This document shows, piece by piece, positions 1-64,000 of a DNA stretch of 64,000 nt. The DNA lies in assembly GCA_017744365.1 (NCBI GenBank), contig JAGIBL010000001.1:434001-498000 (forward strand), read 5' to 3'. Source of the stretch: Nocardioidaceae bacterium. Its GTDB lineage: Bacteria; Actinomycetota; Actinomycetes; Propionibacteriales; Nocardioidaceae. How positions within the stretch are numbered: position 1 is the first letter of the stretch; each line of letters opens with the position of its first letter. The notes beneath the pieces were generated by a model that was not told the origin of the DNA, made no database searches, and was given only the letters and a program-made list of their open reading frames with translations. The translations under genes and the position numbers were made by a program.

Positions 1-62
1 GCGAGCAGGGTCAGCGTGGCCAGCAGCGGGACGAGTCGCTGGCGGCGGTCCGGAGCGCTCAC
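1..62 (-). CDS. 5' end of an exported protein gene (partial)
   Basis: On the minus strand a GTG at 62 overlaps the stop codon of nfo as GTGA, the coupling seen throughout this window. The visible 20 residues begin MSAPDRRQRLVPLL and run into a hydrophobic stretch (LLATLTLLA). This is the charged n-region plus the start of the h-region of a signal peptide or membrane anchor. The gene leaves the window at position 1, so the mature protein and its function cannot be seen. It is probably co-transcribed behind nfo. Confidence 0.5.
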   Translation of the reverse strand, partial: MSAPDRRQRLVPLLATLTLL

Positions 63-928
63 GCGGCGCGCTCGCGCAGCTTCTTCAGCAGCGGCAGGCA
101 GGTGCCGGTCGGATCACCGGAGCCGGGCGTCTCCAGGATGAACGGCACGCCGTCGGTGGCCGGGTGCGCGAGCAGCGCGGCGAACGCGTCCTCGCCGATG
201 TGCCCTTCGCCGATCCGCTCGTGCCGGTCGCGGAACGAGCCGCGCACGTCCATCGAGTCGTTCGCGTGGACCAGGCGCAGCCGGCCCGGCCCGGCGATCT
301 CGACCAGCCGGTCCAGGGTCGCCGCCGCACCATCGGGCTCGTCGAGCGGTGCACCGGCAGCGAAGACGTGGCAGGTGTCCAGGCAGATGCCGACGCGCGG
401 GTGCCGGTCGAGCGCGTCGAGGTAGGGCTCCAGGTCCTCGACGCCGGCGCACAGCGAGCGGCCCTGGCCGGCGGTGGGCTCGAGCAGCAGCCACGGCGAG
501 TGGTCGTCCAACGTGTCCAGGATCGGCAGCAGGCCCTCGCGGATCTGGCGCAGCGCACCCGCGTAGCCGCCCTCGTCCACGCAGGACCCGGTGTGCACGA
601 CGACGCCCTCGGCCCCGAGCGCGACCCCGCGCAGCAGGTTGTGCGCGACGCTGGCCACCGACTTCTCGTACGTGGCCGCGGTCGGCGAGCCCAGGTTCAC
701 CAGGTACGGCGCGTGCAGGAAGGTGCGCATCGACCGGTCCGCGCAGGCCTCCCGGAACGCGGCGTCCCCGGCCGGCGTCCCGTTGCTGTGCGCCCAGCCG
801 CGCGGGTTGCCCGCGAAGATCTGGAGGGTCTCGGCGCCGATCTCGTCGGCGGTCCGCAGCGCACCCTCGGCGAGTCCCCTGCCGACCTTGACATGGGTAC
901 CGAGGGGCCGGGAAGGAGGGTTGCGCAC
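59..928 (-). CDS. nfo: Endonuclease IV (deoxyribonuclease IV, AP endonuclease)
   Basis: Cleaves DNA 5' of abasic sites in base excision repair and is expected in the cytoplasm. The 289-residue TIM-barrel protein has the family length and its metal-ligand set: His72 (HAPY), His112 (HTGSC), Glu150, Asp184 and His187 (LDTCHVF), His221 (HAND), the DRH motif near 234-236, and Glu266 (ILETPG). The start is GTG at 928. A TAGGGT hexamer lies 6 nt upstream, inside the 3' end of the neighbouring tetR gene, so the mRNA is probably leaderless. A downstream exported-protein gene overlaps its stop codon. Family assignment is firm. Confidence 0.95.
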   Translation of the reverse strand: MRNPPSRPLGTHVKVGRGLAEGALRTADEIGAETLQIFAGNPRGWAHSNGTPAGDAAFREACADRSMRTFLHAPYLVNLGSPTAATYEKSVASVAHNLLRGVALGAEGVVVHTGSCVDEGGYAGALRQIREGLLPILDTLDDHSPWLLLEPTAGQGRSLCAGVEDLEPYLDALDRHPRVGICLDTCHVFAAGAPLDEPDGAAATLDRLVEIAGPGRLRLVHANDSMDVRGSFRDRHERIGEGHIGEDAFAALLAHPATDGVPFILETPGSGDPTGTCLPLLKKLRERAA

Positions 929-932
929 CGGC

Positions 933-1529
933 TCACCCTACGCGGAGGCCGTCCATCACCACCGTGAGGATCCGCCGGGTCTGCGCGCGATCGAAGTTCG
1001 GCATCATCGTGCAGCCGCCGACCAGCCGGAGCACGTCGCCGGAGGTGACGTCGGTGCGGATCTGGCCGGCCTCCTGGGCGGCGCTGACCAGCGCCTCGGC
1101 GTTGTCGTAGATCACCGCGCGCGAGTGCGTCATCAGGTCGGACTCGCGGCCGACCGCCTCGACCAGCTCGGTGAAGATGTGCCGCTTGGTCGCCGCGTAG
1201 TCGACGAACGCCTCCAGCCACAGCGCGAGTGCGTCGACGGGGGAGCTGTTCGGGATCACCTTCTCGGCGGTCTCGCGGAGCACGTCGACCTCGTCGCGGT
1301 AGACGGCCTCGAGCAGGTCGAGCCGGGTGGGGAAGTGCCGGTACAGGGTGCCGATGCCGACGCCGGCGGCCTTGGCGATCTGCTCGAGGGAGGCCTGGCC
1401 GCCCTCGGTGGTGAACACCTCGCGCGCGGTCTCGACCAGCTTGGCGCGGTTGCGGGCCGCGTCGGCGCGCAGGCGGGGCGCTTCCTGGGGCGCTTCCTGG
1501 GTCGCTTCCTGGGTCGCGTCGTCAGTCAT
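933..1529 (-). CDS. TetR-family transcriptional regulator
   Basis: A 198-residue repressor-type protein. After a low-complexity start (an ATQEATQEAPQEAP-like stretch encoded by four 12-bp tandem units), the TetR DNA-binding domain spans about residues 20-65. It contains the typical helix-turn-helix text (LEQIAKAAGVGIGTLYRHF). The C-terminal ligand and dimer domain is diverged, as is normal. The gene is divergent from an MFS exporter, with two perfect palindromes in the shared promoter, so it very likely represses that exporter and itself. The inducer is unknown. Confidence 0.9.
   Translation of the reverse strand: MTDDATQEATQEAPQEAPRLRADAARNRAKLVETAREVFTTEGGQASLEQIAKAAGVGIGTLYRHFPTRLDLLEAVYRDEVDVLRETAEKVIPNSSPVDALALWLEAFVDYAATKRHIFTELVEAVGRESDLMTHSRAVIYDNAEALVSAAQEAGQIRTDVTSGDVLRLVGGCTMMPNFDRAQTRRILTVVMDGLRVG
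935..940 (-). promoter_or_regulatory. -10 element (TAGGGT), leaderless nfo
   Basis: TAGGGT on the minus strand ends 6 nt before the GTG start of nfo, so transcription should begin at or next to the start codon. It lies within the last codons of the upstream regulator gene. No -35 element is obvious. Confidence 0.5.
1475..1522 (-). repeat. Four 12-bp tandem units inside the tetR start
   Basis: Four in-frame 12-bp units (GGGGCGCTTCCT and close variants on the plus strand) at 1475-1522 encode a repeated (A/T)QEA(P/T) tetrapeptide at residues 3-18 of the regulator. Such short in-frame repeats can change copy number by slippage without breaking the frame. Confidence 0.7.
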
Positions 1530-1542
1530 CGTCGTTTGTCCC

Positions 1543-1591
1543 TTGCATAACCGGAGGCTACCTCCGTATAGTAAGTGGAGGCGCCCTCCAC
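1543..1591 (+). promoter_or_regulatory. Exporter promoter with twin TetR operators
   Basis: A -35 TTGCAT (1543-1548) and a -10 TATAGT (1567-1572) are separated by 18 bp. Two perfect inverted repeats overlap or flank them: CGGAGG-CTA-CCTCCG (1552-1566), in the spacer, and GTGGAGG-CGC-CCTCCAC (1575-1591), just after the -10. Their centres are 24 bp apart and both share GGAGG-N3-CCTCC. This is the arrangement expected for a TetR dimer binding two sites and blocking the divergent promoters. Binding by the adjacent regulator is inferred. Confidence 0.75.
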
Positions 1592-1626
1592 ATCATACGT
1601 TCTCTTTCGAACGGAGCACATCTCTC

Positions 1627-3105
1627 GTGTCCGACCAACTTATCGCCGACACCCCGGCGACCACCCGCGAGACGCGGGCCCCGCGCCAGGAGCGCAGGGG
1701 CCTCGTCCTCGCGGTCATCCTCATCGCGCAGCTGATGGTGGTGCTCGACATGAGCATCGTGAACGTCGCGCTGCCGCACATGCAGACCGCGCTCGGGTTC
1801 AGCCCCACCGGGCTCTCCTGGGTGCTCAACGCCTACAGCCTCACCTTCGGCGGGCTGCTCCTCCTGGGAGCGCGCGCCGGTGACCTGCTCGGTCGCCGGC
1901 CGACGTTCCTGGCCGGAATCGCGGTGTTCACGCTGGCCTCCTTCGCCGGCGGCTTCGCGCAGTCCGACACCACGCTGATCGCGGCGCGGGCGGTGCAGGG
2001 CATCGGTGCCGCGCTGGCCGCACCGGCGAGCCTGTCCCTGCTGACCACGATGTTCCCCGAGGGCCGCGAGCGCACCCGCGCGCTCGGCCTCTACACCGCC
2101 GTCTCCGTCGGCGGCGTCTCCTTCGGCCTGGTCGCCGGCGGCATCCTCACCGAGATCGCCTCCTGGCGCTGGGTGATGCTGGTCAACGTGCCGTTCGGCA
2201 TCGCGGTCGCCGCCATCGCCTGGCTCGCGGTGCCGCACACGCCGCGTCGCCCCGGCCGGTTCGACCTGGTCGGCGCGGTCACCTCGACCCTCGGCGTCTC
2301 CGGCGTCGTCTACGGGTTCGTGCACGCCGCCGAGCACGGCTGGGGGAGCCTGGTCACGCTGGTCACCATCCTCGGCGGCATCGCCCTGCTGGCCGTCTTC
2401 GTGGTGGTCGAGCGCGGTGCCGAGGAGCCGATCACGCCGCTCTCGCTGTTCGCCAGCCGGGTGCGCAGCGGCGCCCTGCTGGCCCGGATGTTCCTGATCG
2501 CCGGGGCGATGGGGGCGTTCTTCTTCCTCACCCAGTACCTGCAGGACGTGCTCGGCTTCAGCCCGATCCAGGCCGGGCTGGCGTTCCTGCCGATGACCGC
2601 GGCGGTGTTCGTCGCCTCGCAGTCGAGCTCGCGCTACCTGGTCGAGGCGTTCGGCCCGCGCCCGGTGATGATCGCCGGCGCCGTGCTCAGCCTCGGCTCG
2701 CTGGTCTGGCTGCTCGGGCTGGACGTGCACAGCGGGTACGGCGAGCTGGTGGTCTCCCTGGTGCTCCTCGGCTTCGGCAACGGGCTCGCGTTCGTGCCGC
2801 TGACCGCCTCGGCGCTGCACGCCGTGCAGCCGCACGAGGCCGGTGCCGCGGCGGGCCTGGTCAACGTCGCCCAGCAGCTCGGCTCGGCGCTCGGCCTGGC
2901 CGGCCTGGTCACCGTCTCCGGGCACGCCACCCGCTCGGCCGAGCTCAGCCCGGCCCTGTCCGAGGTCGCCCGCGCGCACCAGACCTTCCTCACGGGTGCG
3001 CACGCGGCCTTCGAGGCGGCCACGGTGATGCTCCTGGTCACGCTGGTCCTGGTGACCTGGGTGATCCGCCGGGAGACCGTCGAGCCGGCCGCGGTCGAGG
3101 TCTGA
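1627..3105 (+). CDS. MFS multidrug exporter, DHA2 (14-TM) family
   Basis: A proton-driven drug-export permease of the EmrB/QacA type in the cytoplasmic membrane. From GTG at 1627 the protein has 492 residues and about 14 hydrophobic segments. It carries DHA2 hallmarks: LDMSIVNVALP in TM1, the GDLLGRRP loop of motif A between TM2 and TM3, and the ARAVQGIGAA segment (motif B). GTG 1627 was chosen because CGGAG lies 10 nt upstream and the -10 lies at 1567-1572. Longer in-frame starts would begin inside tetR. Divergent tetR and the twin operators imply inducible expression. The substrate is not predictable. Confidence 0.9.
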   Translation: MSDQLIADTPATTRETRAPRQERRGLVLAVILIAQLMVVLDMSIVNVALPHMQTALGFSPTGLSWVLNAYSLTFGGLLLLGARAGDLLGRRPTFLAGIAVFTLASFAGGFAQSDTTLIAARAVQGIGAALAAPASLSLLTTMFPEGRERTRALGLYTAVSVGGVSFGLVAGGILTEIASWRWVMLVNVPFGIAVAAIAWLAVPHTPRRPGRFDLVGAVTSTLGVSGVVYGFVHAAEHGWGSLVTLVTILGGIALLAVFVVVERGAEEPITPLSLFASRVRSGALLARMFLIAGAMGAFFFLTQYLQDVLGFSPIQAGLAFLPMTAAVFVASQSSSRYLVEAFGPRPVMIAGAVLSLGSLVWLLGLDVHSGYGELVVSLVLLGFGNGLAFVPLTASALHAVQPHEAGAAAGLVNVAQQLGSALGLAGLVTVSGHATRSAELSPALSEVARAHQTFLTGAHAAFEAATVMLLVTLVLVTWVIRRETVEPAAVEV

Positions 3106-3106
3106 G

Positions 3107-5107
3107 CTAGACGATGGTGAGGGTGACGGTGCTGCCCTTGGGCGCACTGTTGCCCTCACCCGGGCTCACGCCGACGACGTAGTTGGCCCCGAAGAACAAG
3201 GCGCTGTGCTCGACGTTCACCTTGAACCCGAGGGCCTCGAGCTTCTTCTTCGCGTCCTTCGTGCGCATCCCCCGGACCCCGGGGATCTGCACCAGCTCGG
3301 GGCCCTTCGAGACCACCAGGGTGATGGTGTCGCCCTTGAAGCCGGTGCCGCTGTTCGGGGTCTGCGAGATCACGTACCCGGCCGCGACCACGTCGCTGAA
3401 CTGCTCGCTCGCGCTGACCTTGAAGCCCTTGGCCTCCAGCCGGGTCTTCGCGGTGGCGGCCGGCTTGTTGGTCCAGTTGCCGATCGGGATCGGCTGCCTG
3501 CCCTTGCTGACCACCAGGTCCACGGCGGCGTCGCGCTTGAGCGGGGTGCCCTGCCGCGGGTCGGTCCCGATCACCCGGCCGGCGGGCACCTTGTCGTCGT
3601 ACCGCTGCACGGTGCTGCCCACCGAGAGCGACTGCTCGGCCAGCAGGGTGGTCGCCTCGGCGACGGTGCGCCCGCGCAGCAGCGGCACCTCGTGCCGCTC
3701 CGGGCCGAGCGAGATCGTCGCGGTGACGGTGCCGTCCTTGGCCACCCGGTCGCCGGGCGCGGGATCGGTCTCGATCACCGATCCCTTGGCGACCGTCTCC
3801 GAGTAGGCCGGCTTCCCGGTCTCGAAGGTCAGCCCGGCCTTGGTGATCTTCGCCTTCGCGGCCGACTCGGTCAGGTTGATGACGGCCGGCGTGGTCGTGT
3901 AGCGCGCGACGCCGAGGTACCAGCCGCCGAGCCCGACGAGCAGGGCCGCGACGAGCACGCCGGCGAGCAGGTAGAGCCCGCGTCGCGACCGCTTCTCCCG
4001 GTAGGGAGCCGGCGGCTCGGCGAGGGCCGGGGGCGGGCTCGCCGGCGGGCCGGGCGGCTCGGGCGGCGGCACCGTGGCCGTCCGGGTCGGTGGCACCACC
4101 GGCACCCGTGGCACCGGCGTGGTCGCGTCGAAGTCGAAGACCTCGTCGCGCACCGGCGCGAGGTCGAGCTCGTCGGTGCGCTCGGGGGAGACCGCCCGGG
4201 GCAGCAGGTCGTCGACCAGCTCGGGGTCGTCGACGACACCGTGGTCCAGCGCCTGCCGGACCCGGCGCACCTGGTGCAGCAGCACCCGCGCGTCCGAGGG
4301 CCGCAGGTCGCGGTCGCGGGCGGTGGCGCGGGCGACCAGCGCGTCGACGTACGGCGGGAGCCCGGGCACCTTCGCCGACGGCGGCGGCACGTCCTCGTGC
4401 ACGTGCTTGTAGGCGACCTGGATCGGGCTGTCCGCCTGGTGCGGCTTGGTGCCGGTGAGCATCTCGTAGACGATCACGCCGGCGGCGTACACGTCGGCGC
4501 GCGCGTCCGCCTTGCCGTCGACCACGAGCTCGGGGGACAGGTAGGACACCGTGCCGATCAGCACGCCCCCGGTGGCGGTGTGCTGGGTCTCGGCGTTGAC
4601 CGCGCGGGCCAGCCCGAAGTCGGCGACCTTGACCCGGCCATCGTCCGCGAGCAGCACGTTCTCCGGCTTCACGTCGCGGTGGATCATCCCGGCGGTGTGC
4701 GCGGCGGCCAGCGCCGCCAGCACCGGCTCCATCAGGCCGAGCGCCTTGCCCGGCTCCATCGGGGCTTCCTTGCGGATCAGGTCGCGCAGCGTCAGGCCGG
4801 GCACGTACTCCATCACCAGGAACAACGTGCCCTGGTCGTCGCCCTGGTCGAAGACCGCCACCACGTTGTGGTGCGAGAGCCGGGCCGCCGACCGGGCCTC
4901 GCGCTCGAACCGGGCCACGAACTCCTCGTCGTCACCGAGGCCGGCGTGCATCACCTTCACCGCGACGGTGCGGTCCAGCCGCAGGTCGCGCGCCTGGTAG
5001 ACCGTCGCCATCCCGCCACGGGCCACCCGCGAGCTCACCTGGTAGCGGCCGTCGAGGACGCGACCGATCATCGGGTCGTCACTGCGACCCGTGTCCGTGC
5101 GCTCCAC
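3107..5107 (-). CDS. Membrane Ser/Thr protein kinase with four PASTA domains (PknL/PknB type)
   Basis: Order of parts: Hanks-type kinase domain (about residues 20-280), Pro-rich linker, one transmembrane helix (near 380-402, LAGVLVAALLVGLGG), then four extracellular PASTA repeats to the end at 666. Catalytic features are intact: Lys51 in VAVK, HRDVKPEN with Asp145, and DFG at 163-165. PASTA domains bind muropeptides or lipid II, so the kinase probably senses wall status. GTG at 5107 follows GGAGG at a 5-nt spacing; a TTG 12 nt earlier is less likely. The adjacent Rv2175c-type gene suggests PknL. To my knowledge mycobacterial PknL lacks this long PASTA tail, which is more like PknB. Confidence 0.92.
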   Translation of the reverse strand: MERTDTGRSDDPMIGRVLDGRYQVSSRVARGGMATVYQARDLRLDRTVAVKVMHAGLGDDEEFVARFEREARSAARLSHHNVVAVFDQGDDQGTLFLVMEYVPGLTLRDLIRKEAPMEPGKALGLMEPVLAALAAAHTAGMIHRDVKPENVLLADDGRVKVADFGLARAVNAETQHTATGGVLIGTVSYLSPELVVDGKADARADVYAAGVIVYEMLTGTKPHQADSPIQVAYKHVHEDVPPPSAKVPGLPPYVDALVARATARDRDLRPSDARVLLHQVRRVRQALDHGVVDDPELVDDLLPRAVSPERTDELDLAPVRDEVFDFDATTPVPRVPVVPPTRTATVPPPEPPGPPASPPPALAEPPAPYREKRSRRGLYLLAGVLVAALLVGLGGWYLGVARYTTTPAVINLTESAAKAKITKAGLTFETGKPAYSETVAKGSVIETDPAPGDRVAKDGTVTATISLGPERHEVPLLRGRTVAEATTLLAEQSLSVGSTVQRYDDKVPAGRVIGTDPRQGTPLKRDAAVDLVVSKGRQPIPIGNWTNKPAATAKTRLEAKGFKVSASEQFSDVVAAGYVISQTPNSGTGFKGDTITLVVSKGPELVQIPGVRGMRTKDAKKKLEALGFKVNVEHSALFFGANYVVGVSPGEGNSAPKGSTVTLTIV

Positions 5108-5208
5108 AACGTCCTCCAAGCGACCGGTGGGGAAGTCCCGATCACGCCGAGTTTAAGGGGCCGGTCCCCGGAATCGCGGGAGCGCGACGCGGCTGGCAGC
5201 ATGGTCAC

Positions 5209-5583
5209 GTGAGCGAGAACACCCCCGACGAGCCCGATCTCGGCGCCCTGGTTCCGGCCTGGCTGGACTGGAAGGCGGCCGCCGGCGAGCTCGGCGTCAC
5301 CGTCAGCAAGGTCCGCCAGTACATCCGCGAGCACCACCTCGCCGCCGCGGTGCCCGCCGCCGGCGCCGGCCAGCAGGTGCCGGCCGAGCTGATCCAGGAC
5401 GGCCAGATCGTCAAGGGCGTACCCGGCCTGCTCACGCTGCTCCACGACGGTGGGTACGACGACCGCGAGATCCTCGCCTGGATGTTCACCCCCGACGACA
5501 CCCTGCCGGGCCGGCCGATCGACGCGCTCCGGGAGAACCGCGGCTCCGAGGTCAAGCGCCGCGCCCAGGCGATGTCGCTCTGA
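5209..5583 (+). CDS. Rv2175c-family DNA-binding protein
   Basis: A 124-residue protein with a winged-helix N-terminal half (WKAAAGELGVTVSKVRQYI) and a conserved C-terminal half. It matches the actinobacterial family of M. tuberculosis Rv2175c, a DNA-binding substrate of the kinase PknL. It is divergent from a PASTA kinase, as Rv2175c is from pknL. Thr5 near the flexible N-terminus could be a phosphorylation site, by analogy to Rv2175c. The GTG start is preceded by CAGCAT six nt upstream, a weak leaderless-type -10. Two genes follow closely: the RNase starts 2 nt after its stop. Confidence 0.8.
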   Translation: MSENTPDEPDLGALVPAWLDWKAAAGELGVTVSKVRQYIREHHLAAAVPAAGAGQQVPAELIQDGQIVKGVPGLLTLLHDGGYDDREILAWMFTPDDTLPGRPIDALRENRGSEVKRRAQAMSL

Positions 5584-5585
5584 GC

Positions 5586-5993
5586 ATGAGCCAGCGCGTC
5601 AAGGGCCTGCTCGCCCTGGTCGGCCTCGCGGTCGTGCTGGTGCTGCTGCTCTGGGCCGGCGGCAACGGGCCCTCGCGCGGCGGCGACGACGACCGGCCGG
5701 CGGCGACGCCCACCAGCGGGGCCGTCGCCCTCACGGACCTTCCGCGCGAGGCGGCCGCGACGTACCGGCTGATCGAGAACGGCGGGCCGTTCCCCTACGA
5801 CCGCGACGGCGTGGTGTTCCGCAACGCCGAGCGGCTGCTGCCTCCGCAGCCCCGCGGCTACTACCACGAGTACACGGTGCCGACGCCGGGATCGCAGGAT
5901 CGGGGCGCCCGGAGGATTGTGGTCGGGGACGAGGGCGAGGTGTACTACACGGAAGATCACTACCGGTCGTTCGTGCGCGTCGACACTGGCTGA
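5586..5993 (+). CDS. Guanyl-type microbial ribonuclease (RNase Sa/barnase fold), exported or membrane-anchored
   Basis: A 135-residue protein with a hydrophobic N-terminal segment (about 6-24), a Gly/Asp/Pro-rich linker and a small RNase domain (about 47-130). The domain closely follows Streptomyces RNase Sa. It has the general-base Glu in YYHEYTV, the two substrate Arg in DRGARR and the catalytic His in DHY, plus the GPFPYDRDGVVF segment. It should cleave RNA after guanosine. There are no cysteines, whereas RNase Sa has one disulfide. No clear signal-peptidase site follows the hydrophobic segment, so anchoring is possible. It starts 2 nt after the DNA-binding gene, with no good Shine-Dalgarno. 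Confidence 0.88.
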   Translation: MSQRVKGLLALVGLAVVLVLLLWAGGNGPSRGGDDDRPAATPTSGAVALTDLPREAAATYRLIENGGPFPYDRDGVVFRNAERLLPPQPRGYYHEYTVPTPGSQDRGARRIVVGDEGEVYYTEDHYRSFVRVDTG

Positions 5994-6021
5994 CCTCGGA
6001 CGACCTGTCCTAGGAGGGTGG

Positions 6022-6438
6022 ATGAGCGGACTCGCAGGACTGCTGGCCGGGCACCGGGACCCGGGTGTCTACCGCTGGCACGCGGCCTTCCACGTGGCCG
6101 ACGTGCAGCACACCGTCGAGCAGTGCGGCACGGCCTTCGGGTACGTCGACGGCTGGACGCACACGACCAAGGACGAGGTGCTCGAGGCCTTCGCCGAGAC
6201 CTTCTCGTTCCCGGACTGGTTCGGCAGGAACCTGGACGCCCTGCGCGACTGCCTGGCCGACGTGCCCGGTCCGCGGGTGCTGCTCTGGGACGGCTGGAGC
6301 CCGCTGGCGCGCTCGGAGGAGCAGACCTTCGACGCGATCATGGACATCCTGGCCGAGCGGGCCGGCGGCGACGACCGGTTCAGCGTGCTGCTGCGCGGGG
6401 AGGGGCCGGACCTCGAGGTGGCCGACCTGGACCACTAG
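6022..6438 (+). CDS. Barstar-family ribonuclease inhibitor
   Basis: A 138-residue protein whose central part (about residues 68-85, FPDWFGRNLDALRDCL) matches the barnase-binding helix of barstar. It includes the two Asp corresponding to barstar Asp35 and Asp39. It should bind and block the RNase encoded 28 nt upstream, protecting the cytoplasm. The ATG at 6022 has a very strong Shine-Dalgarno (TAGGAGGGTGG), unlike the RNase gene, which fits a need for inhibitor excess. Tail-to-tail, its stop overlaps the next gene by 4 nt. Assignment as immunity partner is by family and position. Confidence 0.88.
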   Translation: MSGLAGLLAGHRDPGVYRWHAAFHVADVQHTVEQCGTAFGYVDGWTHTTKDEVLEAFAETFSFPDWFGRNLDALRDCLADVPGPRVLLWDGWSPLARSEEQTFDAIMDILAERAGGDDRFSVLLRGEGPDLEVADLDH

Positions 6439-6719
6439 TCCGGGCGGTGGTGCCGCTTGGGCTGGTCCGGCAGGTCGACCGGCGTGCCCGTCGGCGGTGC
6501 CCAATCGGGATCCGGGTCGTCGTCGAGCCAGCCGTCGAACCTGTCCACCAGCACCTCGAGGACGATCGCGGGCGCGTCCGAGGTGACCGCCCACGGGTGG
6601 TCCTCGTCGTCGTCCTCACCCGCGTACGGGACCCGGCTCAGGCTGACGTCGTACCCGTCCGCGCTGAGCAGCCGCTCGACCTCGCGGGCGGCGTCCTCGT
6701 CGAAGAAGATGCCTCTCAC
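6435..6719 (-). CDS. Uncharacterised acidic 94-residue protein
   Basis: I do not recognise this family. The protein is acidic with an internal EDDDED run and a Pro-rich C-terminus. It begins MRGIFFDEDAAREVERLL, which looks like an alpha/beta fold start. Its GTG overlaps the stop of the polyprenyl synthase by one base (TAGTG), so it is translationally coupled to that gene. No membrane segment or signal peptide is present. Coupling suggests a shared role or simple read-through expression; no function is assigned. Confidence 0.65.
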   Translation of the reverse strand: MRGIFFDEDAAREVERLLSADGYDVSLSRVPYAGEDDDEDHPWAVTSDAPAIVLEVLVDRFDGWLDDDPDPDWAPPTGTPVDLPDQPKRHHRPD

Positions 6720-7819
6720 TACACGACCCGCTGCGTCGCGGCCGCCGCGAGCTCGCGCAGCACCGTCTTCGCCTCGTCGCGCAGGTCGGCGGCCGCCAGC
6801 GCCTCCAGCGCGCGGCCGGTCAGCGCGGTGATGACCTCCTCCACCTGCTCGTGCGCGCCACTGGCGTCGATCAGCCCGCGCAGGTGGGTCACCTCCTCGG
6901 GGCTCAGCGAGCGGCCGAGGCTGGTGTCGAGCAGCACCCGGTCCGAGCCGGTCAGCCCGTCCAGCGCCAGCGCGACCAGGACGGTGCGCTTGCCCTCGGA
7001 CAGGTCGTCGCCGGCCGGCTTGCCCGTCACCTCCGGATCGCCGAAGACGCCGAGCAGGTCGTCGCGCAGCTGGAACGCCTCACCCAGGGGAAGGCCGAAC
7101 CTGGTCAGCTGCTCGATCACGCCGGAGTCCGCGCCGGCGAGCGCGGCACCGATGTGCAGCGGGCGCTCGATGGAGTACTTGGCCGACTTGTAGCGCACCA
7201 CCGTCATCGCCGTGGTCACGTCGCTGGTGCCGCGGGCTTGCGCGGAGACGTCGAGGAACTGGCCGGTGACGACCTCGCTGCGGGTCAGGTCGAAGTACCC
7301 GAGGGCGTCCAGGACCCGTTCCGCGGGCAGCCCGCAGGTGCGCAGCATCTCGTCGGACCAGGAGAGCAGCAGGTCGCCGAGCAGGATCGCGGCCGAGGCG
7401 CCGTACTGCGTCGGACTGGCTGCCCACCCGTTCTCGCGGTGCAGTGCCTCGAAGGCGCGGTGGGTCGCCGGTCTCCCGCGCCGTACGTCGGAGGCGTCCA
7501 TGTAGTCGTCGTGGACCAGGGCGCTCGCGTGCAGCAGCTCGAGCGACGCGCACGCCTTGAGCAGTGCCTTCCCCTGGGCCTCCTCGTCGGCGGCAGGGGC
7601 GACCGCCTGGTGGCCCCACCAGCAGAACGCGGCGCGGAACCGCTTGCCGCCCGTGACGCTGACGCGGGCGTGCTCGACCAGGCGGCGGGCGTCCTCGCCG
7701 AGCTCGTCGAGCCAGCCGGCCTGGAGGTCGACGAAGTCCTGGACCGTGCGTTCGATGCCGGTCCGGAACGACGTCGCGTCCCACGCGGGTGCTGGTGCGA
7801 CTTCCTGAGACTCCGCCAC
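6719..7819 (-). CDS. Polyprenyl (geranylgeranyl-type) diphosphate synthase
   Basis: Condenses allylic diphosphates with isopentenyl diphosphate to make C15-C20 or longer isoprenoid chains. The 366-residue all-helical protein has the first Asp-rich motif as DDYMD (in LVHDDYMDASDVRRGRP) and the second region as FQLRDDLLGVFGD. A KRT-type segment (SEGKRTVLV) follows. It sits where idsA2 lies next to metF in mycobacteria. The GTG start is preceded by TACGCT at 6 nt, a probable leaderless promoter back-to-back with that of metF. Product chain length cannot be set by eye. Confidence 0.9.
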   Translation of the reverse strand: MAESQEVAPAPAWDATSFRTGIERTVQDFVDLQAGWLDELGEDARRLVEHARVSVTGGKRFRAAFCWWGHQAVAPAADEEAQGKALLKACASLELLHASALVHDDYMDASDVRRGRPATHRAFEALHRENGWAASPTQYGASAAILLGDLLLSWSDEMLRTCGLPAERVLDALGYFDLTRSEVVTGQFLDVSAQARGTSDVTTAMTVVRYKSAKYSIERPLHIGAALAGADSGVIEQLTRFGLPLGEAFQLRDDLLGVFGDPEVTGKPAGDDLSEGKRTVLVALALDGLTGSDRVLLDTSLGRSLSPEEVTHLRGLIDASGAHEQVEEVITALTGRALEALAAADLRDEAKTVLRELAAAATQRVV

Positions 7820-7825
7820 GGCGTG

Positions 7826-7831
7826 AGCGTA
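7826..7831 (-). promoter_or_regulatory. -10 element (TACGCT), leaderless polyprenyl synthase gene
   Basis: TACGCT on the minus strand ends 6 nt before the GTG at 7819. It is only 7 bp from the plus-strand -10 of metF, so the two promoters overlap and may compete. Confidence 0.45.
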
Positions 7832-7838
7832 GCCCTCG

Positions 7839-7844
7839 TATCCT
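7839..7844 (+). promoter_or_regulatory. -10 element (TATCCT), leaderless metF
   Basis: TATCCT ends 7 nt before the metF ATG at 7852. No Shine-Dalgarno is present in those 7 nt, which favours a leaderless transcript. Confidence 0.5.
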
Positions 7845-7851
7845 CTGCGCC

Positions 7852-8736
7852 ATGGAGCAGCCCACGAGCATCGCGTCCCTGCTGGCGTCGGGGGAGCGGT
7901 CGTTCTCGTTCGAGTTCTTCCCGCCCAAGGACGCGGCCGGCGAAGAGGTGCTCTGGCGTTCCATCAGCGAGCTCGAGCCGCTGCGGCCCACCTTCGTCTC
8001 GGTCACGTACGGCGCCGGCGGCACCACCCGGGACCGGACCATCGAGATCACCGGCCGCATCGCCCGCGAGACCTCGATGACCCCGATGGCGCACCTGACC
8101 TGCGTCGGGCACACCGTCGAGGAGCTCGGCGGGATCCTGGACTCGCTCGCCGCCGCGGGCGTGACCAACGTGCTCGCGCTGCGCGGCGACCCGCCGGGCG
8201 GTCCCGGCACCGAGTGGATCCGCACCGAGGGCGGCGTCGACTACGCCGCGGACCTGGTCGCGCTGGTCCGCGGGCACGGTCCGTTCTCGGTCGGCGTCGC
8301 GGTCTTCCCCGAGGGGCACCGGGACTCGACCTCGCTGGACCAGGACGTGGCGGTGATGAAGGCCAAGTACGACGCCGGCGCCGAGTTCGGCGTGACCGAG
8401 ATGGTGCTGCGCGCGTCGGACTACTTCGGGCTGGTCGAGCGCTGCCGCGCGGCCGGCATCGACATGCCGATCATCCCCGGGATCATGCCGATCCTGGCGG
8501 TCGGCTCGATGAAGAAGATGGTCGAGCTCTCCGGCCGGGAGATGCCCGCCGAGACGCTGGCCCGCATCGAGCCGCTGGCCGAGAACCCGGAGGCCGTCCG
8601 CGCCGAGGGCATCAGGATCGCCACCGAGCTCTGTGACGAGCTGCTCGCCGGCGGAGCCCCGGGCCTGCACTTCTACACCCTGAACCGGTCCAAGGCGACG
8701 CGCGAGATCTACGCCTCGCTGGCCTGCAACGCCTGA
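7852..8736 (+). CDS. metF: 5,10-methylenetetrahydrofolate reductase
   Basis: Reduces methylene-THF to methyl-THF for methionine synthesis, using FAD. The 294-residue TIM-barrel protein shows FEFFPPKD near the start (catalytic Glu in the FEFFPPK motif), SVTYGAGGTT, HLTCVGHT, LALRGDPP and the C-terminal FYTLNR segment. All are typical of MetF. ATG 7852 is chosen because a TATCCT -10 lies 7 nt upstream and the family begins near this residue. Convergent with the next gene, with only 10 bp between stops. Confidence 0.95.
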   Translation: MEQPTSIASLLASGERSFSFEFFPPKDAAGEEVLWRSISELEPLRPTFVSVTYGAGGTTRDRTIEITGRIARETSMTPMAHLTCVGHTVEELGGILDSLAAAGVTNVLALRGDPPGGPGTEWIRTEGGVDYAADLVALVRGHGPFSVGVAVFPEGHRDSTSLDQDVAVMKAKYDAGAEFGVTEMVLRASDYFGLVERCRAAGIDMPIIPGIMPILAVGSMKKMVELSGREMPAETLARIEPLAENPEAVRAEGIRIATELCDELLAGGAPGLHFYTLNRSKATREIYASLACNA

Positions 8737-8746
8737 GCCGGAGCGG

Positions 8747-10063
8747 TCAGGCCGGGCCGATCACCTGCGCCACCAGCGCCGCGGACAGCCCCACGCTGGG
8801 CAGGCCCGCGCCCGGGGTCGTGTGCGCGCCGGCCATGAGGACGCCCTCGACCGGGGTCCTCGTGCCGAGCCGGTGGGCGAGGGTGCCGCGGCCCTGCCAG
8901 AGCACGCCGCCGGGGGACCCGTTCCACTCCTGGACGAGCTCCTTGGGGGAGCGGTCGACCCGGACCTCGACCTGGTCGCGCACCTTGATCCCGGCGCGGG
9001 CGAGTGCGGTGACGATGTCCTCGGCCAGCCGCCCGCGACCGAGCACGGTCCAGGCGTGCATGCCCTCAGGCGCGACCCCGCCGGTGCGCACCACCAGCAT
9101 CGGGTCGCCGTGCAGCACCACCTCGTGCGGCAGGTCGGGCACGTCGCCGACGAGGCCCAGGTGCGAGACCACCGGCGGGATCACCGGCATCGTCCGGGCC
9201 ACCAGGCCGGCCAGCGCGGGCAGCCGGCGCGGGTCGATGGCCACCACCACCTGGTCGGCGTCGAGGGTGACCGGCGCCCCGTCGTGGGTGACCGTGACGC
9301 CGACGGCACGACCGCCGGAGAGGACGAGGTCGCTGGCCGGCGTCGAGGTGAGCACCGTGACGCCGCGGGTGGCCAGCCGGTCCGCGAGCACGTCCGCCAG
9401 CTGACCCATGCCCCCGGGCAGCGTCCAGGAGCCGAAGTTCTGCTCGACGTAGGACCAGAGACCCACCCACGCCGGCACGTTGCGCGGCTCGTGCCCCTCG
9501 AACCGGGTCCGGTAGGTGGCCAGCAGCCGCAGCCGCTCGTCGCGGAAGGTGCGCTGCATCGCCTTGTGCAGGGTCAGCCGCGAGTCCAGCAGCGCCTTGC
9601 CCTCCTTGGAGGCGTGCTCGGGCGACCACGGGCGCTCGAACCACTCGCGGCGCAGGACCTCCCACACGCCGGCCAGGTCGTCGACGTACGCCGCCCAGGC
9701 CTGGCCGGCGCCGGGGCCGAGGCCGCCGTCCAGCGCGTCGATCTGCGCGGCGCGACTGCCCCCGGGCAGGTCGAGCACGCTGCCGTCCTCGAAGCGGTGC
9801 CGGCCGACGGGCTCGAGCGGCACCAGGTCGATCTCCTTCTCCGCGGGCCGGCCGGACTTGCGGAAGAAGTCGCGGATCACGGCGGGCAGCAGGGTCTCGG
9901 CCGGCCCGGCGTCCCAGCGGAAGCCGTCCTGCTCGACGTATCCCAGCGCGCCGCCGAGCCGGTCGCGCGCCTCGACGAGGGTGACGGTGTGGCCGAGCTT
10001 GGCCAGCCGGGCGGCACTCGCGAGACCGCCGAACCCGCCACCGACCACCACGACACGCGCCAT
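8747..10063 (-). CDS. FAD-dependent amine oxidase/phytoene desaturase-like oxidoreductase
   Basis: A 438-residue flavoprotein with an N-terminal dinucleotide-binding motif (VVVGGGFGGLASAARLA, then an acidic end of strand 2 at LVEARDRLGG). The C-terminal segment (GAHTTPGAGLPSVGLSA) is typical of CrtI-type desaturases and related NAD(P)/FAD proteins. It could act on carotenoid, isoprenoid or quinone-type substrates; proximity to a polyprenyl synthase is suggestive only. ATG 10063 is preferred to an upstream TTG because TAGGGT lies exactly 6 nt before it. No carotenoid cluster is visible nearby. Confidence 0.82.
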   Translation of the reverse strand: MARVVVVGGGFGGLASAARLAKLGHTVTLVEARDRLGGALGYVEQDGFRWDAGPAETLLPAVIRDFFRKSGRPAEKEIDLVPLEPVGRHRFEDGSVLDLPGGSRAAQIDALDGGLGPGAGQAWAAYVDDLAGVWEVLRREWFERPWSPEHASKEGKALLDSRLTLHKAMQRTFRDERLRLLATYRTRFEGHEPRNVPAWVGLWSYVEQNFGSWTLPGGMGQLADVLADRLATRGVTVLTSTPASDLVLSGGRAVGVTVTHDGAPVTLDADQVVVAIDPRRLPALAGLVARTMPVIPPVVSHLGLVGDVPDLPHEVVLHGDPMLVVRTGGVAPEGMHAWTVLGRGRLAEDIVTALARAGIKVRDQVEVRVDRSPKELVQEWNGSPGGVLWQGRGTLAHRLGTRTPVEGVLMAGAHTTPGAGLPSVGLSAALVAQVIGPA

Positions 10064-10069
10064 GCCCAA

Positions 10070-10075
10070 ACCCTA
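10070..10075 (-). promoter_or_regulatory. -10 element (TAGGGT), leaderless FAD oxidoreductase
   Basis: TAGGGT on the minus strand ends 6 nt before ATG 10063 and supports that start codon. It overlaps the stop region of the DUF4126 gene upstream. Confidence 0.5.
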
Positions 10076-10657
10076 GGGGTTGACCGGAGTGCGTCCCTTC
10101 CACCGTCGCCAGCCACGCCGTACGACGCGGAGCAGCAGCCGCAGCGCGACCAGGCCGGCGACCAGCAGCAGCACGCAGACCACCAGCGCCGCCCAGGGAT
10201 GGTGGATCGCGAGCAGCACCACACCGACGACGGTGAGGTCCTCGGTGAGGCTGGCAGCGATGTTGGTCAGCGGCTCGGGGGAGGTGTTGATCGCGAGCCG
10301 GCCGCCGGCCTTGACCGTGTGGCTGGCCAGCGCGGTGCCGCCCCCGAGGGCGGCGTAGCCGGCCTGCTCCAGCGAGCTCGCGTCCCCGGAGACGAGCAAC
10401 GCGATGACCGTGCCGATCAGCGGACGCACGAACGTGGAGATCGCGTCCCAGGTGGAGTCGACGTACGGGATCTTGTCGGTGACGAACTCGACCGCGGTCA
10501 TCGCGCCGGCGGCGACCAGGACGTCGGTACGGCCGAGCGCATCGGGGATCTGCGAGAACTCGCCGAACCGCTCGGCCAGGCCGAGCACGAGCACCGCCAG
10601 GTAGGCGTTGACCCCGCTGGCCCAGCCGCTCGAGAACACCAGGGGCAGCAGGTCCAC
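10073..10657 (-). CDS. DUF4126 family membrane protein
   Basis: A 194-residue protein with about five hydrophobic segments (near residues 13-30, 46-60, 78-92, 97-112 and 145-178) and a strongly basic C-terminus (RRGWRRWKGR). The GWASGVNAYLAVLVLGL opening and the ALGGGTALASHTVKAG loop are typical of DUF4126 membrane proteins of unknown function. The GTG start is preceded by TAGGGT at 6 nt. Its stop is followed within 10 nt by the next gene on the same strand, which has its own -10. Confidence 0.8.
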   Translation of the reverse strand: MDLLPLVFSSGWASGVNAYLAVLVLGLAERFGEFSQIPDALGRTDVLVAAGAMTAVEFVTDKIPYVDSTWDAISTFVRPLIGTVIALLVSGDASSLEQAGYAALGGGTALASHTVKAGGRLAINTSPEPLTNIAASLTEDLTVVGVVLLAIHHPWAALVVCVLLLVAGLVALRLLLRVVRRGWRRWKGRTPVNP

Positions 10658-10663
10658 GCGCTC

Positions 10664-10669
10664 ACCCTA
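10664..10669 (-). promoter_or_regulatory. -10 element (TAGGGT), leaderless DUF4126 gene
   Basis: TAGGGT on the minus strand ends 6 nt before the GTG at 10657, the same geometry as at several other operon heads here. Confidence 0.5.
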
Positions 10670-10709
10670 GGTCGGCCGATACTCGTTCGCGCGGTTCCGC
10701 GGAGCCGGT

Positions 10710-10715
10710 TACCGT
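10710..10715 (+). promoter_or_regulatory. -10 element (TACCGT), leaderless FMN-protein gene
   Basis: TACCGT ends 7 nt before the GTG at 10723, and no Shine-Dalgarno lies between. It is divergent from the DUF4126 promoter 40 bp away. Confidence 0.45.
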
Positions 10716-10722
10716 CCTTTTC

Positions 10723-11352
10723 GTGGAGCAGACCTGGACCGAGATCACCGACGTGGACGCGCTCGTGGAGGTGATCGGCGTGCCGATCCCGCGGGTGCGG
10801 GACAAGGTACGACGCGAGCTCACCGACCTGGACCGGGACTGGCTGGCCGCGTCCCCGTTCTGCATGCTCGCCACCGCCGGTGCCGACGGGGCCTGCGACG
10901 CCTCGCCCAAGGGCGACCCGGCGGGCGAGCTCGTGCACGTGATCGACGCGACGACGATCGCGCTGGCCGAGCGCCCGGGGAACCGGCGCGCGGACGGCTA
11001 CCGCAACATCCTGGAGAACCCGCACGTCGGGCTGAGCTTCCTGATTCCCGGGCGCGGGGACACGCTGCGGGTCAACGGCCGGGCCCGGCTGGTCGCGGAC
11101 GCGCCGTTCTTCGAGGAGATGGTCGTGAAGGGCCACCGGCCGGTGCTGGCGATCGTGGTCGAGGTCGAGGAGGTCTTCTACCACTGCGCGAAGGCGTTCC
11201 TGCGCTCGCGGCTGTGGGAGCCGGAGTCGTGGGACCCCGACGGGATCGTGCCGCGCCGGGCCGTGATCGCGCAGCGCTACGAGCGACCCCAGGACACGAT
11301 CGAGGAGCTCGACGCCTACTACGGCGAGCAGTACAGGCAGGGCCTCTACTGA
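10723..11352 (+). CDS. Pyridoxamine 5'-phosphate oxidase-like FMN-binding protein
   Basis: A 209-residue split-barrel protein. The core (about residues 40-145) reads SPFCMLATAGADGACDASPKG, then NPHVGLSFLIPGRGDTLRVNGRA. That is the flavin-binding pattern of the PNPOx-like superfamily, closest to the MSMEG_1061-type group. The C-terminal part carries a FYHCAKAFLRSRLW segment common in that group. It probably binds FMN or F420 and reduces or oxidises small molecules; the substrate is unknown. Monocistronic by appearance, convergent with the arsC-like gene. Confidence 0.82.
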   Translation: MEQTWTEITDVDALVEVIGVPIPRVRDKVRRELTDLDRDWLAASPFCMLATAGADGACDASPKGDPAGELVHVIDATTIALAERPGNRRADGYRNILENPHVGLSFLIPGRGDTLRVNGRARLVADAPFFEEMVVKGHRPVLAIVVEVEEVFYHCAKAFLRSRLWEPESWDPDGIVPRRAVIAQRYERPQDTIEELDAYYGEQYRQGLY

Positions 11353-11360
11353 CCGACGGA

Positions 11361-11395
11361 GGTTGAGGAGGTCGCGCAGCGACCGTCTCGAAACC
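11361..11395. repeat. 35-bp REP-like imperfect palindrome
   Basis: A 35-bp palindrome beginning GGTTGAGGAGGTCGC and ending GCGACCGTCTCGAAACC with a GCA centre. It lies between two convergent genes and touches the stop codon of the arsC-like gene. The inner stem GGTCGC/GCGACC is perfect. From memory, similar palindromes are abundant between genes in Nocardioides genomes; within this window I see one copy. It may serve as a bidirectional terminator. Confidence 0.55.
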
Positions 11396-11754
11396 TAGCC
11401 GCGCTCGATCAGCGCGGCCACGGTCTCGGGGTCGCGCGCGACCGCGGTGGTGCCGTCGCTGGCGGTGATGATCGGACGCTGGATGGCCCGCGGGTTGTCG
11501 ACGAGCGCCTCGATCCAGTCCGCGCGGTGCGCGGCGTCCTTCGGGAACGCGATGCCCGCTTCCTTGCTCTCCGCCGGGCGCGCGATGTCCCACGGCTCCA
11601 GGCCGAGTCGCGCCAGCACGGCGGTGAGCTCGGCCGAGGTCGGCGGCTCGTCGAGGTAGCGGCGCTCGACGTACTCGATCCCGGCGGCGTCCAGGTCGGC
11701 CTTGGCCGAGCGGCACTTGCTGCACGCCGGGTTGATCCAGATCTCGAGCGTCAT
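11395..11754 (-). CDS. ArsC/Spx-family thioredoxin-fold protein (arsenate reductase-like)
   Basis: A 119-residue glutaredoxin-like protein. The motif CSKCRSA at residues 11-17 gives a CX2C arrangement, with the typical ArsC order ending in RPIITASDG. Classical arsenate reductases use one Cys with Arg residues. It could be a glutathione- or mycothiol-dependent reductase; no ars operon is present, so an arsenic role is not supported by context. ATG 11754 is used. The gene lies 26 bp downstream of the YbaK-like gene on the same strand. Confidence 0.82.
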   Translation of the reverse strand: MTLEIWINPACSKCRSAKADLDAAGIEYVERRYLDEPPTSAELTAVLARLGLEPWDIARPAESKEAGIAFPKDAAHRADWIEALVDNPRAIQRPIITASDGTTAVARDPETVAALIERG

Positions 11755-11780
11755 GGGGATGCCTCTCGGGTCAGGTCGGT

Positions 11781-12269
11781 TCAGTTCACGTCGATCTCGG
11801 TCGCGCCGGTCATCCGGGCGAGCTCGTCGTAGTCGGTGGAGAAGACCGCGGCGGGGTGGCCGGCGGCGGCCCAGATCACCGGGTACTGCCGCAGCGAGGG
11901 GTCCAGGAAGGTCCGCACCGGGCGTGGGTGCGCGAACGGGGAGACGCCGCCGATCACCTGGCCGGTGGCCTCCCGGACGAACTCGGGCTTCGCCCGCTTC
12001 AGGGCCCGTACGCCGATCGTGGCGGCCGCCTTGTCGGTGTCCACCCGGTGCGCGCCCGAGGTGAGGATCAGGATCGGCTCGTCCGTCCCGTGCTCCTGGC
12101 CGGGAGCCGCGAAGAGCAGGCTGTTGGCGATCGCGCCGACCTCGCAGCCGAGCGCCTCCGCGGCCAGCGCGGCGGTGTGCACCGAGTCGGGGAGGACCAC
12201 GATCCGGCCCTGCCCGCCCCGCTCGGCGAGCTCGGCGCGGAAGTGCGCGATGGAGGGGTGCTCGGTCAT
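11781..12269 (-). CDS. YbaK/ProX-type aminoacyl-tRNA editing protein
   Basis: A 162-residue single-domain deacylase of the YbaK/ProRS-editing family. Typical segments are CEVGAIANSLLF, ILILTSGAHRVDTDKAA with the family Lys, GQVIGGVSPFAHP and FLDPSLRQYPVIWAAAG. It likely hydrolyses mischarged tRNA; the amino acid is unknown. The start is ATG 12269, with a weak CTTCC-type leader and no good Shine-Dalgarno. A second, more canonical YbaK lies at 51675-52166, so this window holds two members of the fold. Confidence 0.85.
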   Translation of the reverse strand: MTEHPSIAHFRAELAERGGQGRIVVLPDSVHTAALAAEALGCEVGAIANSLLFAAPGQEHGTDEPILILTSGAHRVDTDKAAATIGVRALKRAKPEFVREATGQVIGGVSPFAHPRPVRTFLDPSLRQYPVIWAAAGHPAAVFSTDYDELARMTGATEIDVN

Positions 12270-12304
12270 GGAAGAGGAAGTTAGCCGACCGCCCGGCATC
12301 GCTC

Positions 12305-12335
12305 TTGACCGGTTGTCCGTGGGCGGGTGTACCTT
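12305..12335 (+). promoter_or_regulatory. Candidate promoter of the SOS operon
   Basis: TTGACC (12305-12310) is a good -35. Possible -10 hexamers are TACCTT (12330-12335, 19-bp spacer) or TGTACC (12328-12333, 17 bp). The SOS box begins 8 bp further on, so LexA would sit over the start site. The exact -10 is uncertain. Confidence 0.45.
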
Positions 12336-12342
12336 GGAGTTG

Positions 12343-12360
12343 TTCGAACAGATGTTCGAA
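12343..12360 (+). promoter_or_regulatory. LexA/SOS box
   Basis: TTCGAACAGATGTTCGAA is a perfect palindromic match to the actinobacterial LexA consensus TCGAAC-N4-GTTCGA. It lies about 100 bp before the first gene of a DinB-containing operon, just downstream of the candidate promoter. DNA-damage induction of the genes at 12458-15270 follows from this. Confidence 0.88.
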
Positions 12361-12457
12361 CGCGTGGCCCGGAGGAGGGTGACCTCGACCCCCATCCTCC
12401 ACCGGGCCACCGACAGGGGTCGTCGGGTCACGGTCCAACGGCGGAGAGGAGCAGACG

Positions 12458-12838
12458 GTGCGGCAGTACGACGACCTGGTGGAGGTGCGCAAGGGACCGG
12501 TGCCCGGCTACGGCGCGGACGGACCCGGGGTGCTCCTGGACGAGGGCGGGCCGGGCGGTGCCCTCCCGCCGGACGGTCCGCAGCAGTTCCTCTGGCGTGG
12601 CCGGCTCTGGCAGGTGCGCGAGGTGGTGGCGCACTGGATCGAGACGGGGGCGTGGTGGCTGCGCCGGCCCGAGGAGAGCCCGGGGCGCTCCGAGCTCGCC
12701 CGGCAGCGCGAGGTGTGGCGGGTGACGGCTGCCCGGGGCCGAGCGGTGGCGACCCTGGACGACCCGGGCTTCGGGGTGTTCGACCTGACCTTCGACCCGG
12801 TCGGGGGCGCCTGGGCGCTCGCCGGATCGCTGGACTGA
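12458..12838 (+). CDS. DUF6504 family protein (first gene of the SOS operon)
   Basis: A 126-residue soluble protein rich in Trp and Arg. The central text (QQFLWRGRLWQVREVVAHWIETGAWW) resembles the conserved block of DUF6504, a small family found beside dinB in actinobacteria. The function is unknown. The GTG start is preceded by GAGAGGA. Its promoter region contains a perfect SOS box, and the next gene starts 10 nt after its stop. A role in translesion synthesis or damage response is inferred only from position. Confidence 0.72.
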   Translation: MRQYDDLVEVRKGPVPGYGADGPGVLLDEGGPGGALPPDGPQQFLWRGRLWQVREVVAHWIETGAWWLRRPEESPGRSELARQREVWRVTAARGRAVATLDDPGFGVFDLTFDPVGGAWALAGSLD

Positions 12839-12848
12839 GGAGGTCGCG

Positions 12849-13286
12849 ATGCAGTTCCACCTGCCGGCCGCGACGCACTCGTACCTGGAACGAGCCGCCG
12901 AGTCGCTGCGCGAGGCGATGGTCTCCACCGACGTCCCGCAGCGGTACGCGCTCGCCCACGTCGCGGCGCTGCGTGCGACGGCTGCTCTGCTGGCCGCCCG
13001 TGCGCAGCCGATCGCGGTGGCCCGCCGTCGCCAGAAGAACGCCTGGGTGCTGCTCACCGAGGTGGCCCCGGAGCTCGGTGAGTGGGCCGCGTTCTTCTCC
13101 GCGGGGGCGGCGAAGAGGGCGGCTGCCGAGGCCGGGTCGCAGCGGGCCGTGACCGCCTGCGAGGCCGATGACCTGGTCCGCGACGTGGACCGCTACCTGG
13201 CCCTGGTGGAGAGCTCGCTCGGGCTGACCAGCCACGACCCGTTCGCGAGCACGGTCATCGAGGCGCCCGCGCGGGCGACCGGGTGA
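12849..13286 (+). CDS. SAV_6107-type HEPN domain protein
   Basis: A 145-residue helical protein. It has the HEPN-like pattern of long amphipathic helices (SYLERAAESLREAM, YALAHVAALRATAALLAARA), then a WVLLTEVAPELGEWAAFFSAGA block seen in the SAV_6107-type family adjacent to dinB. Some HEPN proteins are RNases with an Rx4-6H motif, but I cannot identify a convincing catalytic motif here. The start ATG follows GAGGAGG at good spacing. It is in an SOS-controlled operon, 22 nt before the methyltransferase. Confidence 0.72.
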   Translation: MQFHLPAATHSYLERAAESLREAMVSTDVPQRYALAHVAALRATAALLAARAQPIAVARRRQKNAWVLLTEVAPELGEWAAFFSAGAAKRAAAEAGSQRAVTACEADDLVRDVDRYLALVESSLGLTSHDPFASTVIEAPARATG

Positions 13287-13295
13287 GCGGAGCAC

Positions 13296-13301
13296 TAGTG
13301 T
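13296..13301 (+). promoter_or_regulatory. -10 element (TAGTGT), possible internal leaderless promoter
   Basis: TAGTGT ends 7 nt before the methyltransferase ATG at 13309. It could add a second, LexA-independent promoter inside the SOS operon. Confidence 0.4.
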
Positions 13302-13308
13302 TCCGGGC

Positions 13309-14046
13309 ATGGAGCGACCCCTGGAACGTCCTCTTGAGCGCCGCGCGTCGATCCGTACCGCCGTCGTCTGGGAGGCGGTCAGCGCGCTCCTCGACGGCGC
13401 CGAGGGCCAGCGGGTCCTCGACATCGGTGGCGGGACCGGTGGCTTCGCGGTCCGGGTGGCCGAGCTGGGTCACCGGGTCACCGTGGTGGACCCGAGTCCG
13501 GACGCGCTGGCGGCGCTGGACCGCCGTGCTCGCGAGCGCCAGGTCGAGAACCGGATCGTCGGGCAGCAGGGTGACCTGGCCGGGCTGGACGAGCTGGTCG
13601 AGGAAGGCAGCGTCGACCTCGTCCTCTGCCACGAGGTGCTCGGGCTCGTGGACGACGCCGAGGCTGCGCTCGCCACGATCGGCCGGGTGCTGCGTCCCGG
13701 GGGACGGCTCAGCCTGCTGGTCAGCCAGCGACACGCGGCCGTCCTCGCGCGGGCGATGGCCGGGCACTTCACCCAGGCGCGCGACCTCCTCGACGGCCCG
13801 GTCGACGGTGCCGGCGCGGGGGAGCGGCGGTTCACCGCGGAGGAGCTCGAGGAGCTGCTCGCCGCCACGGGCTTCACCGTCTCCGACGTGCACGGCATCC
13901 GGGTCTTCGCCGATCTGGTCCCGTCCACGCTGCTGGACCTCGAGCCGGGTGCGATCGGCGGGCTCATCGACCTCGAGCGTGCGGTGGCCGGCCGACCCGA
14001 ATACCGGACGACTGCCGCCCAGCTCCACGTCCTGGCCAGTCACTGA
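13309..14046 (+). CDS. SAM-dependent methyltransferase, CmoM-like
   Basis: A 245-residue class I methyltransferase. Motif I is VLDIGGGTGGFA (about 38-49) with an acidic strand-2 end (VVDPS). The later text follows E. coli CmoM, which methylates cmo5U34 in tRNA: LCHEVLGLV, a MAGHFTQA segment, a GIRVFADLV segment and a C-terminal LHVLA. This suggests tRNA wobble-base methylation, though small-molecule targets are possible. It lies between a HEPN protein and dinB under an SOS box and may also have its own leaderless -10. The N-terminus has a short repeat (MERPLERPLER). Confidence 0.78.
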   Translation: MERPLERPLERRASIRTAVVWEAVSALLDGAEGQRVLDIGGGTGGFAVRVAELGHRVTVVDPSPDALAALDRRARERQVENRIVGQQGDLAGLDELVEEGSVDLVLCHEVLGLVDDAEAALATIGRVLRPGGRLSLLVSQRHAAVLARAMAGHFTQARDLLDGPVDGAGAGERRFTAEELEELLAATGFTVSDVHGIRVFADLVPSTLLDLEPGAIGGLIDLERAVAGRPEYRTTAAQLHVLASH

Positions 14047-14073
14047 GCACTGCCGCGACCGTGGGCGGTCGCG

Positions 14074-15270
14074 GTGATCGACGACGGCTCCCTGGGCTGC
14101 CCGATCCTGCACGTCGACATGGACGCGTTCTACGCCTCCGTGGCGCTGCGGGACCGGCCCGAGCTGCGGGACGTGCCGGTGATCGTCGGTGGCGGGCACC
14201 GCGGCGTGGTGCTCTCGGCGAACTACCCGGCCCGTGAGCGCGGGGTCCGTTCCGGGATGTCGGGCACCGAAGCCCGGCGACTCTGCCCGGAGGCAGTCCG
14301 GCTCTCGCCCGACTTCGGGGACTTCGAGACCGTCTCGCGCTCGGTGATGGAGACGTTCCGGTCGATCACCCCGCTGGTGGAGGCGTACTCGCTGGACGAG
14401 GCGTTCCTCGACGTCAGCGGCGCAGTCCGGCGGCTCGGGACGCCGCTGCAGATCGCCGAGCTCGTCCGCGCCCGGATCCACGACGAGCAGCGGATCACCT
14501 GCTCGGTCGGGCTGGCGCGGACCGTCTCGGTCGCCAAGCTCGCCAGCCGGAGGGCCAAGCCCGACGGGGTGCTGGTGGTGCCGGCCGACCGGATCGAGGA
14601 GATGGTGCATCCGCTCGACGTGGGCGAGCTGTTCGGCGTCGGGCCGAAGACGCGCGCCAAGCTGCGCAAGATCGGCCTGGTGACGGTCGGCGACGTGGCT
14701 CGGATGCCCGCGGAGACGCTGCGGCACGTGGTGGGCGCGGCGGCCGGCCACCAGCTGCACCAGCTCGCCTGGGGGACCGACCGGCGCACCCTCACGCCGC
14801 GGCGTGCCGACGACGACCCGGAGCGGAGCATGGGCTCGGAGGAGACCTTCGGCCGCGACGTCGCGGACCCGGCGGTGATCCACCGCGAGCTGCTCCGGCT
14901 CGCCTCCCGGGTGACCGCGCGGATGCGCCGCGCCGGGATGGCCGGGCGGACGGTGGCGATCCGGGTCCGGTACGCCGACTTCACCACGATCACCCGCTCG
15001 CACACCCTGCCCGACCCGACCGACACCACCGCGGAGGTGCACGCCACCGCCGTCCGGCTCTTCGACGCCCTCACCGACCCGCGCCGGATCCGGCTGGTCG
15101 GGGTCCGGGTCGAGGGCCTGCGGCCGCGGGCCGGCGCGCACCGGCAGGGGCTCCTCGGCGAGCGCGAGCACGGCTGGCCCGAGGCGGACCGGGCGATCGA
15201 CCAGGTCGGGATGCGGTTCGGGCGCGGCGCGGTGCGACCGGCGACGCTGTTCGCGGGCGACCGTCCCTGA
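14074..15270 (+). CDS. dinB: DNA polymerase IV (Y-family, translesion)
   Basis: A 398-residue error-prone polymerase for bypass of damaged bases. Catalytic carboxylates are in VDMDAFYASV near residue 15 and AYSLDEAFLDV near 105. The helix-hairpin-helix thumb (GVGPKTRAKLRKIGLVTVGDVA) and the little-finger domain follow. I do not see a standard C-terminal clamp-binding QLxLF; the end is TLFAGDRP. GTG 14074 starts it, 28 nt after the methyltransferase. The SOS box at 12343 makes damage induction likely. Confidence 0.93.
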   Translation: MIDDGSLGCPILHVDMDAFYASVALRDRPELRDVPVIVGGGHRGVVLSANYPARERGVRSGMSGTEARRLCPEAVRLSPDFGDFETVSRSVMETFRSITPLVEAYSLDEAFLDVSGAVRRLGTPLQIAELVRARIHDEQRITCSVGLARTVSVAKLASRRAKPDGVLVVPADRIEEMVHPLDVGELFGVGPKTRAKLRKIGLVTVGDVARMPAETLRHVVGAAAGHQLHQLAWGTDRRTLTPRRADDDPERSMGSEETFGRDVADPAVIHRELLRLASRVTARMRRAGMAGRTVAIRVRYADFTTITRSHTLPDPTDTTAEVHATAVRLFDALTDPRRIRLVGVRVEGLRPRAGAHRQGLLGEREHGWPEADRAIDQVGMRFGRGAVRPATLFAGDRP

Positions 15271-15402
15271 GGGATCCGCCCGGAATCGAGTGGAATCGGC
15301 CGGATTCGGCCGGGATCATCGAATTCCCGAACGCGGGTACCGCGTTTCGGAGAGCCTGCCTAGACTTGAATCGTCGTCGTCAGAGGTCAGCTGGAGGTAG
15401 CC
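15271..15402. other. Intergenic region before DUF3040 gene
   Basis: 132 bp with several GGAATCG/GGATTCGG direct and inverted words and a TAGACT hexamer (15361-15366) that could be a -10 for the DUF3040 gene, about 36 bp before its GTG. No convincing -35 is seen. CTGGAGG upstream of the GTG is a good Shine-Dalgarno. Confidence 0.35.
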
Positions 15403-15870
15403 GTGCCGCTCTCAGAGGAAGAGCTCCGTCTGCTCGAGCAGATGGAACGCGCACTTGCTGCGGAGGATCCGAAGTTCGTCTCGGCTCTGCAAGGTCGCAC
15501 GCTGCGCCGGGTGGCGCGGATGCGCACGATCGCCGCGGGTGTGGTCTTCCTCGGGGGAGTCGCCCTGCTCCTGGGTGGCGCGATGGCCGGCCAGACCTGG
15601 CTCGGCGTGATCGGCTTCCTCGTCATGCTCGGGTCCGCGACCCTGGGCCTGGCCGCCTGGCGCGGTCAGCGTGCCCCGGAGGAGCGCCCGCAGCCGGATG
15701 CCCTGTTCGACTTCGACGACCACCCGCACCGCTTCGACGTGATCCAGGGTGGCCGCGCCGCCAAGCCCCGTCGCCCGCGCAAGCAGCGCGCCCCGAAGGC
15801 CCCCAAGCACGGCACCTTCATGCAGCGCCTCGAGCAGCGCTGGCAGCATCGCCGCGACCAGGGCTACTGA
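15403..15870 (+). CDS. DUF3040 family membrane protein
   Basis: A 155-residue protein. The N-terminal MPLSEEELRLLEQMERAL is the DUF3040 signature. Two transmembrane helices follow at about 43-60 and 63-83, then a basic Pro/Lys-rich cytoplasmic tail (KPRRPRKQRAPKAPK). DUF3040 proteins occur next to the division cluster in many actinobacteria, including mycobacteria (Rv2169c), but have no known function. GTG 15403 follows GGAGG. Convergent with the transglutaminase gene; a triple repeat separates them. Confidence 0.85.
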   Translation: MPLSEEELRLLEQMERALAAEDPKFVSALQGRTLRRVARMRTIAAGVVFLGGVALLLGGAMAGQTWLGVIGFLVMLGSATLGLAAWRGQRAPEERPQPDALFDFDDHPHRFDVIQGGRAAKPRRPRKQRAPKAPKHGTFMQRLEQRWQHRRDQGY

Positions 15871-15876
15871 CAGACC

Positions 15877-15942
15877 CCGCCGAAACCGGCCTTTTGGCCC
15901 GCCGAAACCGGCCTTCTGGCCCGCCGAAACCGGCCTTCTGGC
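15877..15942. repeat. Three tandem 22-bp repeats between convergent genes
   Basis: Three copies of CCGCCGAAACCGGCCTTYTGGC run head to tail at 15877-15898, 15899-15920 and 15921-15942, the first differing only by T for C. Each contains GCCGAAACCGGC and GGCC...GGCC words able to form short stems. The array fills the gap between two converging stop codons and may act as a bidirectional terminator. There are no spacers, so it is not CRISPR. Confidence 0.85.
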
Positions 15943-15949
15943 CAAGGCC

Positions 15950-18289
15950 TCAGGTGAGTTCGTCGGTGCCTGACGCCTGCCCCACCGGCAGGTCCTGACC
16001 TGCCGGCACCGGCTCGCGGCGCACCAGGACCGACCGCGGCAGCACCAGACCCGACCAGCGCCGCCAGCGCGCCACCGAGTCGCCCAGGTGACGCGACCAG
16101 GTACGCGCGATGCCGGCCATCCGGCCGCGGGTGTCCTCGTCCACCTCGAAGGCACGGCCGTACCGGGCCCGCTCGACGAACCGGACCAGCACGTCGAGGT
16201 CGTCCACGTCGTCGGCCGGGGCCGCACCCACCCAGTCCGCGATCGCGGCGGCCACCCGGCGGATCGACCGGGTCTCCGGGAGCACCACGCCCAGGTCGTC
16301 GGCGGTGGCGAGCAGCTCGGTCCAGAGCCCCAGCGCGAACGCGTCCGGTGGCATCCCGGGTGCGTGCAGCCGCCGCGTCCGCTGCCGGTGCCGCAGCAGG
16401 CCCGGGACCAGCGAGACCAGGAGCAGCAGCACCAGCGCGATCGCCCACGCCAGCTGGTTTCCCGAGCCGCCGTTGTCGGCTGCCACGGTCGGGGTCTCGT
16501 CCTGCTGCTGCGGACGGGTCGGCAGCCGGTCGGTGGCCGCGGCACTCGGGGTCGGCGCGGCCGAGGGAGTCGGGATGTTCTGCTGCAGGGTCCACGCCGG
16601 CGCGGCTCCGGTCCGGGCGCCCGGGGTCGGCTCGAAGCGCACCCAGCCGGTGCCGGAGAAGTACAGCTCGGGCCAGGCGTGCAGGGAGTCGCTGGTGTAC
16701 AGCAGGCTGCCGTCGTCCTGCTCCTCGGCGGAGAGGAAGCCGACGACCACGCGCGACGGGATGTCCAGCGAACGCGCCATGATCGCCATCGCCGCGGCGA
16801 ACTGCTCGCAGTACCCGACCTTGTCGGTGGTGATGAACCGGACCAGCGCGCCCGTGCTGCTGCCGGTGTCCGGGTCCAGCGAGTAGGCGAAGCCGCCGTC
16901 ATTGCGGAACCAGTCCTGCAGCAGCACCGCCTTCTGGTACGGCGTCCGCCCCGAGGAGGTCACCCGGTCGGCGGTGTCGGAGACGACCGCGGGCACCGTC
17001 TTGGGCAGCCGCGTCATCGGGCCGCGCAGGGTCGCGGGCGCCGGCGGCGCGGTGTCCAGCGTGTTCGGGTCGATGACCGGGTGGAAGGCGGTCAGCTGGT
17101 AGCCGATGCCCACCGGGGTGTTCTTGTCGACGTTCGCGAAGTCCATCGTGCGGCTGTCGAACCGCCAGTCGCCGTCGTCGGTCTCCAGCTTGGTCAGCGG
17201 CGTGGGCGCCGGCAGCCAGGAGGTCCGGAAGTCGGGCAGCAGGTTCAGGTCCCAGTCGGCGGCCCGGCCGGTCGCGCCGACGCCGAGCCCTTGGGGCCGG
17301 GGCAGCTCGCCGTCGGCCCGGTTCGCCGCCGGCAGGTCGCGCTCGGACGGCTTCCAGCGCCGGCCGTCGAACGAGTCGAGCACGGTGAGCTTGAGGTAGT
17401 CGGTGGCGGTGTCCTGGGTACGCGCGGCCAGCAGGGGGACGTGGTCCTGCCGGACCAGGTCGCGGTGCAGGTCGATCAGCGGGTTCACCAGGCGCACCGG
17501 GTCGCTGCTCCCGCGACCGTCGCCGGGACCGTCGCCGTGCCCGATGAGCCCGTTGGCCACGGGCACCAGCAGCGGCAGCACCAGAGCGCCGAGCGCGGTG
17601 ACCAGGCCGATCTGGGTGGCGGCCGAGCGGACCGTGCCGGTGGCGTCGACCGTGCCGCTGGAGTCGTGGTGCCGTCCGCGGTCGGGAAGCTGGGCCCAGG
17701 CCCGGACCCGCTCCACCTCGTCGCTGGCCAGCAGCAGCACGTAGAGCAGCGCGATCAGCAGGAACAGGATCGGCGAGAGGCCCTCGTCGAGCACGCTGAT
17801 CGGCACCGTCAGCGCGACCACCACCGGCAGCCCCGCCCACGGCGTACGACGAAGCCCGCAGCCGAGCAGGTCCGTGCCGAGCACGACCAGCATCGAGACC
17901 ACCAGCAGGTACCCGGGAGCGGCCAGGTGCTCCGCGCCGACCGGGGAGGCGTAGGTGTTCACGTCCCGGGCACCGTCGACCACCACGTCGGCGACGTGCG
18001 AGATGCCGCTCGGCGTCGGCACCCAGCCGGCCAGTCCGTCGATCCCGGAGAGCCGGTGGTGCAGCCAGGAGACCAGCACCAGCAGCTGGAGCGGGAGCAC
18101 CAGGTACCAGCGGCCCAGCTTCCAGCGACCGAGCGCGCCGACGACGGCGACCAGCACCGCGCCGGTGAACGCCGGGCTGAGGAAGCGGCCGGACTCGGCG
18201 ACCAGGCCGCGCCAGGAGACCAGCGAGAGCCAGCCCAGCAGGGCGGCGACCAGGGAGACGGACAGGTGGGTGAGCAGCCGGCGGTTCAT
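15950..18289 (-). CDS. Transglutaminase-like membrane protein (TgpA type, DUF3488/transglutaminase core)
   Basis: A 779-residue membrane protein. About six transmembrane helices occupy residues 1-215. An extracytoplasmic transglutaminase-like domain follows with the catalytic Cys in KVGYCEQFAAAMA, His in SLHAWPELYF and Asp/Glu in the FEPTPG segment. A further transmembrane helix near 615-635 precedes a C-terminal cytoplasmic DUF4129-like part. It forms an operon with DUF58 and MoxR genes (ATGA overlap), a conserved trio of unclear role, possibly protein cross-linking or peptide cleavage in the envelope. ATG 18289 is used. Confidence 0.9.
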   Translation of the reverse strand: MNRRLLTHLSVSLVAALLGWLSLVSWRGLVAESGRFLSPAFTGAVLVAVVGALGRWKLGRWYLVLPLQLLVLVSWLHHRLSGIDGLAGWVPTPSGISHVADVVVDGARDVNTYASPVGAEHLAAPGYLLVVSMLVVLGTDLLGCGLRRTPWAGLPVVVALTVPISVLDEGLSPILFLLIALLYVLLLASDEVERVRAWAQLPDRGRHHDSSGTVDATGTVRSAATQIGLVTALGALVLPLLVPVANGLIGHGDGPGDGRGSSDPVRLVNPLIDLHRDLVRQDHVPLLAARTQDTATDYLKLTVLDSFDGRRWKPSERDLPAANRADGELPRPQGLGVGATGRAADWDLNLLPDFRTSWLPAPTPLTKLETDDGDWRFDSRTMDFANVDKNTPVGIGYQLTAFHPVIDPNTLDTAPPAPATLRGPMTRLPKTVPAVVSDTADRVTSSGRTPYQKAVLLQDWFRNDGGFAYSLDPDTGSSTGALVRFITTDKVGYCEQFAAAMAIMARSLDIPSRVVVGFLSAEEQDDGSLLYTSDSLHAWPELYFSGTGWVRFEPTPGARTGAAPAWTLQQNIPTPSAAPTPSAAATDRLPTRPQQQDETPTVAADNGGSGNQLAWAIALVLLLLVSLVPGLLRHRQRTRRLHAPGMPPDAFALGLWTELLATADDLGVVLPETRSIRRVAAAIADWVGAAPADDVDDLDVLVRFVERARYGRAFEVDEDTRGRMAGIARTWSRHLGDSVARWRRWSGLVLPRSVLVRREPVPAGQDLPVGQASGTDELT

Positions 18290-19581
18290 CGGCCGAGCTC
18301 CTGCCAGGCCGCGGCCAGCGAGCCGCCGCGCGCGAGCGGCACGGCCTTCCAGCCGTGCTGGTGCAGCCACAGCGCCCCGGCCGCGCCCGCCTCCGGGTCG
18401 GCGGCCTCGCGTGCCGAACGGCCGAGCCAGCTGTCCACGTCGAGGGCGATCGCATAGGTGGCGTTGCCGTGGTGGTGCAGGCGGGCGAGCAGCGACTCGT
18501 CGTGGTCGTCGATCTCGCCGAGCACCGCGATGATCATGCCGCTGGTCACCGACTCGTCGACCCAGCCCGAGTGCAGGTGCTCGACCCGGGTGGTCGGCAG
18601 CACCGCCAGCTTCTCCAGCACCGGCTGCGCGCCGAACGGCAGCTCGTCGTCGTGCCAGCCGTTCTCGGTCTCGTCGCCGAGGGCGCTGACCAGCCGGACC
18701 TGGAACCCGAGTGAGGCCAGGTGCACCGCGATCGACGCGGCCACCACGACGGCACGCTCGAGGGAGGAGTCGGGTCCGTGGCCGCGATGGGCCCGGGCCC
18801 GGTTGTCGATGAGCAGCGTGCACCGTGACTGCCAGGGCTGCTCCTCGCGGCGCACCATCACCTGGCCGGTCCGGGCGGTGCTGCGCCAGTGCACCCGGCG
18901 CAGGTCGTCGCCGCGGCGGTACTCGCGCACGGTCACGTCGGCCGCGCTGCCGCTGGCGAACGGGCGCGGCCGGTTGTCGCCGCTGCCGGTCCAGGCGCCG
19001 CGCAGCGGGATCGCCGGCAGCGGCTCGGCCGAAGGAATGACCACCAGCGACGCGGTCCGGGTGAAGGTCCGGTGCACCTCGAGCATCCCGGCGGGGTCGG
19101 CGATGCGCAGGTGCAGCGGGCCGATCTCGTAGCGCCCGCGCTGCTCGCCGCGGACCGGGTACTCGATCCGCCGGACCCGGCTGCTGCGCATCCCGTCGAC
19201 CACGAATCGCGGTCGGGTGCCGAGTGCCCAGGGCAGCTGCTCCTCGCCGAGCAGCAGCCCGGTGGTCGCACCGATGTTGGTGATCTCCAGCTGCACGGTC
19301 GCGGTCTGGCCGACCTCGACCTGGGTGCTGCTCAGCGAGCGGACCAGGCCGAGCCGGTTGCCCGAGCGGGCCACCCAGAGCGCGGCGAACAGCGGCAGCA
19401 GCAGCACCACGAACCCGATCCGCACCAGGTCGCGCTCCCCGAGCACGATGCCGCACGCGCTGGCCGCGGCACCGGCGGCGACGAAGCCGCGACCGCGCAC
19501 GGTCAGCGCGCGGATCGCTTCGCGGAAGGCCCCCTGGCGCCGTCGTACGACGGAGGCGAAGGGGAGCTGGGTGGTGGCCAT
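18286..19581 (-). CDS. DUF58 domain protein (MoxR operon)
   Basis: A 431-residue protein. Two N-terminal transmembrane helices (about 30-70) are followed by the DUF58 core. Its signature reads VREYRRGDDLRRVHWRSTAR (about 225-245). A von Willebrand A-like C-terminal half contains LLIDNRA, an incomplete metal-site strand. Such proteins act with MoxR ATPases in assembly or activation of partner complexes. It overlaps the transglutaminase gene by 4 nt and follows moxR by 16 nt. Confidence 0.88.
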   Translation of the reverse strand: MATTQLPFASVVRRRQGAFREAIRALTVRGRGFVAAGAAASACGIVLGERDLVRIGFVVLLLPLFAALWVARSGNRLGLVRSLSSTQVEVGQTATVQLEITNIGATTGLLLGEEQLPWALGTRPRFVVDGMRSSRVRRIEYPVRGEQRGRYEIGPLHLRIADPAGMLEVHRTFTRTASLVVIPSAEPLPAIPLRGAWTGSGDNRPRPFASGSAADVTVREYRRGDDLRRVHWRSTARTGQVMVRREEQPWQSRCTLLIDNRARAHRGHGPDSSLERAVVVAASIAVHLASLGFQVRLVSALGDETENGWHDDELPFGAQPVLEKLAVLPTTRVEHLHSGWVDESVTSGMIIAVLGEIDDHDESLLARLHHHGNATYAIALDVDSWLGRSAREAADPEAGAAGALWLHQHGWKAVPLARGGSLAAAWQELGR

Positions 19582-19597
19582 CGTCGACCGGCCTGGG

Positions 19598-20569
19598 TCA
19601 GTGCGGGACCGGGACGGTCTCGAGGATCCCGCGCAGGATCTCCGCGGGTCCGCGACCGCTCATCGCCGCCTCGACCGTCGGCAGCAGCCGGTGGCCGAGC
19701 ACGGTCGGGGCCAGCTCGTGCAGGTCGTCGGGGACGACGTACTCGCGAGCGGCCATGGCGGCCTGGGCCTTCGCGGCCCGGACCAGGTGCAGCGTCGCGC
19801 GCGGGGAGGCGCCGAGCCGCAGGTCGGGGGAGCGCCGGGTGGCGGTGGCGAGCGAGACCGCGTAGTGCTGCACCGCGGCCGAGACGTGCACCTCGTTGAC
19901 CACGCCGACCAGCTTGCGGATCTCGGCGGCGTCGGTGACCGGCTCGAGGTCGTCGATGGGGCTGGCGTTGTCGCGCGCCGAGAGCATCGCGATCTCGGCG
20001 GCCTCGACGGGGTAGCCCATCGAGACCCGGGCCAGGAACCGGTCGCGCTGCGCCTCGGGCAGGGCGTAGGTGCCCTCCATCTCCAGGGGGTTCTGGGTCG
20101 CGATCACCATGAACGGAGCCTCGAGGGCGTAGGTCTGGTTGTCGACGGTGACCTGGCGCTCCTCCATGCACTCGAGCATCGCCGACTGGGTCTTGGGCGA
20201 GGCGCGGTTGATCTCGTCGCCGATGACGATGTTCGCGAACACGCCGCCAGGCCGGAACTCGAAGGTCCGGGTGTTCTGGTTGAAGACCGAGACCCCGGTG
20301 ATGTCCGAGGGCAGCAGGTCCGGGGTGAACTGGATCCGCCGCACGGTCAGGTCGATGGACCGGGCCAGCGCCTTGCTCAGCATCGTCTTGCCCACACCCG
20401 GGACGTCCTCGATGAGCAGGTGCCCCTCGGCGAGCAGCACCACCAGCGCGGTGCGCGCGACGTCCGGCTTGCCCTCGATGACCTTCTCGATGTTCGCGCG
20501 CACCCGGTCGGTCACCGCGCGCAGCGTGTCCAGGTCCGGGGCGCGGCCCGGCTCGGTCCCAACTCCCAT
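19598..20569 (-). CDS. MoxR-family AAA+ ATPase
   Basis: A 323-residue chaperone-type ATPase. Walker A is EDVPGVGKTMLSKAL (about 52-66), Walker B is VIGDEINRA, sensor 1 is ATQNPLEMEGTY and the arginine-finger region is EAQRDRFLARV. It likely remodels the DUF58 and transglutaminase partners encoded downstream. ATG 20569 gives the family length; an in-frame ATG at 20587 would add six residues. Divergent from mraZ with about 170 bp between. Confidence 0.92.
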   Translation of the reverse strand: MGVGTEPGRAPDLDTLRAVTDRVRANIEKVIEGKPDVARTALVVLLAEGHLLIEDVPGVGKTMLSKALARSIDLTVRRIQFTPDLLPSDITGVSVFNQNTRTFEFRPGGVFANIVIGDEINRASPKTQSAMLECMEERQVTVDNQTYALEAPFMVIATQNPLEMEGTYALPEAQRDRFLARVSMGYPVEAAEIAMLSARDNASPIDDLEPVTDAAEIRKLVGVVNEVHVSAAVQHYAVSLATATRRSPDLRLGASPRATLHLVRAAKAQAAMAAREYVVPDDLHELAPTVLGHRLLPTVEAAMSGRGPAEILRGILETVPVPH

Positions 20570-20670
20570 GTCCCTAGTCAACCCCATGCACGAAGAGACG
20601 CACCCGGGATCGGCCCGGTTCATCTCCGGGGAGTGCCCGGGCGGAAAAGGGGAGCGGAGGGGAGCGAATG
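20570..20670. other. Intergenic stretch between moxR and mraZ promoter
   Basis: About 100 bp without a gene. It is purine-rich toward mraZ (GGAAAAGGGGAGCGGAGGGG). I find no clear minus-strand -10 for moxR and no hairpin. Confidence 0.4.
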
Positions 20671-20715
20671 TGGTTGACGGTGGGGGAAAGTGGAGTACTG
20701 TGGGGGAAAGTGGAG
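20671..20715 (+). promoter_or_regulatory. mraZ promoter with helically phased MraZ boxes
   Basis: TGG triplets occur at 20671, 20681, 20691, 20701 and 20711, exactly 10 bp apart. The last four form two copies of TGGGGGAAAGTGGAG (20681-20695 and 20701-20715). Known MraZ sites are TGGG direct repeats with a 10-bp period. A promoter TTGACG (20674-20679) - 16 bp - TACTGT (20696-20701) lies inside the array. MraZ bound here would block its own operon, the expected autorepression of the dcw cluster. Confidence 0.8.
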
Positions 20716-20738
20716 GAAGAGAGGGATGAGGTGGCGCG

Positions 20739-21167
20739 ATGTTCTCCGGCACCTTCACCCCGAAGCTCGACGACAAGGGGCGCCTCTTCCTCCCGGCGAA
20801 GTTCCGCGAGGCGATGGGGGATGGGCTGGTGATCACGCGAGGGCAGGAACGCTCGATCGACATGCGCACCAAGGCCGACTTCGACGTCTTCGCCGAGCGG
20901 TTCCAGAACGCCTCGCAGACCGACGCGCGCCTGCGCGCCTACGGCCGGATGCTTTTCGCGCTGGCCTCGGAGCAGGTGCCCGACAAGCAGGGCCGGATCA
21001 CCGTCACCCCCGAGCTGCGGCAGTACGCCGGCCTCGAGAAGGACTGCGTGGTGATCGGCATCTACAACCGCATCGAGATCTGGGAGCCGCAGGCCTGGTC
21101 GACGTACACCGCCGAGCAGGAAGCCGCGTTCTCGGACGTGCAGGAAGAGATCTTCCCGGGGTTCTAG
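20739..21167 (+). CDS. mraZ: Transcriptional regulator MraZ
   Basis: The first gene of the division and cell-wall cluster. The 142-residue protein has two AbrB-like MraZ repeats. The first begins FSGTFTPKLDDKGRLFLPAKFRE and the second contains DKQGRITVTPELRQYAGL, each with the DxxGR(I/L) core. MraZ forms ring oligomers and represses its own promoter. Five 10-bp-phased TGG boxes lie directly upstream. ATG 20739 follows GAGG at 7 nt. The next coding gene starts about 210 bp later, after a structured RNA. Confidence 0.96.
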   Translation: MFSGTFTPKLDDKGRLFLPAKFREAMGDGLVITRGQERSIDMRTKADFDVFAERFQNASQTDARLRAYGRMLFALASEQVPDKQGRITVTPELRQYAGLEKDCVVIGIYNRIEIWEPQAWSTYTAEQEAAFSDVQEEIFPGF

Positions 21168-21203
21168 CGGGGGCTAGCCCGGGACGGCAGCACACAACTC
21201 AAC

Positions 21204-21331
21204 AGCGGTGGTCGCAGGACCAGGCTCGTGTCCGCTCCTTCCCCCAGGTCGTCTGGGGCACCTTCCCCGGCTCCAGAAAGCCGCTTCCCGGGGAGTGAGC
21301 GGACCCGAACCTGGTCCTGCGAGCACCCGCT
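21204..21331 (+). ncRNA. Structured RNA between mraZ and rsmH (mraW-motif candidate)
   Basis: A long imperfect inverted repeat joins 21204-21244 to about 21287-21331 (the left arm reads AGCGGTGGTCGCAGGACCAG; the right arm is its near complement). Two inner hairpins are perfect: CCCCAG-GTCGT-CTGGGG (21242-21258) and CCCCGG/CCGGGG (21265-21270 with 21288-21293). An mraW RNA motif has been described upstream of mraW (rsmH) in actinobacteria, and position and shape fit. Identity with that motif needs a covariance-model match. It may control expression of rsmH and the rest of the dcw operon. Confidence 0.7.
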
Positions 21332-21378
21332 GAAGCACATCCAGCACCAGTCGTCAGCAGCAACCAGGGGTCGAAACC

Positions 21379-21522
21379 ATGAGCGGAACGAGCGGGTCGG
21401 TCACACCCACTCGACGCGTGCGCCACGACGTACGCGACGGGCTCGCGGTGATGGCCTTCTCCGCCGCGGCCAGCGCCGCCGGAGGCCTGCTGCTCACCTT
21501 CCTCGCCGGGCTCGGGAAGTAA
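21379..21522 (+). CDS. 47-residue single-pass membrane protein upstream of rsmH
   Basis: A short gene read from ATG 21379 to TAA 21520-21522. The product starts [20 protein letters not shown], then has one hydrophobic helix (about residues 22-45, [20 protein letters not shown]). Its stop overlaps the rsmH start as TAATG, so the two are translationally coupled. Third-position GC is high, as in real genes here. I know no named family. It lies directly after the structured RNA, so it would be the first product controlled by it. Confidence 0.65.
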
Positions 21523-22475
21523 TGGCCGGCCCGCGCCACGTCCCCGTCCTGCTGGACCGGGTCGTGTCCCTGCTCGCACCCGCGCTCGAGGAGCCGGGCA
21601 GCGTCGTCGTCGACGCCACCCTCGGCCTGGCCGGCCACAGCGAGGCTCTGCTCACCCGCTGCCCGCGGGCCCACCTGGTCGGCATCGACCGCGACGTGCA
21701 CGCCCTCGAGCTGGCCGCCGAGCGGCTGGCCCCCTTCACCGGCCGGACCTCGCTGGTCCACGCCGTGTACGACGAGATCCCGGACGTGCTCGCCGACCTC
21801 GGCATCGCCGCGGTGCAGGGCATCCTGTTCGACCTCGGCGTCTCCTCGATGCAGCTCGACGTCCGCGAGCGCGGGTTCGCCTACGCCGAGGACGCCCCGC
21901 TGGACATGCGGATGAACGACACCACCGGTCTCACCGCGGCCGAGGTGCTCAACACCTACCCCGCCGCCGACCTGGCCCGGATCCTGCGCGCGTACGGCGA
22001 GGAGAAGTTCGCCCGCCAGATCGCGAGGGCCATCGTCACGGAGCGCGAGAAGGAGCCGTTCACGAGCTCGGCCCGGCTGGTCGACCTGCTCTACCAGGTC
22101 ATCCCGGCGCCGGCTCGTCGTACCGGAGGACACCCGGCCAAGCGCACCTTCCAGGCCCTGCGGATCGAGGTCAACGAGGAGCTCGACGTGCTCGAGCGCG
22201 CCATCCCGGCGGCCATCGACGCGACCGCGCTCGGCGGCCGGGTGGTCGTCGAGAGCTACCACTCGCTGGAGGACCGGCTGGTCAAGCAGGCCTTCGCCGC
22301 GCGCACCCGCAGCACCGCGCCGGTCGACCTGCCGGTCGTCCCCGAGGAGCACCAGCCCGAGCTGCGGCTGCTGACCCGCGGCGCGGAGAAGGCGAACGAG
22401 CAGGAGATCGAGGAGAACCCGCGTGCCGCCTCGGTACGGCTGCGCGCGGTCGAGCGGATCAGGAGGGCGGCATGA
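21522..22475 (+). CDS. rsmH: 16S rRNA (cytosine1402-N4)-methyltransferase RsmH
   Basis: Methylates N4 of C1402 in the ribosomal decoding centre. The 317-residue protein starts [13 protein letters not shown] and has motif [56 protein letters not shown] and [10 protein letters not shown], all diagnostic. ATG 21522 overlaps the stop of the small upstream gene (TAATG), and its own stop overlaps ftsL (ATGA). Confidence 0.96.
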
Positions 22476-23032
22476 GCGCATTGGCGGGCCCGGCGAAGGC
22501 GCTGCGCACCAGTCGTGCGGCCGCCGCCGTCGAGCGCGCCCGGCTCTCCCTGGTCCAGCCGCGTCGCACCCCGGCTCCACGGGCGCCGTTCGTGGTGCTG
22601 GTGCTGGCCATCCTCGGTGCCGGCGTGGTCGGGCTGCTGATGTTCAACACGCACATGCAGCAGACCTCCTTCTACGCCACCCGGCTGCAGCAGCAGGCCG
22701 ACGACCTGGTCGCCCGGCAGCAGAAGCTGGACATGGAGCTGGAGGGGCTCCGCGACCCGCAGCGGCTCGCCGTCGCTGCTCGCGACCTGGGCATGGTCGC
22801 GCCCGGCGTGCCTGCCTTCATCCGCCTCGGTGACGGATCCAGGGTGGGCAGCCCGACCGTTGCCTCCCCGGAGGACGCCGTGCAGATCAAGCCGAAGCCG
22901 CCGGCCCTGCCGCTGCCGCTCAAGCCGAAGCCGATCTACGTCATCGTCCCGGCGCCGCCCGCCGCGGTCACGACCCCGCCGCCCGCAGCAAACACGACCA
23001 CGACCCCGCCGGCGCAAGGGGCGGCACGGTGA
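22472..23032 (+). CDS. ftsL: Cell division protein FtsL-like
   Basis: A 186-residue bitopic protein in the ftsL slot. It has a short basic cytoplasmic part, a transmembrane helix at about 40-60 ([19 protein letters not shown]), a short leucine-zipper-like periplasmic coil ([21 protein letters not shown]), and an [17 protein letters not shown] block. An unusually long Pro/Lys/Thr-rich tail follows (about 130-186). It should act in the FtsQLB complex that activates FtsWI. Its start overlaps rsmH and its stop overlaps ftsI. Confidence 0.85.
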
Positions 23033-24816
23033 CCCAGGCCCGTCGTACGACGTCCTCGCGCAGCCTCCGCGGCTCCTCCGAGATCCGCCTGCGCGTCGGG
23101 CTCATCGTCATCGCGATGGTCCTCTCCGTCTTCGGCGCCCGGCTGCTGCAGCTGCAGGGACTCGACCCCAAGGCGTACGCCGCCCGCGCCGACGCCGAGG
23201 GCCTGGTGACGGTGCCGCTGCCGGCCAAGCGCGGCGAGATCACCGACCGCAACGGCATCCCGCTGGCCGAGACCGTCAGCGGGGTGATGCTGGTCGCCGA
23301 CCCGGTCCGCACCCGCGCGCACGCGGACAAGATCGCGCAGATCCTGGCCACCAAGCTGGACCTGGACTACTTCGACCTGCTCGCCAACCTGCGCAAGACC
23401 GCGCCCGCCGGCAAGCCCGCGGTCCGGTTCGCCTACCTGGCCCGCCGGGTGCCCTCGACGGTCGCCAACGACGCGCTCGCCGCGGTCGAGAAGGCCGGCT
23501 ACAAGGGCGTCGAGACCCGGCCCGACCCGGTGCGCACCTACCCGGCGCACGACGTCGCGGCCAACCTGCTCGGCTTCATCGGCGCCGACGGCAAGCCGCT
23601 GGCCGGGCTCGAGCTGGCCTTCGAGAAGCGCCTGGCCGGCAAGGACGGCCACGAGACCTACGAGGTGGGCGGCGGCAACCGGATCCCGCTCGGCGAGAAC
23701 ACCGAGGTCAAGCCCACCGACGGCACGAGCCTGCAGCTGACCATCGACCGCGACGTGCAGTGGTACGCCCAGCGGGTGCTGCGCACCGCGGTCGAGAACG
23801 CCGGCGCCGAGTCGGGCACCGCGATCGCGCTGGACACCAAGACCGGCGGCATCCTCGCGTTCGCCGACTTCCCGACGTACGACGCCAACGCACCCGGCCA
23901 GGCCCCCAAGGCCGACCGCGGCAGCCGCGGCCTCAGCAACGTCTACGAGCCGGGCTCGGTGGAGAAGGTGCTCACCACCTCCTCGCTGATCGACGCCAAC
24001 AAGGTGAGCCCGAGCACGAGGATCAAGGTGCCCTCGACCCTGCCCGTGCTCGACCGGGTGATCCACGACTGGTTCGACCACGACACGCTGCGGCTGACCC
24101 TCGCCGGCGTGATCGCGAAGTCCTCGAACATCGGCACGGCCCTGGCCGCGCAGCAGTTCAGCCACCAACAGCTCTGGCAGTACCTGGACCGGTTCGGCCT
24201 CGGGCACCGCGTCGAGATCGGCATGCCGGGCGAGTCCCGCGGCGTGCTGCCGCCGGCCGACTCGTGGTCGGACCTCAGCCGCGCGACCATCTCCTTCGGC
24301 CAGGGCCTCAGCGTGAACGCGCTGCAGATGGCCACCGCGATCAACGCGGTCGCCAACGGTGGCGAGCTGGTCAGCCCGAGCCTGGTCCAGGGCAGCGCGA
24401 CGAACGGAGCCGGGGCCACCGTGGGCACCGACCACGCCACCCGCAGCCGGGTCATCAGCCCCGAGGCCGCCGCGGCCACCGCGCAGATGATGGAGATGGT
24501 CACCACCGAGGGCGCCGGCACCGCGCCGGGCGCGGGGATCGCGGGCTACCGGGTGGCCGGCAAGACCGGTACCGCCCAGCAGGTCGGCAAGGCCTGCAAG
24601 TGCTACGACGGCTCGCTGGCGGTCTCGTTCGCCGGCTTCGCGCCCGCCGACGACCCGCGGTTCACCGTCTACGTCGTCATCCAGAAGCCCAAGCGCGGCG
24701 CCAGCGGCGGTGGCACCGCCGGTCCGGTCTTCCGCAAGATCCTCACGTACCTGCTGCAGAAGTACGCGGTCCCGCCGACACAGACGCCTCCCGCGCGTCT
24801 GCCGGTGGAGTGGTGA
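23029..24816 (+). CDS. ftsI: Penicillin-binding protein, septal transpeptidase FtsI (PBP3/PbpB)
   Basis: Class B PBP that cross-links septal peptidoglycan. The 595-residue protein has one N-terminal transmembrane helix (about 23-43), a pedestal domain with KRGEITDRNGIPLA, and the transpeptidase domain. Active-site motifs are SxxK as EPGSVEKV (Ser near 308), SSN (SSNIGTALA) and KTGTAQ. It works with FtsW, encoded five genes downstream. GTG 23029 overlaps the ftsL stop codon (GTGA). Confidence 0.95.
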   Translation: MTQARRTTSSRSLRGSSEIRLRVGLIVIAMVLSVFGARLLQLQGLDPKAYAARADAEGLVTVPLPAKRGEITDRNGIPLAETVSGVMLVADPVRTRAHADKIAQILATKLDLDYFDLLANLRKTAPAGKPAVRFAYLARRVPSTVANDALAAVEKAGYKGVETRPDPVRTYPAHDVAANLLGFIGADGKPLAGLELAFEKRLAGKDGHETYEVGGGNRIPLGENTEVKPTDGTSLQLTIDRDVQWYAQRVLRTAVENAGAESGTAIALDTKTGGILAFADFPTYDANAPGQAPKADRGSRGLSNVYEPGSVEKVLTTSSLIDANKVSPSTRIKVPSTLPVLDRVIHDWFDHDTLRLTLAGVIAKSSNIGTALAAQQFSHQQLWQYLDRFGLGHRVEIGMPGESRGVLPPADSWSDLSRATISFGQGLSVNALQMATAINAVANGGELVSPSLVQGSATNGAGATVGTDHATRSRVISPEAAAATAQMMEMVTTEGAGTAPGAGIAGYRVAGKTGTAQQVGKACKCYDGSLAVSFAGFAPADDPRFTVYVVIQKPKRGASGGGTAGPVFRKILTYLLQKYAVPPTQTPPARLPVEW

Positions 24817-24830
24817 GCCGCGGCGACCGG

Positions 24831-24836
24831 TAGGTT
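24831..24836 (+). promoter_or_regulatory. -10 element (TAGGTT), internal leaderless promoter before murE
   Basis: TAGGTT ends 6 nt before the murE GTG at 24843, in the only gap (26 nt) between ftsI and murE. It may give murE-murF-mraY expression that is independent of MraZ. Confidence 0.45.
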
Positions 24837-24842
24837 CACCTG

Positions 24843-26336
24843 GTGGTGTTGTCGACCCGTCCGAAGAGCCCGCCGCACACCCCGCTGACGGAGGTCGCGG
24901 CACGGCTCGGCCTCGCCACCGACGCGGACACCGTGGTCACCGGGCTGACCCTGAGCACCCAGCGCGTCCAGCCGGGCGACCTGTACGCCGCCCTTCCCGG
25001 CACCCGCGCGCACGGTGCCGACTTCGCGACCGACGCGGTGGCCTCCGGAGCCGTGGCGATCCTCACCGACGAGACCGGCCGCGCGGCGGCGAGCGCCGCG
25101 GGCGTCCCAGTGCTGGTGGTGCCGGAGCCGCGGGCGGTCCTCGGTGCCCTCGCCGCCTTCCTGTACGGCGACCCCGGCCGCGCCCTGACGCTGATGGCGG
25201 TCACCGGGACCCAGGGCAAGACCACCACCACCCGGCTGCTGGAGGCCGGCCTCGAGCAGGCCGGCATCCCCGCGGCCGTGGTCGGCACCGTCGGCACCCG
25301 GATCGCCGGGGAGGACGTGAAGACCGCGCTCACCACGCCGGAGGCGCCCGACCTTCAGGCGCTGTTCGCGGTGATGCGCGAGCAGGGCGTGCGCGGCTGC
25401 ACCCTCGAGGTCTCCAGCCACGCGCTCGTGCTCGGCCGCGTCGACGGAGTGGTCTTCGACGTGGCCGCCTTCGCCAACCTGGGACGCGACCACCTCGACT
25501 TCCACGCCGACGTCGAGGAGTACTTCGCGGCCAAGGCGTCGCTGTTCACGCCCCTGCGCGCGCGGCTCGGGCTGACCAACGTCGACGACCCCTACGGACG
25601 CCGGCTGCTCACGATCGCGGGCATCCCGATGCGCACCTTCTCGCCGTCGGGGGAGCCGGCCGACTGGCGCGCGGTCGACGTCGTCCTGGAACCGGAGGGG
25701 TCCCGCTTCACCGTGGTCACTCCTGCCGGCGACAGGATCCCCGCGCGGGTGCCGGTGGCCGGCGCGTTCAACGTGGCCAACGGGCTGTGCGCGATCGCCC
25801 TGGCGGCCGAGGCCGGGTTCGACCCGGCCGTGGTGGCGGCCGGCATCGCCGAGGGACCGGGGGTGCCCGGCCGGCTGGAGCGCGTCGACGCGGGCCAGGA
25901 CTTCCTGGCGGTCGTGGACTACGCGCACAAGCCGGACGCGCTGGAGGCGGCGCTGGCCGCGATCCGCCCGCTGACCACCGGACGGGTGCTGCTCGTCGTC
26001 GGCGCGGGCGGGGACCGGGACACCGGCAAGCGTCCGCTCATGGGCGAGATCGGCGCCCGGCTGGCCGACGTGCTCGTGGTCACCGACGACAACCCGCGCT
26101 CCGAGGACCCCGCCGCGATCCGGGCCGCGATCCTGGCCGGTGCGGAAGGGCCGGCCGAGGTGGTCGAGGTCGGCGGCCGGGACGCGGCGATCCGGTACGC
26201 CGTCGGGCTGGCGGGCCCGGGCGACACCGTGCTCGTCGCCGGCAAGGGACACGAGACCGGCCAGGAGATCGCCGGCGAGACCCATCCGTTCGACGACCGG
26301 GTCGAGCTGCGGCTGGCCATCGAGGAGGCCCGCTGA
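24843..26336 (+). CDS. murE: UDP-MurNAc-tripeptide synthetase MurE
   Basis: Adds the third stem-peptide residue to UDP-MurNAc-dipeptide in the cytoplasm. The 497-residue Mur ligase has the ATP loop GTQGKTTTTRLLEAG (near residue 120), a LEVSSHAL segment, NLGRDHLDFH and the C-terminal DNPRSEDP motif. The DNPR motif is typical of meso-diaminopimelate-adding enzymes, whereas LL-DAP users such as Nocardioides often share it, so the diamino acid is not settled. Overlaps murF as TGATG. Confidence 0.95.
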   Translation: MVLSTRPKSPPHTPLTEVAARLGLATDADTVVTGLTLSTQRVQPGDLYAALPGTRAHGADFATDAVASGAVAILTDETGRAAASAAGVPVLVVPEPRAVLGALAAFLYGDPGRALTLMAVTGTQGKTTTTRLLEAGLEQAGIPAAVVGTVGTRIAGEDVKTALTTPEAPDLQALFAVMREQGVRGCTLEVSSHALVLGRVDGVVFDVAAFANLGRDHLDFHADVEEYFAAKASLFTPLRARLGLTNVDDPYGRRLLTIAGIPMRTFSPSGEPADWRAVDVVLEPEGSRFTVVTPAGDRIPARVPVAGAFNVANGLCAIALAAEAGFDPAVVAAGIAEGPGVPGRLERVDAGQDFLAVVDYAHKPDALEAALAAIRPLTTGRVLLVVGAGGDRDTGKRPLMGEIGARLADVLVVTDDNPRSEDPAAIRAAILAGAEGPAEVVEVGGRDAAIRYAVGLAGPGDTVLVAGKGHETGQEIAGETHPFDDRVELRLAIEEAR

Positions 26337-27724
26337 TGATCCCGATGACGCTCGCCGAGATCGCCACCGTCGTCGGTGGTGAGACGACCGAGCCCGACGT
26401 GGTCGTCTCCGCTCCGGCGTTCCTGGACAGCCGGGAGCCCTTGCCCGGTGGGCTCTTCGTGGCCATCGCGGGTGAGCACGTGGACGGCCACGAGTTCGCC
26501 CAGGCGGCGGTGACGGGGGGCGCCGCGGCGGTGCTCGGCTCTCGCGCGACCGGGGTGCCGACCGTCGTGGTGGCCGACGCCCAGGCCGCCCTGCAGGCCC
26601 TGGCCCGGCACGTGCTGCGCCGGCTGCGCACGATCCATCCCGATCTCCAGGTGGTCGCGCTCACCGGCTCCCAGGGCAAGACCAGCACCAAGGACCTGAT
26701 CGCCGCGGTGCTCCAGCAGGCCGGACCGACCGTGGCGACGTACGGGTCCTTCAACAACGAGCTCGGTCTCCCGCTGACGGTGCTGCGCGCCGACCCGGAG
26801 ACCCGCTTCCTGGTGCTGGAGATGGGCGCGCGCGGCATCGGCCACATCGCCGAGCTCTGCGCGATCGCACCACCGGACGTGGCCCTGGTGCTCAACGTCG
26901 GCACCGCGCACCTCGGCGAGTTCGGCAGTCGTGAGGCGATCGCGAAGGCCAAGGGCGAGCTCGTCGAGGCGCTCGCCCCCGACGGCGTCGCGGTGCTCAA
27001 CCTGGACGACCCGCTGGTCGCGGCGATGTCGCCGCGGACCCGGGCGCCGGTGCGCACCTTCGGCTACGGCGTGGGCGCGGACGTGCGGCTGCACGACGTC
27101 GGCACCGACGAGCTCGGCCGGGTCCGGTTCGACCTGGCCCACCACAAGAAGCGCGCGCACGTGCGGATGCGGGTGCTCGGGGAGCACCAGGCGATCAACG
27201 CGGCCGCGGCCGCCGCGGCGGCGCTCCTGCTCGGCCTCGAGCTGGACGAGATCGCGCGTGCGCTGGAGGCGGTGCCGTCGCTGTCGAAGTGGCGGATGGA
27301 GCTGCACGAGCGCGCCGACGGGATGGTCGTGGTCAACGACGCCTACAACGCCAACCCGGACTCGACCGCCGCCGCGCTGCGCACGCTGGCCGGCATCGGC
27401 GCGCGCACCGGCCGGCCCACGGTCGCGGTGCTCGGGGTGATGCGCGAGCTCGGCGAGACCAGCGACGCCGAGCACATCCGCATCGGCGCTCTGGCCGCCG
27501 AGCTGGGCATCGGCAGGCTCGTGGTCGTGGGCGAGGACGCCCGCCCGATCGCCGACGGCTATCCCGGAGCCGCGTTCGCCGCGTCGGTGGACGATGCGGT
27601 CGCCGACGTGCGGAACAATGCAGACGGCACCGCGGTCGTCCTGGTCAAGGCGTCCCGGGCCGCGGGGCTCGAGCGAGTCGCGCACGCCTTGCTGGACGAG
27701 GAGTCGAAGGAGGAGGGGCCGTGA
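26336..27724 (+). CDS. murF: UDP-MurNAc-tripeptide D-Ala-D-Ala ligase MurF
   Basis: Adds D-Ala-D-Ala to complete the stem pentapeptide. The 462-residue protein has the ATP loop GSQGKTSTKDLIAAVLQ (about 110-126), FNNELGLPLTVL, LEMGARGIGHI and the C-terminal NDAYNANPDS motif typical of MurF. ATG 26336 shares a base with the murE stop; an ATG three codons later is possible. Its stop overlaps the mraY GTG. Confidence 0.95.
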   Translation: MIPMTLAEIATVVGGETTEPDVVVSAPAFLDSREPLPGGLFVAIAGEHVDGHEFAQAAVTGGAAAVLGSRATGVPTVVVADAQAALQALARHVLRRLRTIHPDLQVVALTGSQGKTSTKDLIAAVLQQAGPTVATYGSFNNELGLPLTVLRADPETRFLVLEMGARGIGHIAELCAIAPPDVALVLNVGTAHLGEFGSREAIAKAKGELVEALAPDGVAVLNLDDPLVAAMSPRTRAPVRTFGYGVGADVRLHDVGTDELGRVRFDLAHHKKRAHVRMRVLGEHQAINAAAAAAAALLLGLELDEIARALEAVPSLSKWRMELHERADGMVVVNDAYNANPDSTAAALRTLAGIGARTGRPTVAVLGVMRELGETSDAEHIRIGALAAELGIGRLVVVGEDARPIADGYPGAAFAASVDDAVADVRNNADGTAVVLVKASRAAGLERVAHALLDEESKEEGP

Positions 27725-28797
27725 GAGCGATCCTGCTCGCCGGCGGCCTGGCGCTGATCCTGACGATCATCGGCACCCGGGTGGCGATCAAGGTGTTCGC
27801 GGCCCGTGGCTACGGCCAGCTGATCCGCGACGACGGGCCGACCAGCCACCACACCAAGCGGGGCACCCCGACCATGGGCGGCCTGGTCATCGTGCTGGCC
27901 ACCGTGATCGCCTACTTCACGGCCAAGCTGATCACCGGCTCGGAGCCGTCGATGTCGACGCTGCTGCTGCTCGGCCTCTTCGTCGGCCTGGGCACGGTCG
28001 GCTTCCTCGACGACTTCATCAAGATCTACAAGCAGCGCAACCTCGGCCTGCGCAGCAAGGCGAAGTTCATCGGCCAGACCCTGGTGGCGGTGCTGTTCGG
28101 CTGGCTGGTGCTGTGGGACGTGGACCCGTTCACCGACCACCGCGGCCAGACCCCGGCCGGGCACGCGATCTCGTTCACCCGCGACCTGGACAAGATCGCG
28201 GTGCCGACGGTGCTGCTGGTGGTCTTCGTGGTGCTGCTCATCGCCGGCTTCTCCAACGCGGTCAACCTCACCGACGGCCTGGACGGTCTCGCCGCCGGCG
28301 CCTCGATGATGGTCTTCGGCGCGTACACGCTGGTGAACATCTGGCAGAACAACCAGTCCTGCGCGGTGAGCCCGGGCCCGGCTTGCTACGAGGTCCGCGA
28401 CCCGCTCGACCTGGCGGTGGTGTGCGCGGCGATCACCGGCGCCTGCTTCGGATTCCTCTGGTACAACGCCTCGCCCGCGCAGATCTTCATGGGCGACACC
28501 GGCTCGCTGGCGCTGGGCGGCGCCGTCGCCGGCATCGCGGTGCTGACTCGCACCGAGCTGCTGATGCTGCTCATCGGCGGGCTGTTCGTGCTGCAGACCG
28601 CGTCGGTGATCCTGCAGGTGGGGTACTTCAAGCTCACCAAGGGCAAGCGGCTGTTCCGGATGGCGCCGCTGCACCACCACTTCGAGCTGCTCGGCTGGGA
28701 GGAGATCACCGTGGTGATCCGGTTCTGGCTGATCGCCGCGGTCTTCGTGGCCGCCGGCCTGGGCATCTTCTACGCCGAGTGGGTGGCCGGGGCGTGA
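27721..28797 (+). CDS. mraY: Phospho-MurNAc-pentapeptide translocase MraY
   Basis: Makes lipid I from UDP-MurNAc-pentapeptide and undecaprenyl phosphate. The 358-residue, about ten-helix membrane protein has the family motifs HHTKRGTPTMGG, FLDDFIK, NLTDGLDGLA with its catalytic Asp, and FMGDTGSLALGG and HHHFELLGW near the end. GTG 27721 overlaps murF, and the stop overlaps the MurD-like gene. Confidence 0.96.
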   Translation: MRAILLAGGLALILTIIGTRVAIKVFAARGYGQLIRDDGPTSHHTKRGTPTMGGLVIVLATVIAYFTAKLITGSEPSMSTLLLLGLFVGLGTVGFLDDFIKIYKQRNLGLRSKAKFIGQTLVAVLFGWLVLWDVDPFTDHRGQTPAGHAISFTRDLDKIAVPTVLLVVFVVLLIAGFSNAVNLTDGLDGLAAGASMMVFGAYTLVNIWQNNQSCAVSPGPACYEVRDPLDLAVVCAAITGACFGFLWYNASPAQIFMGDTGSLALGGAVAGIAVLTRTELLMLLIGGLFVLQTASVILQVGYFKLTKGKRLFRMAPLHHHFELLGWEEITVVIRFWLIAAVFVAAGLGIFYAEWVAGA

Positions 28798-29708
28798 GCT
28801 CCTGGGAAGGCGTCCGGGTGACCGTGGTCGGTCTCACGCCGGCGGGCTTCGCCGCGGCCGACAACCTGATGCACCTCGGCGCCACCGTCACCCTGCTCGC
28901 CGAGGAGCCGGCCACCGGCGAGGACGAGGAGCGCGCCAAGCTGCTCGAGGTGCTCGGCGCCACCGTGCGCACCGGCCCGGGCAGCACCGCCGACCTGCCC
29001 GTGGGCACGGACGCGCTGGTGCTCGGCGAGGAGCACCCGCTGGCGGGTGCCGCGGCCGGGTTCGGGCTGCCGGTGTGGGGCGAGCTGGACCTGGCCTGGG
29101 AGCTGCGCTCCCGGGAATCCCCACCCTGGCTCGCGGTCGCCGGTGAGCGCGCGGGCCGGGTCGCGGACCACCTCGCCGCGATGCTGCGTGCCGGCGGGCA
29201 CCGCACGCTGACCTGTGGCACCGGCGGGCTGCCGCTGGTCGAGGCGGCGATGGACCCGACGCCGTACGGCGTGCTGGTGGCCGCGCTCGACCCGGCCCAG
29301 CTGCACCGCGCGGGCGGCTTCGCGGCGCACTCGGCCGCGGTGACCGAGGCGACCGACCCCGTGCTGGGCCGGGTCTACGAGGGCGTCGAGCACGCCTGCG
29401 TGTACCGGGTCGAGGACGCTGCCGCCGAGGACCTGGTCCGGGAGGCCGACGTGGTCGAGGGCGCCCGCGCGATCGGCGTCACCCTGGGCACCCCGGCCGT
29501 CGGCATGGTCGGGCTGGTCGACGACGTGCTGGCCGACCGGGCCTTCATCGCCGAGCGCCAGTCCAGTGCCGCCGAGCTCGGCACCCTGGCCGACCTGTCC
29601 GCGGACGAGCCCGCGCTGCTGGCCGACGCGCTCACCGCCGCCGCGCTCGCCCGCGCGTTCGGGGTGGAGCCGGTCGCGGTCCGGAACGGCCTGCGCACCC
29701 TTTCCTGA
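28794..29708 (+). CDS. Truncated, P-loop-less MurD homologue in the murD position
   Basis: A 304-residue protein where the operon normally carries murD (about 450-490 residues). The N-terminal Rossmann part (VTVVGLTPAGFAAADNLMHLGA) and a WGELDLAWE segment align with MurD domain 1. Where MurD has the ATP loop TGTNGKTT, this protein reads VAGERAGRVAD, so Gly, Lys and Thr are lost. The middle domain is much reduced, ending with a helix like MurD's NALAA (ADALTAAALARAFGV), and the entire C-terminal ligase domain is missing. No frame downstream supplies it. It cannot be an active ligase as written; it may be a pseudoenzyme or scaffold. GTG overlaps mraY. Confidence 0.75.
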   Translation: MSSWEGVRVTVVGLTPAGFAAADNLMHLGATVTLLAEEPATGEDEERAKLLEVLGATVRTGPGSTADLPVGTDALVLGEEHPLAGAAAGFGLPVWGELDLAWELRSRESPPWLAVAGERAGRVADHLAAMLRAGGHRTLTCGTGGLPLVEAAMDPTPYGVLVAALDPAQLHRAGGFAAHSAAVTEATDPVLGRVYEGVEHACVYRVEDAAAEDLVREADVVEGARAIGVTLGTPAVGMVGLVDDVLADRAFIAERQSSAAELGTLADLSADEPALLADALTAAALARAFGVEPVAVRNGLRTLS

Positions 29709-29744
29709 GAACCGGCACAACGCGCGCCGACACGCGCCGGATGT

Positions 29745-29763
29745 GCCCGGGTTCCTCCCGGGC
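29745..29763 (+). other. Hairpin between the MurD-like gene and ftsW
   Basis: GCCCGGG-TTCCT-CCCGGGC is a perfect 7-bp stem with a 5-nt loop. No T-run follows. It may partly terminate or stabilise the transcript; GAGGAGG for ftsW lies about 60 bp downstream. The 115-bp gap is the largest between mraY and ftsQ. Confidence 0.5.
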
Positions 29764-29823
29764 TCCGGCGAGACTTCTCCTGGAGGGGCGAGCCCGCGCC
29801 CGCGGCCGAGACGAGGAGGATGC

Positions 29824-31068
29824 GTGAGCGTCATCGCCCCGCCCCGGCAGTCCCAGGCCCTCCGCGGTGGCGGCCGGATCGCGGCGTTCAAGGAGCTGCT
29901 CGACCGCCCGCTCACGCCGTACTACCTGCTCCTCGGCAGCACCGGCCTGCTGCTCTCCATCGGTCTCGTGATGGTGCTGAGCGCGTCCAGCATCGACGCC
30001 TTCCACAAGTACGACAACAGCTACTACTGGGCGATCAAGCAGGCGATGTGGGTGCTGATCGCGCTGCCCTGCGCCTGGATCGCGACCCGGCTCCCGCTCA
30101 AGCTGCTGCGGTTCGCGGCCTGGCCGATGCTGGGCGTCTCGGTGCTGCTGCTGGCGCTGACCCAGACCGGGCTCGGCGTCGCCGTCAACGGCAACCAGAA
30201 CTGGCTGGGCCTCGGCCCGATCCAGATCCAGCCCTCGGAGATCGCGAAGTTCTCGATGGTGCTGTGGTGCGCCGACGTCTACGCGCGCAAGGACGCGCTG
30301 CTCGGGCGCTGGAAGCACCTGGCCATCCCGGTGCTGCCGGTCGCCGGCGTCATCACCGCGCTGGTGCTGGTCGGTGGCGACCTGGGCACGGCGCTGGTGC
30401 TGTTCGCGATCACCCTGGGGATGCTCTGGGTGGTCGGGGTGCCGGCCCGGATCTTCGTCGCGGTGGCCTCGCTGGTCTCGGTCGCCGCGCTCTACCTGGC
30501 CGCCAGCAGCCCGGAGCGACTGACCCGGATCACCTCGTTCGTGAACCCGTTCCAGGACTACCAGGGCTCCGGCTGGCAGGCCGGTCACGGCATCCTCGGG
30601 ATGGCCAGCGGCGGCCTGTTCGGCAAGGGCATCGGCGCCAGCCAGCAGAAGTGGGGCAACCTGCCCGAGGCGCACACCGACTTTATCTTCGCGGTGCTCG
30701 GCGAGGAGCTCGGCCTGGTCGGCACCCTGCTGGTGCTGGTGCTGTTCGGGGTGCTCGCGTACGCCGCGATCCGGGTGGCGATGCGCAGCGAGGACCTCTT
30801 CGTCCGCTACGCCACCGCCGGGATCGTGCTCTGGCTGATGGCGCACGTGATCATCAACATCGGCATGGTGCTCGCGCTGCTGCCGGTCATCGGCATCCCG
30901 CTTCCCCTGGTCTCCTATGGTGGATCCTCACTGGTACCCGAGCTCGTCGCGCTCGGGTTGGTGATCGGGTTCGCCCGCTCGGAGCCGTCCGCCGCCGGAG
31001 TGCTGCGGCGGCGCCGTCACGAGCGACGTGAGCTTCGAGCGGTGAACGCGACCGCGCGTCGCCGTTGA
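29824..31068 (+). CDS. ftsW: Septal peptidoglycan glycosyltransferase FtsW (SEDS)
   Basis: Polymerises lipid II at the septum with FtsI. The 414-residue, ten-helix SEDS protein has VMVLSASSIDA in TM1, GNQNWLGLGPIQIQPSEIAK, a LGTALVLF segment and the C-terminal SYGGSSLVPEL signature. The catalytic Asp lies in GGDLGTA. A basic C-terminal tail (RRRRHERRELRAV) may contact other divisome proteins. The GTG start follows GAGGAGG. The murG ATG lies 11 nt after its stop. Confidence 0.95.
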   Translation: MSVIAPPRQSQALRGGGRIAAFKELLDRPLTPYYLLLGSTGLLLSIGLVMVLSASSIDAFHKYDNSYYWAIKQAMWVLIALPCAWIATRLPLKLLRFAAWPMLGVSVLLLALTQTGLGVAVNGNQNWLGLGPIQIQPSEIAKFSMVLWCADVYARKDALLGRWKHLAIPVLPVAGVITALVLVGGDLGTALVLFAITLGMLWVVGVPARIFVAVASLVSVAALYLAASSPERLTRITSFVNPFQDYQGSGWQAGHGILGMASGGLFGKGIGASQQKWGNLPEAHTDFIFAVLGEELGLVGTLLVLVLFGVLAYAAIRVAMRSEDLFVRYATAGIVLWLMAHVIINIGMVLALLPVIGIPLPLVSYGGSSLVPELVALGLVIGFARSEPSAAGVLRRRRHERRELRAVNATARRR

Positions 31069-31079
31069 GGACGGGGGAG

Positions 31080-32165
31080 ATGGACAGAGTTCTGCTGGCC
31101 GGCGGCGGCACCGCCGGCCACACGTCGCCGCTGCTCGCCACCGCGGACGCACTGCGCCGCCGGCACCCCGACCTCGCGGTCACCTGCCTGGGCACCCCGC
31201 GCGGGCTCGAGGTCACCGTGATCCCCGCGGCCGGCTACCCCCTGGAGCTGGTCAGCCCGGTGCCGCTGTCGCGCTCGATCAACGCGGACCTGTTCAAGAC
31301 CCCCGCGCGGCTGCGGCAGTCGGTCAGGGAAGCGGCGGCGGTCATCGACAAGGTCCGCCCGGACGTGGTCGTGGGCTTCGGTGGCTACGTGTCCGTGCCC
31401 GCCTACCTGGCCGCGCGCAAGCGCAGCGTCCCCTTGGTCGTGCACGAGGGCAACGCGCTGCCCGGGATCGCCAACAAGCTCGGCGCTCGGCTGACGCCGT
31501 ACGTGGCGACGAGCTTCCCGGACACCCGGCTGCGGCACGCGAGGTACACCGGCCTGCCGATCCGGCGGATGATCTCGACCCTGGACCGCGCCGCGCTGCG
31601 CGCGCAGGCACGCGAGCACTTCGGCCTCGACGCCGAGCGCCCAACCCTGCTGGTCACCGGCGGGTCCCAGGGGGCGCAGCGGATCAACGCCACCCTCGGC
31701 GAGACCGCGGCCGCGCTGGCGGAGGCCGGCGTGCAGGTGCTGCACATCGTGGGGCCGAAGGGCGAGGTGGCGCTGCCAGCGCGTGCCGCGGGCTCCGCGC
31801 CGTACGTCGTGGAGCGGTACGTCGACCGGATGGACCTGGCCTACGCCGCCGCGGACGCGGTGGTCTGCCGGTCCGGCTCCAACACGGTGACCGAGGTCTC
31901 CGGGGTCGGTCTGCCCGCGGTCTTCGTGCCGCTGCCGCACGGCAACGGCGAGCAGGCCCTCAACGCCCGCCCGGTCGTCGACGCCGGGGGCGCCCTGCTG
32001 GTGGCCGACGGCGCGTTCACGCGCGAGTGGGCGTCGGCGACCCTGCCGGGGCTGCTGAACGATACGTCTCGTCTCGCCCAGATGGGCGCGGCGGCATCCG
32101 GGGTGATCCCGCTGGACGCCGACGAGAAGCTCGCGGACCTGATCGACGAGGCGGCGGCTCGATGA
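31080..32165 (+). CDS. murG: UDP-GlcNAc:lipid I GlcNAc transferase MurG
   Basis: Converts lipid I to lipid II on the inner membrane face. The 361-residue GT-B protein has the first Gly-rich loop GGGTAGHTSPLL, GFGGYVSVPAYLA, HEGNALPGIAN, TGGSQGAQRIN and the donor-site segment CRSGSNTVTEVSGVGLPAVFVPLPHGNGEQ in outline. ATG 31080 is used; an in-frame TTG 15 nt earlier overlaps ftsW and is less likely. Overlaps murC by 4 nt. Confidence 0.95.
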   Translation: MDRVLLAGGGTAGHTSPLLATADALRRRHPDLAVTCLGTPRGLEVTVIPAAGYPLELVSPVPLSRSINADLFKTPARLRQSVREAAAVIDKVRPDVVVGFGGYVSVPAYLAARKRSVPLVVHEGNALPGIANKLGARLTPYVATSFPDTRLRHARYTGLPIRRMISTLDRAALRAQAREHFGLDAERPTLLVTGGSQGAQRINATLGETAAALAEAGVQVLHIVGPKGEVALPARAAGSAPYVVERYVDRMDLAYAAADAVVCRSGSNTVTEVSGVGLPAVFVPLPHGNGEQALNARPVVDAGGALLVADGAFTREWASATLPGLLNDTSRLAQMGAAASGVIPLDADEKLADLIDEAAAR

Positions 32166-33586
32166 AGGTGCCCGTCCCGGATGTCCTGCTGCCCGCCGAC
32201 GCGCTCGGCCGGGTGCACTTCGTCGGCATCGGCGGCGCCGGCCTGTCCGGCATCGCCCGGATCATGCTCGCCCGCGGCATCGAGGTCTCCGGCAGCGACG
32301 CCAAGCCGTCGGCGACCCTGGAGGCGCTGGCCGCGCTCGGCGCCCGGACGTTCGTCGGCCACGCGGCCGAGCAGGTGCACGGCGCGGACACCGTCGTCGT
32401 CTCCACGGCCGTGCGCGAGGACAACCCCGAGGTCGTCGAGGCGACCCGGCTCGGGCTGCGGCTGCTGCCGCGCTCGGCGGCGCTGGAGTCGGTGATGCAG
32501 GGCCGCCGCGTGATCGCGGTCGCGGGCACGCACGGCAAGACCACCACGACGTCGATGCTGACGGTGGCGCTGCAGCACTGCGGCGCGGACCCGTCCTTCG
32601 CGATCGGTGGCGAGCTCAACGAGTCCGGCTCCAACGCCCACGACGGCACCGGTGCCGAGTTCGTCGCGGAGGCCGACGAGAGCGACGGCGCCTTCCTGGT
32701 CTACTCGCCGTACGGCGCCCTGGTGACCAACGTGGAGGCCGACCACCTCGACAACTACGGCACCGAGGAGGCCTACCGGGCCGCGTTCACGCAGTTCCTC
32801 GACCGGATCGCGCCCGACGGGTTCCTGGTCGCCTGCCTCGACGACCCCGGTGCCGCCTCGCTGATGGCGACCGCGCGCGAACGGGGGATCGAGGTCGTCG
32901 GCGTGGGGGAGAGCGACCAGGCCGACGTCCGGGCCGAGAACGTCGCGCTGGTCGGCGCCACCTCGACGTTCACCGTCGTCGACCGCGGCCGCCGGCTCGG
33001 CGACGTACGTCTGCAGGTGCCGGGACGGCACTACGTGCTGGACGCGCTCGCGGCGCTGGCCAGCGGGCTCCGCCTGGGCTACCCGTTCGCGGACCTGGCC
33101 CGCGGGCTCGGGGCCTACAGCGGCACGCGCCGGCGGATGGAGCTCAAGGGCGAGGCCGGCGGCGTGCGGGTCTACGACTCCTACGCCCATCACCCCCAGG
33201 AGATCGCGGGTGACCTGGTCGCCGCGCGCTCGCTGGCCGGGCAGGGCCGGGTGGTGGTCGCGTTCCAGCCGCACATGGTCTCCCGCACGCGGATCTTCGG
33301 GGCCGCGATGGGCGAGGCGCTGGGCGCGGCCGACGAGGTCGTGGTGATGGACGTGTACGTCGCCCGCGAGGATCCCGAGCCCGGCGTGACCGGCCGGCTC
33401 GTCGCGGACGCGGTCCCGCTGGACCCCGAGCACGTGGTCTTCGAGCCGTCCTGGTCGGCAACCGCCGGCCACCTGGTCGCCCGGGCCCGGCCCGGCGACC
33501 TGGTCATCACCCTGGGTGCCGGCGACGTGACGCTGCTCGGCCCTGCCGTCCTCGAGCTGCTGGCGGCCGCGGATGACCATGACTGA
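32162..33586 (+). CDS. murC: UDP-MurNAc:L-alanine ligase MurC
   Basis: Adds L-Ala, the first stem-peptide residue. The 474-residue Mur ligase has HFVGIGGAGLSGIARIM, the intact ATP loop AGTHGKTTTTSML (near residue 120), ADESDGAFL, NVEADHLDNYG and YDSYAHHPQEI, all diagnostic. Its complete P-loop contrasts with the MurD-like protein upstream. ATG 32162 overlaps murG (ATGA). ftsQ begins inside its 3' end. Confidence 0.95.
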   Translation: MKVPVPDVLLPADALGRVHFVGIGGAGLSGIARIMLARGIEVSGSDAKPSATLEALAALGARTFVGHAAEQVHGADTVVVSTAVREDNPEVVEATRLGLRLLPRSAALESVMQGRRVIAVAGTHGKTTTTSMLTVALQHCGADPSFAIGGELNESGSNAHDGTGAEFVAEADESDGAFLVYSPYGALVTNVEADHLDNYGTEEAYRAAFTQFLDRIAPDGFLVACLDDPGAASLMATARERGIEVVGVGESDQADVRAENVALVGATSTFTVVDRGRRLGDVRLQVPGRHYVLDALAALASGLRLGYPFADLARGLGAYSGTRRRMELKGEAGGVRVYDSYAHHPQEIAGDLVAARSLAGQGRVVVAFQPHMVSRTRIFGAAMGEALGAADEVVVMDVYVAREDPEPGVTGRLVADAVPLDPEHVVFEPSWSATAGHLVARARPGDLVITLGAGDVTLLGPAVLELLAAADDHD

Positions 33587-34322
33587 GGACCTGTCGACGG
33601 AGGAGACCGTCGCGCTGAGCGCGCAGGCGTTCCGCAAGCGCCAGCGCCGGCAGCGGCTGCGGCGTCTCCGCCCCTTCCTGTACGCCGGCCTGGCGGTCGT
33701 GCTGGTCGCGACCGGGATCTGGCTCGTGCTGTTCTCCTCGGTGCTCACCGTCCGCGCGGTCTCCGTCTCGGGCACCACCACGCTGTCGGAGCAGCGGATC
33801 GAGCAGGTGGCGCGGGCACCGCTGGGCCGTCAGCTCGCGCGCGTCGACCTGGCCGCCATCCAGGCCCGAGTGGAGGCGCTGCCCGCGGTCAGGTCCGCGT
33901 CGGTGTCGCGCTCGTGGCCGCACACGATCCACGTCGAGGTCACCGAGCGGACCCCGCTCGCCGTGGTGAACCGCGGCAGCGGCCTGCAGGCCGTCGACGC
34001 CGACGGCGTGCTCTTCGGCCGGTACAAGTCCCAGCCCCCGAACCTCCCCCTGGTCCGCACCGACCCGGGCGTCCGCGCCGAGGCCCTCGCCGAGGCCGCC
34101 CGCGTCGTCCGCTCCCTGCGCGACGACATCGCCGCCCAGGTCAGGTACGTCGACGTGAAGTCCATCGACAAGATCGAGCTCAGCCTCGGCGACGGGCGCA
34201 AGGTGCTGTGGGGGAGTGCGGAGCAGTCCTCGGCCAAGGCGGAGGTGCTCGCGGTCCTGCTGCAGCAGAAGAAGGTCCGCGAGATCGACGTCAGCGTCCC
34301 GGGCCGCCCCACCACCCGCTGA
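33573..34322 (+). CDS. ftsQ: Cell division protein FtsQ
   Basis: Bitopic divisome protein. The 249-residue product has a basic cytoplasmic N-terminus (RKRQRRQRLRRLR), one transmembrane helix (about 36-56), a POTRA domain starting VRAVSVSGTTTLSEQRI and the FtsQ beta domain (VEVTERTPLAVV onward). With FtsL and FtsB it recruits FtsWI. ATG 33573 overlaps murC by 14 nt; an ATG two codons later is possible. Confidence 0.93.
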   Translation: MTMTEDLSTEETVALSAQAFRKRQRRQRLRRLRPFLYAGLAVVLVATGIWLVLFSSVLTVRAVSVSGTTTLSEQRIEQVARAPLGRQLARVDLAAIQARVEALPAVRSASVSRSWPHTIHVEVTERTPLAVVNRGSGLQAVDADGVLFGRYKSQPPNLPLVRTDPGVRAEALAEAARVVRSLRDDIAAQVRYVDVKSIDKIELSLGDGRKVLWGSAEQSSAKAEVLAVLLQQKKVREIDVSVPGRPTTR

Positions 34323-34592
34323 CCGGGCACATCCCCGCCGAGAGGCGCGCCGAACGGGCACGATCCTGCGAATTTCTGCCGGTGCCTGCGTGTCTGCGCG
34401 GCACGGGCCCCGCCGCTGCCTACCTTGGTTCCACGACCTCAGGTTGACATAACATTAACTCTCTACTGGAGGGTTAGGGTTCGGAAAGCCGGGGTCCGGG
34501 GGCTGGGGGAAGCAGCCCTCCGCAAGAGCACGAGAGACCGGAGCCGCCCCGCAGTCGGGCAGGGTGGCGCAACAAACGCGAGAGGCACCGCC
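34323..34592 (+). promoter_or_regulatory. ftsZ upstream region with promoter and inverted repeat
   Basis: 270 bp without a gene. It holds a consensus -35 TTGACA (34444-34449) and an inverted repeat TAACTCTC-TACTG-GAGGGTTA (34456-34476; one mismatch, which pairs as G-U in RNA). A -10 is not clear: TACTGG (34464) is 14 bp away, TAGGGT (34475) is 25 bp. A second possible promoter uses TAACAT (34450-34455). GAGAGG precedes the GTG. ftsZ is thus likely transcribed independently of the upstream dcw genes, as in other actinobacteria. Confidence 0.6.
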
Positions 34593-35783
34593 GTGGCAGC
34601 ACCGCAGAACTACCTGGCCGTGATCAAGGTCGTGGGTATCGGTGGAGGTGGAGTCAACGCCGTCAACCGGATGATCGAGGTCGGGCTGAAGGGCGTCGAG
34701 TTCATTGCCATCAACACCGATGCGCAGGCACTCCTGATGAGCGACGCCGATGTCAAGCTCGACATCGGCCGCGAGCTGACCCGTGGACTCGGGGCCGGCG
34801 CCAATCCCGAGGTCGGGGCCCGCGCCGCCGAGGACCACGCCGAGGAGATCGAAGAGGTCATCAAGGGCGCCGACATGGTGTTCGTGACCGCCGGCGAGGG
34901 CGGTGGCACCGGCACCGGCGGCGCCCCGGTCGTCGCCAAGATCGCGCGCTCCCTGGGTGCGCTGACCATCGGTGTGGTGACCCGGCCGTTCGCCTTCGAG
35001 GGCAAGCGCCGCGCCACGTCCGCCGAGGACGGCATCGCCGCCCTGCGCGAAGAGGTCGACACCCTCATCGTCATCCCCAACGACAAGCTGCTCTCCATCT
35101 CCGACCGCAACGTGAGCATGCTCGACGCCTTCAAGCAGGCCGACCAGGTGCTGCTGCAGGGCGTCTCGGGCATCACCGACCTGATCACCACCCCGGGCCT
35201 GATCAACCTGGACTTCGCGGACGTGAAGTCGGTGATGTCGAACGCCGGCTCCGCGCTCATGGGCATCGGCTCGGCCCGCGGCGAGAACCGCGCGGTCGAG
35301 GCGGCCGAGCTGGCCGTCTCGAGCCCGCTGCTGGAGGAGTCCATCGACGGAGCCCAGGGCGTGCTGCTCTCCATCGCCGGTGGCTCGGACCTCGGCCTGT
35401 TCGAGATCAACGAGGCGGCCGCGATGGTCTCCGAGGCGGTCCACCCGGACGCGAACATCATCTTCGGCGCGACCATCGACGACGCTCTCGGCGACGAGGT
35501 GCGGGTGACCGTGATCGCCGCCGGGTTCGAGGGTGGCCGGCCGAAGCGCCGCGAGGACGCCGGCAGCCTGCGTCGTCCGACCGCACCGCCTCCGAGGACC
35601 CAGACCCAGGAGGAGACCCGGGCCGCGGCCCAGGCGCTGGCTGACGAGCGTCGCGGCGAGAATGGCAACGGAGCCGCGGCACCCACCCCGCGCAAGGAGC
35701 CGGTGACGGTCGGCGTCGCGGCGCCGTCGCGCCCGAGCGGCGACCTCGACGACGACCTGGACGTGCCCGACTTCCTGAAGTGA
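34593..35783 (+). CDS. ftsZ: Cell division GTPase FtsZ
   Basis: The tubulin homologue that forms the Z ring. The 396-residue protein shows [16 protein letters not shown], the tubulin signature GGGTGTG (residues 103-109), the T7 loop region [11 protein letters not shown], a variable Pro/Gln linker and the conserved C-terminal tail [10 protein letters not shown] that binds SepF. GTG 34593 is used because GAGAGG lies 8 nt upstream and the family starts [13 protein letters not shown]. The stop overlaps yggS (GTGA). No ftsA is present, as usual in this phylum. Confidence 0.97.
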
Positions 35784-36484
35784 CCGCTGATCGCAGGGCC
35801 GAGCTCGAGGCCAGCCTGGCCGCCGTCCGGGAGCGGATCGCGCGTGCCTGCGCGGCCGCCGGGCGGTCCGCCGAGGAGGTGACCCTGGTCGTGGTGACCA
35901 AGTTCTTCCCGGCCTCCGACGTGCGCATCCTCGCCGACCTCGGGGTGCGCGCGGTCGGGGAGAACCGGCACCAGGAGGCCGAGGCCAAGGCCGCCGAGTG
36001 CGCCGACCTGGGCCTCTCCTGGCACTTCATCGGCTCGATCCAGAGCAACAAGGCCGCAGCGATCGCCCGGTACGCCGACGTCGTCGAGTCCGTCGACCGG
36101 GTCAAGCTCGTCGGCGCCCTGGACCGGGGCGCGCACGAGTCCGGCCGCGCCGTCGACTGCCTGGTGCAGGTCAGCCTGGACCCGCCCGGCCGCGCGGGCC
36201 GATCGGGCGCCGACGCGTCCGACGTACGACGGGTGGCGGCTGCCCTCGAGGAGGCCGGGAGCCTCCGGCTGCGCGGGGTGATGGCAGTGGCCCCGCTCGG
36301 CGAGCCGGCTCGCCCGGCCTTCGAGCACCTCGCCGAGGTGGCCGCGCAGCTGCGGGCCGAGCACCCCGGCGCGACCGTCGTCTCGGCGGGCATGAGCGGC
36401 GACCTGGAGGACGCGGTCGCCTGCGGTGCGACACACGTTCGGATTGGCTCCGCGGTCCTCGGTCCGAGGCCAGTCACCCGGTAA
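35780..36484 (+). CDS. YggS-family pyridoxal-phosphate homeostasis protein (YlmE)
   Basis: A 234-residue PLP-binding barrel protein. The PLP Lys lies in [12 protein letters not shown] (about residue 38), followed by [11 protein letters not shown] and [12 protein letters not shown], the family signatures. It maintains vitamin B6 and amino-acid balance. It directly follows ftsZ (GTGA overlap). In many actinobacteria a pgeF/YfiH gene lies between ftsZ and this gene, but none is present here. Confidence 0.93.
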
Positions 36485-36494
36485 TGTCACAAGC

Positions 36495-36515
36495 GCCGGT
36501 CCACGCCGGACCGGC
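36495..36515 (+). other. Hairpin between yggS and sepF
   Basis: GCCGGTCC-ACGCC-GGACCGGC is a perfect 8-bp stem with a 5-nt loop, starting 10 nt after the yggS stop and ending 23 nt before the sepF ATG. It has no T-tract, so an mRNA processing, stability or partial-attenuation role is more likely than full termination. Confidence 0.55.
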
Positions 36516-36538
36516 ACAGGCGCAGAGGAAGAGGATCA

Positions 36539-37033
36539 ATGAGCGGCGCGATGCGGAAGATGGGCGTCTACCTCGGACTGCTCGAGGACGCCGACGGCGA
36601 GTACGCCGAGCTCGACAACTCCTACGACGAGCAGCCGGCCCGTCGGACCGCGGAGCCGACCCGCGCGGTCGCGAACCTCTCCGAGCGACGCCGTACGACG
36701 CCTGCCCCGTCCGCCGCGCACTCAGCGCCCGCCCCGCAGCCGGCGATCGCGCCGCTGTCCCGGATCACCACCCTGCACCCGCGCACCTACAACGAGGCCC
36801 GGGTGATCGGCGAGAACTTCCGCGACGGCATCCCGGTCATCATGAACCTCTCCGAGATGTCCGACACCGACGCCAAGCGGCTGGTCGACTTCGCCGCCGG
36901 CCTGGTCTTCTCGGTGCGCGGCTCGATCGAGCGGGTCACCAACAAGGTGTTCCTGCTCTCCCCGCCCAACGTCGACGTGGCCGCCGAGGACAAGCAGCGG
37001 ATCGTCGAGGGCGGCTTCTTCAACCAGAGCTGA
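36539..37033 (+). CDS. sepF: Cell division protein SepF
   Basis: The FtsZ membrane tether in bacteria that lack FtsA. The 164-residue protein has a short N-terminal amphipathic segment ([13 protein letters not shown]), a disordered Pro/Ala-rich linker (about 25-75) and the SepF core ([20 protein letters not shown] to [17 protein letters not shown]). It binds the FtsZ tail and membrane. The start follows GAGGAAGAGG. YggT follows 6 nt after the stop. Confidence 0.95.
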
Positions 37034-37039
37034 GCGCCC

Positions 37040-37333
37040 GTGCCCCTGATCGGCCAGATCATTGACTTCGTTCTCTGGATCTACCTCGTCCTGATGTTCG
37101 TGCGCCTGGTCTTCGACTGGGTGCAGATGTTCGCCCGGTCCTGGTCGCCGTCCGGGATCGCGCTGGTCCTGCTCGAGGGCGTGTACTCCGCCACCGATCC
37201 GCCGATCCACTTCTTCCGGCGCATCTTCAAGCCCATCCGGATCGGGGGGATCGCGCTCGATCTCAGCTTCCTGGCCGTGATCCTCGTCATCTACCTGCTC
37301 ATCGCGCTCAACGGCGCGATCTGGACGTACTAG
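37040..37333 (+). CDS. YggT family membrane protein
   Basis: A 97-residue protein with two transmembrane helices (about 5-25 and 72-92) around the conserved DPPIHFFRRIFKPIRIGGIALDLSFL block of the family (read as DPPIHFFRRIF and IALDLSFL). It is located between sepF and divIVA as in most actinobacteria. The precise role is unknown; related proteins affect osmotic tolerance and division. The start is GTG 37040. Confidence 0.9.
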   Translation: MPLIGQIIDFVLWIYLVLMFVRLVFDWVQMFARSWSPSGIALVLLEGVYSATDPPIHFFRRIFKPIRIGGIALDLSFLAVILVIYLLIALNGAIWTY

Positions 37334-37441
37334 GACAAGGAACAGGGGCGGGGGCCCGGGCGGATCATGCCGGGACCTGGCACAAGGGCTATTGTTCAAT
37401 CCCGCAAGAGTTTGTCCGACTAACGAAGAATGGGTGAGGTC
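37334..37441 (+). promoter_or_regulatory. divIVA upstream region
   Basis: 108 bp gap. A GC-rich first half (GGGGCGGGGGCCCGGGCGG) gives way to an AT-richer second half with ATTGTTCAAT (37391-37400), itself a short palindrome, then TTTGTCCGACTAACG. A promoter for divIVA is likely here, but I cannot fix a -35/-10 pair. GGTGAGG just before ATG 37442 is the Shine-Dalgarno. Confidence 0.4.
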
Positions 37442-38176
37442 ATGCCGCTGACGCCTGAGGACGTGAGCAACAAGCGCTTTACTCCTGTACGCCTGCGCGA
37501 GGGCTACGACATGGGTGAGGTCGACCAGTTCCTCGACGAGGTCGAGGCCGAGCTGGAGCGGCTGACCAAGGAGAACGAGGACCTCCGGAACAAGCTCCAG
37601 GCCGCCCAGCGCTCCGGTGGCGAGTCCGCCCCGACGCCGGCGCCGGCCCCCGTGGTCGAGAAGGCGCCCGAGCCCGCCCCGACCCCGGCACCTGCCCCCG
37701 TGGCCGCCGCGCCGGTCCAGGAGATCAAGGTCAGCACCGTCGCGGACGCCTCCAGCGCCGCCGCCAAGCTGCTCGAGATCGCCACCCGCAACGCCGACGA
37801 GCTGGTCAACGACGCCAAGGAGGAGGCGGACAAGATCATCGGCGCCGCCCGCACCAAGGCCGAGCGGCTCGAGGTCGAGACCAAGGCCAAGACCGACCGG
37901 CTCGAGTCCGACGCTCGCACCCGTGCCGCCATGCTCGACTCCGAGACCGAGGCCCGCCGCAAGGAGATCTTCGGCAACCTCGAGAAGGAGAAGGACAACC
38001 TCAACAGCGAGATCGAGGGCCTCCGCTCCTTCGAGCGGGAGTACCGCAGCCGCCTGAAGAGCTACTTCACCCAGCAGCTCGAGGCGCTCGACGGCTCCCA
38101 GGCCAGCGCCGCCCCCAGCGGCAGCGACCAGGCCCCCAAGCGGCTCCGCTCGATCCTCGGCGACGACGACAGCTGA
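37442..38176 (+). CDS. divIVA: Polar growth and septum-site protein DivIVA (Wag31)
   Basis: Scaffold that marks curved membrane and directs polar growth. The 244-residue protein has the N-terminal membrane-binding DivIVA domain (MPLTPEDVSNKRFTPVRL, then DMGEVDQFLDEVEAELERL), a Pro/Ala-rich linker (about 60-100) and a long coiled coil (about 115-225). ATG 37442 is chosen over ATG 37430 because GGTGAGG sits 5 nt upstream and the family starts MPLTP. It ends the dcw cluster and is followed by a strong terminator. Confidence 0.94.
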   Translation: MPLTPEDVSNKRFTPVRLREGYDMGEVDQFLDEVEAELERLTKENEDLRNKLQAAQRSGGESAPTPAPAPVVEKAPEPAPTPAPAPVAAAPVQEIKVSTVADASSAAAKLLEIATRNADELVNDAKEEADKIIGAARTKAERLEVETKAKTDRLESDARTRAAMLDSETEARRKEIFGNLEKEKDNLNSEIEGLRSFEREYRSRLKSYFTQQLEALDGSQASAAPSGSDQAPKRLRSILGDDDS

Positions 38177-38192
38177 CTCTCGGACAAGCGCG

Positions 38193-38225
38193 AAGGCGCC
38201 CGGACCCCTGGGGTCCGGGCGCCTT
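38193..38225. terminator. Strong hairpin terminator between divIVA and ileS
   Basis: The arms AAGGCGCCCGGACCCC (38193-38208) and GGGGTCCGGGCGCCTT (38210-38225) are perfect complements, giving a stem of about 15 bp with a minimal loop. It lies between the converging divIVA and ileS genes. The symmetrical AA...TT ends suit bidirectional termination. Confidence 0.88.
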
Positions 38226-38321
38226 GTGCGTTCTGACGGCTGTCGGTTTCCCAAGGGCACATGTGAAACCGGCAGTCCGACCCGATGCAACGGGCCGGAT
38301 GCGACCGAACCAGGTCGGAGG

Positions 38322-41300
38322 TCAGACCTTGAACACCGAGAACCGGAAGCCCAGGTCCTCGTCGGCAAAAACCAGGTCGGCGGGGGAGTCGGACTCGGCC
38401 ATCGAGGCGGCGAGCACCTCGCCGGCGATCAGGTCGGCGTGCTCGGCGAAGGCAGCTGCCATCGCTGGAGATGCCGACCAGGTCAGCGCGATCCGGTCGG
38501 AGACCTCGAAGCCGCTGTTCTTCCGCGCCTCCTGGATCATCCTGATCGCCTCCCGGGCCAAGCCTGCCTGACGCAGCTCGTCGGTCAGCTCCAGGTCCAG
38601 GGCGACGGTCTCGCCCTGCTCGTTGACGACCGACCAGCCCTCGCGGGGGCGCTCGGAGACGATCACCTCGTCGGCGAGGACCTCGAGATCCGAGCCGTCG
38701 ACGACCACGGTCGCCGAGCCGGTGGTGGACAGTGACGCAGCCAGGGCGGCGGCGTCGGCGGCAGCGATCGCGGCGGCCACCACCGGGGTGTCCTTGGCGA
38801 ACCGCTTGCCCAGCGCCCGGAAGTTGCCCTTGGCCTCGAAGTCGACCAGCTCGCCCGCCGACGAGAACGGCTCGATCCCGCCCACGTTCAGCTCGTCGGC
38901 CACCTCGGCGCGCAGCTCGTCGTCCAGCGCGTCGTACGCCGCCGAGGCGATGAGCGCGCGGCGCAGCGGCTGCCGCGTCTTCACCTTGGCGTCCGCCCGG
39001 GCGGCGCGGCCGAGCTCGACCAGGCGGCGGACCAGGCGCATCTGCCGGTCCAGGTCGTCGTCGACCAGCGACCCGTCCACGGACGGCCAGGCCGCCAGGT
39101 GCACCGAGTCGGGCAGCTCGTCGGAGGAGGCCCGGAACATGTCTTGCCAGACCCGCTCGGTGATGAACGGGGTCAGCGGCGCCATCAGCAGCGTCACCAC
39201 GTACAGCGCCTCGTGCAGCGTCGCCAGCGCGGCCGGGTCGCCGTCCCAGAAGCGCCGGCGCGAGCGCCGTACGTACCAGTTCGACAGCAGGTCGACGTAG
39301 CCGGCCAGCAGCGTGCCGGTGCGCTGGGTGTCGAAGCCCTCCAGGGCCTCGGTCACCTGCTGCACCAGCCGGTGCGCCTCGCCGAGCACCCAGCGGTCCA
39401 TCGCGGGTCGGTCGGCGATCGCCGGCGCCGGGGACTGCGGGGTCCAGCCGGCGGTGCGGCCGTAGAGCACCTGGAACGCGACGGTGTTCCAGTAGGTCAG
39501 CAGCACCTTCCGGACGGTCTCCTGGATGGTGTTGTGCCCGACGCGCCGGGCCGCCCACGGCGAGCCGCCGCACGCCATGAACCAGCGCACCGCGTCCGCG
39601 CCGTGCTCGTCCATCAGCGGGATCGGCTCCAGGATGTTGCCCAGGTGCTTGCTCATCTTGCGGCCGTCCTCGGCCAGGATGTGGCCCAGGCAGAGCACGT
39701 TGCGGTACGACGACTCGTCGAAGACCGTCGTGCCGACCGCCATCAGCGTGTAGAACCAGCCGCGGGTCTGGTCGATCGCCTCGCAGATGAAGTCCGCCGG
39801 GTACGCCGCGTCGAACCGCTCCTTGGAGCCCTCGGCGTGCGGGTAGCCCCACTGCGCGAACGGCATCGAACCCGAGTCGAACCAGGCGTCGATCACCTCG
39901 GGGACCCGGCGCGCCTCCTGGGAACAAGAAGGGCAGGCGAAGGTCACGTCGTCGACGAAGGGCCGGTGCGGGTCCAGCGAGGACTGGTCGGTCCCGGTCA
40001 GGTCGGAGAGCTCGGTCAGCGAGCCGACGCAGGTCTGGTGCCCCTCGGCGCACCGCCAGATCGGCAGCGGCGTGCCCCAGTACCGCGACCGGGACAGCGC
40101 CCAGTCGATGTTGTTGTTCAGCCAGTCGCCGTACCGGCCCCACTTGATCGTCTCCGGGAACCAGTTCGTCGTCTCGTTCTCCCGGAGCAGCTCGTCCTTG
40201 ACCGCGGTGGTGCGGATGTACCAGGACGGCTGGGCGTAGTAGAGCAGCGCGGTGTGGCAGCGCCAGCAGTGCGGGTAGGAGTGCTCGTACGGCGTGTGCC
40301 GGAACAGCAGTCCTCGTGCCTCGAGATCGGTGGTGAGGTCGGCGTTCGCGTGCCGGAAGAACTGCCCGCCGACCAGGTCCAGGGACGCGTCGAAGTGCCC
40401 GCTGGCGTCGATCGGGTTCACCAGCGCGACACCGTTGCGGCGGCAGGAGGCGAAGTCCTCCTCACCGAAGGCGGGCGCCTGGTGCACCAGGCCGGTGCCG
40501 TCCTCGGCGGTCACGTAGGACTCGGTGACCACGAAGTGCGCGTGCGGGTCGGGCCACGCCACCAGGTCGAAGGGGCGCGAGTAGGTCCAGCCCTCCATGT
40601 CGGTCGCAGGGAAGCGGTCCTGGACGGTCCAGCCCTCGCCGAGCACCTTCTCGACCAGCACCTCGGCCATGACCAGCGTCTCGTTGCCGTCGGTCACGGT
40701 GACGTAGGTCAGCTCGGGGTTGGCAGCGACCAGGGCGTTGGAGACCAGCGTCCACGGCGTCGTGGTCCAGATGAGCAGGCCGGCCTGCCCGGCGTACGGG
40801 CCCGAGGTCAGCGGGAAGCGCACGTAGACGGAGGGATCGGTGACCGTCTCGTAGCCCTGGGCGAGCTCGTGGTCCGACAGCCCGGTGCCGCAGCGCGGGC
40901 AGTACGGCGCCACCCGGTAGTCCTCGACGAGCAGCCCCTTGCGGTGGATCTGCTGCAGCGCCCACCAGACCGACTCGACGTAGGAGGCGTCCATCGTGCG
41001 GTAGGGGTTCTCGGTGTCGACCCAGTAGCCCATCCGCTCGGTCATCGCCTCGAACGCGTCGACGTGCCGCAGCACCGACTCGCGGCAGCGCTGGTTGAAC
41101 TCGGCGATCCCGAACGCCTCGATGTCGGCCTTGCCGGAGAAGCCGAGCTCCTTCTCCACGGCCAGCTCGACGGGGAGCCCGTGGCAGTCCCAGCCACCCT
41201 TCCGTACGACGTACCGGCCGCGCATGGTCTGGAAGCGGGGGAGCACGTCCTTGAACACGCGCGCCTCGATGTGGTGGGTGCCGGGCATGCCGTTGGCGGT

Positions 41301-41450
41301 CGGCGGGCCCTCGTAGAAGGTCCAGGGCTCGCCGTCGCGGGTCAGCTCCATGGAGCGCGCGAAGGTCTGCTGCTCCTCCCACAGCGCGAGCACGTCACGC
41401 TCGAGCGCGGGGAGGTCCACCTGGGGCGGGACGGGGCGGTACTCGGTCAC
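38322..41450 (-). CDS. ileS: Isoleucyl-tRNA synthetase
   Basis: Charges tRNA-Ile. The 1042-residue class I enzyme has the HIGH motif as GMPGTHHIE (near 50-60), the editing domain, KMSKHLGN as the KMSKS signature and an anticodon-binding C-terminus. Its length and the NWYVRRSRRRFW block fit the long, eukaryote-like IleS class that is often less sensitive to mupirocin. GTG 41450 is chosen because AAGG lies 6 nt upstream; more upstream in-frame codons belong to the T-box leader and are not coding. Confidence 0.95.
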   Translation of the reverse strand: MTEYRPVPPQVDLPALERDVLALWEEQQTFARSMELTRDGEPWTFYEGPPTANGMPGTHHIEARVFKDVLPRFQTMRGRYVVRKGGWDCHGLPVELAVEKELGFSGKADIEAFGIAEFNQRCRESVLRHVDAFEAMTERMGYWVDTENPYRTMDASYVESVWWALQQIHRKGLLVEDYRVAPYCPRCGTGLSDHELAQGYETVTDPSVYVRFPLTSGPYAGQAGLLIWTTTPWTLVSNALVAANPELTYVTVTDGNETLVMAEVLVEKVLGEGWTVQDRFPATDMEGWTYSRPFDLVAWPDPHAHFVVTESYVTAEDGTGLVHQAPAFGEEDFASCRRNGVALVNPIDASGHFDASLDLVGGQFFRHANADLTTDLEARGLLFRHTPYEHSYPHCWRCHTALLYYAQPSWYIRTTAVKDELLRENETTNWFPETIKWGRYGDWLNNNIDWALSRSRYWGTPLPIWRCAEGHQTCVGSLTELSDLTGTDQSSLDPHRPFVDDVTFACPSCSQEARRVPEVIDAWFDSGSMPFAQWGYPHAEGSKERFDAAYPADFICEAIDQTRGWFYTLMAVGTTVFDESSYRNVLCLGHILAEDGRKMSKHLGNILEPIPLMDEHGADAVRWFMACGGSPWAARRVGHNTIQETVRKVLLTYWNTVAFQVLYGRTAGWTPQSPAPAIADRPAMDRWVLGEAHRLVQQVTEALEGFDTQRTGTLLAGYVDLLSNWYVRRSRRRFWDGDPAALATLHEALYVVTLLMAPLTPFITERVWQDMFRASSDELPDSVHLAAWPSVDGSLVDDDLDRQMRLVRRLVELGRAARADAKVKTRQPLRRALIASAAYDALDDELRAEVADELNVGGIEPFSSAGELVDFEAKGNFRALGKRFAKDTPVVAAAIAAADAAALAASLSTTGSATVVVDGSDLEVLADEVIVSERPREGWSVVNEQGETVALDLELTDELRQAGLAREAIRMIQEARKNSGFEVSDRIALTWSASPAMAAAFAEHADLIAGEVLAASMAESDSPADLVFADEDLGFRFSVFKV

Positions 41451-41456
41451 GATGAT

Positions 41457-41690
41457 CCTTCGTCGTCTGGCGAATGCGCGAAACCACGAAGGGACGAGGA
41501 CGAGCCCCGCGGTACCACCCTTCTTGGCCACCCTGGGGTGACCCTCTTCATCGTGTGCCGCGGCCGGTTCTAGTCGGCTCCCGGACGGTGTTCCGGGCCC
41601 TTTCTTCCGGCGACTCCGGGGTGATGGCCCCTTCCGCGTCGTGCGGCAGGCACCAGTGTGCCAGAGCGGCGTACGCCGGCTCATCCGGGA
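41457..41690 (-). promoter_or_regulatory. ileS T-box riboswitch, translational type, ultrashort Stem I
   Basis: Read on the minus strand, the conserved T-box AAGGGTGGTACCGCGGGG is at 41522-41505. The specifier is AUC (41625-41623) in a tiny Stem I, GGGGCCATCACCCC (41631-41618). GAAGGG (41523-41518) can pair with CCCTTC (41493-41488) to form the antisequestrator. CCTTCGT (41492-41486) can instead pair with ACGAAGG (41463-41457), which is the ileS Shine-Dalgarno. The two pairings exclude each other. Uncharged tRNA-Ile should therefore free the ribosome site. This matches the actinobacterial translational ileS T-box class. Confidence 0.9.
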
Positions 41691-41819
41691 TTCGCGTTCA
41701 AAAGGCGTTGACCGGTCTCGGAATGGCGAGTTGAACCGCCCTCGCGGGGGGCCTATCCTCGCGCGCATTGGTTATGACCTTGGTCATATTTCCTCCTACC
41801 CCGATGGGGGCATTCGCTG
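41691..41819. promoter_or_regulatory. Divergent control region between ileS leader and the DksA/TraR gene
   Basis: The plus-strand promoter is good: TTGAAC (41731-41736), 17 bp, TATCCT (41754-41759). It points to the DksA-like gene. Just downstream lies a perfect palindrome TATGACC-TT-GGTCATA (41773-41788), at about +8 to +24 of that transcript. It could be an operator or an mRNA hairpin. I cannot define the ileS promoter on the other strand. Confidence 0.6.
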
Positions 41820-42707
41820 ATGGCAACGACGGCTAAGCGATCGCTGGTGAGTCGCGCGGGTGCGGCCGCGCGGAAGGTGGTCGGCAAGAAGGCGGCCCCC
41901 GCGAAGAAGACGGCCCCGGTGAAGAAGGCGGCCCCGGCGAAGAAGGCTCCGGCCAAGAAGGCAGCCCCCGCGAAGAAGGCTCCGGCCAAGAAGGCAGCCC
42001 CGGTGAAGAAGGCGGCGCCCGCGAAGAAGGCTCCGGCCAAGAAGGCAGCCCCCGCGAAGAAGGCTCCGGCCAAGAAGGCGGCGCCCGCGAAGAAGGCTCC
42101 GGCCAAGAAGGCAGCCCCGGTGAAGAAGGCGGCCCCGGCGAAGAAGGCAGCCCCGGCGAAGAAGGCAGCCCCCGCGAAGAAGGCTCCGGCCAAGAAGGCA
42201 GCCCCGGTGAAGAAGGCGGCCCCTGCGAAGAAAGCTGCCCCGGTGAAGAAGGCAGTCCCGGTGAAGAAGACCACCCCGGCCACCAAGGCCCCGGCCCGCC
42301 GCTCCACCCCGGTCTCCAAGCTGGTCGTCCTCGAGGCCGAGGACCCGTGGACCAAGGAGGAGCTCAACGAGGTCCGCACCCAGCTGCGCGCGGACGTGAA
42401 GCGCCTCCAGGCCGAGCTCGCCGAGGTCGAGGGCGACCTGGCCGACCTGATGCGCGACGCGGGCGAGGGCGCCGGCAACGACCAGGCGGACGTCGGGTCG
42501 GCCACCTTCGAGCGCGACCAGGAGATGACGATCGTCAACAACGCCCGGGACATGCTCGTCCAGTCCGAGCACGCCCTGGAGCGGATCGCCAACGGCACCT
42601 ACGGCGTGTGCGAGGTCTGTGGCAACCCCATCGGCAAGAACAGGTTGATGGCTTTCCCCCGTGCCACAATGTGCATGACATGCAAGCAGCGCGAGGAGCG
42701 TCGCTGA
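41820..42707 (+). CDS. DksA/TraR C4 zinc-finger protein with long Lys/Ala/Pro repeat tail
   Basis: A 295-residue protein in two parts. Residues about 20-160 are a tandem [17 protein letters not shown] low-complexity array like histone H1 or mycobacterial HupB tails. Residues about 170-295 are a DksA/TraR domain: coiled coil ([21 protein letters not shown]), then a C4 zinc finger (CEVCGNPIG and CMTCK). The domain suggests RNA polymerase secondary-channel binding; the tail should bind nucleic acid. The -35/-10 pair and a palindrome lie upstream. It leads an operon with lspA and rluD. Confidence 0.88.
41880..42290 (+). repeat. In-frame AAPAKK-type coding repeat array
   Basis: About 400 bp of 15- and 18-bp units (AAGAAGGCGGCCCCCGCG, AAGAAGGCTCCGGCC and variants) encode the basic tail of the DksA-like protein. 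The units are nearly identical at DNA level, including synonymous sites, which suggests recent expansion by recombination or slippage. The length is likely to vary between strains. Confidence 0.85.
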
Positions 42708-43243
42708 CCAGCGACGCAGCACCCCACCAGGGCCGTTCCAAGGCCGTACTCGTCCTCGGGATCGCTCTCGTCGCCTGGCTCGTCGACACCGGCACCAAGA
42801 TCTACGCCGAGCGCGAGCTGGCCGGCCGCGACCCCGTCGAGCTCCTCGGCCCACTGCTCCGGCTCAACCTGACCCGCAACCCGGGCGCCGCGTTCTCCAC
42901 CGGCAGCTCGGTGACCCCGCTGATCAGCGTGTTCGCGGCGGTCGCGTTCGTGGTCGCGCTCTGGTTCGCGTTCCGGGTCCGCGACCGGATCTGGGCGTGG
43001 GCCTTCGGCCTGCTCGTGGCCGGCATCGCGGGCAACCTGACCGACCGGCTCTTCCGCGAGCCCGGGCCGCTGCGCGGGCACGTCGTCGACTTCCTGGAGC
43101 TGCCGCACTGGCCGGTCTTCAACATCGCCGACGTGTGCATCAACGTGGCCGCCGGGCTCATCGTCCTGCAGTCGCTGCGCGGCATCGGGATCTCCGGCCG
43201 GCGGCACGACGGCGCCGAGCACGCCCAGGAGCCGGCCCGGTGA
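42704..43243 (+). CDS. lspA: Prolipoprotein signal peptidase II
   Basis: Cleaves lipoprotein signal peptides after lipidation. Four transmembrane helices are visible. The catalytic Asp pair lies in [12 protein letters not shown] and FNIADVCIN, and NPGAAFS is the conserved family block. The start is uncertain: CTG 42704 has GAGGAG 5 nt upstream and overlaps the previous stop as CTGA, the local coupling pattern, giving 179 residues. ATG 42680 is in frame but has no Shine-Dalgarno. It serves several lipoproteins, including two in this window. Confidence 0.92.
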
Positions 43244-44196
43244 GCGCCCAGGCGGACGGGGAACCCCGAGGCGAGGACCGCGCGGTCCTGGTTCCGGACG
43301 GCCTCGCCGGCGAGCGGGTCGACACCGGCCTGGCCCGGATGTTCGGCATCTCCCGGTCCAAGGCCGCCGACCTGCTCGGCCAGGGGCTCGTGCTCCTCGA
43401 CTCCCACGTCGCGGCCAAGTCCGACCGGCTGGTGCCCGGCACCCTGCTCGAGGTCAGCCTGCCCGCGGTCACCGACCCGCTCGAGGTCGTGGCCGAGGAG
43501 GTCGAGGGCATCTCGGTCATCCACGACGACGAGGCCATCGTCGTCATCGACAAGCCGGTCGGGGTCGCGGTGCACCCGTCGATGGGCTGGACCGGCCCGA
43601 CCGTGGTCGGCCACCTGCGCGCCGCCGGGTTCCGGATCGCCACCGGGGGAGCGCCCGAGCGGCAGGGGATCGTGCAGCGCCTCGACGTGGGCACCTCGGG
43701 CGTGATGGTGATCGCCAAGAGCGAGCGGGCCTACTCGGTGCTCAAGAACGCCTTCCGGCACCGCGAGATCGACAAGACCTACCACGCGCTGGTCCAGGGG
43801 CACCCCGACCCGCTGGAGGGGACCATCGACGCGCCGATCGGCCGGGCGCCCAAGTCGGACTGGAAGTTCGCGGTCCGCGAGGACGGCAAGCACAGCGTCA
43901 CGCACTACACGACCCTGGAGGCGCACCGGTTCGCCAGCCTGCTGGAGATCCAGCTGGAGACCGGCCGGACCCACCAGATCCGGGTGCACATGGCGGCGCT
44001 GCGGCACCCGTGCGTGGGAGACCTCACGTACGGCGCCGACCCGACCCTCGCGCGCCGGCTCGAGCTGCAGCGGCAGTGGCTGCACGCCGTACGGCTGGGC
44101 TTCACGCACCCCGAGTCGGGCGAGTACGTCTCCTACGAGTCGCCCTATCCCGCGGACCTGGCGCACGCGCTGGACATCATTCGCGATGAACACTGA
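43240..44196 (+). CDS. RluD-type ribosomal large-subunit pseudouridine synthase
   Basis: A 318-residue pseudouridine synthase. An S4 RNA-binding domain (about 25-85, [21 protein letters not shown]) precedes the catalytic domain, whose Asp lies in [15 protein letters not shown]; most relatives have HRLD at this place. [10 protein letters not shown] follows. It probably modifies 23S rRNA uridines. GTG 43240 overlaps lspA (GTGA). The lspA-rluD order is conserved in actinobacteria. The next gene begins inside its 3' end. Confidence 0.92.
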
Positions 44197-44905
44197 TCTG
44201 CTCACCCGGCCCGCGGAGCCCGAGGACCTGGCCGAGGTGGCCGAGCTGTACCTGGCCACGCGCCGGGCCGCAGTGCCGCAGATGCCGCCGATGGTCCACC
44301 CGGTCGACGAGGTGCACGCGTACGTCGCGCGGCTGCCGGAGACCAAGGAGGTCTGGGTCGCCGAGCGCGACGACATCGTCGGGTTCCTGGTGCTGGACGG
44401 TGCCTGGCTCGACGCCCTGTACGTCGGACCGGCACACCAGTCCACGGGCGTCGGCTCGACCCTGCTCGACCTGGCCAAGGGGCTGCGCCCGGAGGGCTTC
44501 GGTCTGTGGGTCTTCGCCTCCAACACCGGCGCCCGCGGCTTCTACCACCGGCACGGGCTGGTCGAGCTCGAGCACACCGACGGCTCGGCCAACGAGGAGC
44601 GGGCTCCCGACGTACGGATGGCCTGGCCGGGCACCGCGCCGCTGACCTACCTGCGGGGCCAGATCGACGAGGTCGACGACCAGCTCGCGCTGCTGCTGGC
44701 GCGCCGGTTCGCGCTGACCGCGACGGTGCAGGGCTTCAAGGAGCGCGGCGGCCGGGAGGGCCGCGACCCGGCGCGCGAGGCCGAGATCGCCGAGCGGATG
44801 GCCCGGCACGTCCCGGGCTTGGGTGTCGGGGCCGTGAGCAGGATCATGGACGTGGTCATCGGGGAGTCCCTGGACGCGCACGCGAGCGGGAACTCCCGTA
44901 GCTAG
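44186..44905 (+). CDS. GNAT acetyltransferase fused to a type II chorismate mutase domain
   Basis: A 239-residue two-domain protein. Residues about 1-150 are a GNAT fold: [21 protein letters not shown] is the acetyl-CoA loop and [11 protein letters not shown] the end of the domain. Residues about 152-232 match AroQ chorismate mutases: [20 protein letters not shown], a GFKER segment, then [12 protein letters not shown]. The Arg, Lys and Asp/Glu pattern of AroQ is largely present. It may link chorismate or aromatic metabolism to acetylation, but could have a regulatory role. It overlaps rluD by 11 nt. Confidence 0.82.
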
Positions 44906-44922
44906 GGAGGCGTTCTCAGGAC

Positions 44923-45798
44923 ATGCACAACCATTTCAACGGGCTGAAGACCGCGCTGCTCCTGGGCGGCATCTTCGGCCTGCTCCTGGCCATCGGCAGC
45001 CTCATCAGCGCCTCGACCGGCAGCATGGCGTTCATCTGGATCTTCGCGCTGCTCGGCGTCGGGATGACGGCGTACGGCTACTGGAACTCCGACAAGATCG
45101 CGATCAAGGCGATGCGCGCCTACCCGGTCACCGCGTCCGAGCAGCCGGCGATGTACCGGATCGTCCAGGAGCTCTCGGCCAAGGCCGGCCAGCCGATGCC
45201 GAAGCTGTTCGTGTCGCCGACCGAGGCGCCGAACGCCTTCGCCACCGGCCGCAACCCCGACCACGCCGCGGTCTGCTGCACCGAGGGCATCCTGAACCTG
45301 CTGGACGAGCGCGAGCTGCGCGGCGTCCTGGGCCACGAGCTCATGCACGTGTACAACCGCGACATCCTGACCTCCTCGGTGGCCGCCGCGGTCGCCGGCG
45401 TCATCACCTCGGTCGCCCAGATGATGATGTTCGCCTCGATGTTCGGCGGCGGCAGCGACGACGAGGACCGCCCGAACCCGTTCGTGCTGATCCTGATGTC
45501 CCTGCTCGCCCCGATCGCCGCCTCGGTGATCCAGATGGCGATCAGCCGCACCCGCGAGTACGACGCCGACGAGGACGGTTCCCGGCTCACCGGCGACCCG
45601 ATGGCGCTGGCCAGCGCGCTGAACAAGCTCGAGCACGGCGTCGCGGCCCGGCCGCTGCAGCCCACCCCGCAGCTGCAGAACGCGTCGCATCTCATGATCG
45701 CGAACCCGTTCCGCGCCCAGGACGTCTCCCGGCTGTTCTCGACCCACCCGCCCACCGCGGACCGGATCGCCCGGCTGCGCCAGATGAGCGGACTCTGA
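44923..45798 (+). CDS. htpX: HtpX-type M48 membrane zinc metalloprotease
   Basis: A 291-residue membrane protease for quality control of membrane proteins. Two N-terminal transmembrane helices (about 10-30 and 35-50), the zinc motif [10 protein letters not shown] (His-Glu-x-x-His) near residue 140, two further hydrophobic segments, and the third ligand Glu in REYDADEDG are visible. The ATG follows a GGGAGG/CAGGAC leader. It has the family length. Confidence 0.93.
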
Positions 45799-45919
45799 GC
45801 ACGCCCGTCCCGGGTGTCGGTGCCGCCTGGCAGACTTGCGCCGACGTACGCTGATTCCTCTTCCCCGAGAACGCGTACTGTCGACCCCTCGCGACCCCGG
45901 GAAGGTGACCCCCCGCTCC
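45799..45919 (+). other. Gap between htpX and dnaE
   Basis: 121 bp without a gene. A TACTGT hexamer (45876-45881) could be a -10 for dnaE, but no convincing -35 accompanies it. The dnaE start has no strong Shine-Dalgarno. No terminator-like hairpin is seen after htpX. Confidence 0.35.
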
Positions 45920-48900
45920 ATGGCCAACGGCTCCGGTGACGACTTCGTCCACCTGCACGTGCACACCGAGTACTCGATGCTCGACGGGGCTTCGCTGCTG
46001 GACGGCCTGTTCACGCGGGTCAGCGACCTCGGCATGACGTCGATCGCGATGACCGACCACGGCAACCTGCACGGGGCCTACGACTTCTACTCCAAGGCCA
46101 ACCGCTACGGCGTGAAGCCGATCATCGGCATCGAGGCCTACCTGACCCCGGGCACGATGCGCGGGGAGCGGCGGCGGGTGCGCTGGGGCAAGGGCGACGC
46201 GGCCGAGGAGGGTGGCGACGACGTCGCCGGCGGTGGCGCCTACACCCACATGACCATGTGGGCCGAGAGCACCGAGGGGATGCACAACCTCTTCCGGCTC
46301 TCCTCGCGCTCCAGCCTCGAGGGCTACTTCTACAAGCCGCGGATGGACAAAGAGATCCTGGCCGAGCACAGCAAGGGCCTGATCGTCTCCACCGGCTGCC
46401 CCAGCGGCGCGATCCAGACCCGGCTGCGCCTCGGCCAGTACGACGAAGCCGTCGCCGAGGCCGCCGAGCTCCAGGAGATCTTCGGCCGCGACAACGTCTT
46501 CCTCGAGCTGATGGACCACGGCATCTCGATCGAGAAGCGGGTCCGCGACGACCTGCTCCGGCTCGGCAAGCAGATGGGGATCCCGCCCATCGCGACCAAC
46601 GACTCGCACTACAACAACCCCGAGGACGCCGAGGCGCACGACGCCCTGATCTGCGTCGCGTCCGGCAAGCGGCTTTCCGACACCAACCGGCTCAAGTTCG
46701 ACGGCGGCGGCTACTACATCAAGTCCGCGGCCGAGATGCGCGAGCTCTGGGCCGACAAGTTCGGGATGCCGGAGGCCTGCGACAACACCCTGGCGATCGC
46801 GGAGCGGTGCTCGGTCGAGTTCACCGAGTCCACCGGCGGCTACATGGCTCGCGCCGACGTGCCCGCAGGGGAGACCGAGGAGTCCTGGTTCCGCAAGGAG
46901 GTCTGGCGCGGCATCGAGGCGCGCTACCCCGGGGACAGGCTGACCCAGGAGGTCCGCGACCGGGTCGAGATGGAGCTCGCGGTCATCTCGCAGAAGGGCT
47001 ACTGCGGCTACTACCTCGTGGTCGCCGACTTCATCGGCTGGTCCAAGGACAACGGCATCCGGGTCGGCCCCGGCCGTGGCTCCGGCGCCGGCTCGATCGC
47101 GGCGTACGCGCTGCGGATCACCGACCTGTGCCCGCTGGAGCACGGCCTCTTCTTCGAGCGGTTCCTCAACCCCGAGCGTCCCTCGATGCCCGACTTCGAC
47201 ATCGACTTCGACGACGCCCGCCGCGGCGAGGTCATCCAGTACGTCAGCGAGAAGTACGGCGCCGACCGGGTGGCCCAGATCGCCACCTTCGGCCGGCTCA
47301 AGGCCAAGGCCGCGATCAAGGACGCCGCCCGGGTGCTCGACCACGGCTTCGCGATCGGCGACCGGATCACCAAGGCCCTCCCGCCCGACGTCATGGGCAA
47401 GGGCGTGCCGCTCAAGGAGATCTTCAACCCCGAGCACAAGCGGTACGGCGAGGGCGGCGAGTTCCGCGCGCTGCACGACCAGGACGCCGACGTCCGCACG
47501 ATCTACCAGACGGCGCTCGGCCTCGAGGGCCAGATCCGCAACTGGGGCGTGCACGCGGCCGGCGTCATCATGTCCAGCGAGCCGCTGATCGACATCGTGC
47601 CGATCATGGCGCGTCCGCAGGACGGCGCGGTCATCACCCAGTTCGACTACCCGATGTGCGAGTCGCTGGGCCTGGTCAAGATGGACTTCCTGGGCCTGTC
47701 CAACCTGCGCATCCTCGAGGACGCGCTGGAGAACATCGAGGCCAACCGGGGCGAGAAGGTCGTCCTGGAGGAGCTCCCGTTCGACGACCGGGCGACCTAC
47801 GAGCTGATGGGGCGCGGCGACACCCTGGGCGTCTTCCAGCTCGACGGTGGCGGCATGCGGGCCCTGCTGCGCTCGATGCTGCCCGACAAGTTCGCCGACA
47901 TCACCGCGGTCTCCGCGCTCTACCGGCCCGGCCCGATGGGCGCGGACTCGCACAACAAGTACGCGCACCGCAAGAACGGGCGCCAGCCGATCGAGCCGAT
48001 CCACCCGGCGCTGGCCGAGGCGCTGGAGCCGGTGCTGGGGGAGACCTACGGCCTGATCGTCTACCAGGAGCAGGTGATGGCGATCGCGCAGGTGCTCGCC
48101 GGCTTCTCCCTGGGTGCCGCGGACAACATGCGCCGCGCGATGGGCAAGAAGAAGAAGGAGGAGCTCGACAAGCAGTACGCCGGCTTCGAGGCCGGCATGC
48201 TGGAGCGCGGCTACCCGCAGGACGCGGTCAAGACGCTCTGGGAGATCCTCGTCCCGTTCGCCGACTACGCCTTCAACAAGTCGCACTCGGCGGCGTACGG
48301 CGTCATCACCTACTGGACCGCCTACCTCAAGGCGAACTACCCGACCGAGTACATGGCAGCGCTCCTGACGTCCGTGAGGGACTCCAAGGACAAGATGGCC
48401 ATCTACCTCAACGAGTGCCGCCGGATGCGGATCCAGGTGCTGCCGCCGGACGTGAACGAGTCCGCCCACAACTTCACCGCGGTCGGCACCGACATCCGCT
48501 TCGGCCTCGCCGCGGTCCGCAACGTGGGCCACAACGTGGTCGACGCGATCGTCGCCGCGCGCACCGAGCACGGCCGGTTCACCGACTTCAACGACTTCAT
48601 GGAGAAGGTGCCCGCGGTCGTCTGCAACAAGCGGGTGCTGGAGTCGCTCATCAAGGCCGGCGCCTTCGACGACATGAAGCACAAGCGGCGGGCGCTGGTC
48701 GCGATCCACGAGACCGCGGTCGACCAGTACATCGACATCAAGAAGAACGAGGCGATCGGCCAGGACTCGCTCTTCGGCGGTCTCGACGACGAGGACGCCG
48801 TCGGCTTCGGCATCAGCGTCCCGGTCCCGGACATCGAGGACTGGGACAAGATGACGCTGCTCGGCCACGAGCGGGAGATGCTCGGCCTCTACGTCTCCGA

Positions 48901-49477
48901 CCACCCGCTGCTCGGGCTCGAGCACGTGCTGGCCGCGTCCAGCGACTGCACCATCGGCCAGCTGATGCTCGACGAGGACCGGGCCGACAATTCGACGGTG
49001 ACCGTCTCCGGCCTCATCACCAGCGTGCAGCGCAAGATCACCAAGCGCGGCGACACCTGGGCGATGGTCACCCTGGAGGACCTCGACGGTGCCATCGACG
49101 TGCTGCTGTTCCCGAGCGCGTACCAGCTCGCCGCGACCTACCTGATCGAGGACCAGATCGTCACCGTCAAGGGGCGGCTGTCCCGGCAGAAGGAGCAGCC
49201 CGAGCTGCACGGCCAGGAGGTCACCGTCCCGGACCTGTCCGACGGGCCGAGCGGTCCGGTGGTGATCTCGCTGCCCTCGACCCGGTGCACGCCGCCGGTG
49301 GTGGACTCGCTCAAGGAGGTGCTGGCCACCCACCCGGGCATGTCCGAGGTGCGGCTCAAGCTGATGACGCGGACCTCGACCAAGGTGTTCCGGATGCCCG
49401 ACCAGCTCCGGGTCACCCCGAGCCCGGCCCTGTTCGCCGATCTCAAGCAGCTGTTGGGGCCCGGGTGCCTGAGCTGA
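45920..49477 (+). CDS. dnaE: DNA polymerase III alpha subunit
   Basis: The replicative polymerase of the chromosome. The 1185-residue protein has an N-terminal PHP domain (HLHVHTEYSMLDGA) with proofreading-type metal residues, the palm with catalytic Asp in MPDFDIDFDD, then YGLIVYQEQVM, FNKSHSAAYG, a helix-hairpin-helix region and a C-terminal OB fold (VTVSGLITSVQRKI). It is the housekeeping DnaE1, not the SOS DnaE2. ATG 45920 is used; GTG 45905 is an alternative. Confidence 0.96.
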   Translation: MANGSGDDFVHLHVHTEYSMLDGASLLDGLFTRVSDLGMTSIAMTDHGNLHGAYDFYSKANRYGVKPIIGIEAYLTPGTMRGERRRVRWGKGDAAEEGGDDVAGGGAYTHMTMWAESTEGMHNLFRLSSRSSLEGYFYKPRMDKEILAEHSKGLIVSTGCPSGAIQTRLRLGQYDEAVAEAAELQEIFGRDNVFLELMDHGISIEKRVRDDLLRLGKQMGIPPIATNDSHYNNPEDAEAHDALICVASGKRLSDTNRLKFDGGGYYIKSAAEMRELWADKFGMPEACDNTLAIAERCSVEFTESTGGYMARADVPAGETEESWFRKEVWRGIEARYPGDRLTQEVRDRVEMELAVISQKGYCGYYLVVADFIGWSKDNGIRVGPGRGSGAGSIAAYALRITDLCPLEHGLFFERFLNPERPSMPDFDIDFDDARRGEVIQYVSEKYGADRVAQIATFGRLKAKAAIKDAARVLDHGFAIGDRITKALPPDVMGKGVPLKEIFNPEHKRYGEGGEFRALHDQDADVRTIYQTALGLEGQIRNWGVHAAGVIMSSEPLIDIVPIMARPQDGAVITQFDYPMCESLGLVKMDFLGLSNLRILEDALENIEANRGEKVVLEELPFDDRATYELMGRGDTLGVFQLDGGGMRALLRSMLPDKFADITAVSALYRPGPMGADSHNKYAHRKNGRQPIEPIHPALAEALEPVLGETYGLIVYQEQVMAIAQVLAGFSLGAADNMRRAMGKKKKEELDKQYAGFEAGMLERGYPQDAVKTLWEILVPFADYAFNKSHSAAYGVITYWTAYLKANYPTEYMAALLTSVRDSKDKMAIYLNECRRMRIQVLPPDVNESAHNFTAVGTDIRFGLAAVRNVGHNVVDAIVAARTEHGRFTDFNDFMEKVPAVVCNKRVLESLIKAGAFDDMKHKRRALVAIHETAVDQYIDIKKNEAIGQDSLFGGLDDEDAVGFGISVPVPDIEDWDKMTLLGHEREMLGLYVSDHPLLGLEHVLAASSDCTIGQLMLDEDRADNSTVTVSGLITSVQRKITKRGDTWAMVTLEDLDGAIDVLLFPSAYQLAATYLIEDQIVTVKGRLSRQKEQPELHGQEVTVPDLSDGPSGPVVISLPSTRCTPPVVDSLKEVLATHPGMSEVRLKLMTRTSTKVFRMPDQLRVTPSPALFADLKQLLGPGCLS

Positions 49478-50025
49478 GCGCGGAGTCCGAGTGGGACGGT
49501 CTTGCTGAGGTGAGGGCGCGCGCGGTCGACCTCGGCATCGCGCTCGCCTGGTTCGTGGTGCTGGCCGTGGCCGGCGGCCTGCTGTGGTGGCAGCTGACGC
49601 CGCTGGCCGAGTACACCCGGACCGCGACCAACGCGATGATGGACGAGGAGCAGCTCGGGGTCCAGGTGAACGCGGACGGCTGGTTCTTCGTGATCGCCGC
49701 GGTCGGCGGGCTCGTCTCCGGGGTGGTCCTGCTCAGCTGGCGCAAGCGCGACCCGCTGTTCATGGTCGTCGTGGTCGCCGTCGGCGGACTGCTGGCCACC
49801 TGGCTGATGCTCCAGACCGGGCTGATCGCCGGTCCGCCGGACCCGGACACCGTGCTGCCCACGGCCAAGGCCGGCGCGAAGATCCCGCTGCAGCTGACCA
49901 TCCGGGCCGAGGGGCTCTGGGTGGTCTGGTCGGTGAGCGCGCTGCTCGGCGCGGTCGGGGTCATCTGGGGGACCGATCACGTTCCCGGCCACGTTTCGGA
50001 CCCTGAGAGTGCCGAACTGACGTAG
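49465..50025 (+). CDS. Four-helix membrane protein (DUF2567-like)
   Basis: A 186-residue integral membrane protein. Hydrophobic segments lie near residues 20-38, 70-90, 97-115 and 150-170, and a polar loop (LTPLAEYTRTATNAMMDEE) follows the first. The pattern resembles DUF2567 proteins of actinobacteria; the function is unknown. GTG 49465 lies 13 nt inside the end of dnaE, so the two are likely co-translated. Family name is tentative. Confidence 0.65.
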   Translation: MPELSAESEWDGLAEVRARAVDLGIALAWFVVLAVAGGLLWWQLTPLAEYTRTATNAMMDEEQLGVQVNADGWFFVIAAVGGLVSGVVLLSWRKRDPLFMVVVVAVGGLLATWLMLQTGLIAGPPDPDTVLPTAKAGAKIPLQLTIRAEGLWVVWSVSALLGAVGVIWGTDHVPGHVSDPESAELT

Positions 50026-50028
50026 GGT
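50023..50028 (+). promoter_or_regulatory. -10 element (TAGGGT), leaderless DUF3352 gene
   Basis: TAGGGT ends 8 nt before ATG 50037, with no Shine-Dalgarno between. It overlaps the stop codon of the preceding gene. Confidence 0.45.
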
Positions 50029-50036
50029 CTCGGGCC

Positions 50037-51656
50037 ATGTCCGATCTGCACGACTCCGCCGAGCCCACCCAGCCGCTGCCGTCCTTCGAGCCCCAGCCCG
50101 AGGGTGGTCGCGGACGCCGGGCCGCAGTCGTCGGCGGGGTGGCCGCGCTCGTGGTCGCGGCCCTCGGCGGTGCCGCCTTCGCGGCCTACTCGTTCCTCGA
50201 CGGTGGTGGGCCGCGTCCCGAGGACGCACTCCCGGACACCACGGTCGCGGTGCTCTCGGTCGACCTGGACCCGCACGCGGGGCAGAAGATCGAGGCGATC
50301 AAGACGCTGCGCAAGTTCCCGGCGCTGCGCAAGCAGCTGGGCCTGAGCAGCGAGGACGACCTGCGCCGCTACATCGTCGACAAGGGCATCAAGTCCGACT
50401 GCGAGGGCATCGACTACGACCGGGACGTGAAGCCGTGGGTGGGCAAGCGGGCCGCGTTCGCCGCCGTCGACCTCGGCGACGACCAGCCGGCCCCGGCGCT
50501 GGTGGTGCAGGTCTCCGACGCCGCCCGTGCCACGAAGGACTTCGGCAAGCTCGCCGACTGCGCCGGCGAGGACTTCGGGTACGTCGTGGGCGAGGACTAC
50601 CTGGTGGCCAGCGACAGCGACGCGCACGCGCGCAAGATCCTGGACGCCGGCAAGAAGAAGCCGCTGGCCGACGACGCGACCTTCCAGAAGTGGGACGGCG
50701 AGGCCGGGGACGGCGTGGCCGGCTTCTACATCGCGCCCCGGGCCGCGCGGTATCTCGACGACCTGCTCGCGGACTTCGGCAACGGCTTCACCGAATTCGA
50801 CGACGAGATCAGCGCCGGGGCCTCGGCCCCCGTGGCCGACGACCCGCTGGACCCGGTGCACGACGCGCTGCGCGACTTCCACGGCGCCGCCGGCGCGCTG
50901 AAGTTCGCCGACGGCGGCCTGGAGCTGGTCGTCGCCGCGGACGCCGGCAAGCAGAAGCTCGGCGACAAGCCGATCGGCGAGGTCGTCGACCGGCTGCCCG
51001 CGGACACCGCCCTCGTGCTCGGCATCTCCTTCCCGAAGCACTTCGGCAGCACCCTGCTCGACCAGGCCAAGGCCCAGCTCGGCGAGGCGGAGGTCCAGGA
51101 GTTCCTCGACGACGCCCGCACCGAGGCCGGCCTCGACCTGCCCGGCGACGCCGAGGACCTGCTCGGGGACGCGCTCACCCTGTCGGTGAGCGGCGACGCG
51201 CCTTCGTCGGCCGACGCGCTCGACAACCCGACCGAGCTGCCCGCCGCGCTGGCCCTGCACGGTGATCCGGACAAGTCCCTCGCGGTGCTGCACAAGCTGG
51301 AGAAGGCTCTCGGCACGAGCCTGTCCGACATCCCGCTGGAGACGAAGAAGTCGGGGGACGCGCTGCTGCTGAGCCCGTCGGAGGACTACCTCGGCGAGCT
51401 CGCGAAGAAGGGCTCGCTCGGCGACAGCGACGTGTTCCGCCAGGCGGTCCCGGATGCCGACCACGCCGGGATGGTGTTCTTCACCGTCATCGACGAGGAC
51501 TGGCGCAAGACCATCGTGGACCTGGCCAGCTCGGACCTGTCGCCCTCGGAGGCGAGGACGCTCGCGGAGAACCTGAAGCCGTTCCGGGCGCTCGGGCTGA
51601 GCAGCACCGTCAAGGACGGCGTCGGCCGGTTCGAGCTGCGGATCACGACCCGCTGA
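50037..51656 (+). CDS. DUF3352 family membrane-anchored protein
   Basis: A 539-residue protein. A short acidic cytoplasmic N-terminus precedes one transmembrane helix (about 38-58, AAVVGGVAALVVAALGG), then a large extracytoplasmic domain. DUF3352 features are PDTTVAVLSVDLDP at its start and PVADDPLDPVHDALRDF-like segments. Cys121 and Cys179, approximately, could form a disulfide. The function is unknown; the domain resembles substrate-binding or assembly proteins in the envelope. Convergent with the ybaK gene. Confidence 0.8.
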   Translation: MSDLHDSAEPTQPLPSFEPQPEGGRGRRAAVVGGVAALVVAALGGAAFAAYSFLDGGGPRPEDALPDTTVAVLSVDLDPHAGQKIEAIKTLRKFPALRKQLGLSSEDDLRRYIVDKGIKSDCEGIDYDRDVKPWVGKRAAFAAVDLGDDQPAPALVVQVSDAARATKDFGKLADCAGEDFGYVVGEDYLVASDSDAHARKILDAGKKKPLADDATFQKWDGEAGDGVAGFYIAPRAARYLDDLLADFGNGFTEFDDEISAGASAPVADDPLDPVHDALRDFHGAAGALKFADGGLELVVAADAGKQKLGDKPIGEVVDRLPADTALVLGISFPKHFGSTLLDQAKAQLGEAEVQEFLDDARTEAGLDLPGDAEDLLGDALTLSVSGDAPSSADALDNPTELPAALALHGDPDKSLAVLHKLEKALGTSLSDIPLETKKSGDALLLSPSEDYLGELAKKGSLGDSDVFRQAVPDADHAGMVFFTVIDEDWRKTIVDLASSDLSPSEARTLAENLKPFRALGLSSTVKDGVGRFELRITTR

Positions 51657-51674
51657 TCGCCGGCCCGCGGGGCA

Positions 51675-52166
51675 TCAGGCGCGGGCGATCCTGGCCGTGG
51701 TGGCGTCGAGCAGGCCGACCAGGTCGGCCGGGGACAGACCGAGGTCGAATCCGCGACGCCCGCCGCTGACGTAGATCACCGGCAGCGCGCTGGCGGACTC
51801 GTCGAGCACGGTGCGCAGCCGGCGCTTCTGGCCGAGCGGCGAGATGCCCCCGACCACGTAGCCGGTGAGCCGCTCGGCCGCGGCCGGGTCCGCCATCGTG
51901 GCCTTCTTGGCGCCGACCGCGGCGGCCAGGGCCTTGAGGTCGAGGCTGCCGGTGACCGGGACGATGCCGACCACGGTGCCCCGGTCGGTGTCGGCGAGCA
52001 GGGTCTTGAAGACCTCGCCCGGGTCCAGGCCGAGAGCCTCAGCGGCCTCCAGCCCGTACGACGACGCACCGGGGTCGTGCTCGTAGGTGTGCACCGTGAA
52101 CGCGATCCCGGCCTTCTCCAGCGCGACCGTCGCGGGGGTGCCGCCGGCTGTCTTCTTCTTCGCCAC
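51675..52166 (-). CDS. ybaK: Cys-tRNA(Pro)/Cys-tRNA(Cys) deacylase YbaK
   Basis: Hydrolyses Cys mischarged onto tRNA-Pro. The 163-residue protein has HTYEHDPGASSYGLEAAEAL, VFKTLLAD with the family Lys, GIVPVTGSLDLKALA, and GYVVGGISPLGQKRRL, the pattern of the canonical YbaK branch. It differs clearly from the shorter-core YbaK-like protein at 11781-12269. The GTG start has CATTCT 7 nt upstream, possibly a leaderless -10. The LON-domain gene lies 13 bp upstream on the same strand. Confidence 0.9.
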   Translation of the reverse strand: MAKKKTAGGTPATVALEKAGIAFTVHTYEHDPGASSYGLEAAEALGLDPGEVFKTLLADTDRGTVVGIVPVTGSLDLKALAAAVGAKKATMADPAAAERLTGYVVGGISPLGQKRRLRTVLDESASALPVIYVSGGRRGFDLGLSPADLVGLLDATTARIARA

Positions 52167-52179
52167 GCGGCTCAGAATG

Positions 52180-52845
52180 TCAGTTCGGGGACCACCTGGT
52201 CCTGGCCACCTCCGTTGCGGGCAGGCTCGGCAGCGCCTGCATCGCCCGCATCTCCTCGCGCAGGGACCGGCGCAGCATCCGCAGCCGGGTGGTCGCGTCC
52301 GTGGCCTCCAGCAGATCCTGGCGCTGCCGCTGGCTGAGCAGGCAGGTCGCGGCCAGCGAGTAGGACAGGTAGACCGGGTCGGCCGGGAGGTCGCCGGCCA
52401 GCACCGGTCCGCCGCGCAGGTCCGAGAGCGCCTCGCGGTACTCCTCGAAGGCGGCCAGGGCCCGGGCCGCCTCGGTGACGGCGTCGTCCTCCTCGGCGTC
52501 CTCGATCAGGTCCGCCTCGGCGCGCAGGTACTCCCCGCCCGCGTCCACGTCCTCGAGCACGATCCGCTGCCGACCGGTGACGACGATGTCGTAGCGGCCG
52601 TCGTCGTACCGCTCCGCCTCGGTGAGCTGGACCAGCGTGCCTACCCGGTGCAGCGACTGCACGCCGCGTTCGCCCACCTCGTAGCCCTCGCGGATCGCCA
52701 CCACCGCGAACACCCGGTCGCGGGCCTCGGGCTGGGCGAGCAGATCGCGCATCAGGACGCGGTAGCGGTCCTCGAAGACGTGCAGGGGCGTGACCACGCC
52801 GGGGAACAGCACCGCGTTGAGCGGGAACACCGGAACGGTCGTCAC
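52180..52845 (-). CDS. LON-substrate-binding-domain protein (ATPase-less)
   Basis: A 221-residue protein consisting of a Lon N-terminal (LON/PUA-like) domain: [26 protein letters not shown] opens it in two recognisable halves, and a helical tail follows. No ATPase or protease domain exists, as in many actinobacterial LON-only proteins. The role is probably binding of unfolded peptide; it is not established. The GTG start is preceded by TACCGT at 6 nt. Divergent from hisD across 71 bp. Confidence 0.88.
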
Positions 52846-52851
52846 ATCTCG

Positions 52852-52857
52852 ACGGTA
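52852..52857 (-). promoter_or_regulatory. -10 element (TACCGT), leaderless LON-domain gene
   Basis: TACCGT on the minus strand ends 6 nt before the GTG at 52845. It is divergent from the hisD promoter. Confidence 0.45.
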
Positions 52858-52903
52858 GTGCCCGCCCCCCGGAATCCGGAGGAGGGCACGGCCGCCTGCT
52901 CTC

Positions 52904-52909
52904 TAGACT
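52904..52909 (+). promoter_or_regulatory. -10 element (TAGACT), leaderless his operon
   Basis: TAGACT ends 7 nt before the hisD ATG at 52917, so the his operon mRNA probably starts at or next to the ATG. No leader peptide or T-box is present upstream, so histidine control by attenuation is not supported. Confidence 0.5.
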
Positions 52910-52916
52910 TGGCCCC

Positions 52917-54239
52917 ATGATTCGCCGGATCGACCTCAGGGGCACGGGCGCGGGATCCGATTCCGGGTCTCCGGACTACCGCGCGCTGGTGCCGCGCGCC
53001 GACTTCGACGTCGAGGCCGCGCTCCATGTCGTCCGGCCGATCTGCGACGACGTCCGCGACCGTGGTGTCGAGGCGATCCGGGAGTACTCGGCGAAGTTCG
53101 ACGGCGTCGACACCCCCGAGATCGCGGTGCCCGCCGAGGCGCTCGCGAAGGCCCTGACCGAGCTGGACCCGGGAGTTCGCGCGGGCCTGGAGGAGTCGAT
53201 CCGCCGGCTGCGGGCCACCTGCGAGGCCGAGCTGGAGGCCGACGTGGTCACCGACCTCGGCCCCGGGGCCCGGGTCACCCAGCGGATGGTGCCGGTGGAC
53301 CGGGTCGGGCTGTACGTGCCCGGCGGGGTGGCGCCGCTGGTCTCCAGCGTGGTGATGAACGTGGTCCCGGCCCAGGTCGCCGGCGTCGGCTCGATCGCGC
53401 TCACCAGCTCGCCGCAGAAAGACTTCAACGGGCTGCCGCACCCGACCATCCTGGCCGCGTGCGCGCTGCTCGGCGTCGAGGAGGTCTACGCGGTCGGCGG
53501 TGCCCAGGCGATCGCGATGCTGGCGTACGGCGCCGGCCCGTGCCGCCGCGTCGACCTGGTCACCGGCCCGGGCAACATCTACACCGTCTCCGCGAAGCGG
53601 CTGCTCAAGGGCGTCGTCGGGATCGACTCCGAGGCCGGGCCGACCGAGATCGCGATCCTGGCCGACGACACCGCCGACGCGTCGTACGTCGCCGCGGACC
53701 TGATCAGCCAGGCCGAGCACGACCCGATGGCCGCCTCGGTGCTGGTCACCGACTCGCTGCGGCTGGCCGACGAGGTCGAGGCCGAGCTGGACAAGCAGGT
53801 CGCGGACACCAAGCACGTCGAGCGCATCCGGACCGCGCTCGCTGGGCAGCAGTCCGGGATCGTGCTCGTCGACGACGTCACCCAGGGCCTGGACGTGGTG
53901 AACGCCTACGCCGCCGAGCACCTGGAGATCCACACCGCGAACGCCGACGCGGACGCCGCGAAGGTGCGCAACGCCGGGGCGATCTTCGTGGGCTCGTTCG
54001 CGCCGGTCTCGCTCGGCGACTACTGCGCCGGGTCCAACCACGTGCTGCCCACCGCGGGCTGCGCCTGCCACTCCTCGGGGCTGTCGGTGCGTGCCTTCCT
54101 CAAGGCCGTGCACGTGGTCGAGTACTCCGCGGATGCGCTGCGCGAGGTCGGCGGCCACGTGATGACCCTGGCGGACGCCGAAGACCTGCCCGGTCACGGT
54201 GCTGCCGTGCGGGTGCGCTTGGACGGCGGTAGCGAATGA
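52917..54239 (+). CDS. hisD: Histidinol dehydrogenase
   Basis: Last two steps of histidine synthesis, L-histidinol to histidine with NAD and zinc. The 440-residue protein has [43 protein letters not shown], the zinc ligands in SQAEHDPMA and [14 protein letters not shown]. First gene of the his operon; it overlaps hisC by 4 nt (ATGA). Confidence 0.97.
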
Positions 54240-55324
54240 CCTGGCCGCCCCTGCGCGAAGAGCTGCGCGGGGTCGAGCCGTACGGCGCGCCCCAGCTCGA
54301 CGTCCCCGTCCAGCTCAACGTCAACGAGAACCCGTACCCGCCCTCGGCGCGCTGCGTGGCCGACATCGCCACCGCGGTCGCCGAGGCCGCGTCGACCCTG
54401 AACCGCTATCCCGACCGCGAGTTCACCGAGCTCCGCGAGGGGCTGGCGGCGTACCTGAGCACGGACGGCGGCCGGGGGATCACGCCCGAGCAGGTCTGGG
54501 CCGCGAACGGGTCGAACGAGGTGATGCTGCAGCTCCTGCAGGCCTTCGGCGGGCCCGGGCGGACCGCGGTCTCGTTCGCACCGACGTACTCGATGTACCC
54601 CGAGTACGCCCGGGACGCGATGACCGGCTGGGTGGCCGGCCGCCGGCACGAGGACTTCTCCTTCGACCTCGACCACGCCAAGGCGCTCATCGCCGAGCAC
54701 CGGCCGAGCGTGGTGCTGCTGCCCTCGCCGAACAACCCGACCGGCACCGCGCTGCCGCACGAGGTGATCGGTGCGGTCTGCGAGCTGGCCGCGGAGCACG
54801 ACGGCCTGCTCGTCATCGACGAGGCCTACGCGGAGTTCCGCCGGGAGGGCACGCCGTCCGCGCTGGAGCTGCTGCCACGCATGAGGAACCTGGTCGTCAC
54901 CCGGACGATGAGCAAGGCCTTCGCGCTCGCGGGCGCCCGGCTCGGCTACCTGGCCGCGGCGCCGGAGATCTGCGACGCGCTCCGCGTGGTCCGGCTGCCG
55001 TACCACCTGTCCGCGGTCACCCAGGCGACCGCCGTCGCGGCACTGCGGCACGCCCCGGAGCTGCTCGGCAACGTGGACACGCTGCGCGCCGAGCGCGACC
55101 GGACCGTGGCGTGGCTGCGCGAGCGCGGACACCGCGTGGCCGACTCGGACGCGAACTTCGTCCTGTTCGGCCTGTTCGAGGACCGGCACGCGGTGTGGCA
55201 GGGGCTGCTCGATCGCGGCGTGCTGATCCGGGAGACTGGGCCGGACGGCTGGCTGCGGGTGTCCATCGGTACGGCCGAGGAGATGACGGCGTTCAAGGAC
55301 GCCCTAGGAGAGGTAGTCGGATGA
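54236..55324 (+). CDS. hisC: Histidinol-phosphate aminotransferase
   Basis: PLP-dependent transamination of imidazole acetol phosphate. The 362-residue fold-type I enzyme has [32 protein letters not shown] and the PLP Lys in [15 protein letters not shown] (about residue 226). Overlaps both hisD and hisB by 4 nt. Confidence 0.96.
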
Positions 55325-55932
55325 GCGCTCGTAGCGTCCGCCTGGAGCGGGCCACCAAGGAGTCGAAGGTCACCGTCGAGCTGAACCTCGACGGCAGCGG
55401 CCGCACCGACGTGAGCACCGGGGTCGGCTTCTACGACCACATGCTCTCCTCGCTCGGCCGGCACGCGCTCTTCGACCTGACCGTGCTGACCGAGGGCGAC
55501 ACCCACATCGACGCGCACCACACCGTCGAGGACACCGCGATCGTGCTCGGCGACGCGCTGCGCGAGGCGCTGGGCGACAAGTCCGGCATCCGCCGCTTCG
55601 GCGACGCGCTGGTGCCGCTCGACGAGAGCCTGGTGCAGTGCGCGGTCGACGTCTCCGGCCGGCCCTACTGCGTGCACACCGGCGAGCCCGAGGGGCAGCA
55701 GTACGTCCAGCTCGGGGGCTCCGGAGTCTCCTACCTCGGCTCGCTGACCCGGCACGTCTTCGAGACGCTCGCCTTCCACGGCCAGATCGCCCTGCACGTC
55801 CGCGTGCTCTCCGGGCGCGAGCCGCACCACGTGGTCGAGGCGCAGTTCAAGGCGGTCGCCCGGGCGCTGCGGGACGCGGTCGCGTTCGACCCGCGCGAGT
55901 CCGGCGTGCCCTCGACGAAGGGCTCACTCTGA
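55321..55932 (+). CDS. hisB: Imidazoleglycerol-phosphate dehydratase
   Basis: Dehydrates IGP to imidazole acetol phosphate. The 203-residue monofunctional enzyme has the repeated manganese-site motifs [35 protein letters not shown] and [15 protein letters not shown] 55321 overlaps hisC. No phosphatase domain is fused, as usual outside proteobacteria. The stop overlaps the likely hisH start as CTGA. Confidence 0.97.
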
Positions 55933-56564
55933 GTACGAAGAAGGTGACGGTCCTCGACTACGGGTCGGGGAACCTGCGCTCGGCCGTCCGGGCCTTCGAG
56001 CGCGCCGACGCCGAGGTGACCCTGACCGCGGACAAGGCCGCCGCTCTCGAGGCCGATGGCCTCGTCGTGCCCGGGGTCGGCGCCTTCGCGGCGTGCATGC
56101 AGGGCCTCCTCGGGGTGAAGGGTCCGGAGATCATCGGCCGCCGGCTGGCTGGCGGGCGCCCCGTGCTCGGTATCTGCGTGGGCATGCAGGTGCTCTTCGA
56201 GACCGGCGTCGAGCACGGTGTCACCACTGAGGGCTGCGGCGAGTGGCCGGGCACGGTCGAGCGGCTGCAGGCGCCGGTGGTGCCGCACATGGGGTGGAAC
56301 ACCGTCGAGGTGCCTTCCGGTTCCGCGCTCTTCGCCGGCGTCGAGGGGGAGCGGTTCTACTTCGTGCACTCGTACGGCGTGCGGAGGTGGACCCTGGTCA
56401 CCAACGACCGCACCCGCGCGCCGAACGTGATCTGGGCCGAACACGGTGGGGACCGGTTCGTCGCCGCCGTCGAGAACGGACCGCTGTGCGCCACCCAGTT
56501 CCACCCGGAGAAGTCCGGGGACGCCGGGGCGCGGCTGCTGAGGAACTGGGTGGACTCGCTGTGA
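55929..56564 (+). CDS. hisH: Imidazole glycerol phosphate synthase glutaminase subunit HisH
   Basis: Releases ammonia from glutamine and feeds HisF. The class I amidotransferase has [28 protein letters not shown], nucleophile Cys in [11 protein letters not shown] and the HPEKSG triad end. The start is unusual: CTG 55929 gives [12 protein letters not shown], overlaps the hisB stop as CTGA and has AAGGG 6 nt upstream, giving 211 residues. The only other candidate, GTG 55944, lacks a spaced Shine-Dalgarno and cuts close to the first beta strand. Confidence 0.95.
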
Positions 56565-56574
56565 GGACGTTGCG

Positions 56575-56910
56575 GTGAGCAAGGAGCGCGCGCGACGCCG
56601 GGAGGCACGCGAGCGGGAGGCCGCTGAGCGGGCCGCCCGGCTCGCCGAGACCGCACGCCGCCGGGAACGCCGCCAGGCGCTCGTCGCCCCGATCGCCGGG
56701 CCGCTCCGCCGGACGCGCCTCGCGCTGAGCACCGGCAAGCAGAGCGGCTCGCTCGCCGATCGTCGCCGGACCCGGACCCGTGTCGTCCTGATGACGCTGA
56801 TCTTCCTGCAGGTCGTCGTCTGGCTGGTCCGGCCCGACTGGCAGGCGCGTCTCGGCGCCCTGGTCATCGCCCTCATCGCCTTTCCCGTCATCGCCGCCTT
56901 CACCCTCTAG
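56575..56910 (+). CDS. Small basic membrane protein inside the his operon
   Basis: A 111-residue protein. The N-terminal half is a highly charged Arg/Glu/Ala helix (residues 1-45, likely coiled coil), then Arg-rich, then two hydrophobic segments at about 70-85 and 92-109. I do not recognise a named family. It lies 10 nt after hisH and 11 nt before hisA, co-directional, so it is co-transcribed with histidine genes. No enzymatic motif is seen. Confidence 0.7.
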
Positions 56911-56921
56911 GAGCCCTTCCC

Positions 56922-57659
56922 GTGACACACCTCGAGCTGCTGCCCGCCGTCGACATCGCCGGTGGCCAGGCCGTCCAGCTGGTCCAGGGCGTGGCCGGCT
57001 CGGAGAAGAAGTTCGGCGACCCGATCCAGGCCGCGCTGCGCTGGCAGGAGGCGGGTGCGGAGTGGCTGCACCTGGTCGACCTGGACGCCGCCTTCGGGCG
57101 CGGCAACAACCGCGAGCTGCAGGCCGAGATCGTCGGCCGGCTCGACATCAAGGTCGAGATGAGCGGCGGCATCCGCGACGACGAGTCGCTCGAGGCCGCG
57201 ATGGCGACCGGCTGCCGCCGCGTGAACATCGGCACCGCCGCGCTGGAGCAGCCGGAGTGGTGCGCGCAGGCGATCGCCACGTACGGCGACCGGGTCGCGA
57301 TCGGCCTCGACGTCCGCGGCACCACCCTGGCCGCCCGGGGGTGGACCCGCGAGGGAGGCGACCTCTACGAGGTGCTCACCCGGCTCGACTCGGAGGGCTG
57401 CGCGCGGTACGTGGTGACCGACGTCAACAAGGACGGCATGCTGCAGGGCCCGAACCTGCAGCTGCTCAAGGACGTCTGCGCGGTGACCGACCGCCCGGTG
57501 GTCGCCTCCGGCGGCATCACCGAGCTGCACGACCTGGAGGCGCTGATGCACCTGGTCGGGGTCGGCGTCGAGGGCGCGATCATCGGCACCGCGCTCTACG
57601 AGGGCCGGTTCACCCTGGAGCAGGCGCTGCAGCTGACCTGGCCGGGTCGGTTCTCATGA
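56922..57659 (+). CDS. priA: Phosphoribosyl isomerase A (HisA/TrpF bifunctional PriA type)
   Basis: Isomerises ProFAR in histidine synthesis; the actinobacterial PriA form also does the TrpF step of tryptophan synthesis. The 245-residue barrel has [55 protein letters not shown] and [13 protein letters not shown]. The long [11 protein letters not shown] stretch is typical of PriA. TrpF activity is inferred; no trp genes are in the window. Overlaps hisF (ATGA). Confidence 0.93.
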
Positions 57660-58417
57660 CCCTCGCGGTCAGGGTGATCCCGTGCCTGGACGTCGACGGC
57701 GGCCGGGTGGTCAAGGGGATCAACTTCCGGGAGCTGCGCGACGCCGGCGACCCCGTGGAGCTGGCCAAGGTGTACGACGCCGAGGGCGCCGACGAGCTCA
57801 CCTTCCTGGACATCTCCGCCTCGCACGAGGGTCGCGCGACCACGATGGAGATCGTCTCGCGCACGGCCGAGCAGGTGTTCATCCCGCTGACCGTCGGCGG
57901 CGGGGTCGGCAGCGTCGAGGACGTCGACCGGCTGCTGCGGGCGGGTGCGGACAAGGTCGCGGTGAACACCGCCGCGATCCGCCGGCCCGAGCTGGTCGCC
58001 GAGATCGCCGACCGCTTCGGCAACCAGGTGCTGGTGCTCTCGGTGGACGCTCGCCGGGCCCCGGGGACCGAGTCCGGGTTCGAGGTGACCACGCACGGCG
58101 GCCGGCAGTCGGCCGGGATCGACGCGGTCGCGTGGGCGGTCAAGGCCGCCGAGCTCGGCGCGGGGGAGATCCTGCTCAACGCGATGGACGCCGACGGCAC
58201 CGAGGACGGCTTCGACCTCGAGCTGATCCGGCTGGTTCGCGCGGCGGTGAGCATCCCGGTGATCGCCAGCGGGGGAGCCGGCGCGACCGAGCACTTCCCG
58301 CCGGCCGTCGAAGCCGGTGCGGACGCGGTGCTGGCCGCGACCATCTTCCACTTCGGCAAGGTGCGGATCGGCGAGGTCAAGCAGTCGCTGTCCGTGTCGG
58401 GGTACCCCGTCCGCTAG
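57656..58417 (+). CDS. hisF: Imidazole glycerol phosphate synthase cyclase subunit HisF
   Basis: Forms IGP and AICAR with ammonia from HisH. The 253-residue barrel has [19 protein letters not shown] with catalytic Asp, [34 protein letters not shown] with the second catalytic Asp, and [13 protein letters not shown] 57656 overlaps priA. It ends the his operon and overlaps the oppositely directed lipoprotein stop by 4 nt. Confidence 0.97.
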
Positions 58418-59247
58418 GCGGGATCCGGGGTCCAGCAGAGGCCATACCTCTGTCCCGAGGCCCACTGCTCCTTGGTCGGCCACTCGAAGCTCCACTTGAG
58501 CCGCAGGTTGTCCGCGGCCAGCCCGGCGTCGATGTCACGGCAGCGCGCGTCGGCGTCCTTCCCGGCCGCCTTGTCCAGGTAGCGCGCCTTGGCGGGCAGG
58601 TCGATGCTGGCGCGAGCCCGCCAGGAGTGCTTCCGGGCGCAGGCCACGCGCTGGAAGGCGCGGTCGGCCGGGCTCGCGGTGGCGCAGGTGCCGAACCGGT
58701 CGAGCGCCTTCGGCGAAGCCAGCAGGCCGTGGGTCCGGGCCGGGAGCGGCGCGAGCTCGTTCGGCCCGGCGACGTAGACGAGGTCGCAGCGGAACCAGAG
58801 CGCGCCGGCCTCGCTCTGCTTCAGCGACGGGCTGAACCACACCGGGGCCAGCCGGCTCAGCCGCCGGGTCTCCTCGTCCCCGCCGAGCCGGTCTTCCGTC
58901 CTGGCCCGGCAGGTCCGCGCGACCTGGTTCTGCAGCCGTGCGGAGTCGACCGCGAGCAGGTGGCCGTCGACGAGCGGGTCGAGCTGTCCGACGTACAGGG
59001 TCTGCGTGGTGTGCCGCGTGGTGCACGGCACCGGGGTGGCGTCGTTGGTCGGCTCGAGTGCTGCCTGGAACGGAAGGTCGTAGCAGGCCCGCGCCGAGGG
59101 GGCGGCCGGCGGGGCGGGGGCGGTGGCCGGTGTGCGCGGGGTGGTGCTGGGCTGCGTGTCGTCACCGCCGCAGCCCGCCACGGCGGCGAGCAGCAGGGCG
59201 CACGTCGTCGCGAGGAGCCGGCGTCGCATGGTCGGGGTGATCCTCAC
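58414..59247 (-). CDS. Lipoprotein with duplicated Cys/His motif (septum-formation-like), copy 2
   Basis: A 277-residue lipoprotein. The signal peptide [20 protein letters not shown] ends in the lipobox LAAVAGC. A Thr/Pro-rich linker follows. Two similar half-domains each contain a VxCxxxH-type block: [15 protein letters not shown] and [15 protein letters not shown]. The arrangement resembles the Septum_form family; the function is unproven. The GTG at 59247 overlaps the upstream paralogue's stop (GTGA); ATG 59229 is an alternative. It is homologous to the preceding gene. Confidence 0.75.
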
Positions 59248-60023
59248 TGATCGGTCTTGGCCCAGCACACCGAACGTCGGTTGCCGGCCTTCCACTGTGC
59301 CTCACGAAACCACGAGTAGCCGTAGTCGTAGTCGGGTGGGTAGTGCATCCAGCCACCGACGGACTCCTGGCAGTAGTCGCGCGAGCGCACCTGAACGATC
59401 CGGTCGCCCGGGTAGTGGTCCGCGGGCTGGCCGACCTTGACCGTGGTGACCGCCCGCCAGTCGTGCTTCTCCGAGCAGGGCACCTTCGTCGAGCCGGCGA
59501 AGCTCGAGCCACGTGCGCAGGTCAGCCAGGCCGCGGGCAGGTCGGTGGAGAACAGCCCGCGGGCGTCCACCGGCAGCGGGCGGTAGCTCGTCGCGTGGTC
59601 GGGCCCGCCGAGCACGTCGCAGCGGTACCAGCGCGCGCCCTTCTTCCAGCCGCGCTCGGAGGGCCGGAACCAGGCCCAGCTCAGCTGCACGCGCATCGCC
59701 AGGCTCTCGTCGGCGCCGAGGAACTCACCGAACGCCTTCTGGCAGGTCTCGAAGACGAAGGTCCCGTGCCGGCGGTCGTCGTACGTGGTGCCGGTGGAGG
59801 CGGGAAGGGTGCCGATCGCGAACGTCTGCGCGGTGTGCTTCTTCGTGCAGGGGACGACCGGGGAGTCGTTGCTGGTCTGGGCGATGTCGGCGGGCTTCAG
59901 CACGCGGCAGGCGCCGAGCTTCGGGGTGGCCAGCCGGTCCGAGGCGGCCTCGCCCTCCCCGCAGCCGACCAGCAGGGCGAGGGCGACGGCCGTGGCGAGG
60001 GCGAGGGCACCACGACGACGCAC
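59244..60023 (-). CDS. Lipoprotein with duplicated Cys/His motif (septum-formation-like), copy 1
   Basis: A 259-residue lipoprotein. The signal peptide (MRRRGALALATAVALALLVGC) has the lipobox LLVGC, read here in two parts. The mature protein has two half-domains, with VPCTKKHTAQTFAIG and VPCSEKHDWRAVTTV, and shares the RCD, FRCD-like and C-terminal CW blocks with the downstream paralogue. It is a tandem duplication. Processing would need LspA, encoded at 42704. Family name is tentative. Confidence 0.75.
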   Translation of the reverse strand: MRRRGALALATAVALALLVGCGEGEAASDRLATPKLGACRVLKPADIAQTSNDSPVVPCTKKHTAQTFAIGTLPASTGTTYDDRRHGTFVFETCQKAFGEFLGADESLAMRVQLSWAWFRPSERGWKKGARWYRCDVLGGPDHATSYRPLPVDARGLFSTDLPAAWLTCARGSSFAGSTKVPCSEKHDWRAVTTVKVGQPADHYPGDRIVQVRSRDYCQESVGGWMHYPPDYDYGYSWFREAQWKAGNRRSVCWAKTDQ

Positions 60024-60032
60024 GTTTCCCCC

Positions 60033-60542
60033 TCAGACCGTCAACAGTGCCGCGATGGTACCGCCGAGCTCGTAGGCCGATGCCTCCTCGGCGGGGGTGG
60101 GGTCGCCGAGAATCTCGAGCACGTCGTAGCCCTGCTTCCAGCCCAGGGCACCGGTGAGGGCGAGCACCGAGCGAACCGCGCCGGTGGTGTCGTAGCGCCC
60201 GTGCACGTAGAGCCCGAACGGCCGGCCCTTGGTGGTGCCGGCCGCGTCCGGGTCCCCGGCCCCGGTGGCGTCCAGGGCGCCGCCGATGGCGAGGAACGTC
60301 GAGTCGAAGACGTGCTTGAGGGCACCGGACATGGAGCCGAAGTTGGCACTGGTGCCGAGCAGGTAGCCGTCGGCGGCGAGCAGGTCCTCCGCGCCGGCGT
60401 TCCCGCGGGCGAAGTCCAGCGCTTCGCGGATCTCCACCCCGACGCCCTCGATCTCCGGGTCGCGCGCGCCCGCGACCACCTGCTCGGTCAGGGCCTGCAG
60501 GGTCCGGGTCGGGGAGTGGTGGACGATCAGGAGCCGCGCCAT
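60033..60542 (-). CDS. Flavodoxin-like NAD(P)H-dependent FMN reductase family protein
   Basis: A 169-residue flavodoxin-fold protein. Phosphate loop LLIVHHSPTRTLQALTEQV begins the first strand and helix. DGYLLGTSANFGSMSGALK is the second flavin loop region. GLYVHGRYDTTGA follows. It probably binds FMN and reduces quinones or similar acceptors; the substrate is unknown. ATG 60542 has GGAGG just 2 nt away. It is divergent from the leuA leader 60 bp away. Confidence 0.82.
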   Translation of the reverse strand: MARLLIVHHSPTRTLQALTEQVVAGARDPEIEGVGVEIREALDFARGNAGAEDLLAADGYLLGTSANFGSMSGALKHVFDSTFLAIGGALDATGAGDPDAAGTTKGRPFGLYVHGRYDTTGAVRSVLALTGALGWKQGYDVLEILGDPTPAEEASAYELGGTIAALLTV

Positions 60543-60588
60543 GTCCTCCAGTCTCGCCCCTCGCGCGCTGCCTTCGGAGCACCTCCGC

Positions 60589-60594
60589 TATGCT
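60589..60594 (+). promoter_or_regulatory. -10 element (TATGCT) of the leuA leader transcript
   Basis: TATGCT ends 9 nt before the leader-peptide ATG at 60604, so the leader peptide is probably translated from the very 5' end of the mRNA. No clear -35 is visible. Confidence 0.5.
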
Positions 60595-60603
60595 GACCGG
60601 GTC

Positions 60604-60626
60604 ATGTCGATGCGCCAGCTTCTTCT

Positions 60627-60648
<22 letters not shown>
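60604..60648 (+). CDS. leuL: leuA leader peptide
   Basis: A 14-codon reading frame, MSMRQLLLRCRSEV, with three consecutive CTT leucine codons at 60619-60627. CTT is rare in this GC-rich genome, so translation through them should depend strongly on charged tRNA-Leu. It ends 69 nt before leuA and overlaps a set of mutually exclusive RNA pairings. Such leaders are predicted for leuA in other actinobacteria. Confidence 0.8.
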
Positions 60649-62451
<1,803 letters not shown>

Positions 62452-62460
62452 CCGGCACCC

Positions 62461-62504
62461 GAATCGCCCGAATCGCCCACTGCCTTGGGCGATTCGGGTG
62501 ATTC
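62461..62504 (+). terminator. leuA terminator hairpin
   Basis: GAATCGCCCGAATCGCCCA (62461-62479) pairs with TGGGCGATTCGGGTGATTC (62486-62504) over 19 bp with one G-U-type mismatch and a 6-nt loop. It starts 10 nt after the leuA stop. No long T-run follows, but the stem is very stable. Confidence 0.85.
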
Positions 62505-62521
62505 GCCACCGAGGCCGCCAC

Positions 62522-62527
62522 TAGGGT
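62522..62527 (+). promoter_or_regulatory. -10 element (TAGGGT) before the histidine kinase
   Basis: TAGGGT ends 6 nt before a GTG at 62534 that opens a nine-codon frame coupled to the kinase gene. The 6-nt gap again suggests a leaderless transcript. Confidence 0.45.
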
Positions 62528-62533
62528 GACGGG

Positions 62534-62563
62534 GTGAGCGACAGGGGGGTGGAGCAGCGGTGA
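62534..62563 (+). CDS. Nine-codon frame coupled to the sensor kinase
   Basis: GTG 62534 reads MSDRGVEQR then TGA, and the TGA overlaps the kinase GTG as GTGA. With the -10 only 6 nt upstream, this would be the first frame on a leaderless mRNA, delivering ribosomes to the kinase start. GGAG at 62551-62554, 5 nt before the kinase GTG, could alternatively serve as its Shine-Dalgarno. Expression is unproven. Confidence 0.3.
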   Translation: MSDRGVEQR

Positions 62564-64000
62564 GGTCCCGCTTCATCCTGGGAATCCAGCAGCTGCTCGG
62601 GCGCGAGCAGGCGGACCCGCGCGTCGCTCAGTACGCCTTCTGGGTGCCGGTGTTCATCGACATCGGCTTCCTGCTGCTCGGCCCCGACAAGGTCGACTCG
62701 CTGAGCCGCGACTACCTGACCGGCCTGGTCGTCATCGTCGCCGCCACCGTGCTCGGCTTCGCGATCAGCCGCGACGGGCTGCCCCCCGCCTGGACGGTCG
62801 CGATCCCGGTGCTGGACATCCTGGCCACCGGGTTCATGCGGCAGATGCCGGAGAGCACCGGCGACCGGATCCTGGTGTTCCCGGCGATCTGGCTCGGGCT
62901 GCAGTTCGGTCGCCGCGGCATCGTGCTCAGCATGCTCTCGGTGCTGGCGTCGTTCGGCATCGCGGTGGGCAGCAACCGGGACCTGCTCGAGTGGGACGTG
63001 ATGGCCCAGCAGCTGGTGCTCTCCACGCTGTGCGCGACGGTGGTGGCGCTGACCGCGGAAGCCTGGCAGGGCAAGGTCGCCGAGGCGGCCGAGGCGCAGC
63101 GGATGCTCGAGCGGGCGGTCGCCGACAGCGCCGAGCAGCGCCGGTTCAACGAGGCCATCCTCAACAGCGTCGACGTCGGCCTGCTGGTCCTGGACGCGCA
63201 CGGCCGGGTGCACTCGGCGAACCCGCGGCACGAGCGGCTGATGGACCTGGCCTACCCCGAGGGCCACGAGGGGCTGCCCGAGCGCAGCGGCCACGTCTAC
63301 GGGCCGGACGGGTTCACCCAGCTGACCCGGGAGGAGCTGCCGACCTGGCGGACGCTGCACGGCGAGCCGTTGCGCGACTACCTGATCTGGGTCGGCTCGG
63401 ACCCGCGCATCCGCCGGGCGTTCGCGGTCTCGTCCTCGACGATCCTGACGCCGGCCGGCGACTTCGACGGCGCCGTGCTGGCCTACCACGACGTCACCGA
63501 GCTGATGACCGCCGCGCGGCTCAAGGACGAGTTCGTCGCCACCGTCAGCCACGAGCTGCGCACCCCGCTGACCTCGATCGTCGGGTACGTCGACATCCTG
63601 CTCGAGGACCTCGAGGACCTGCCCGCCGAGGCGACGCCGTTCCTGGAGACCGTGCAGCGCAACGCCCGCCGGCTGCACCGGCTCGTCGACGACCTGCTCT
63701 CCGACGCGCTCAAGCTCGGCCGCGCCGAGCTGCACCTGGACCGGGTCTCGCTGGCGCTGCTGGTGCGGGCCTCGGCGGTCGAGGCGGAGAAGTCGGCGCG
63801 CACCGCCGGCCTGCTGCTGGAGACCCAGATCGACGGCGACCCGCTGGAGGTCAGCGGTGACAGCGAGCGGCTCGCCCAGGTCTTCGACAACCTGTTCAAC
63901 AACGCCATCAAGTTCACTCCCTCCGGGGGCAAGGTCGCCGGCGAGGTCAAGCGCGAGGGCAACGAGGCCGTGGTGCGGATCAGCGACACCGGCCGGGGCA
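62560..64000 (+). CDS. Membrane sensor histidine kinase with PAS domain (3' end beyond window)
   Basis: 480 codons are visible without a stop. About four to five transmembrane helices (residues 25-165) are followed by a coiled linker, a PAS-like sensor (about 190-320, NSVDVGLLVLDAHGRVHSANPR in two parts), then the dimerisation domain with phospho-accepting His331 in SHELRTPLTS. The ATPase domain follows with its N-box (FNNLFNNAIKF-like, read as NLFNNAIKF) and DTGRG at the window edge. The signal and partner regulator are unknown; they lie outside. Confidence 0.9.
   Translation, partial: MRSRFILGIQQLLGREQADPRVAQYAFWVPVFIDIGFLLLGPDKVDSLSRDYLTGLVVIVAATVLGFAISRDGLPPAWTVAIPVLDILATGFMRQMPESTGDRILVFPAIWLGLQFGRRGIVLSMLSVLASFGIAVGSNRDLLEWDVMAQQLVLSTLCATVVALTAEAWQGKVAEAAEAQRMLERAVADSAEQRRFNEAILNSVDVGLLVLDAHGRVHSANPRHERLMDLAYPEGHEGLPERSGHVYGPDGFTQLTREELPTWRTLHGEPLRDYLIWVGSDPRIRRAFAVSSSTILTPAGDFDGAVLAYHDVTELMTAARLKDEFVATVSHELRTPLTSIVGYVDILLEDLEDLPAEATPFLETVQRNARRLHRLVDDLLSDALKLGRAELHLDRVSLALLVRASAVEAEKSARTAGLLLETQIDGDPLEVSGDSERLAQVFDNLFNNAIKFTPSGGKVAGEVKREGNEAVVRISDTGRG

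Follow-up and report, generated by a model that had tools for sequence, protein, structure and literature searches.

A truncated, apparently non-catalytic MurD retained in the dcw cluster of Nocardioidaceae with a MurD2-MurL-type route

An alternative peptidoglycan pathway based on MurD2 and MurL was reportedly described by Feng in 2017. According to the relevant parts of PMC8788868, MurD2 ligates L-Glu and MurL then carries out the epimerisation, and organisms with this pair are without a D-Glu maker. The same parts give two markers of L-Glu use by MurD2, namely Arg at the position of E. coli Lys348 and Glu at that of E. coli Asp182. The pathway is attributed there to Xanthomonas and to rare actinobacteria; those named are Micromonospora, Actinoplanes, Verrucosispora and Salinispora, not Nocardioidaceae or Microbacteriaceae, and the fate of the dcw murD is not stated in the parts covered. 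A second relevant system comes from Streptomyces venezuelae, in which, as told in parts of PMC3781837, WhiA footprints GACAC upstream of ftsW and activates this gene, for which a specific promoter inside the dcw cluster was put forward by the authors; WhiB is also involved in ftsW activation in this species (PMC4850268, in part). Among the open-licence papers listed, none announced a MurD that was dead or truncated, and no Mur-ligase pseudoenzyme came up. The protein considered here resembles pseudoenzymes in general, as these are presented in parts of PMC10211241, in that the fold is kept and the catalytic motifs are lost.

The two-domain MurD and its presumed replacement

The gene in question occupies the murD slot of a dcw cluster lying in the window, by which is meant the whole stretch of 64,000 nucleotides analysed here, from a Nocardioidaceae bacterium (genome G000). 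From the letters alone, the original prediction had described it as a truncated MurD between mraY and ftsW, coupled to mraY at GTGA, deprived of its P-loop and of the whole C-terminal ligase domain, and accompanied by MurC, MurE and MurF with intact P-loops, and every part of this description was borne out. The GTG start of the gene and the stop of mraY do overlap as GTGA, and the frame ends at the hinge that precedes the C-terminal domain, with the ftsW start some 115 nt further on (Table 1). The TIGR01087 murD model matched residues 8-185 only, with 46 bits, and its curated cut-off of 211.95 was not reached, while a Pfam search gave nothing above cut-off. In place of the GTNGKT-type loop seen in 46 full-length relatives (with its Lys in all 46), the protein reads GERAGR, the carbamoyl-Lys stretch (DHLDWY...YAADK in relatives) and the SPG motif are also missing, and the neighbouring P-loops read GTQGKT in MurE, GSQGKT in MurF and GTHGKT in MurC. 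Descent from MurD is indicated by the dcw position and the two-domain fold, and identity to the matching part of family MurD proteins is 39-62%. The AlphaFold2 model was confident throughout (pLDDT 96.3, pTM 0.92), a confidence which is no proof that the dead form folds alone, since 46 of the 68 rows of the model's alignment are full-length MurD; the best Foldseek match was a MurD structure (TMq 0.84). Compared with the MurD ligase, the slot and the N-terminal and central folds are the same, but the C-terminal domain, the P-loop, the metal-site Lys and the DH His are not there, and the known ligase mechanism is not open to a protein predicted to consist of the first two MurD domains only.

Table 1. 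Features of the locus in the window and of the replacement pair on contig 2
Feature	Position	Strand	Details or basis
mraY, upstream neighbour, overlapping the pseudo-MurD start	27721..28797	+	
Pseudo-MurD, two-domain, catalytically dead (predicted), dcw murD slot	28794..29708	+	304 aa; alignment, AlphaFold2, Foldseek
N-terminal Rossmann-type domain, about residues 1-105	28794..29108	+	secondary structure of the model
Former P-loop, AGERAGR against TGTNGKT in relatives	29139..29159	+	alignment
Central domain, most protected stretch (residues 211-240, with ADVVEGARAIGVTLGTPAVGM)	29424..29513	+	windowed identity
Putative WhiA site CGACACGC	29728-29735	+	leftover of the MurD C-terminal coding region
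-10-like GAGACT, 34 nt after CGACACGC	29770-29775	+	candidate ftsW promoter 29728..29775
ftsW, downstream neighbour	29824..31068	+	
MurL homologue	G000:C2:15732-17057		
MurD-type ligase	G000:C2:17054-18289		

The search of the same genome for a full-length MurD that the prediction had proposed was successful, and its idea that MurD activity had moved elsewhere is supported. A second, full-length MurD-type ligase is encoded on another contig (239.7 bits, above cut-off; GTKGKST intact), and its start overlaps the stop of a MurL homologue. The latter scored 294 bits along positions 9-439 of NF041275, a MurL model named for Xanthomonadales whose curated cut-off of 700 bits was not reached; its assignment relies on the whole-length homology, on the adjoining MurD2-type gene and on the lack of any MurI match in a profile search of the window genome, in which 10 of 14 control genomes did match. 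As in the pathway of Xanthomonas and of rare actinobacteria (PMC8788868, in the parts cited above), the two genes are found side by side without a MurI match, and a MurD2-type gene adjoins MurL in 76 of 80 loci. The best D-amino-acid aminotransferase match reached 100 bits against a cut-off of 277, in a weak test that only 1 of the 14 controls passes, and a D-Glu source via this enzyme may consequently still be present. The L-Glu specificity of the G000 ligase beside MurL can only be inferred, because it has the Arg (GGYDR) but Asp, not Glu, at the Asp182 position; among the 76 ligase genes beside MurL, Arg is present in 72, and the second position is Glu in 15, Asp in 47 and neither by pattern in 14. 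Compared with the MurL of G000, that of G076 shows 68% identity and those of G054, G108 and G146 only 40-41%, which points either to more than one arrival of MurL or to an ancient divergence.

Distribution and repeated truncation

In a family sample of 341 genomes, inferred to be Nocardioidaceae, the MurL profile matched 31, 28 of them strongly and 3 weakly. MurI was above cut-off in none of the 28 strong-MurL genomes; partial matches to the MurI model, of 21-29 bits and far under the cut-off, were seen in six of them, from a set of 23 MurI-negative genomes. Within a 149-genome sample, 4 of the 144 genomes without strong MurL also gave no MurI match (G016, G017, G045 and G092), all of them drafts with 62-97% completeness. 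The three weak-MurL genomes all had MurI above cut-off and a full-length MurD. Specifically, in G302 (L257), G254 (L258) and G325 a distant MurL homologue (E ~1e-31) is found alongside MurI and a full-length MurD, possibly as a paralogue that does something else.

The dcw slot of the 28 strong-MurL genomes holds a MurD whose C-terminal domain was lost near the hinge in 24 cases and a full-length one in 4. When the C-terminal domain alone was searched for in the 341 genomes, matches were clear (E < 1e-30) in 307, intermediate in 2 (G215, G351), absent in 8 (G017, G026, G065, G116, G200, G209, G346, G354) and weak only in 24 (E 1e-5 to 1e-11), these being exactly the 24 truncated ones. A clear C-terminal domain was present in 303 of the 313 genomes without strong MurL, and the remaining 10 are drafts of poor quality (incomplete, fragmented or contaminated), none of them shown to be truncated. 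The association between MurL and loss of the domain yields a Fisher p of ~1e-32 without these 10 unclear drafts and of 6e-25 with all 10 counted as lost, in both cases uncorrected for kinship.

Two further observations were made among the MurL-positive genomes of the family. One clade (G237, G268, G271 and G320, at L268, L264, L265 and L267) has MurL, no MurI match and a full-length MurD with intact motifs, a combination for which a recent switch, or a MurD now using another substrate, is suggested. In addition, a second mraY, 60-62% identical to that of the window, occurs in seven genomes (G272, G268, G316, G271, G244, G323 and G332), and at four of its loci (L285-L288, in G272, G268, G316 and G271) no other query dcw gene lies within 1.5 kb. 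The notion of a dead form present family-wide, raised by matches of the 304-aa protein in 145 of 149 genomes, was rejected, as 47 of 50 extracted genes were full length; the query matched so many genomes because it aligns to the first two thirds of full-length genes.

An mraY tree of 74 genomes required nine changes, at least six of them on well-supported branches. These changes were taken for truncations, since the regain of a lost domain is improbable, which suggests at least six separate truncations of the dcw MurD in the family. The tree, however, comes from a quick search on a single gene, fewer events would be needed if dcw stretches had been transferred, and transfer of a whole stretch could restore a lost domain. 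In independent pairs, MurL and truncation changed the same way in five, in opposite ways in none and without difference in one (sign test, 0.0625).

A wider named set was drawn from the best 80 of at least 564 confirmed MurL matches; 50 were taken, 49 were searched for mraY, and 40 loci in 39 MurL-positive genomes were read. The 40 slots comprised 7 with truncated MurD, 30 empty, 3 without a simple, readable mraY-ftsW slot (L192, L201 and L227, counted as neither) and none with a full MurD. Four of the truncated loci (L189, L190, L191 and L198) correspond to G291, G319, G225 and G199, with which they share contig number and coordinates, and are Nocardioidaceae already counted above. The only new ones belong to Microbacteriaceae, truncated in 3 of 3 read, and these proteins end variously near the hinge, about 20 residues short of it in L196 and about 30 past it in L204, which retains GTVGKTTT. 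MurI, checked in 14 of the 49 genomes, was positive in 2: G192 (Gordonia alkaliphila; L151, L199) and G197 (a Bifidobacteriaceae MAG; L156) have a MurL homologue together with MurI above cut-off, and they may represent the use of both D-Glu routes or a transition state. The dcw murD slot of Gordonia alkaliphila is empty. Because murD is gone from 30 of the 40 MurL-positive slots of the wider set, whatever role the retained protein plays should be dispensable there.

Erosion of the active site and selection on the remainder

The truncated proteins were compared in an alignment of 22 truncated and 46 full-length rows, the former without G338, whose murD and murF frames are both broken (single contig, 70% complete), and with G146 represented by G199, identical in the retained region. 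In the full-length rows, 109 columns are conserved to at least 95%. For 24 of these columns the conserved residue is missing from most truncated rows, and for the other 85 at least half of the truncated rows retain it. The lost columns are mostly those of the P-loop, the GNVG Asn, the ELSS Glu and Ser, the DH His and the metal-site Lys, with the PAPH His among the others. The metal-site Lys, a column assigned by alignment to solved MurD, is found in 0 of 22 truncated rows, the P-loop Lys in 2 and the DH His in 3, compared to 46 of 46 full-length rows in each case. In E. coli MurD the metal-site Lys is the carbamoylated Lys198 (PMC4816537, in part). The two exceptions, G291 and G244, have lost the C-terminal domain and the metal-site Lys and retain the P-loop Lys, which suggests that the C-terminal domain goes first. 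Identity at the former P-loop is 0.38 in truncated against 0.84 in full-length rows. The 15-residue windows 216-230 and 221-235, by comparison, show 0.83 and 0.79 in truncated against 0.77 and 0.73 in full-length rows, a small rise not to be pressed, as the full-length rows are broader. The mean pairwise identity of the N-terminal domain is 0.63 (22 truncated) against 0.66 (46 full-length).

The prediction had also held that this copy was maintained and not decaying, and had proposed examining selection on synonymous versus other changes. Pairwise GY94-type fits, performed on relatives and not on strains of the window's species, gave low omega values for five close pairs in which both members are without P-loop: 0.055 for G257-G259, 0.057 for G257-G278, 0.062 for G316-G272, 0.034 for G316-G323 and 0.030 for G236-G260, with 2ΔlnL against omega = 1 of 205, 188, 139, 229 and 263, respectively. 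Seven dead pairs were fitted in all; the two set aside are G236-G054, which was at the boundary (t 26, omega 0.002), and G076-G340, which approached saturation (t 3.0, omega 0.020). The boundary was also reached when the N-domain of G257-G259 and that of G076-G340 were fitted. YN00 returned a ratio for two dead pairs only, 0.042 in both, and was undefined for the others. Values were about the same in working MurD (0.035, 0.023 and 0.062 in three full-length pairs, over their first 330 codons), and the dead pairs lie above the mraY of the same pairs (0.055 against 0.034, 0.062 against 0.029 and 0.030 against 0.013). Protein divergence relative to mraY was 1.25-2.97 in nine dead pairs and 1.23-6.01 in seven full-length ones. 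Moreover, the reading frame is intact in 23 of 24 truncated genes, the exception being G338, a poor assembly, and GC3 is 0.90-0.99 in 21 of 22 and 0.70 in one, with a gene-like codon-position pattern. The claim of maintenance is hence upheld: because omega is well below 1 among these relatives and nearly all frames are intact despite an eroded active site, the dcw gene is, judged by its sequence, a maintained pseudoenzyme rather than debris.

The best surviving alternative, a relic on its way out, would require that murD became useless after the arrival of MurL, lost its end and is still wearing away. It can appeal to the many empty slots of the wider set, to the eroded active site, to G291 and G244, which with their P-loop Lys look as if they were younger, and to the broken copy of G338, but it is an unlikely explanation, given that the other frames are open, that omega is low even where both members of a pair are without P-loop, that codon usage is still that of a gene, and that divergence relative to mraY in dead pairs falls in the range of full-length ones. 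A maintained non-catalytic function in the MurL background is, by comparison, very likely in our judgement, and the protein would owe its retention to a task that is not ligation and that probably is not substrate binding either.

This last point bears on the possibility of a non-catalytic ligand sensor that would regulate flux while still binding UDP-MurNAc-Ala, as had been suggested originally, or some other nucleotide. The N-terminal fold and the glycine-rich start are kept, and so are the SPG Ser and the SPG Pro, each in 16 of 22 truncated rows. However, the SPG Gly is found in 9 of 22 and the GNVG Asn and DH His in 3 of 22 each, columns which are presumably in contact with UDP-MurNAc-Ala, and the window protein has no SPG at all. 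A sensor is thus rather improbable, and binding of UDP-MurNAc-Ala was not supported.

As for the nature of the maintained function, for which the original prediction had proposed a divisome or regulatory role, the best 50 of 1808 Foldseek matches were all Mur-type ligases and gave no hint of a new one. MurG and MreB bind Thermotoga MurD, MurE and MurF (work cited in PMC6420597, in part), and for this reason a scaffold is the most economical guess, to be held quite tentatively and by analogy.

A candidate ftsW promoter within murD codons and a proposed course of events

Although the C-terminal domain is gone, a short piece of its coding region appears to persist as DNA. The motif RH(A/G)P is present in the C-terminal domain of 53 of 54 full-length MurD, and all 53 encode it by CGACACGC, which contains the WhiA site GACAC and, in 53 of 53, the rare Arg codon CGA, used for only 156 of the 1945 Arg codons of those genes. 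Exactly 34 nt on, a NANNNT hexamer follows in 53 of 53 (GAGACT in 33, GACACT in 9, GAGGAT in 6), compared to 0-9 of 53 at ten control offsets, although these genes are related and are not 53 independent cases. Of 18 truncated loci, 15 have CGACACGC after the stop and before ftsW, its chance being about 1% per 200 nt by simple shuffles, and a -10-like hexamer, by patterns chosen after viewing the sequences, follows after 34-35 nt in 13. The element is also found in the window, with the 34 nt spacing, and in G054, and it is absent between the truncated murD and ftsW of G076 and G108. Of 17 of the 30 empty slots, 8 belong to actinomycetes, of which 6 have the element, and none of the other 9 slots has it, with L197, filed as an unverified Bacillus, counted as an actinomycete by its mraY match. 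In the clade of G259, G278 and G257 (L278, L280 and L282) the promoter-like element takes the form GGACACGC, and GAGGATGG follows after about 13 nt, versus 34-35 nt elsewhere.

A WhiA gene is present in the window genome (350 bits), and the GACAC upstream of ftsW is conserved as DNA. This suggests a candidate WhiA-dependent ftsW promoter inside murD codons, similar to the WhiA/WhiB ftsW promoter of Streptomyces venezuelae in having GACAC upstream of ftsW inside dcw (PMC3781837 and PMC4850268, both in part). Unlike what is described in that species, the putative site is here fixed in MurD C-terminal codons and outlives the domain; murD is not mentioned in the main text of either article. What is new here is the location of the putative site within murD codons and its apparent persistence after those codons are lost. 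The short C-terminal remnants persist in a manner that the embedded candidate promoter can explain, and the first two domains are not so explained.

Nor are the latter well accounted for as a translational spacer, with a frame kept open only for the passage of ribosomes from mraY to ftsW without polarity. Essential genes do lie downstream, and a candidate start codon shares bases with the stop of mraY in 15 of 18 truncated loci and in the window; a spacer, however, requires an open frame and not a given sequence, whereas selection on the amino acids is strong, many lineages delete the gene outright, and ftsW has a candidate promoter of its own, so we regard this explanation as very improbable. 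Finally, an assembly error, or a split enzyme with its C-terminal half encoded elsewhere, can be practically dismissed: nothing was found in its favour beyond the weak C-domain matches of the 24 truncated genomes, taken as cross-matches to MurD2, the boundary is similar in the 24 genomes, the metal-site Lys is lost from the very half that is retained, a full ligase is present elsewhere in the genome, and a frameshift or sequencing error hiding the domain is very unlikely because there is no room for it before ftsW and 23 further MurL-positive family genomes lack it.

These observations could be integrated in a model in which a lineage would first acquire the MurD2-MurL route, ligating L-Glu to UDP-MurNAc-Ala and then epimerising it to D-Glu, and would lose MurI, leaving the dcw MurD unneeded as a ligase. 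Its C-terminal domain would then be lost near the interdomain hinge, and the residues for ATP, metal and substrate would erode, while the two remaining domains, translated from the mraY-ftsW junction, would be selected as a folded non-catalytic protein. This protein might serve as a structural partner in a cytoplasmic Mur/MraY/MurG/FtsW assembly, with candidate contact surfaces around residues 91-105 and 211-262, and the C-terminal coding piece would persist as DNA through the embedded candidate WhiA-dependent ftsW promoter. Replacement, repeated truncation, erosion mostly of the active site and purifying selection are the steps supported by the genomic comparisons; the explanation in full, structural partner and embedded promoter included, is considered reasonably likely as worded.

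The survey adds genomes with MurL and without MurI from two families, Nocardioidaceae and Microbacteriaceae, that are not named in the parts of PMC8788868 covered, and points to a candidate regulatory site written in MurD codons that becomes visible through the loss of the codons around it. MurD is an old antibacterial target that has been studied mostly as a ligase. A broader reading, possible although somewhat short of being favoured, is that MurD of actinobacteria also does non-catalytic work in the division and cell-wall assembly, separable from the ligase, and that in these families the MurD2-MurL route lets selection repeatedly carve out the two-domain form. If true, the two-domain MurD would be a natural separation-of-function experiment exposing a hidden job, and with several natural lines that lost the ligase and kept the remainder, the Mur scaffold idea could be put to a direct test.
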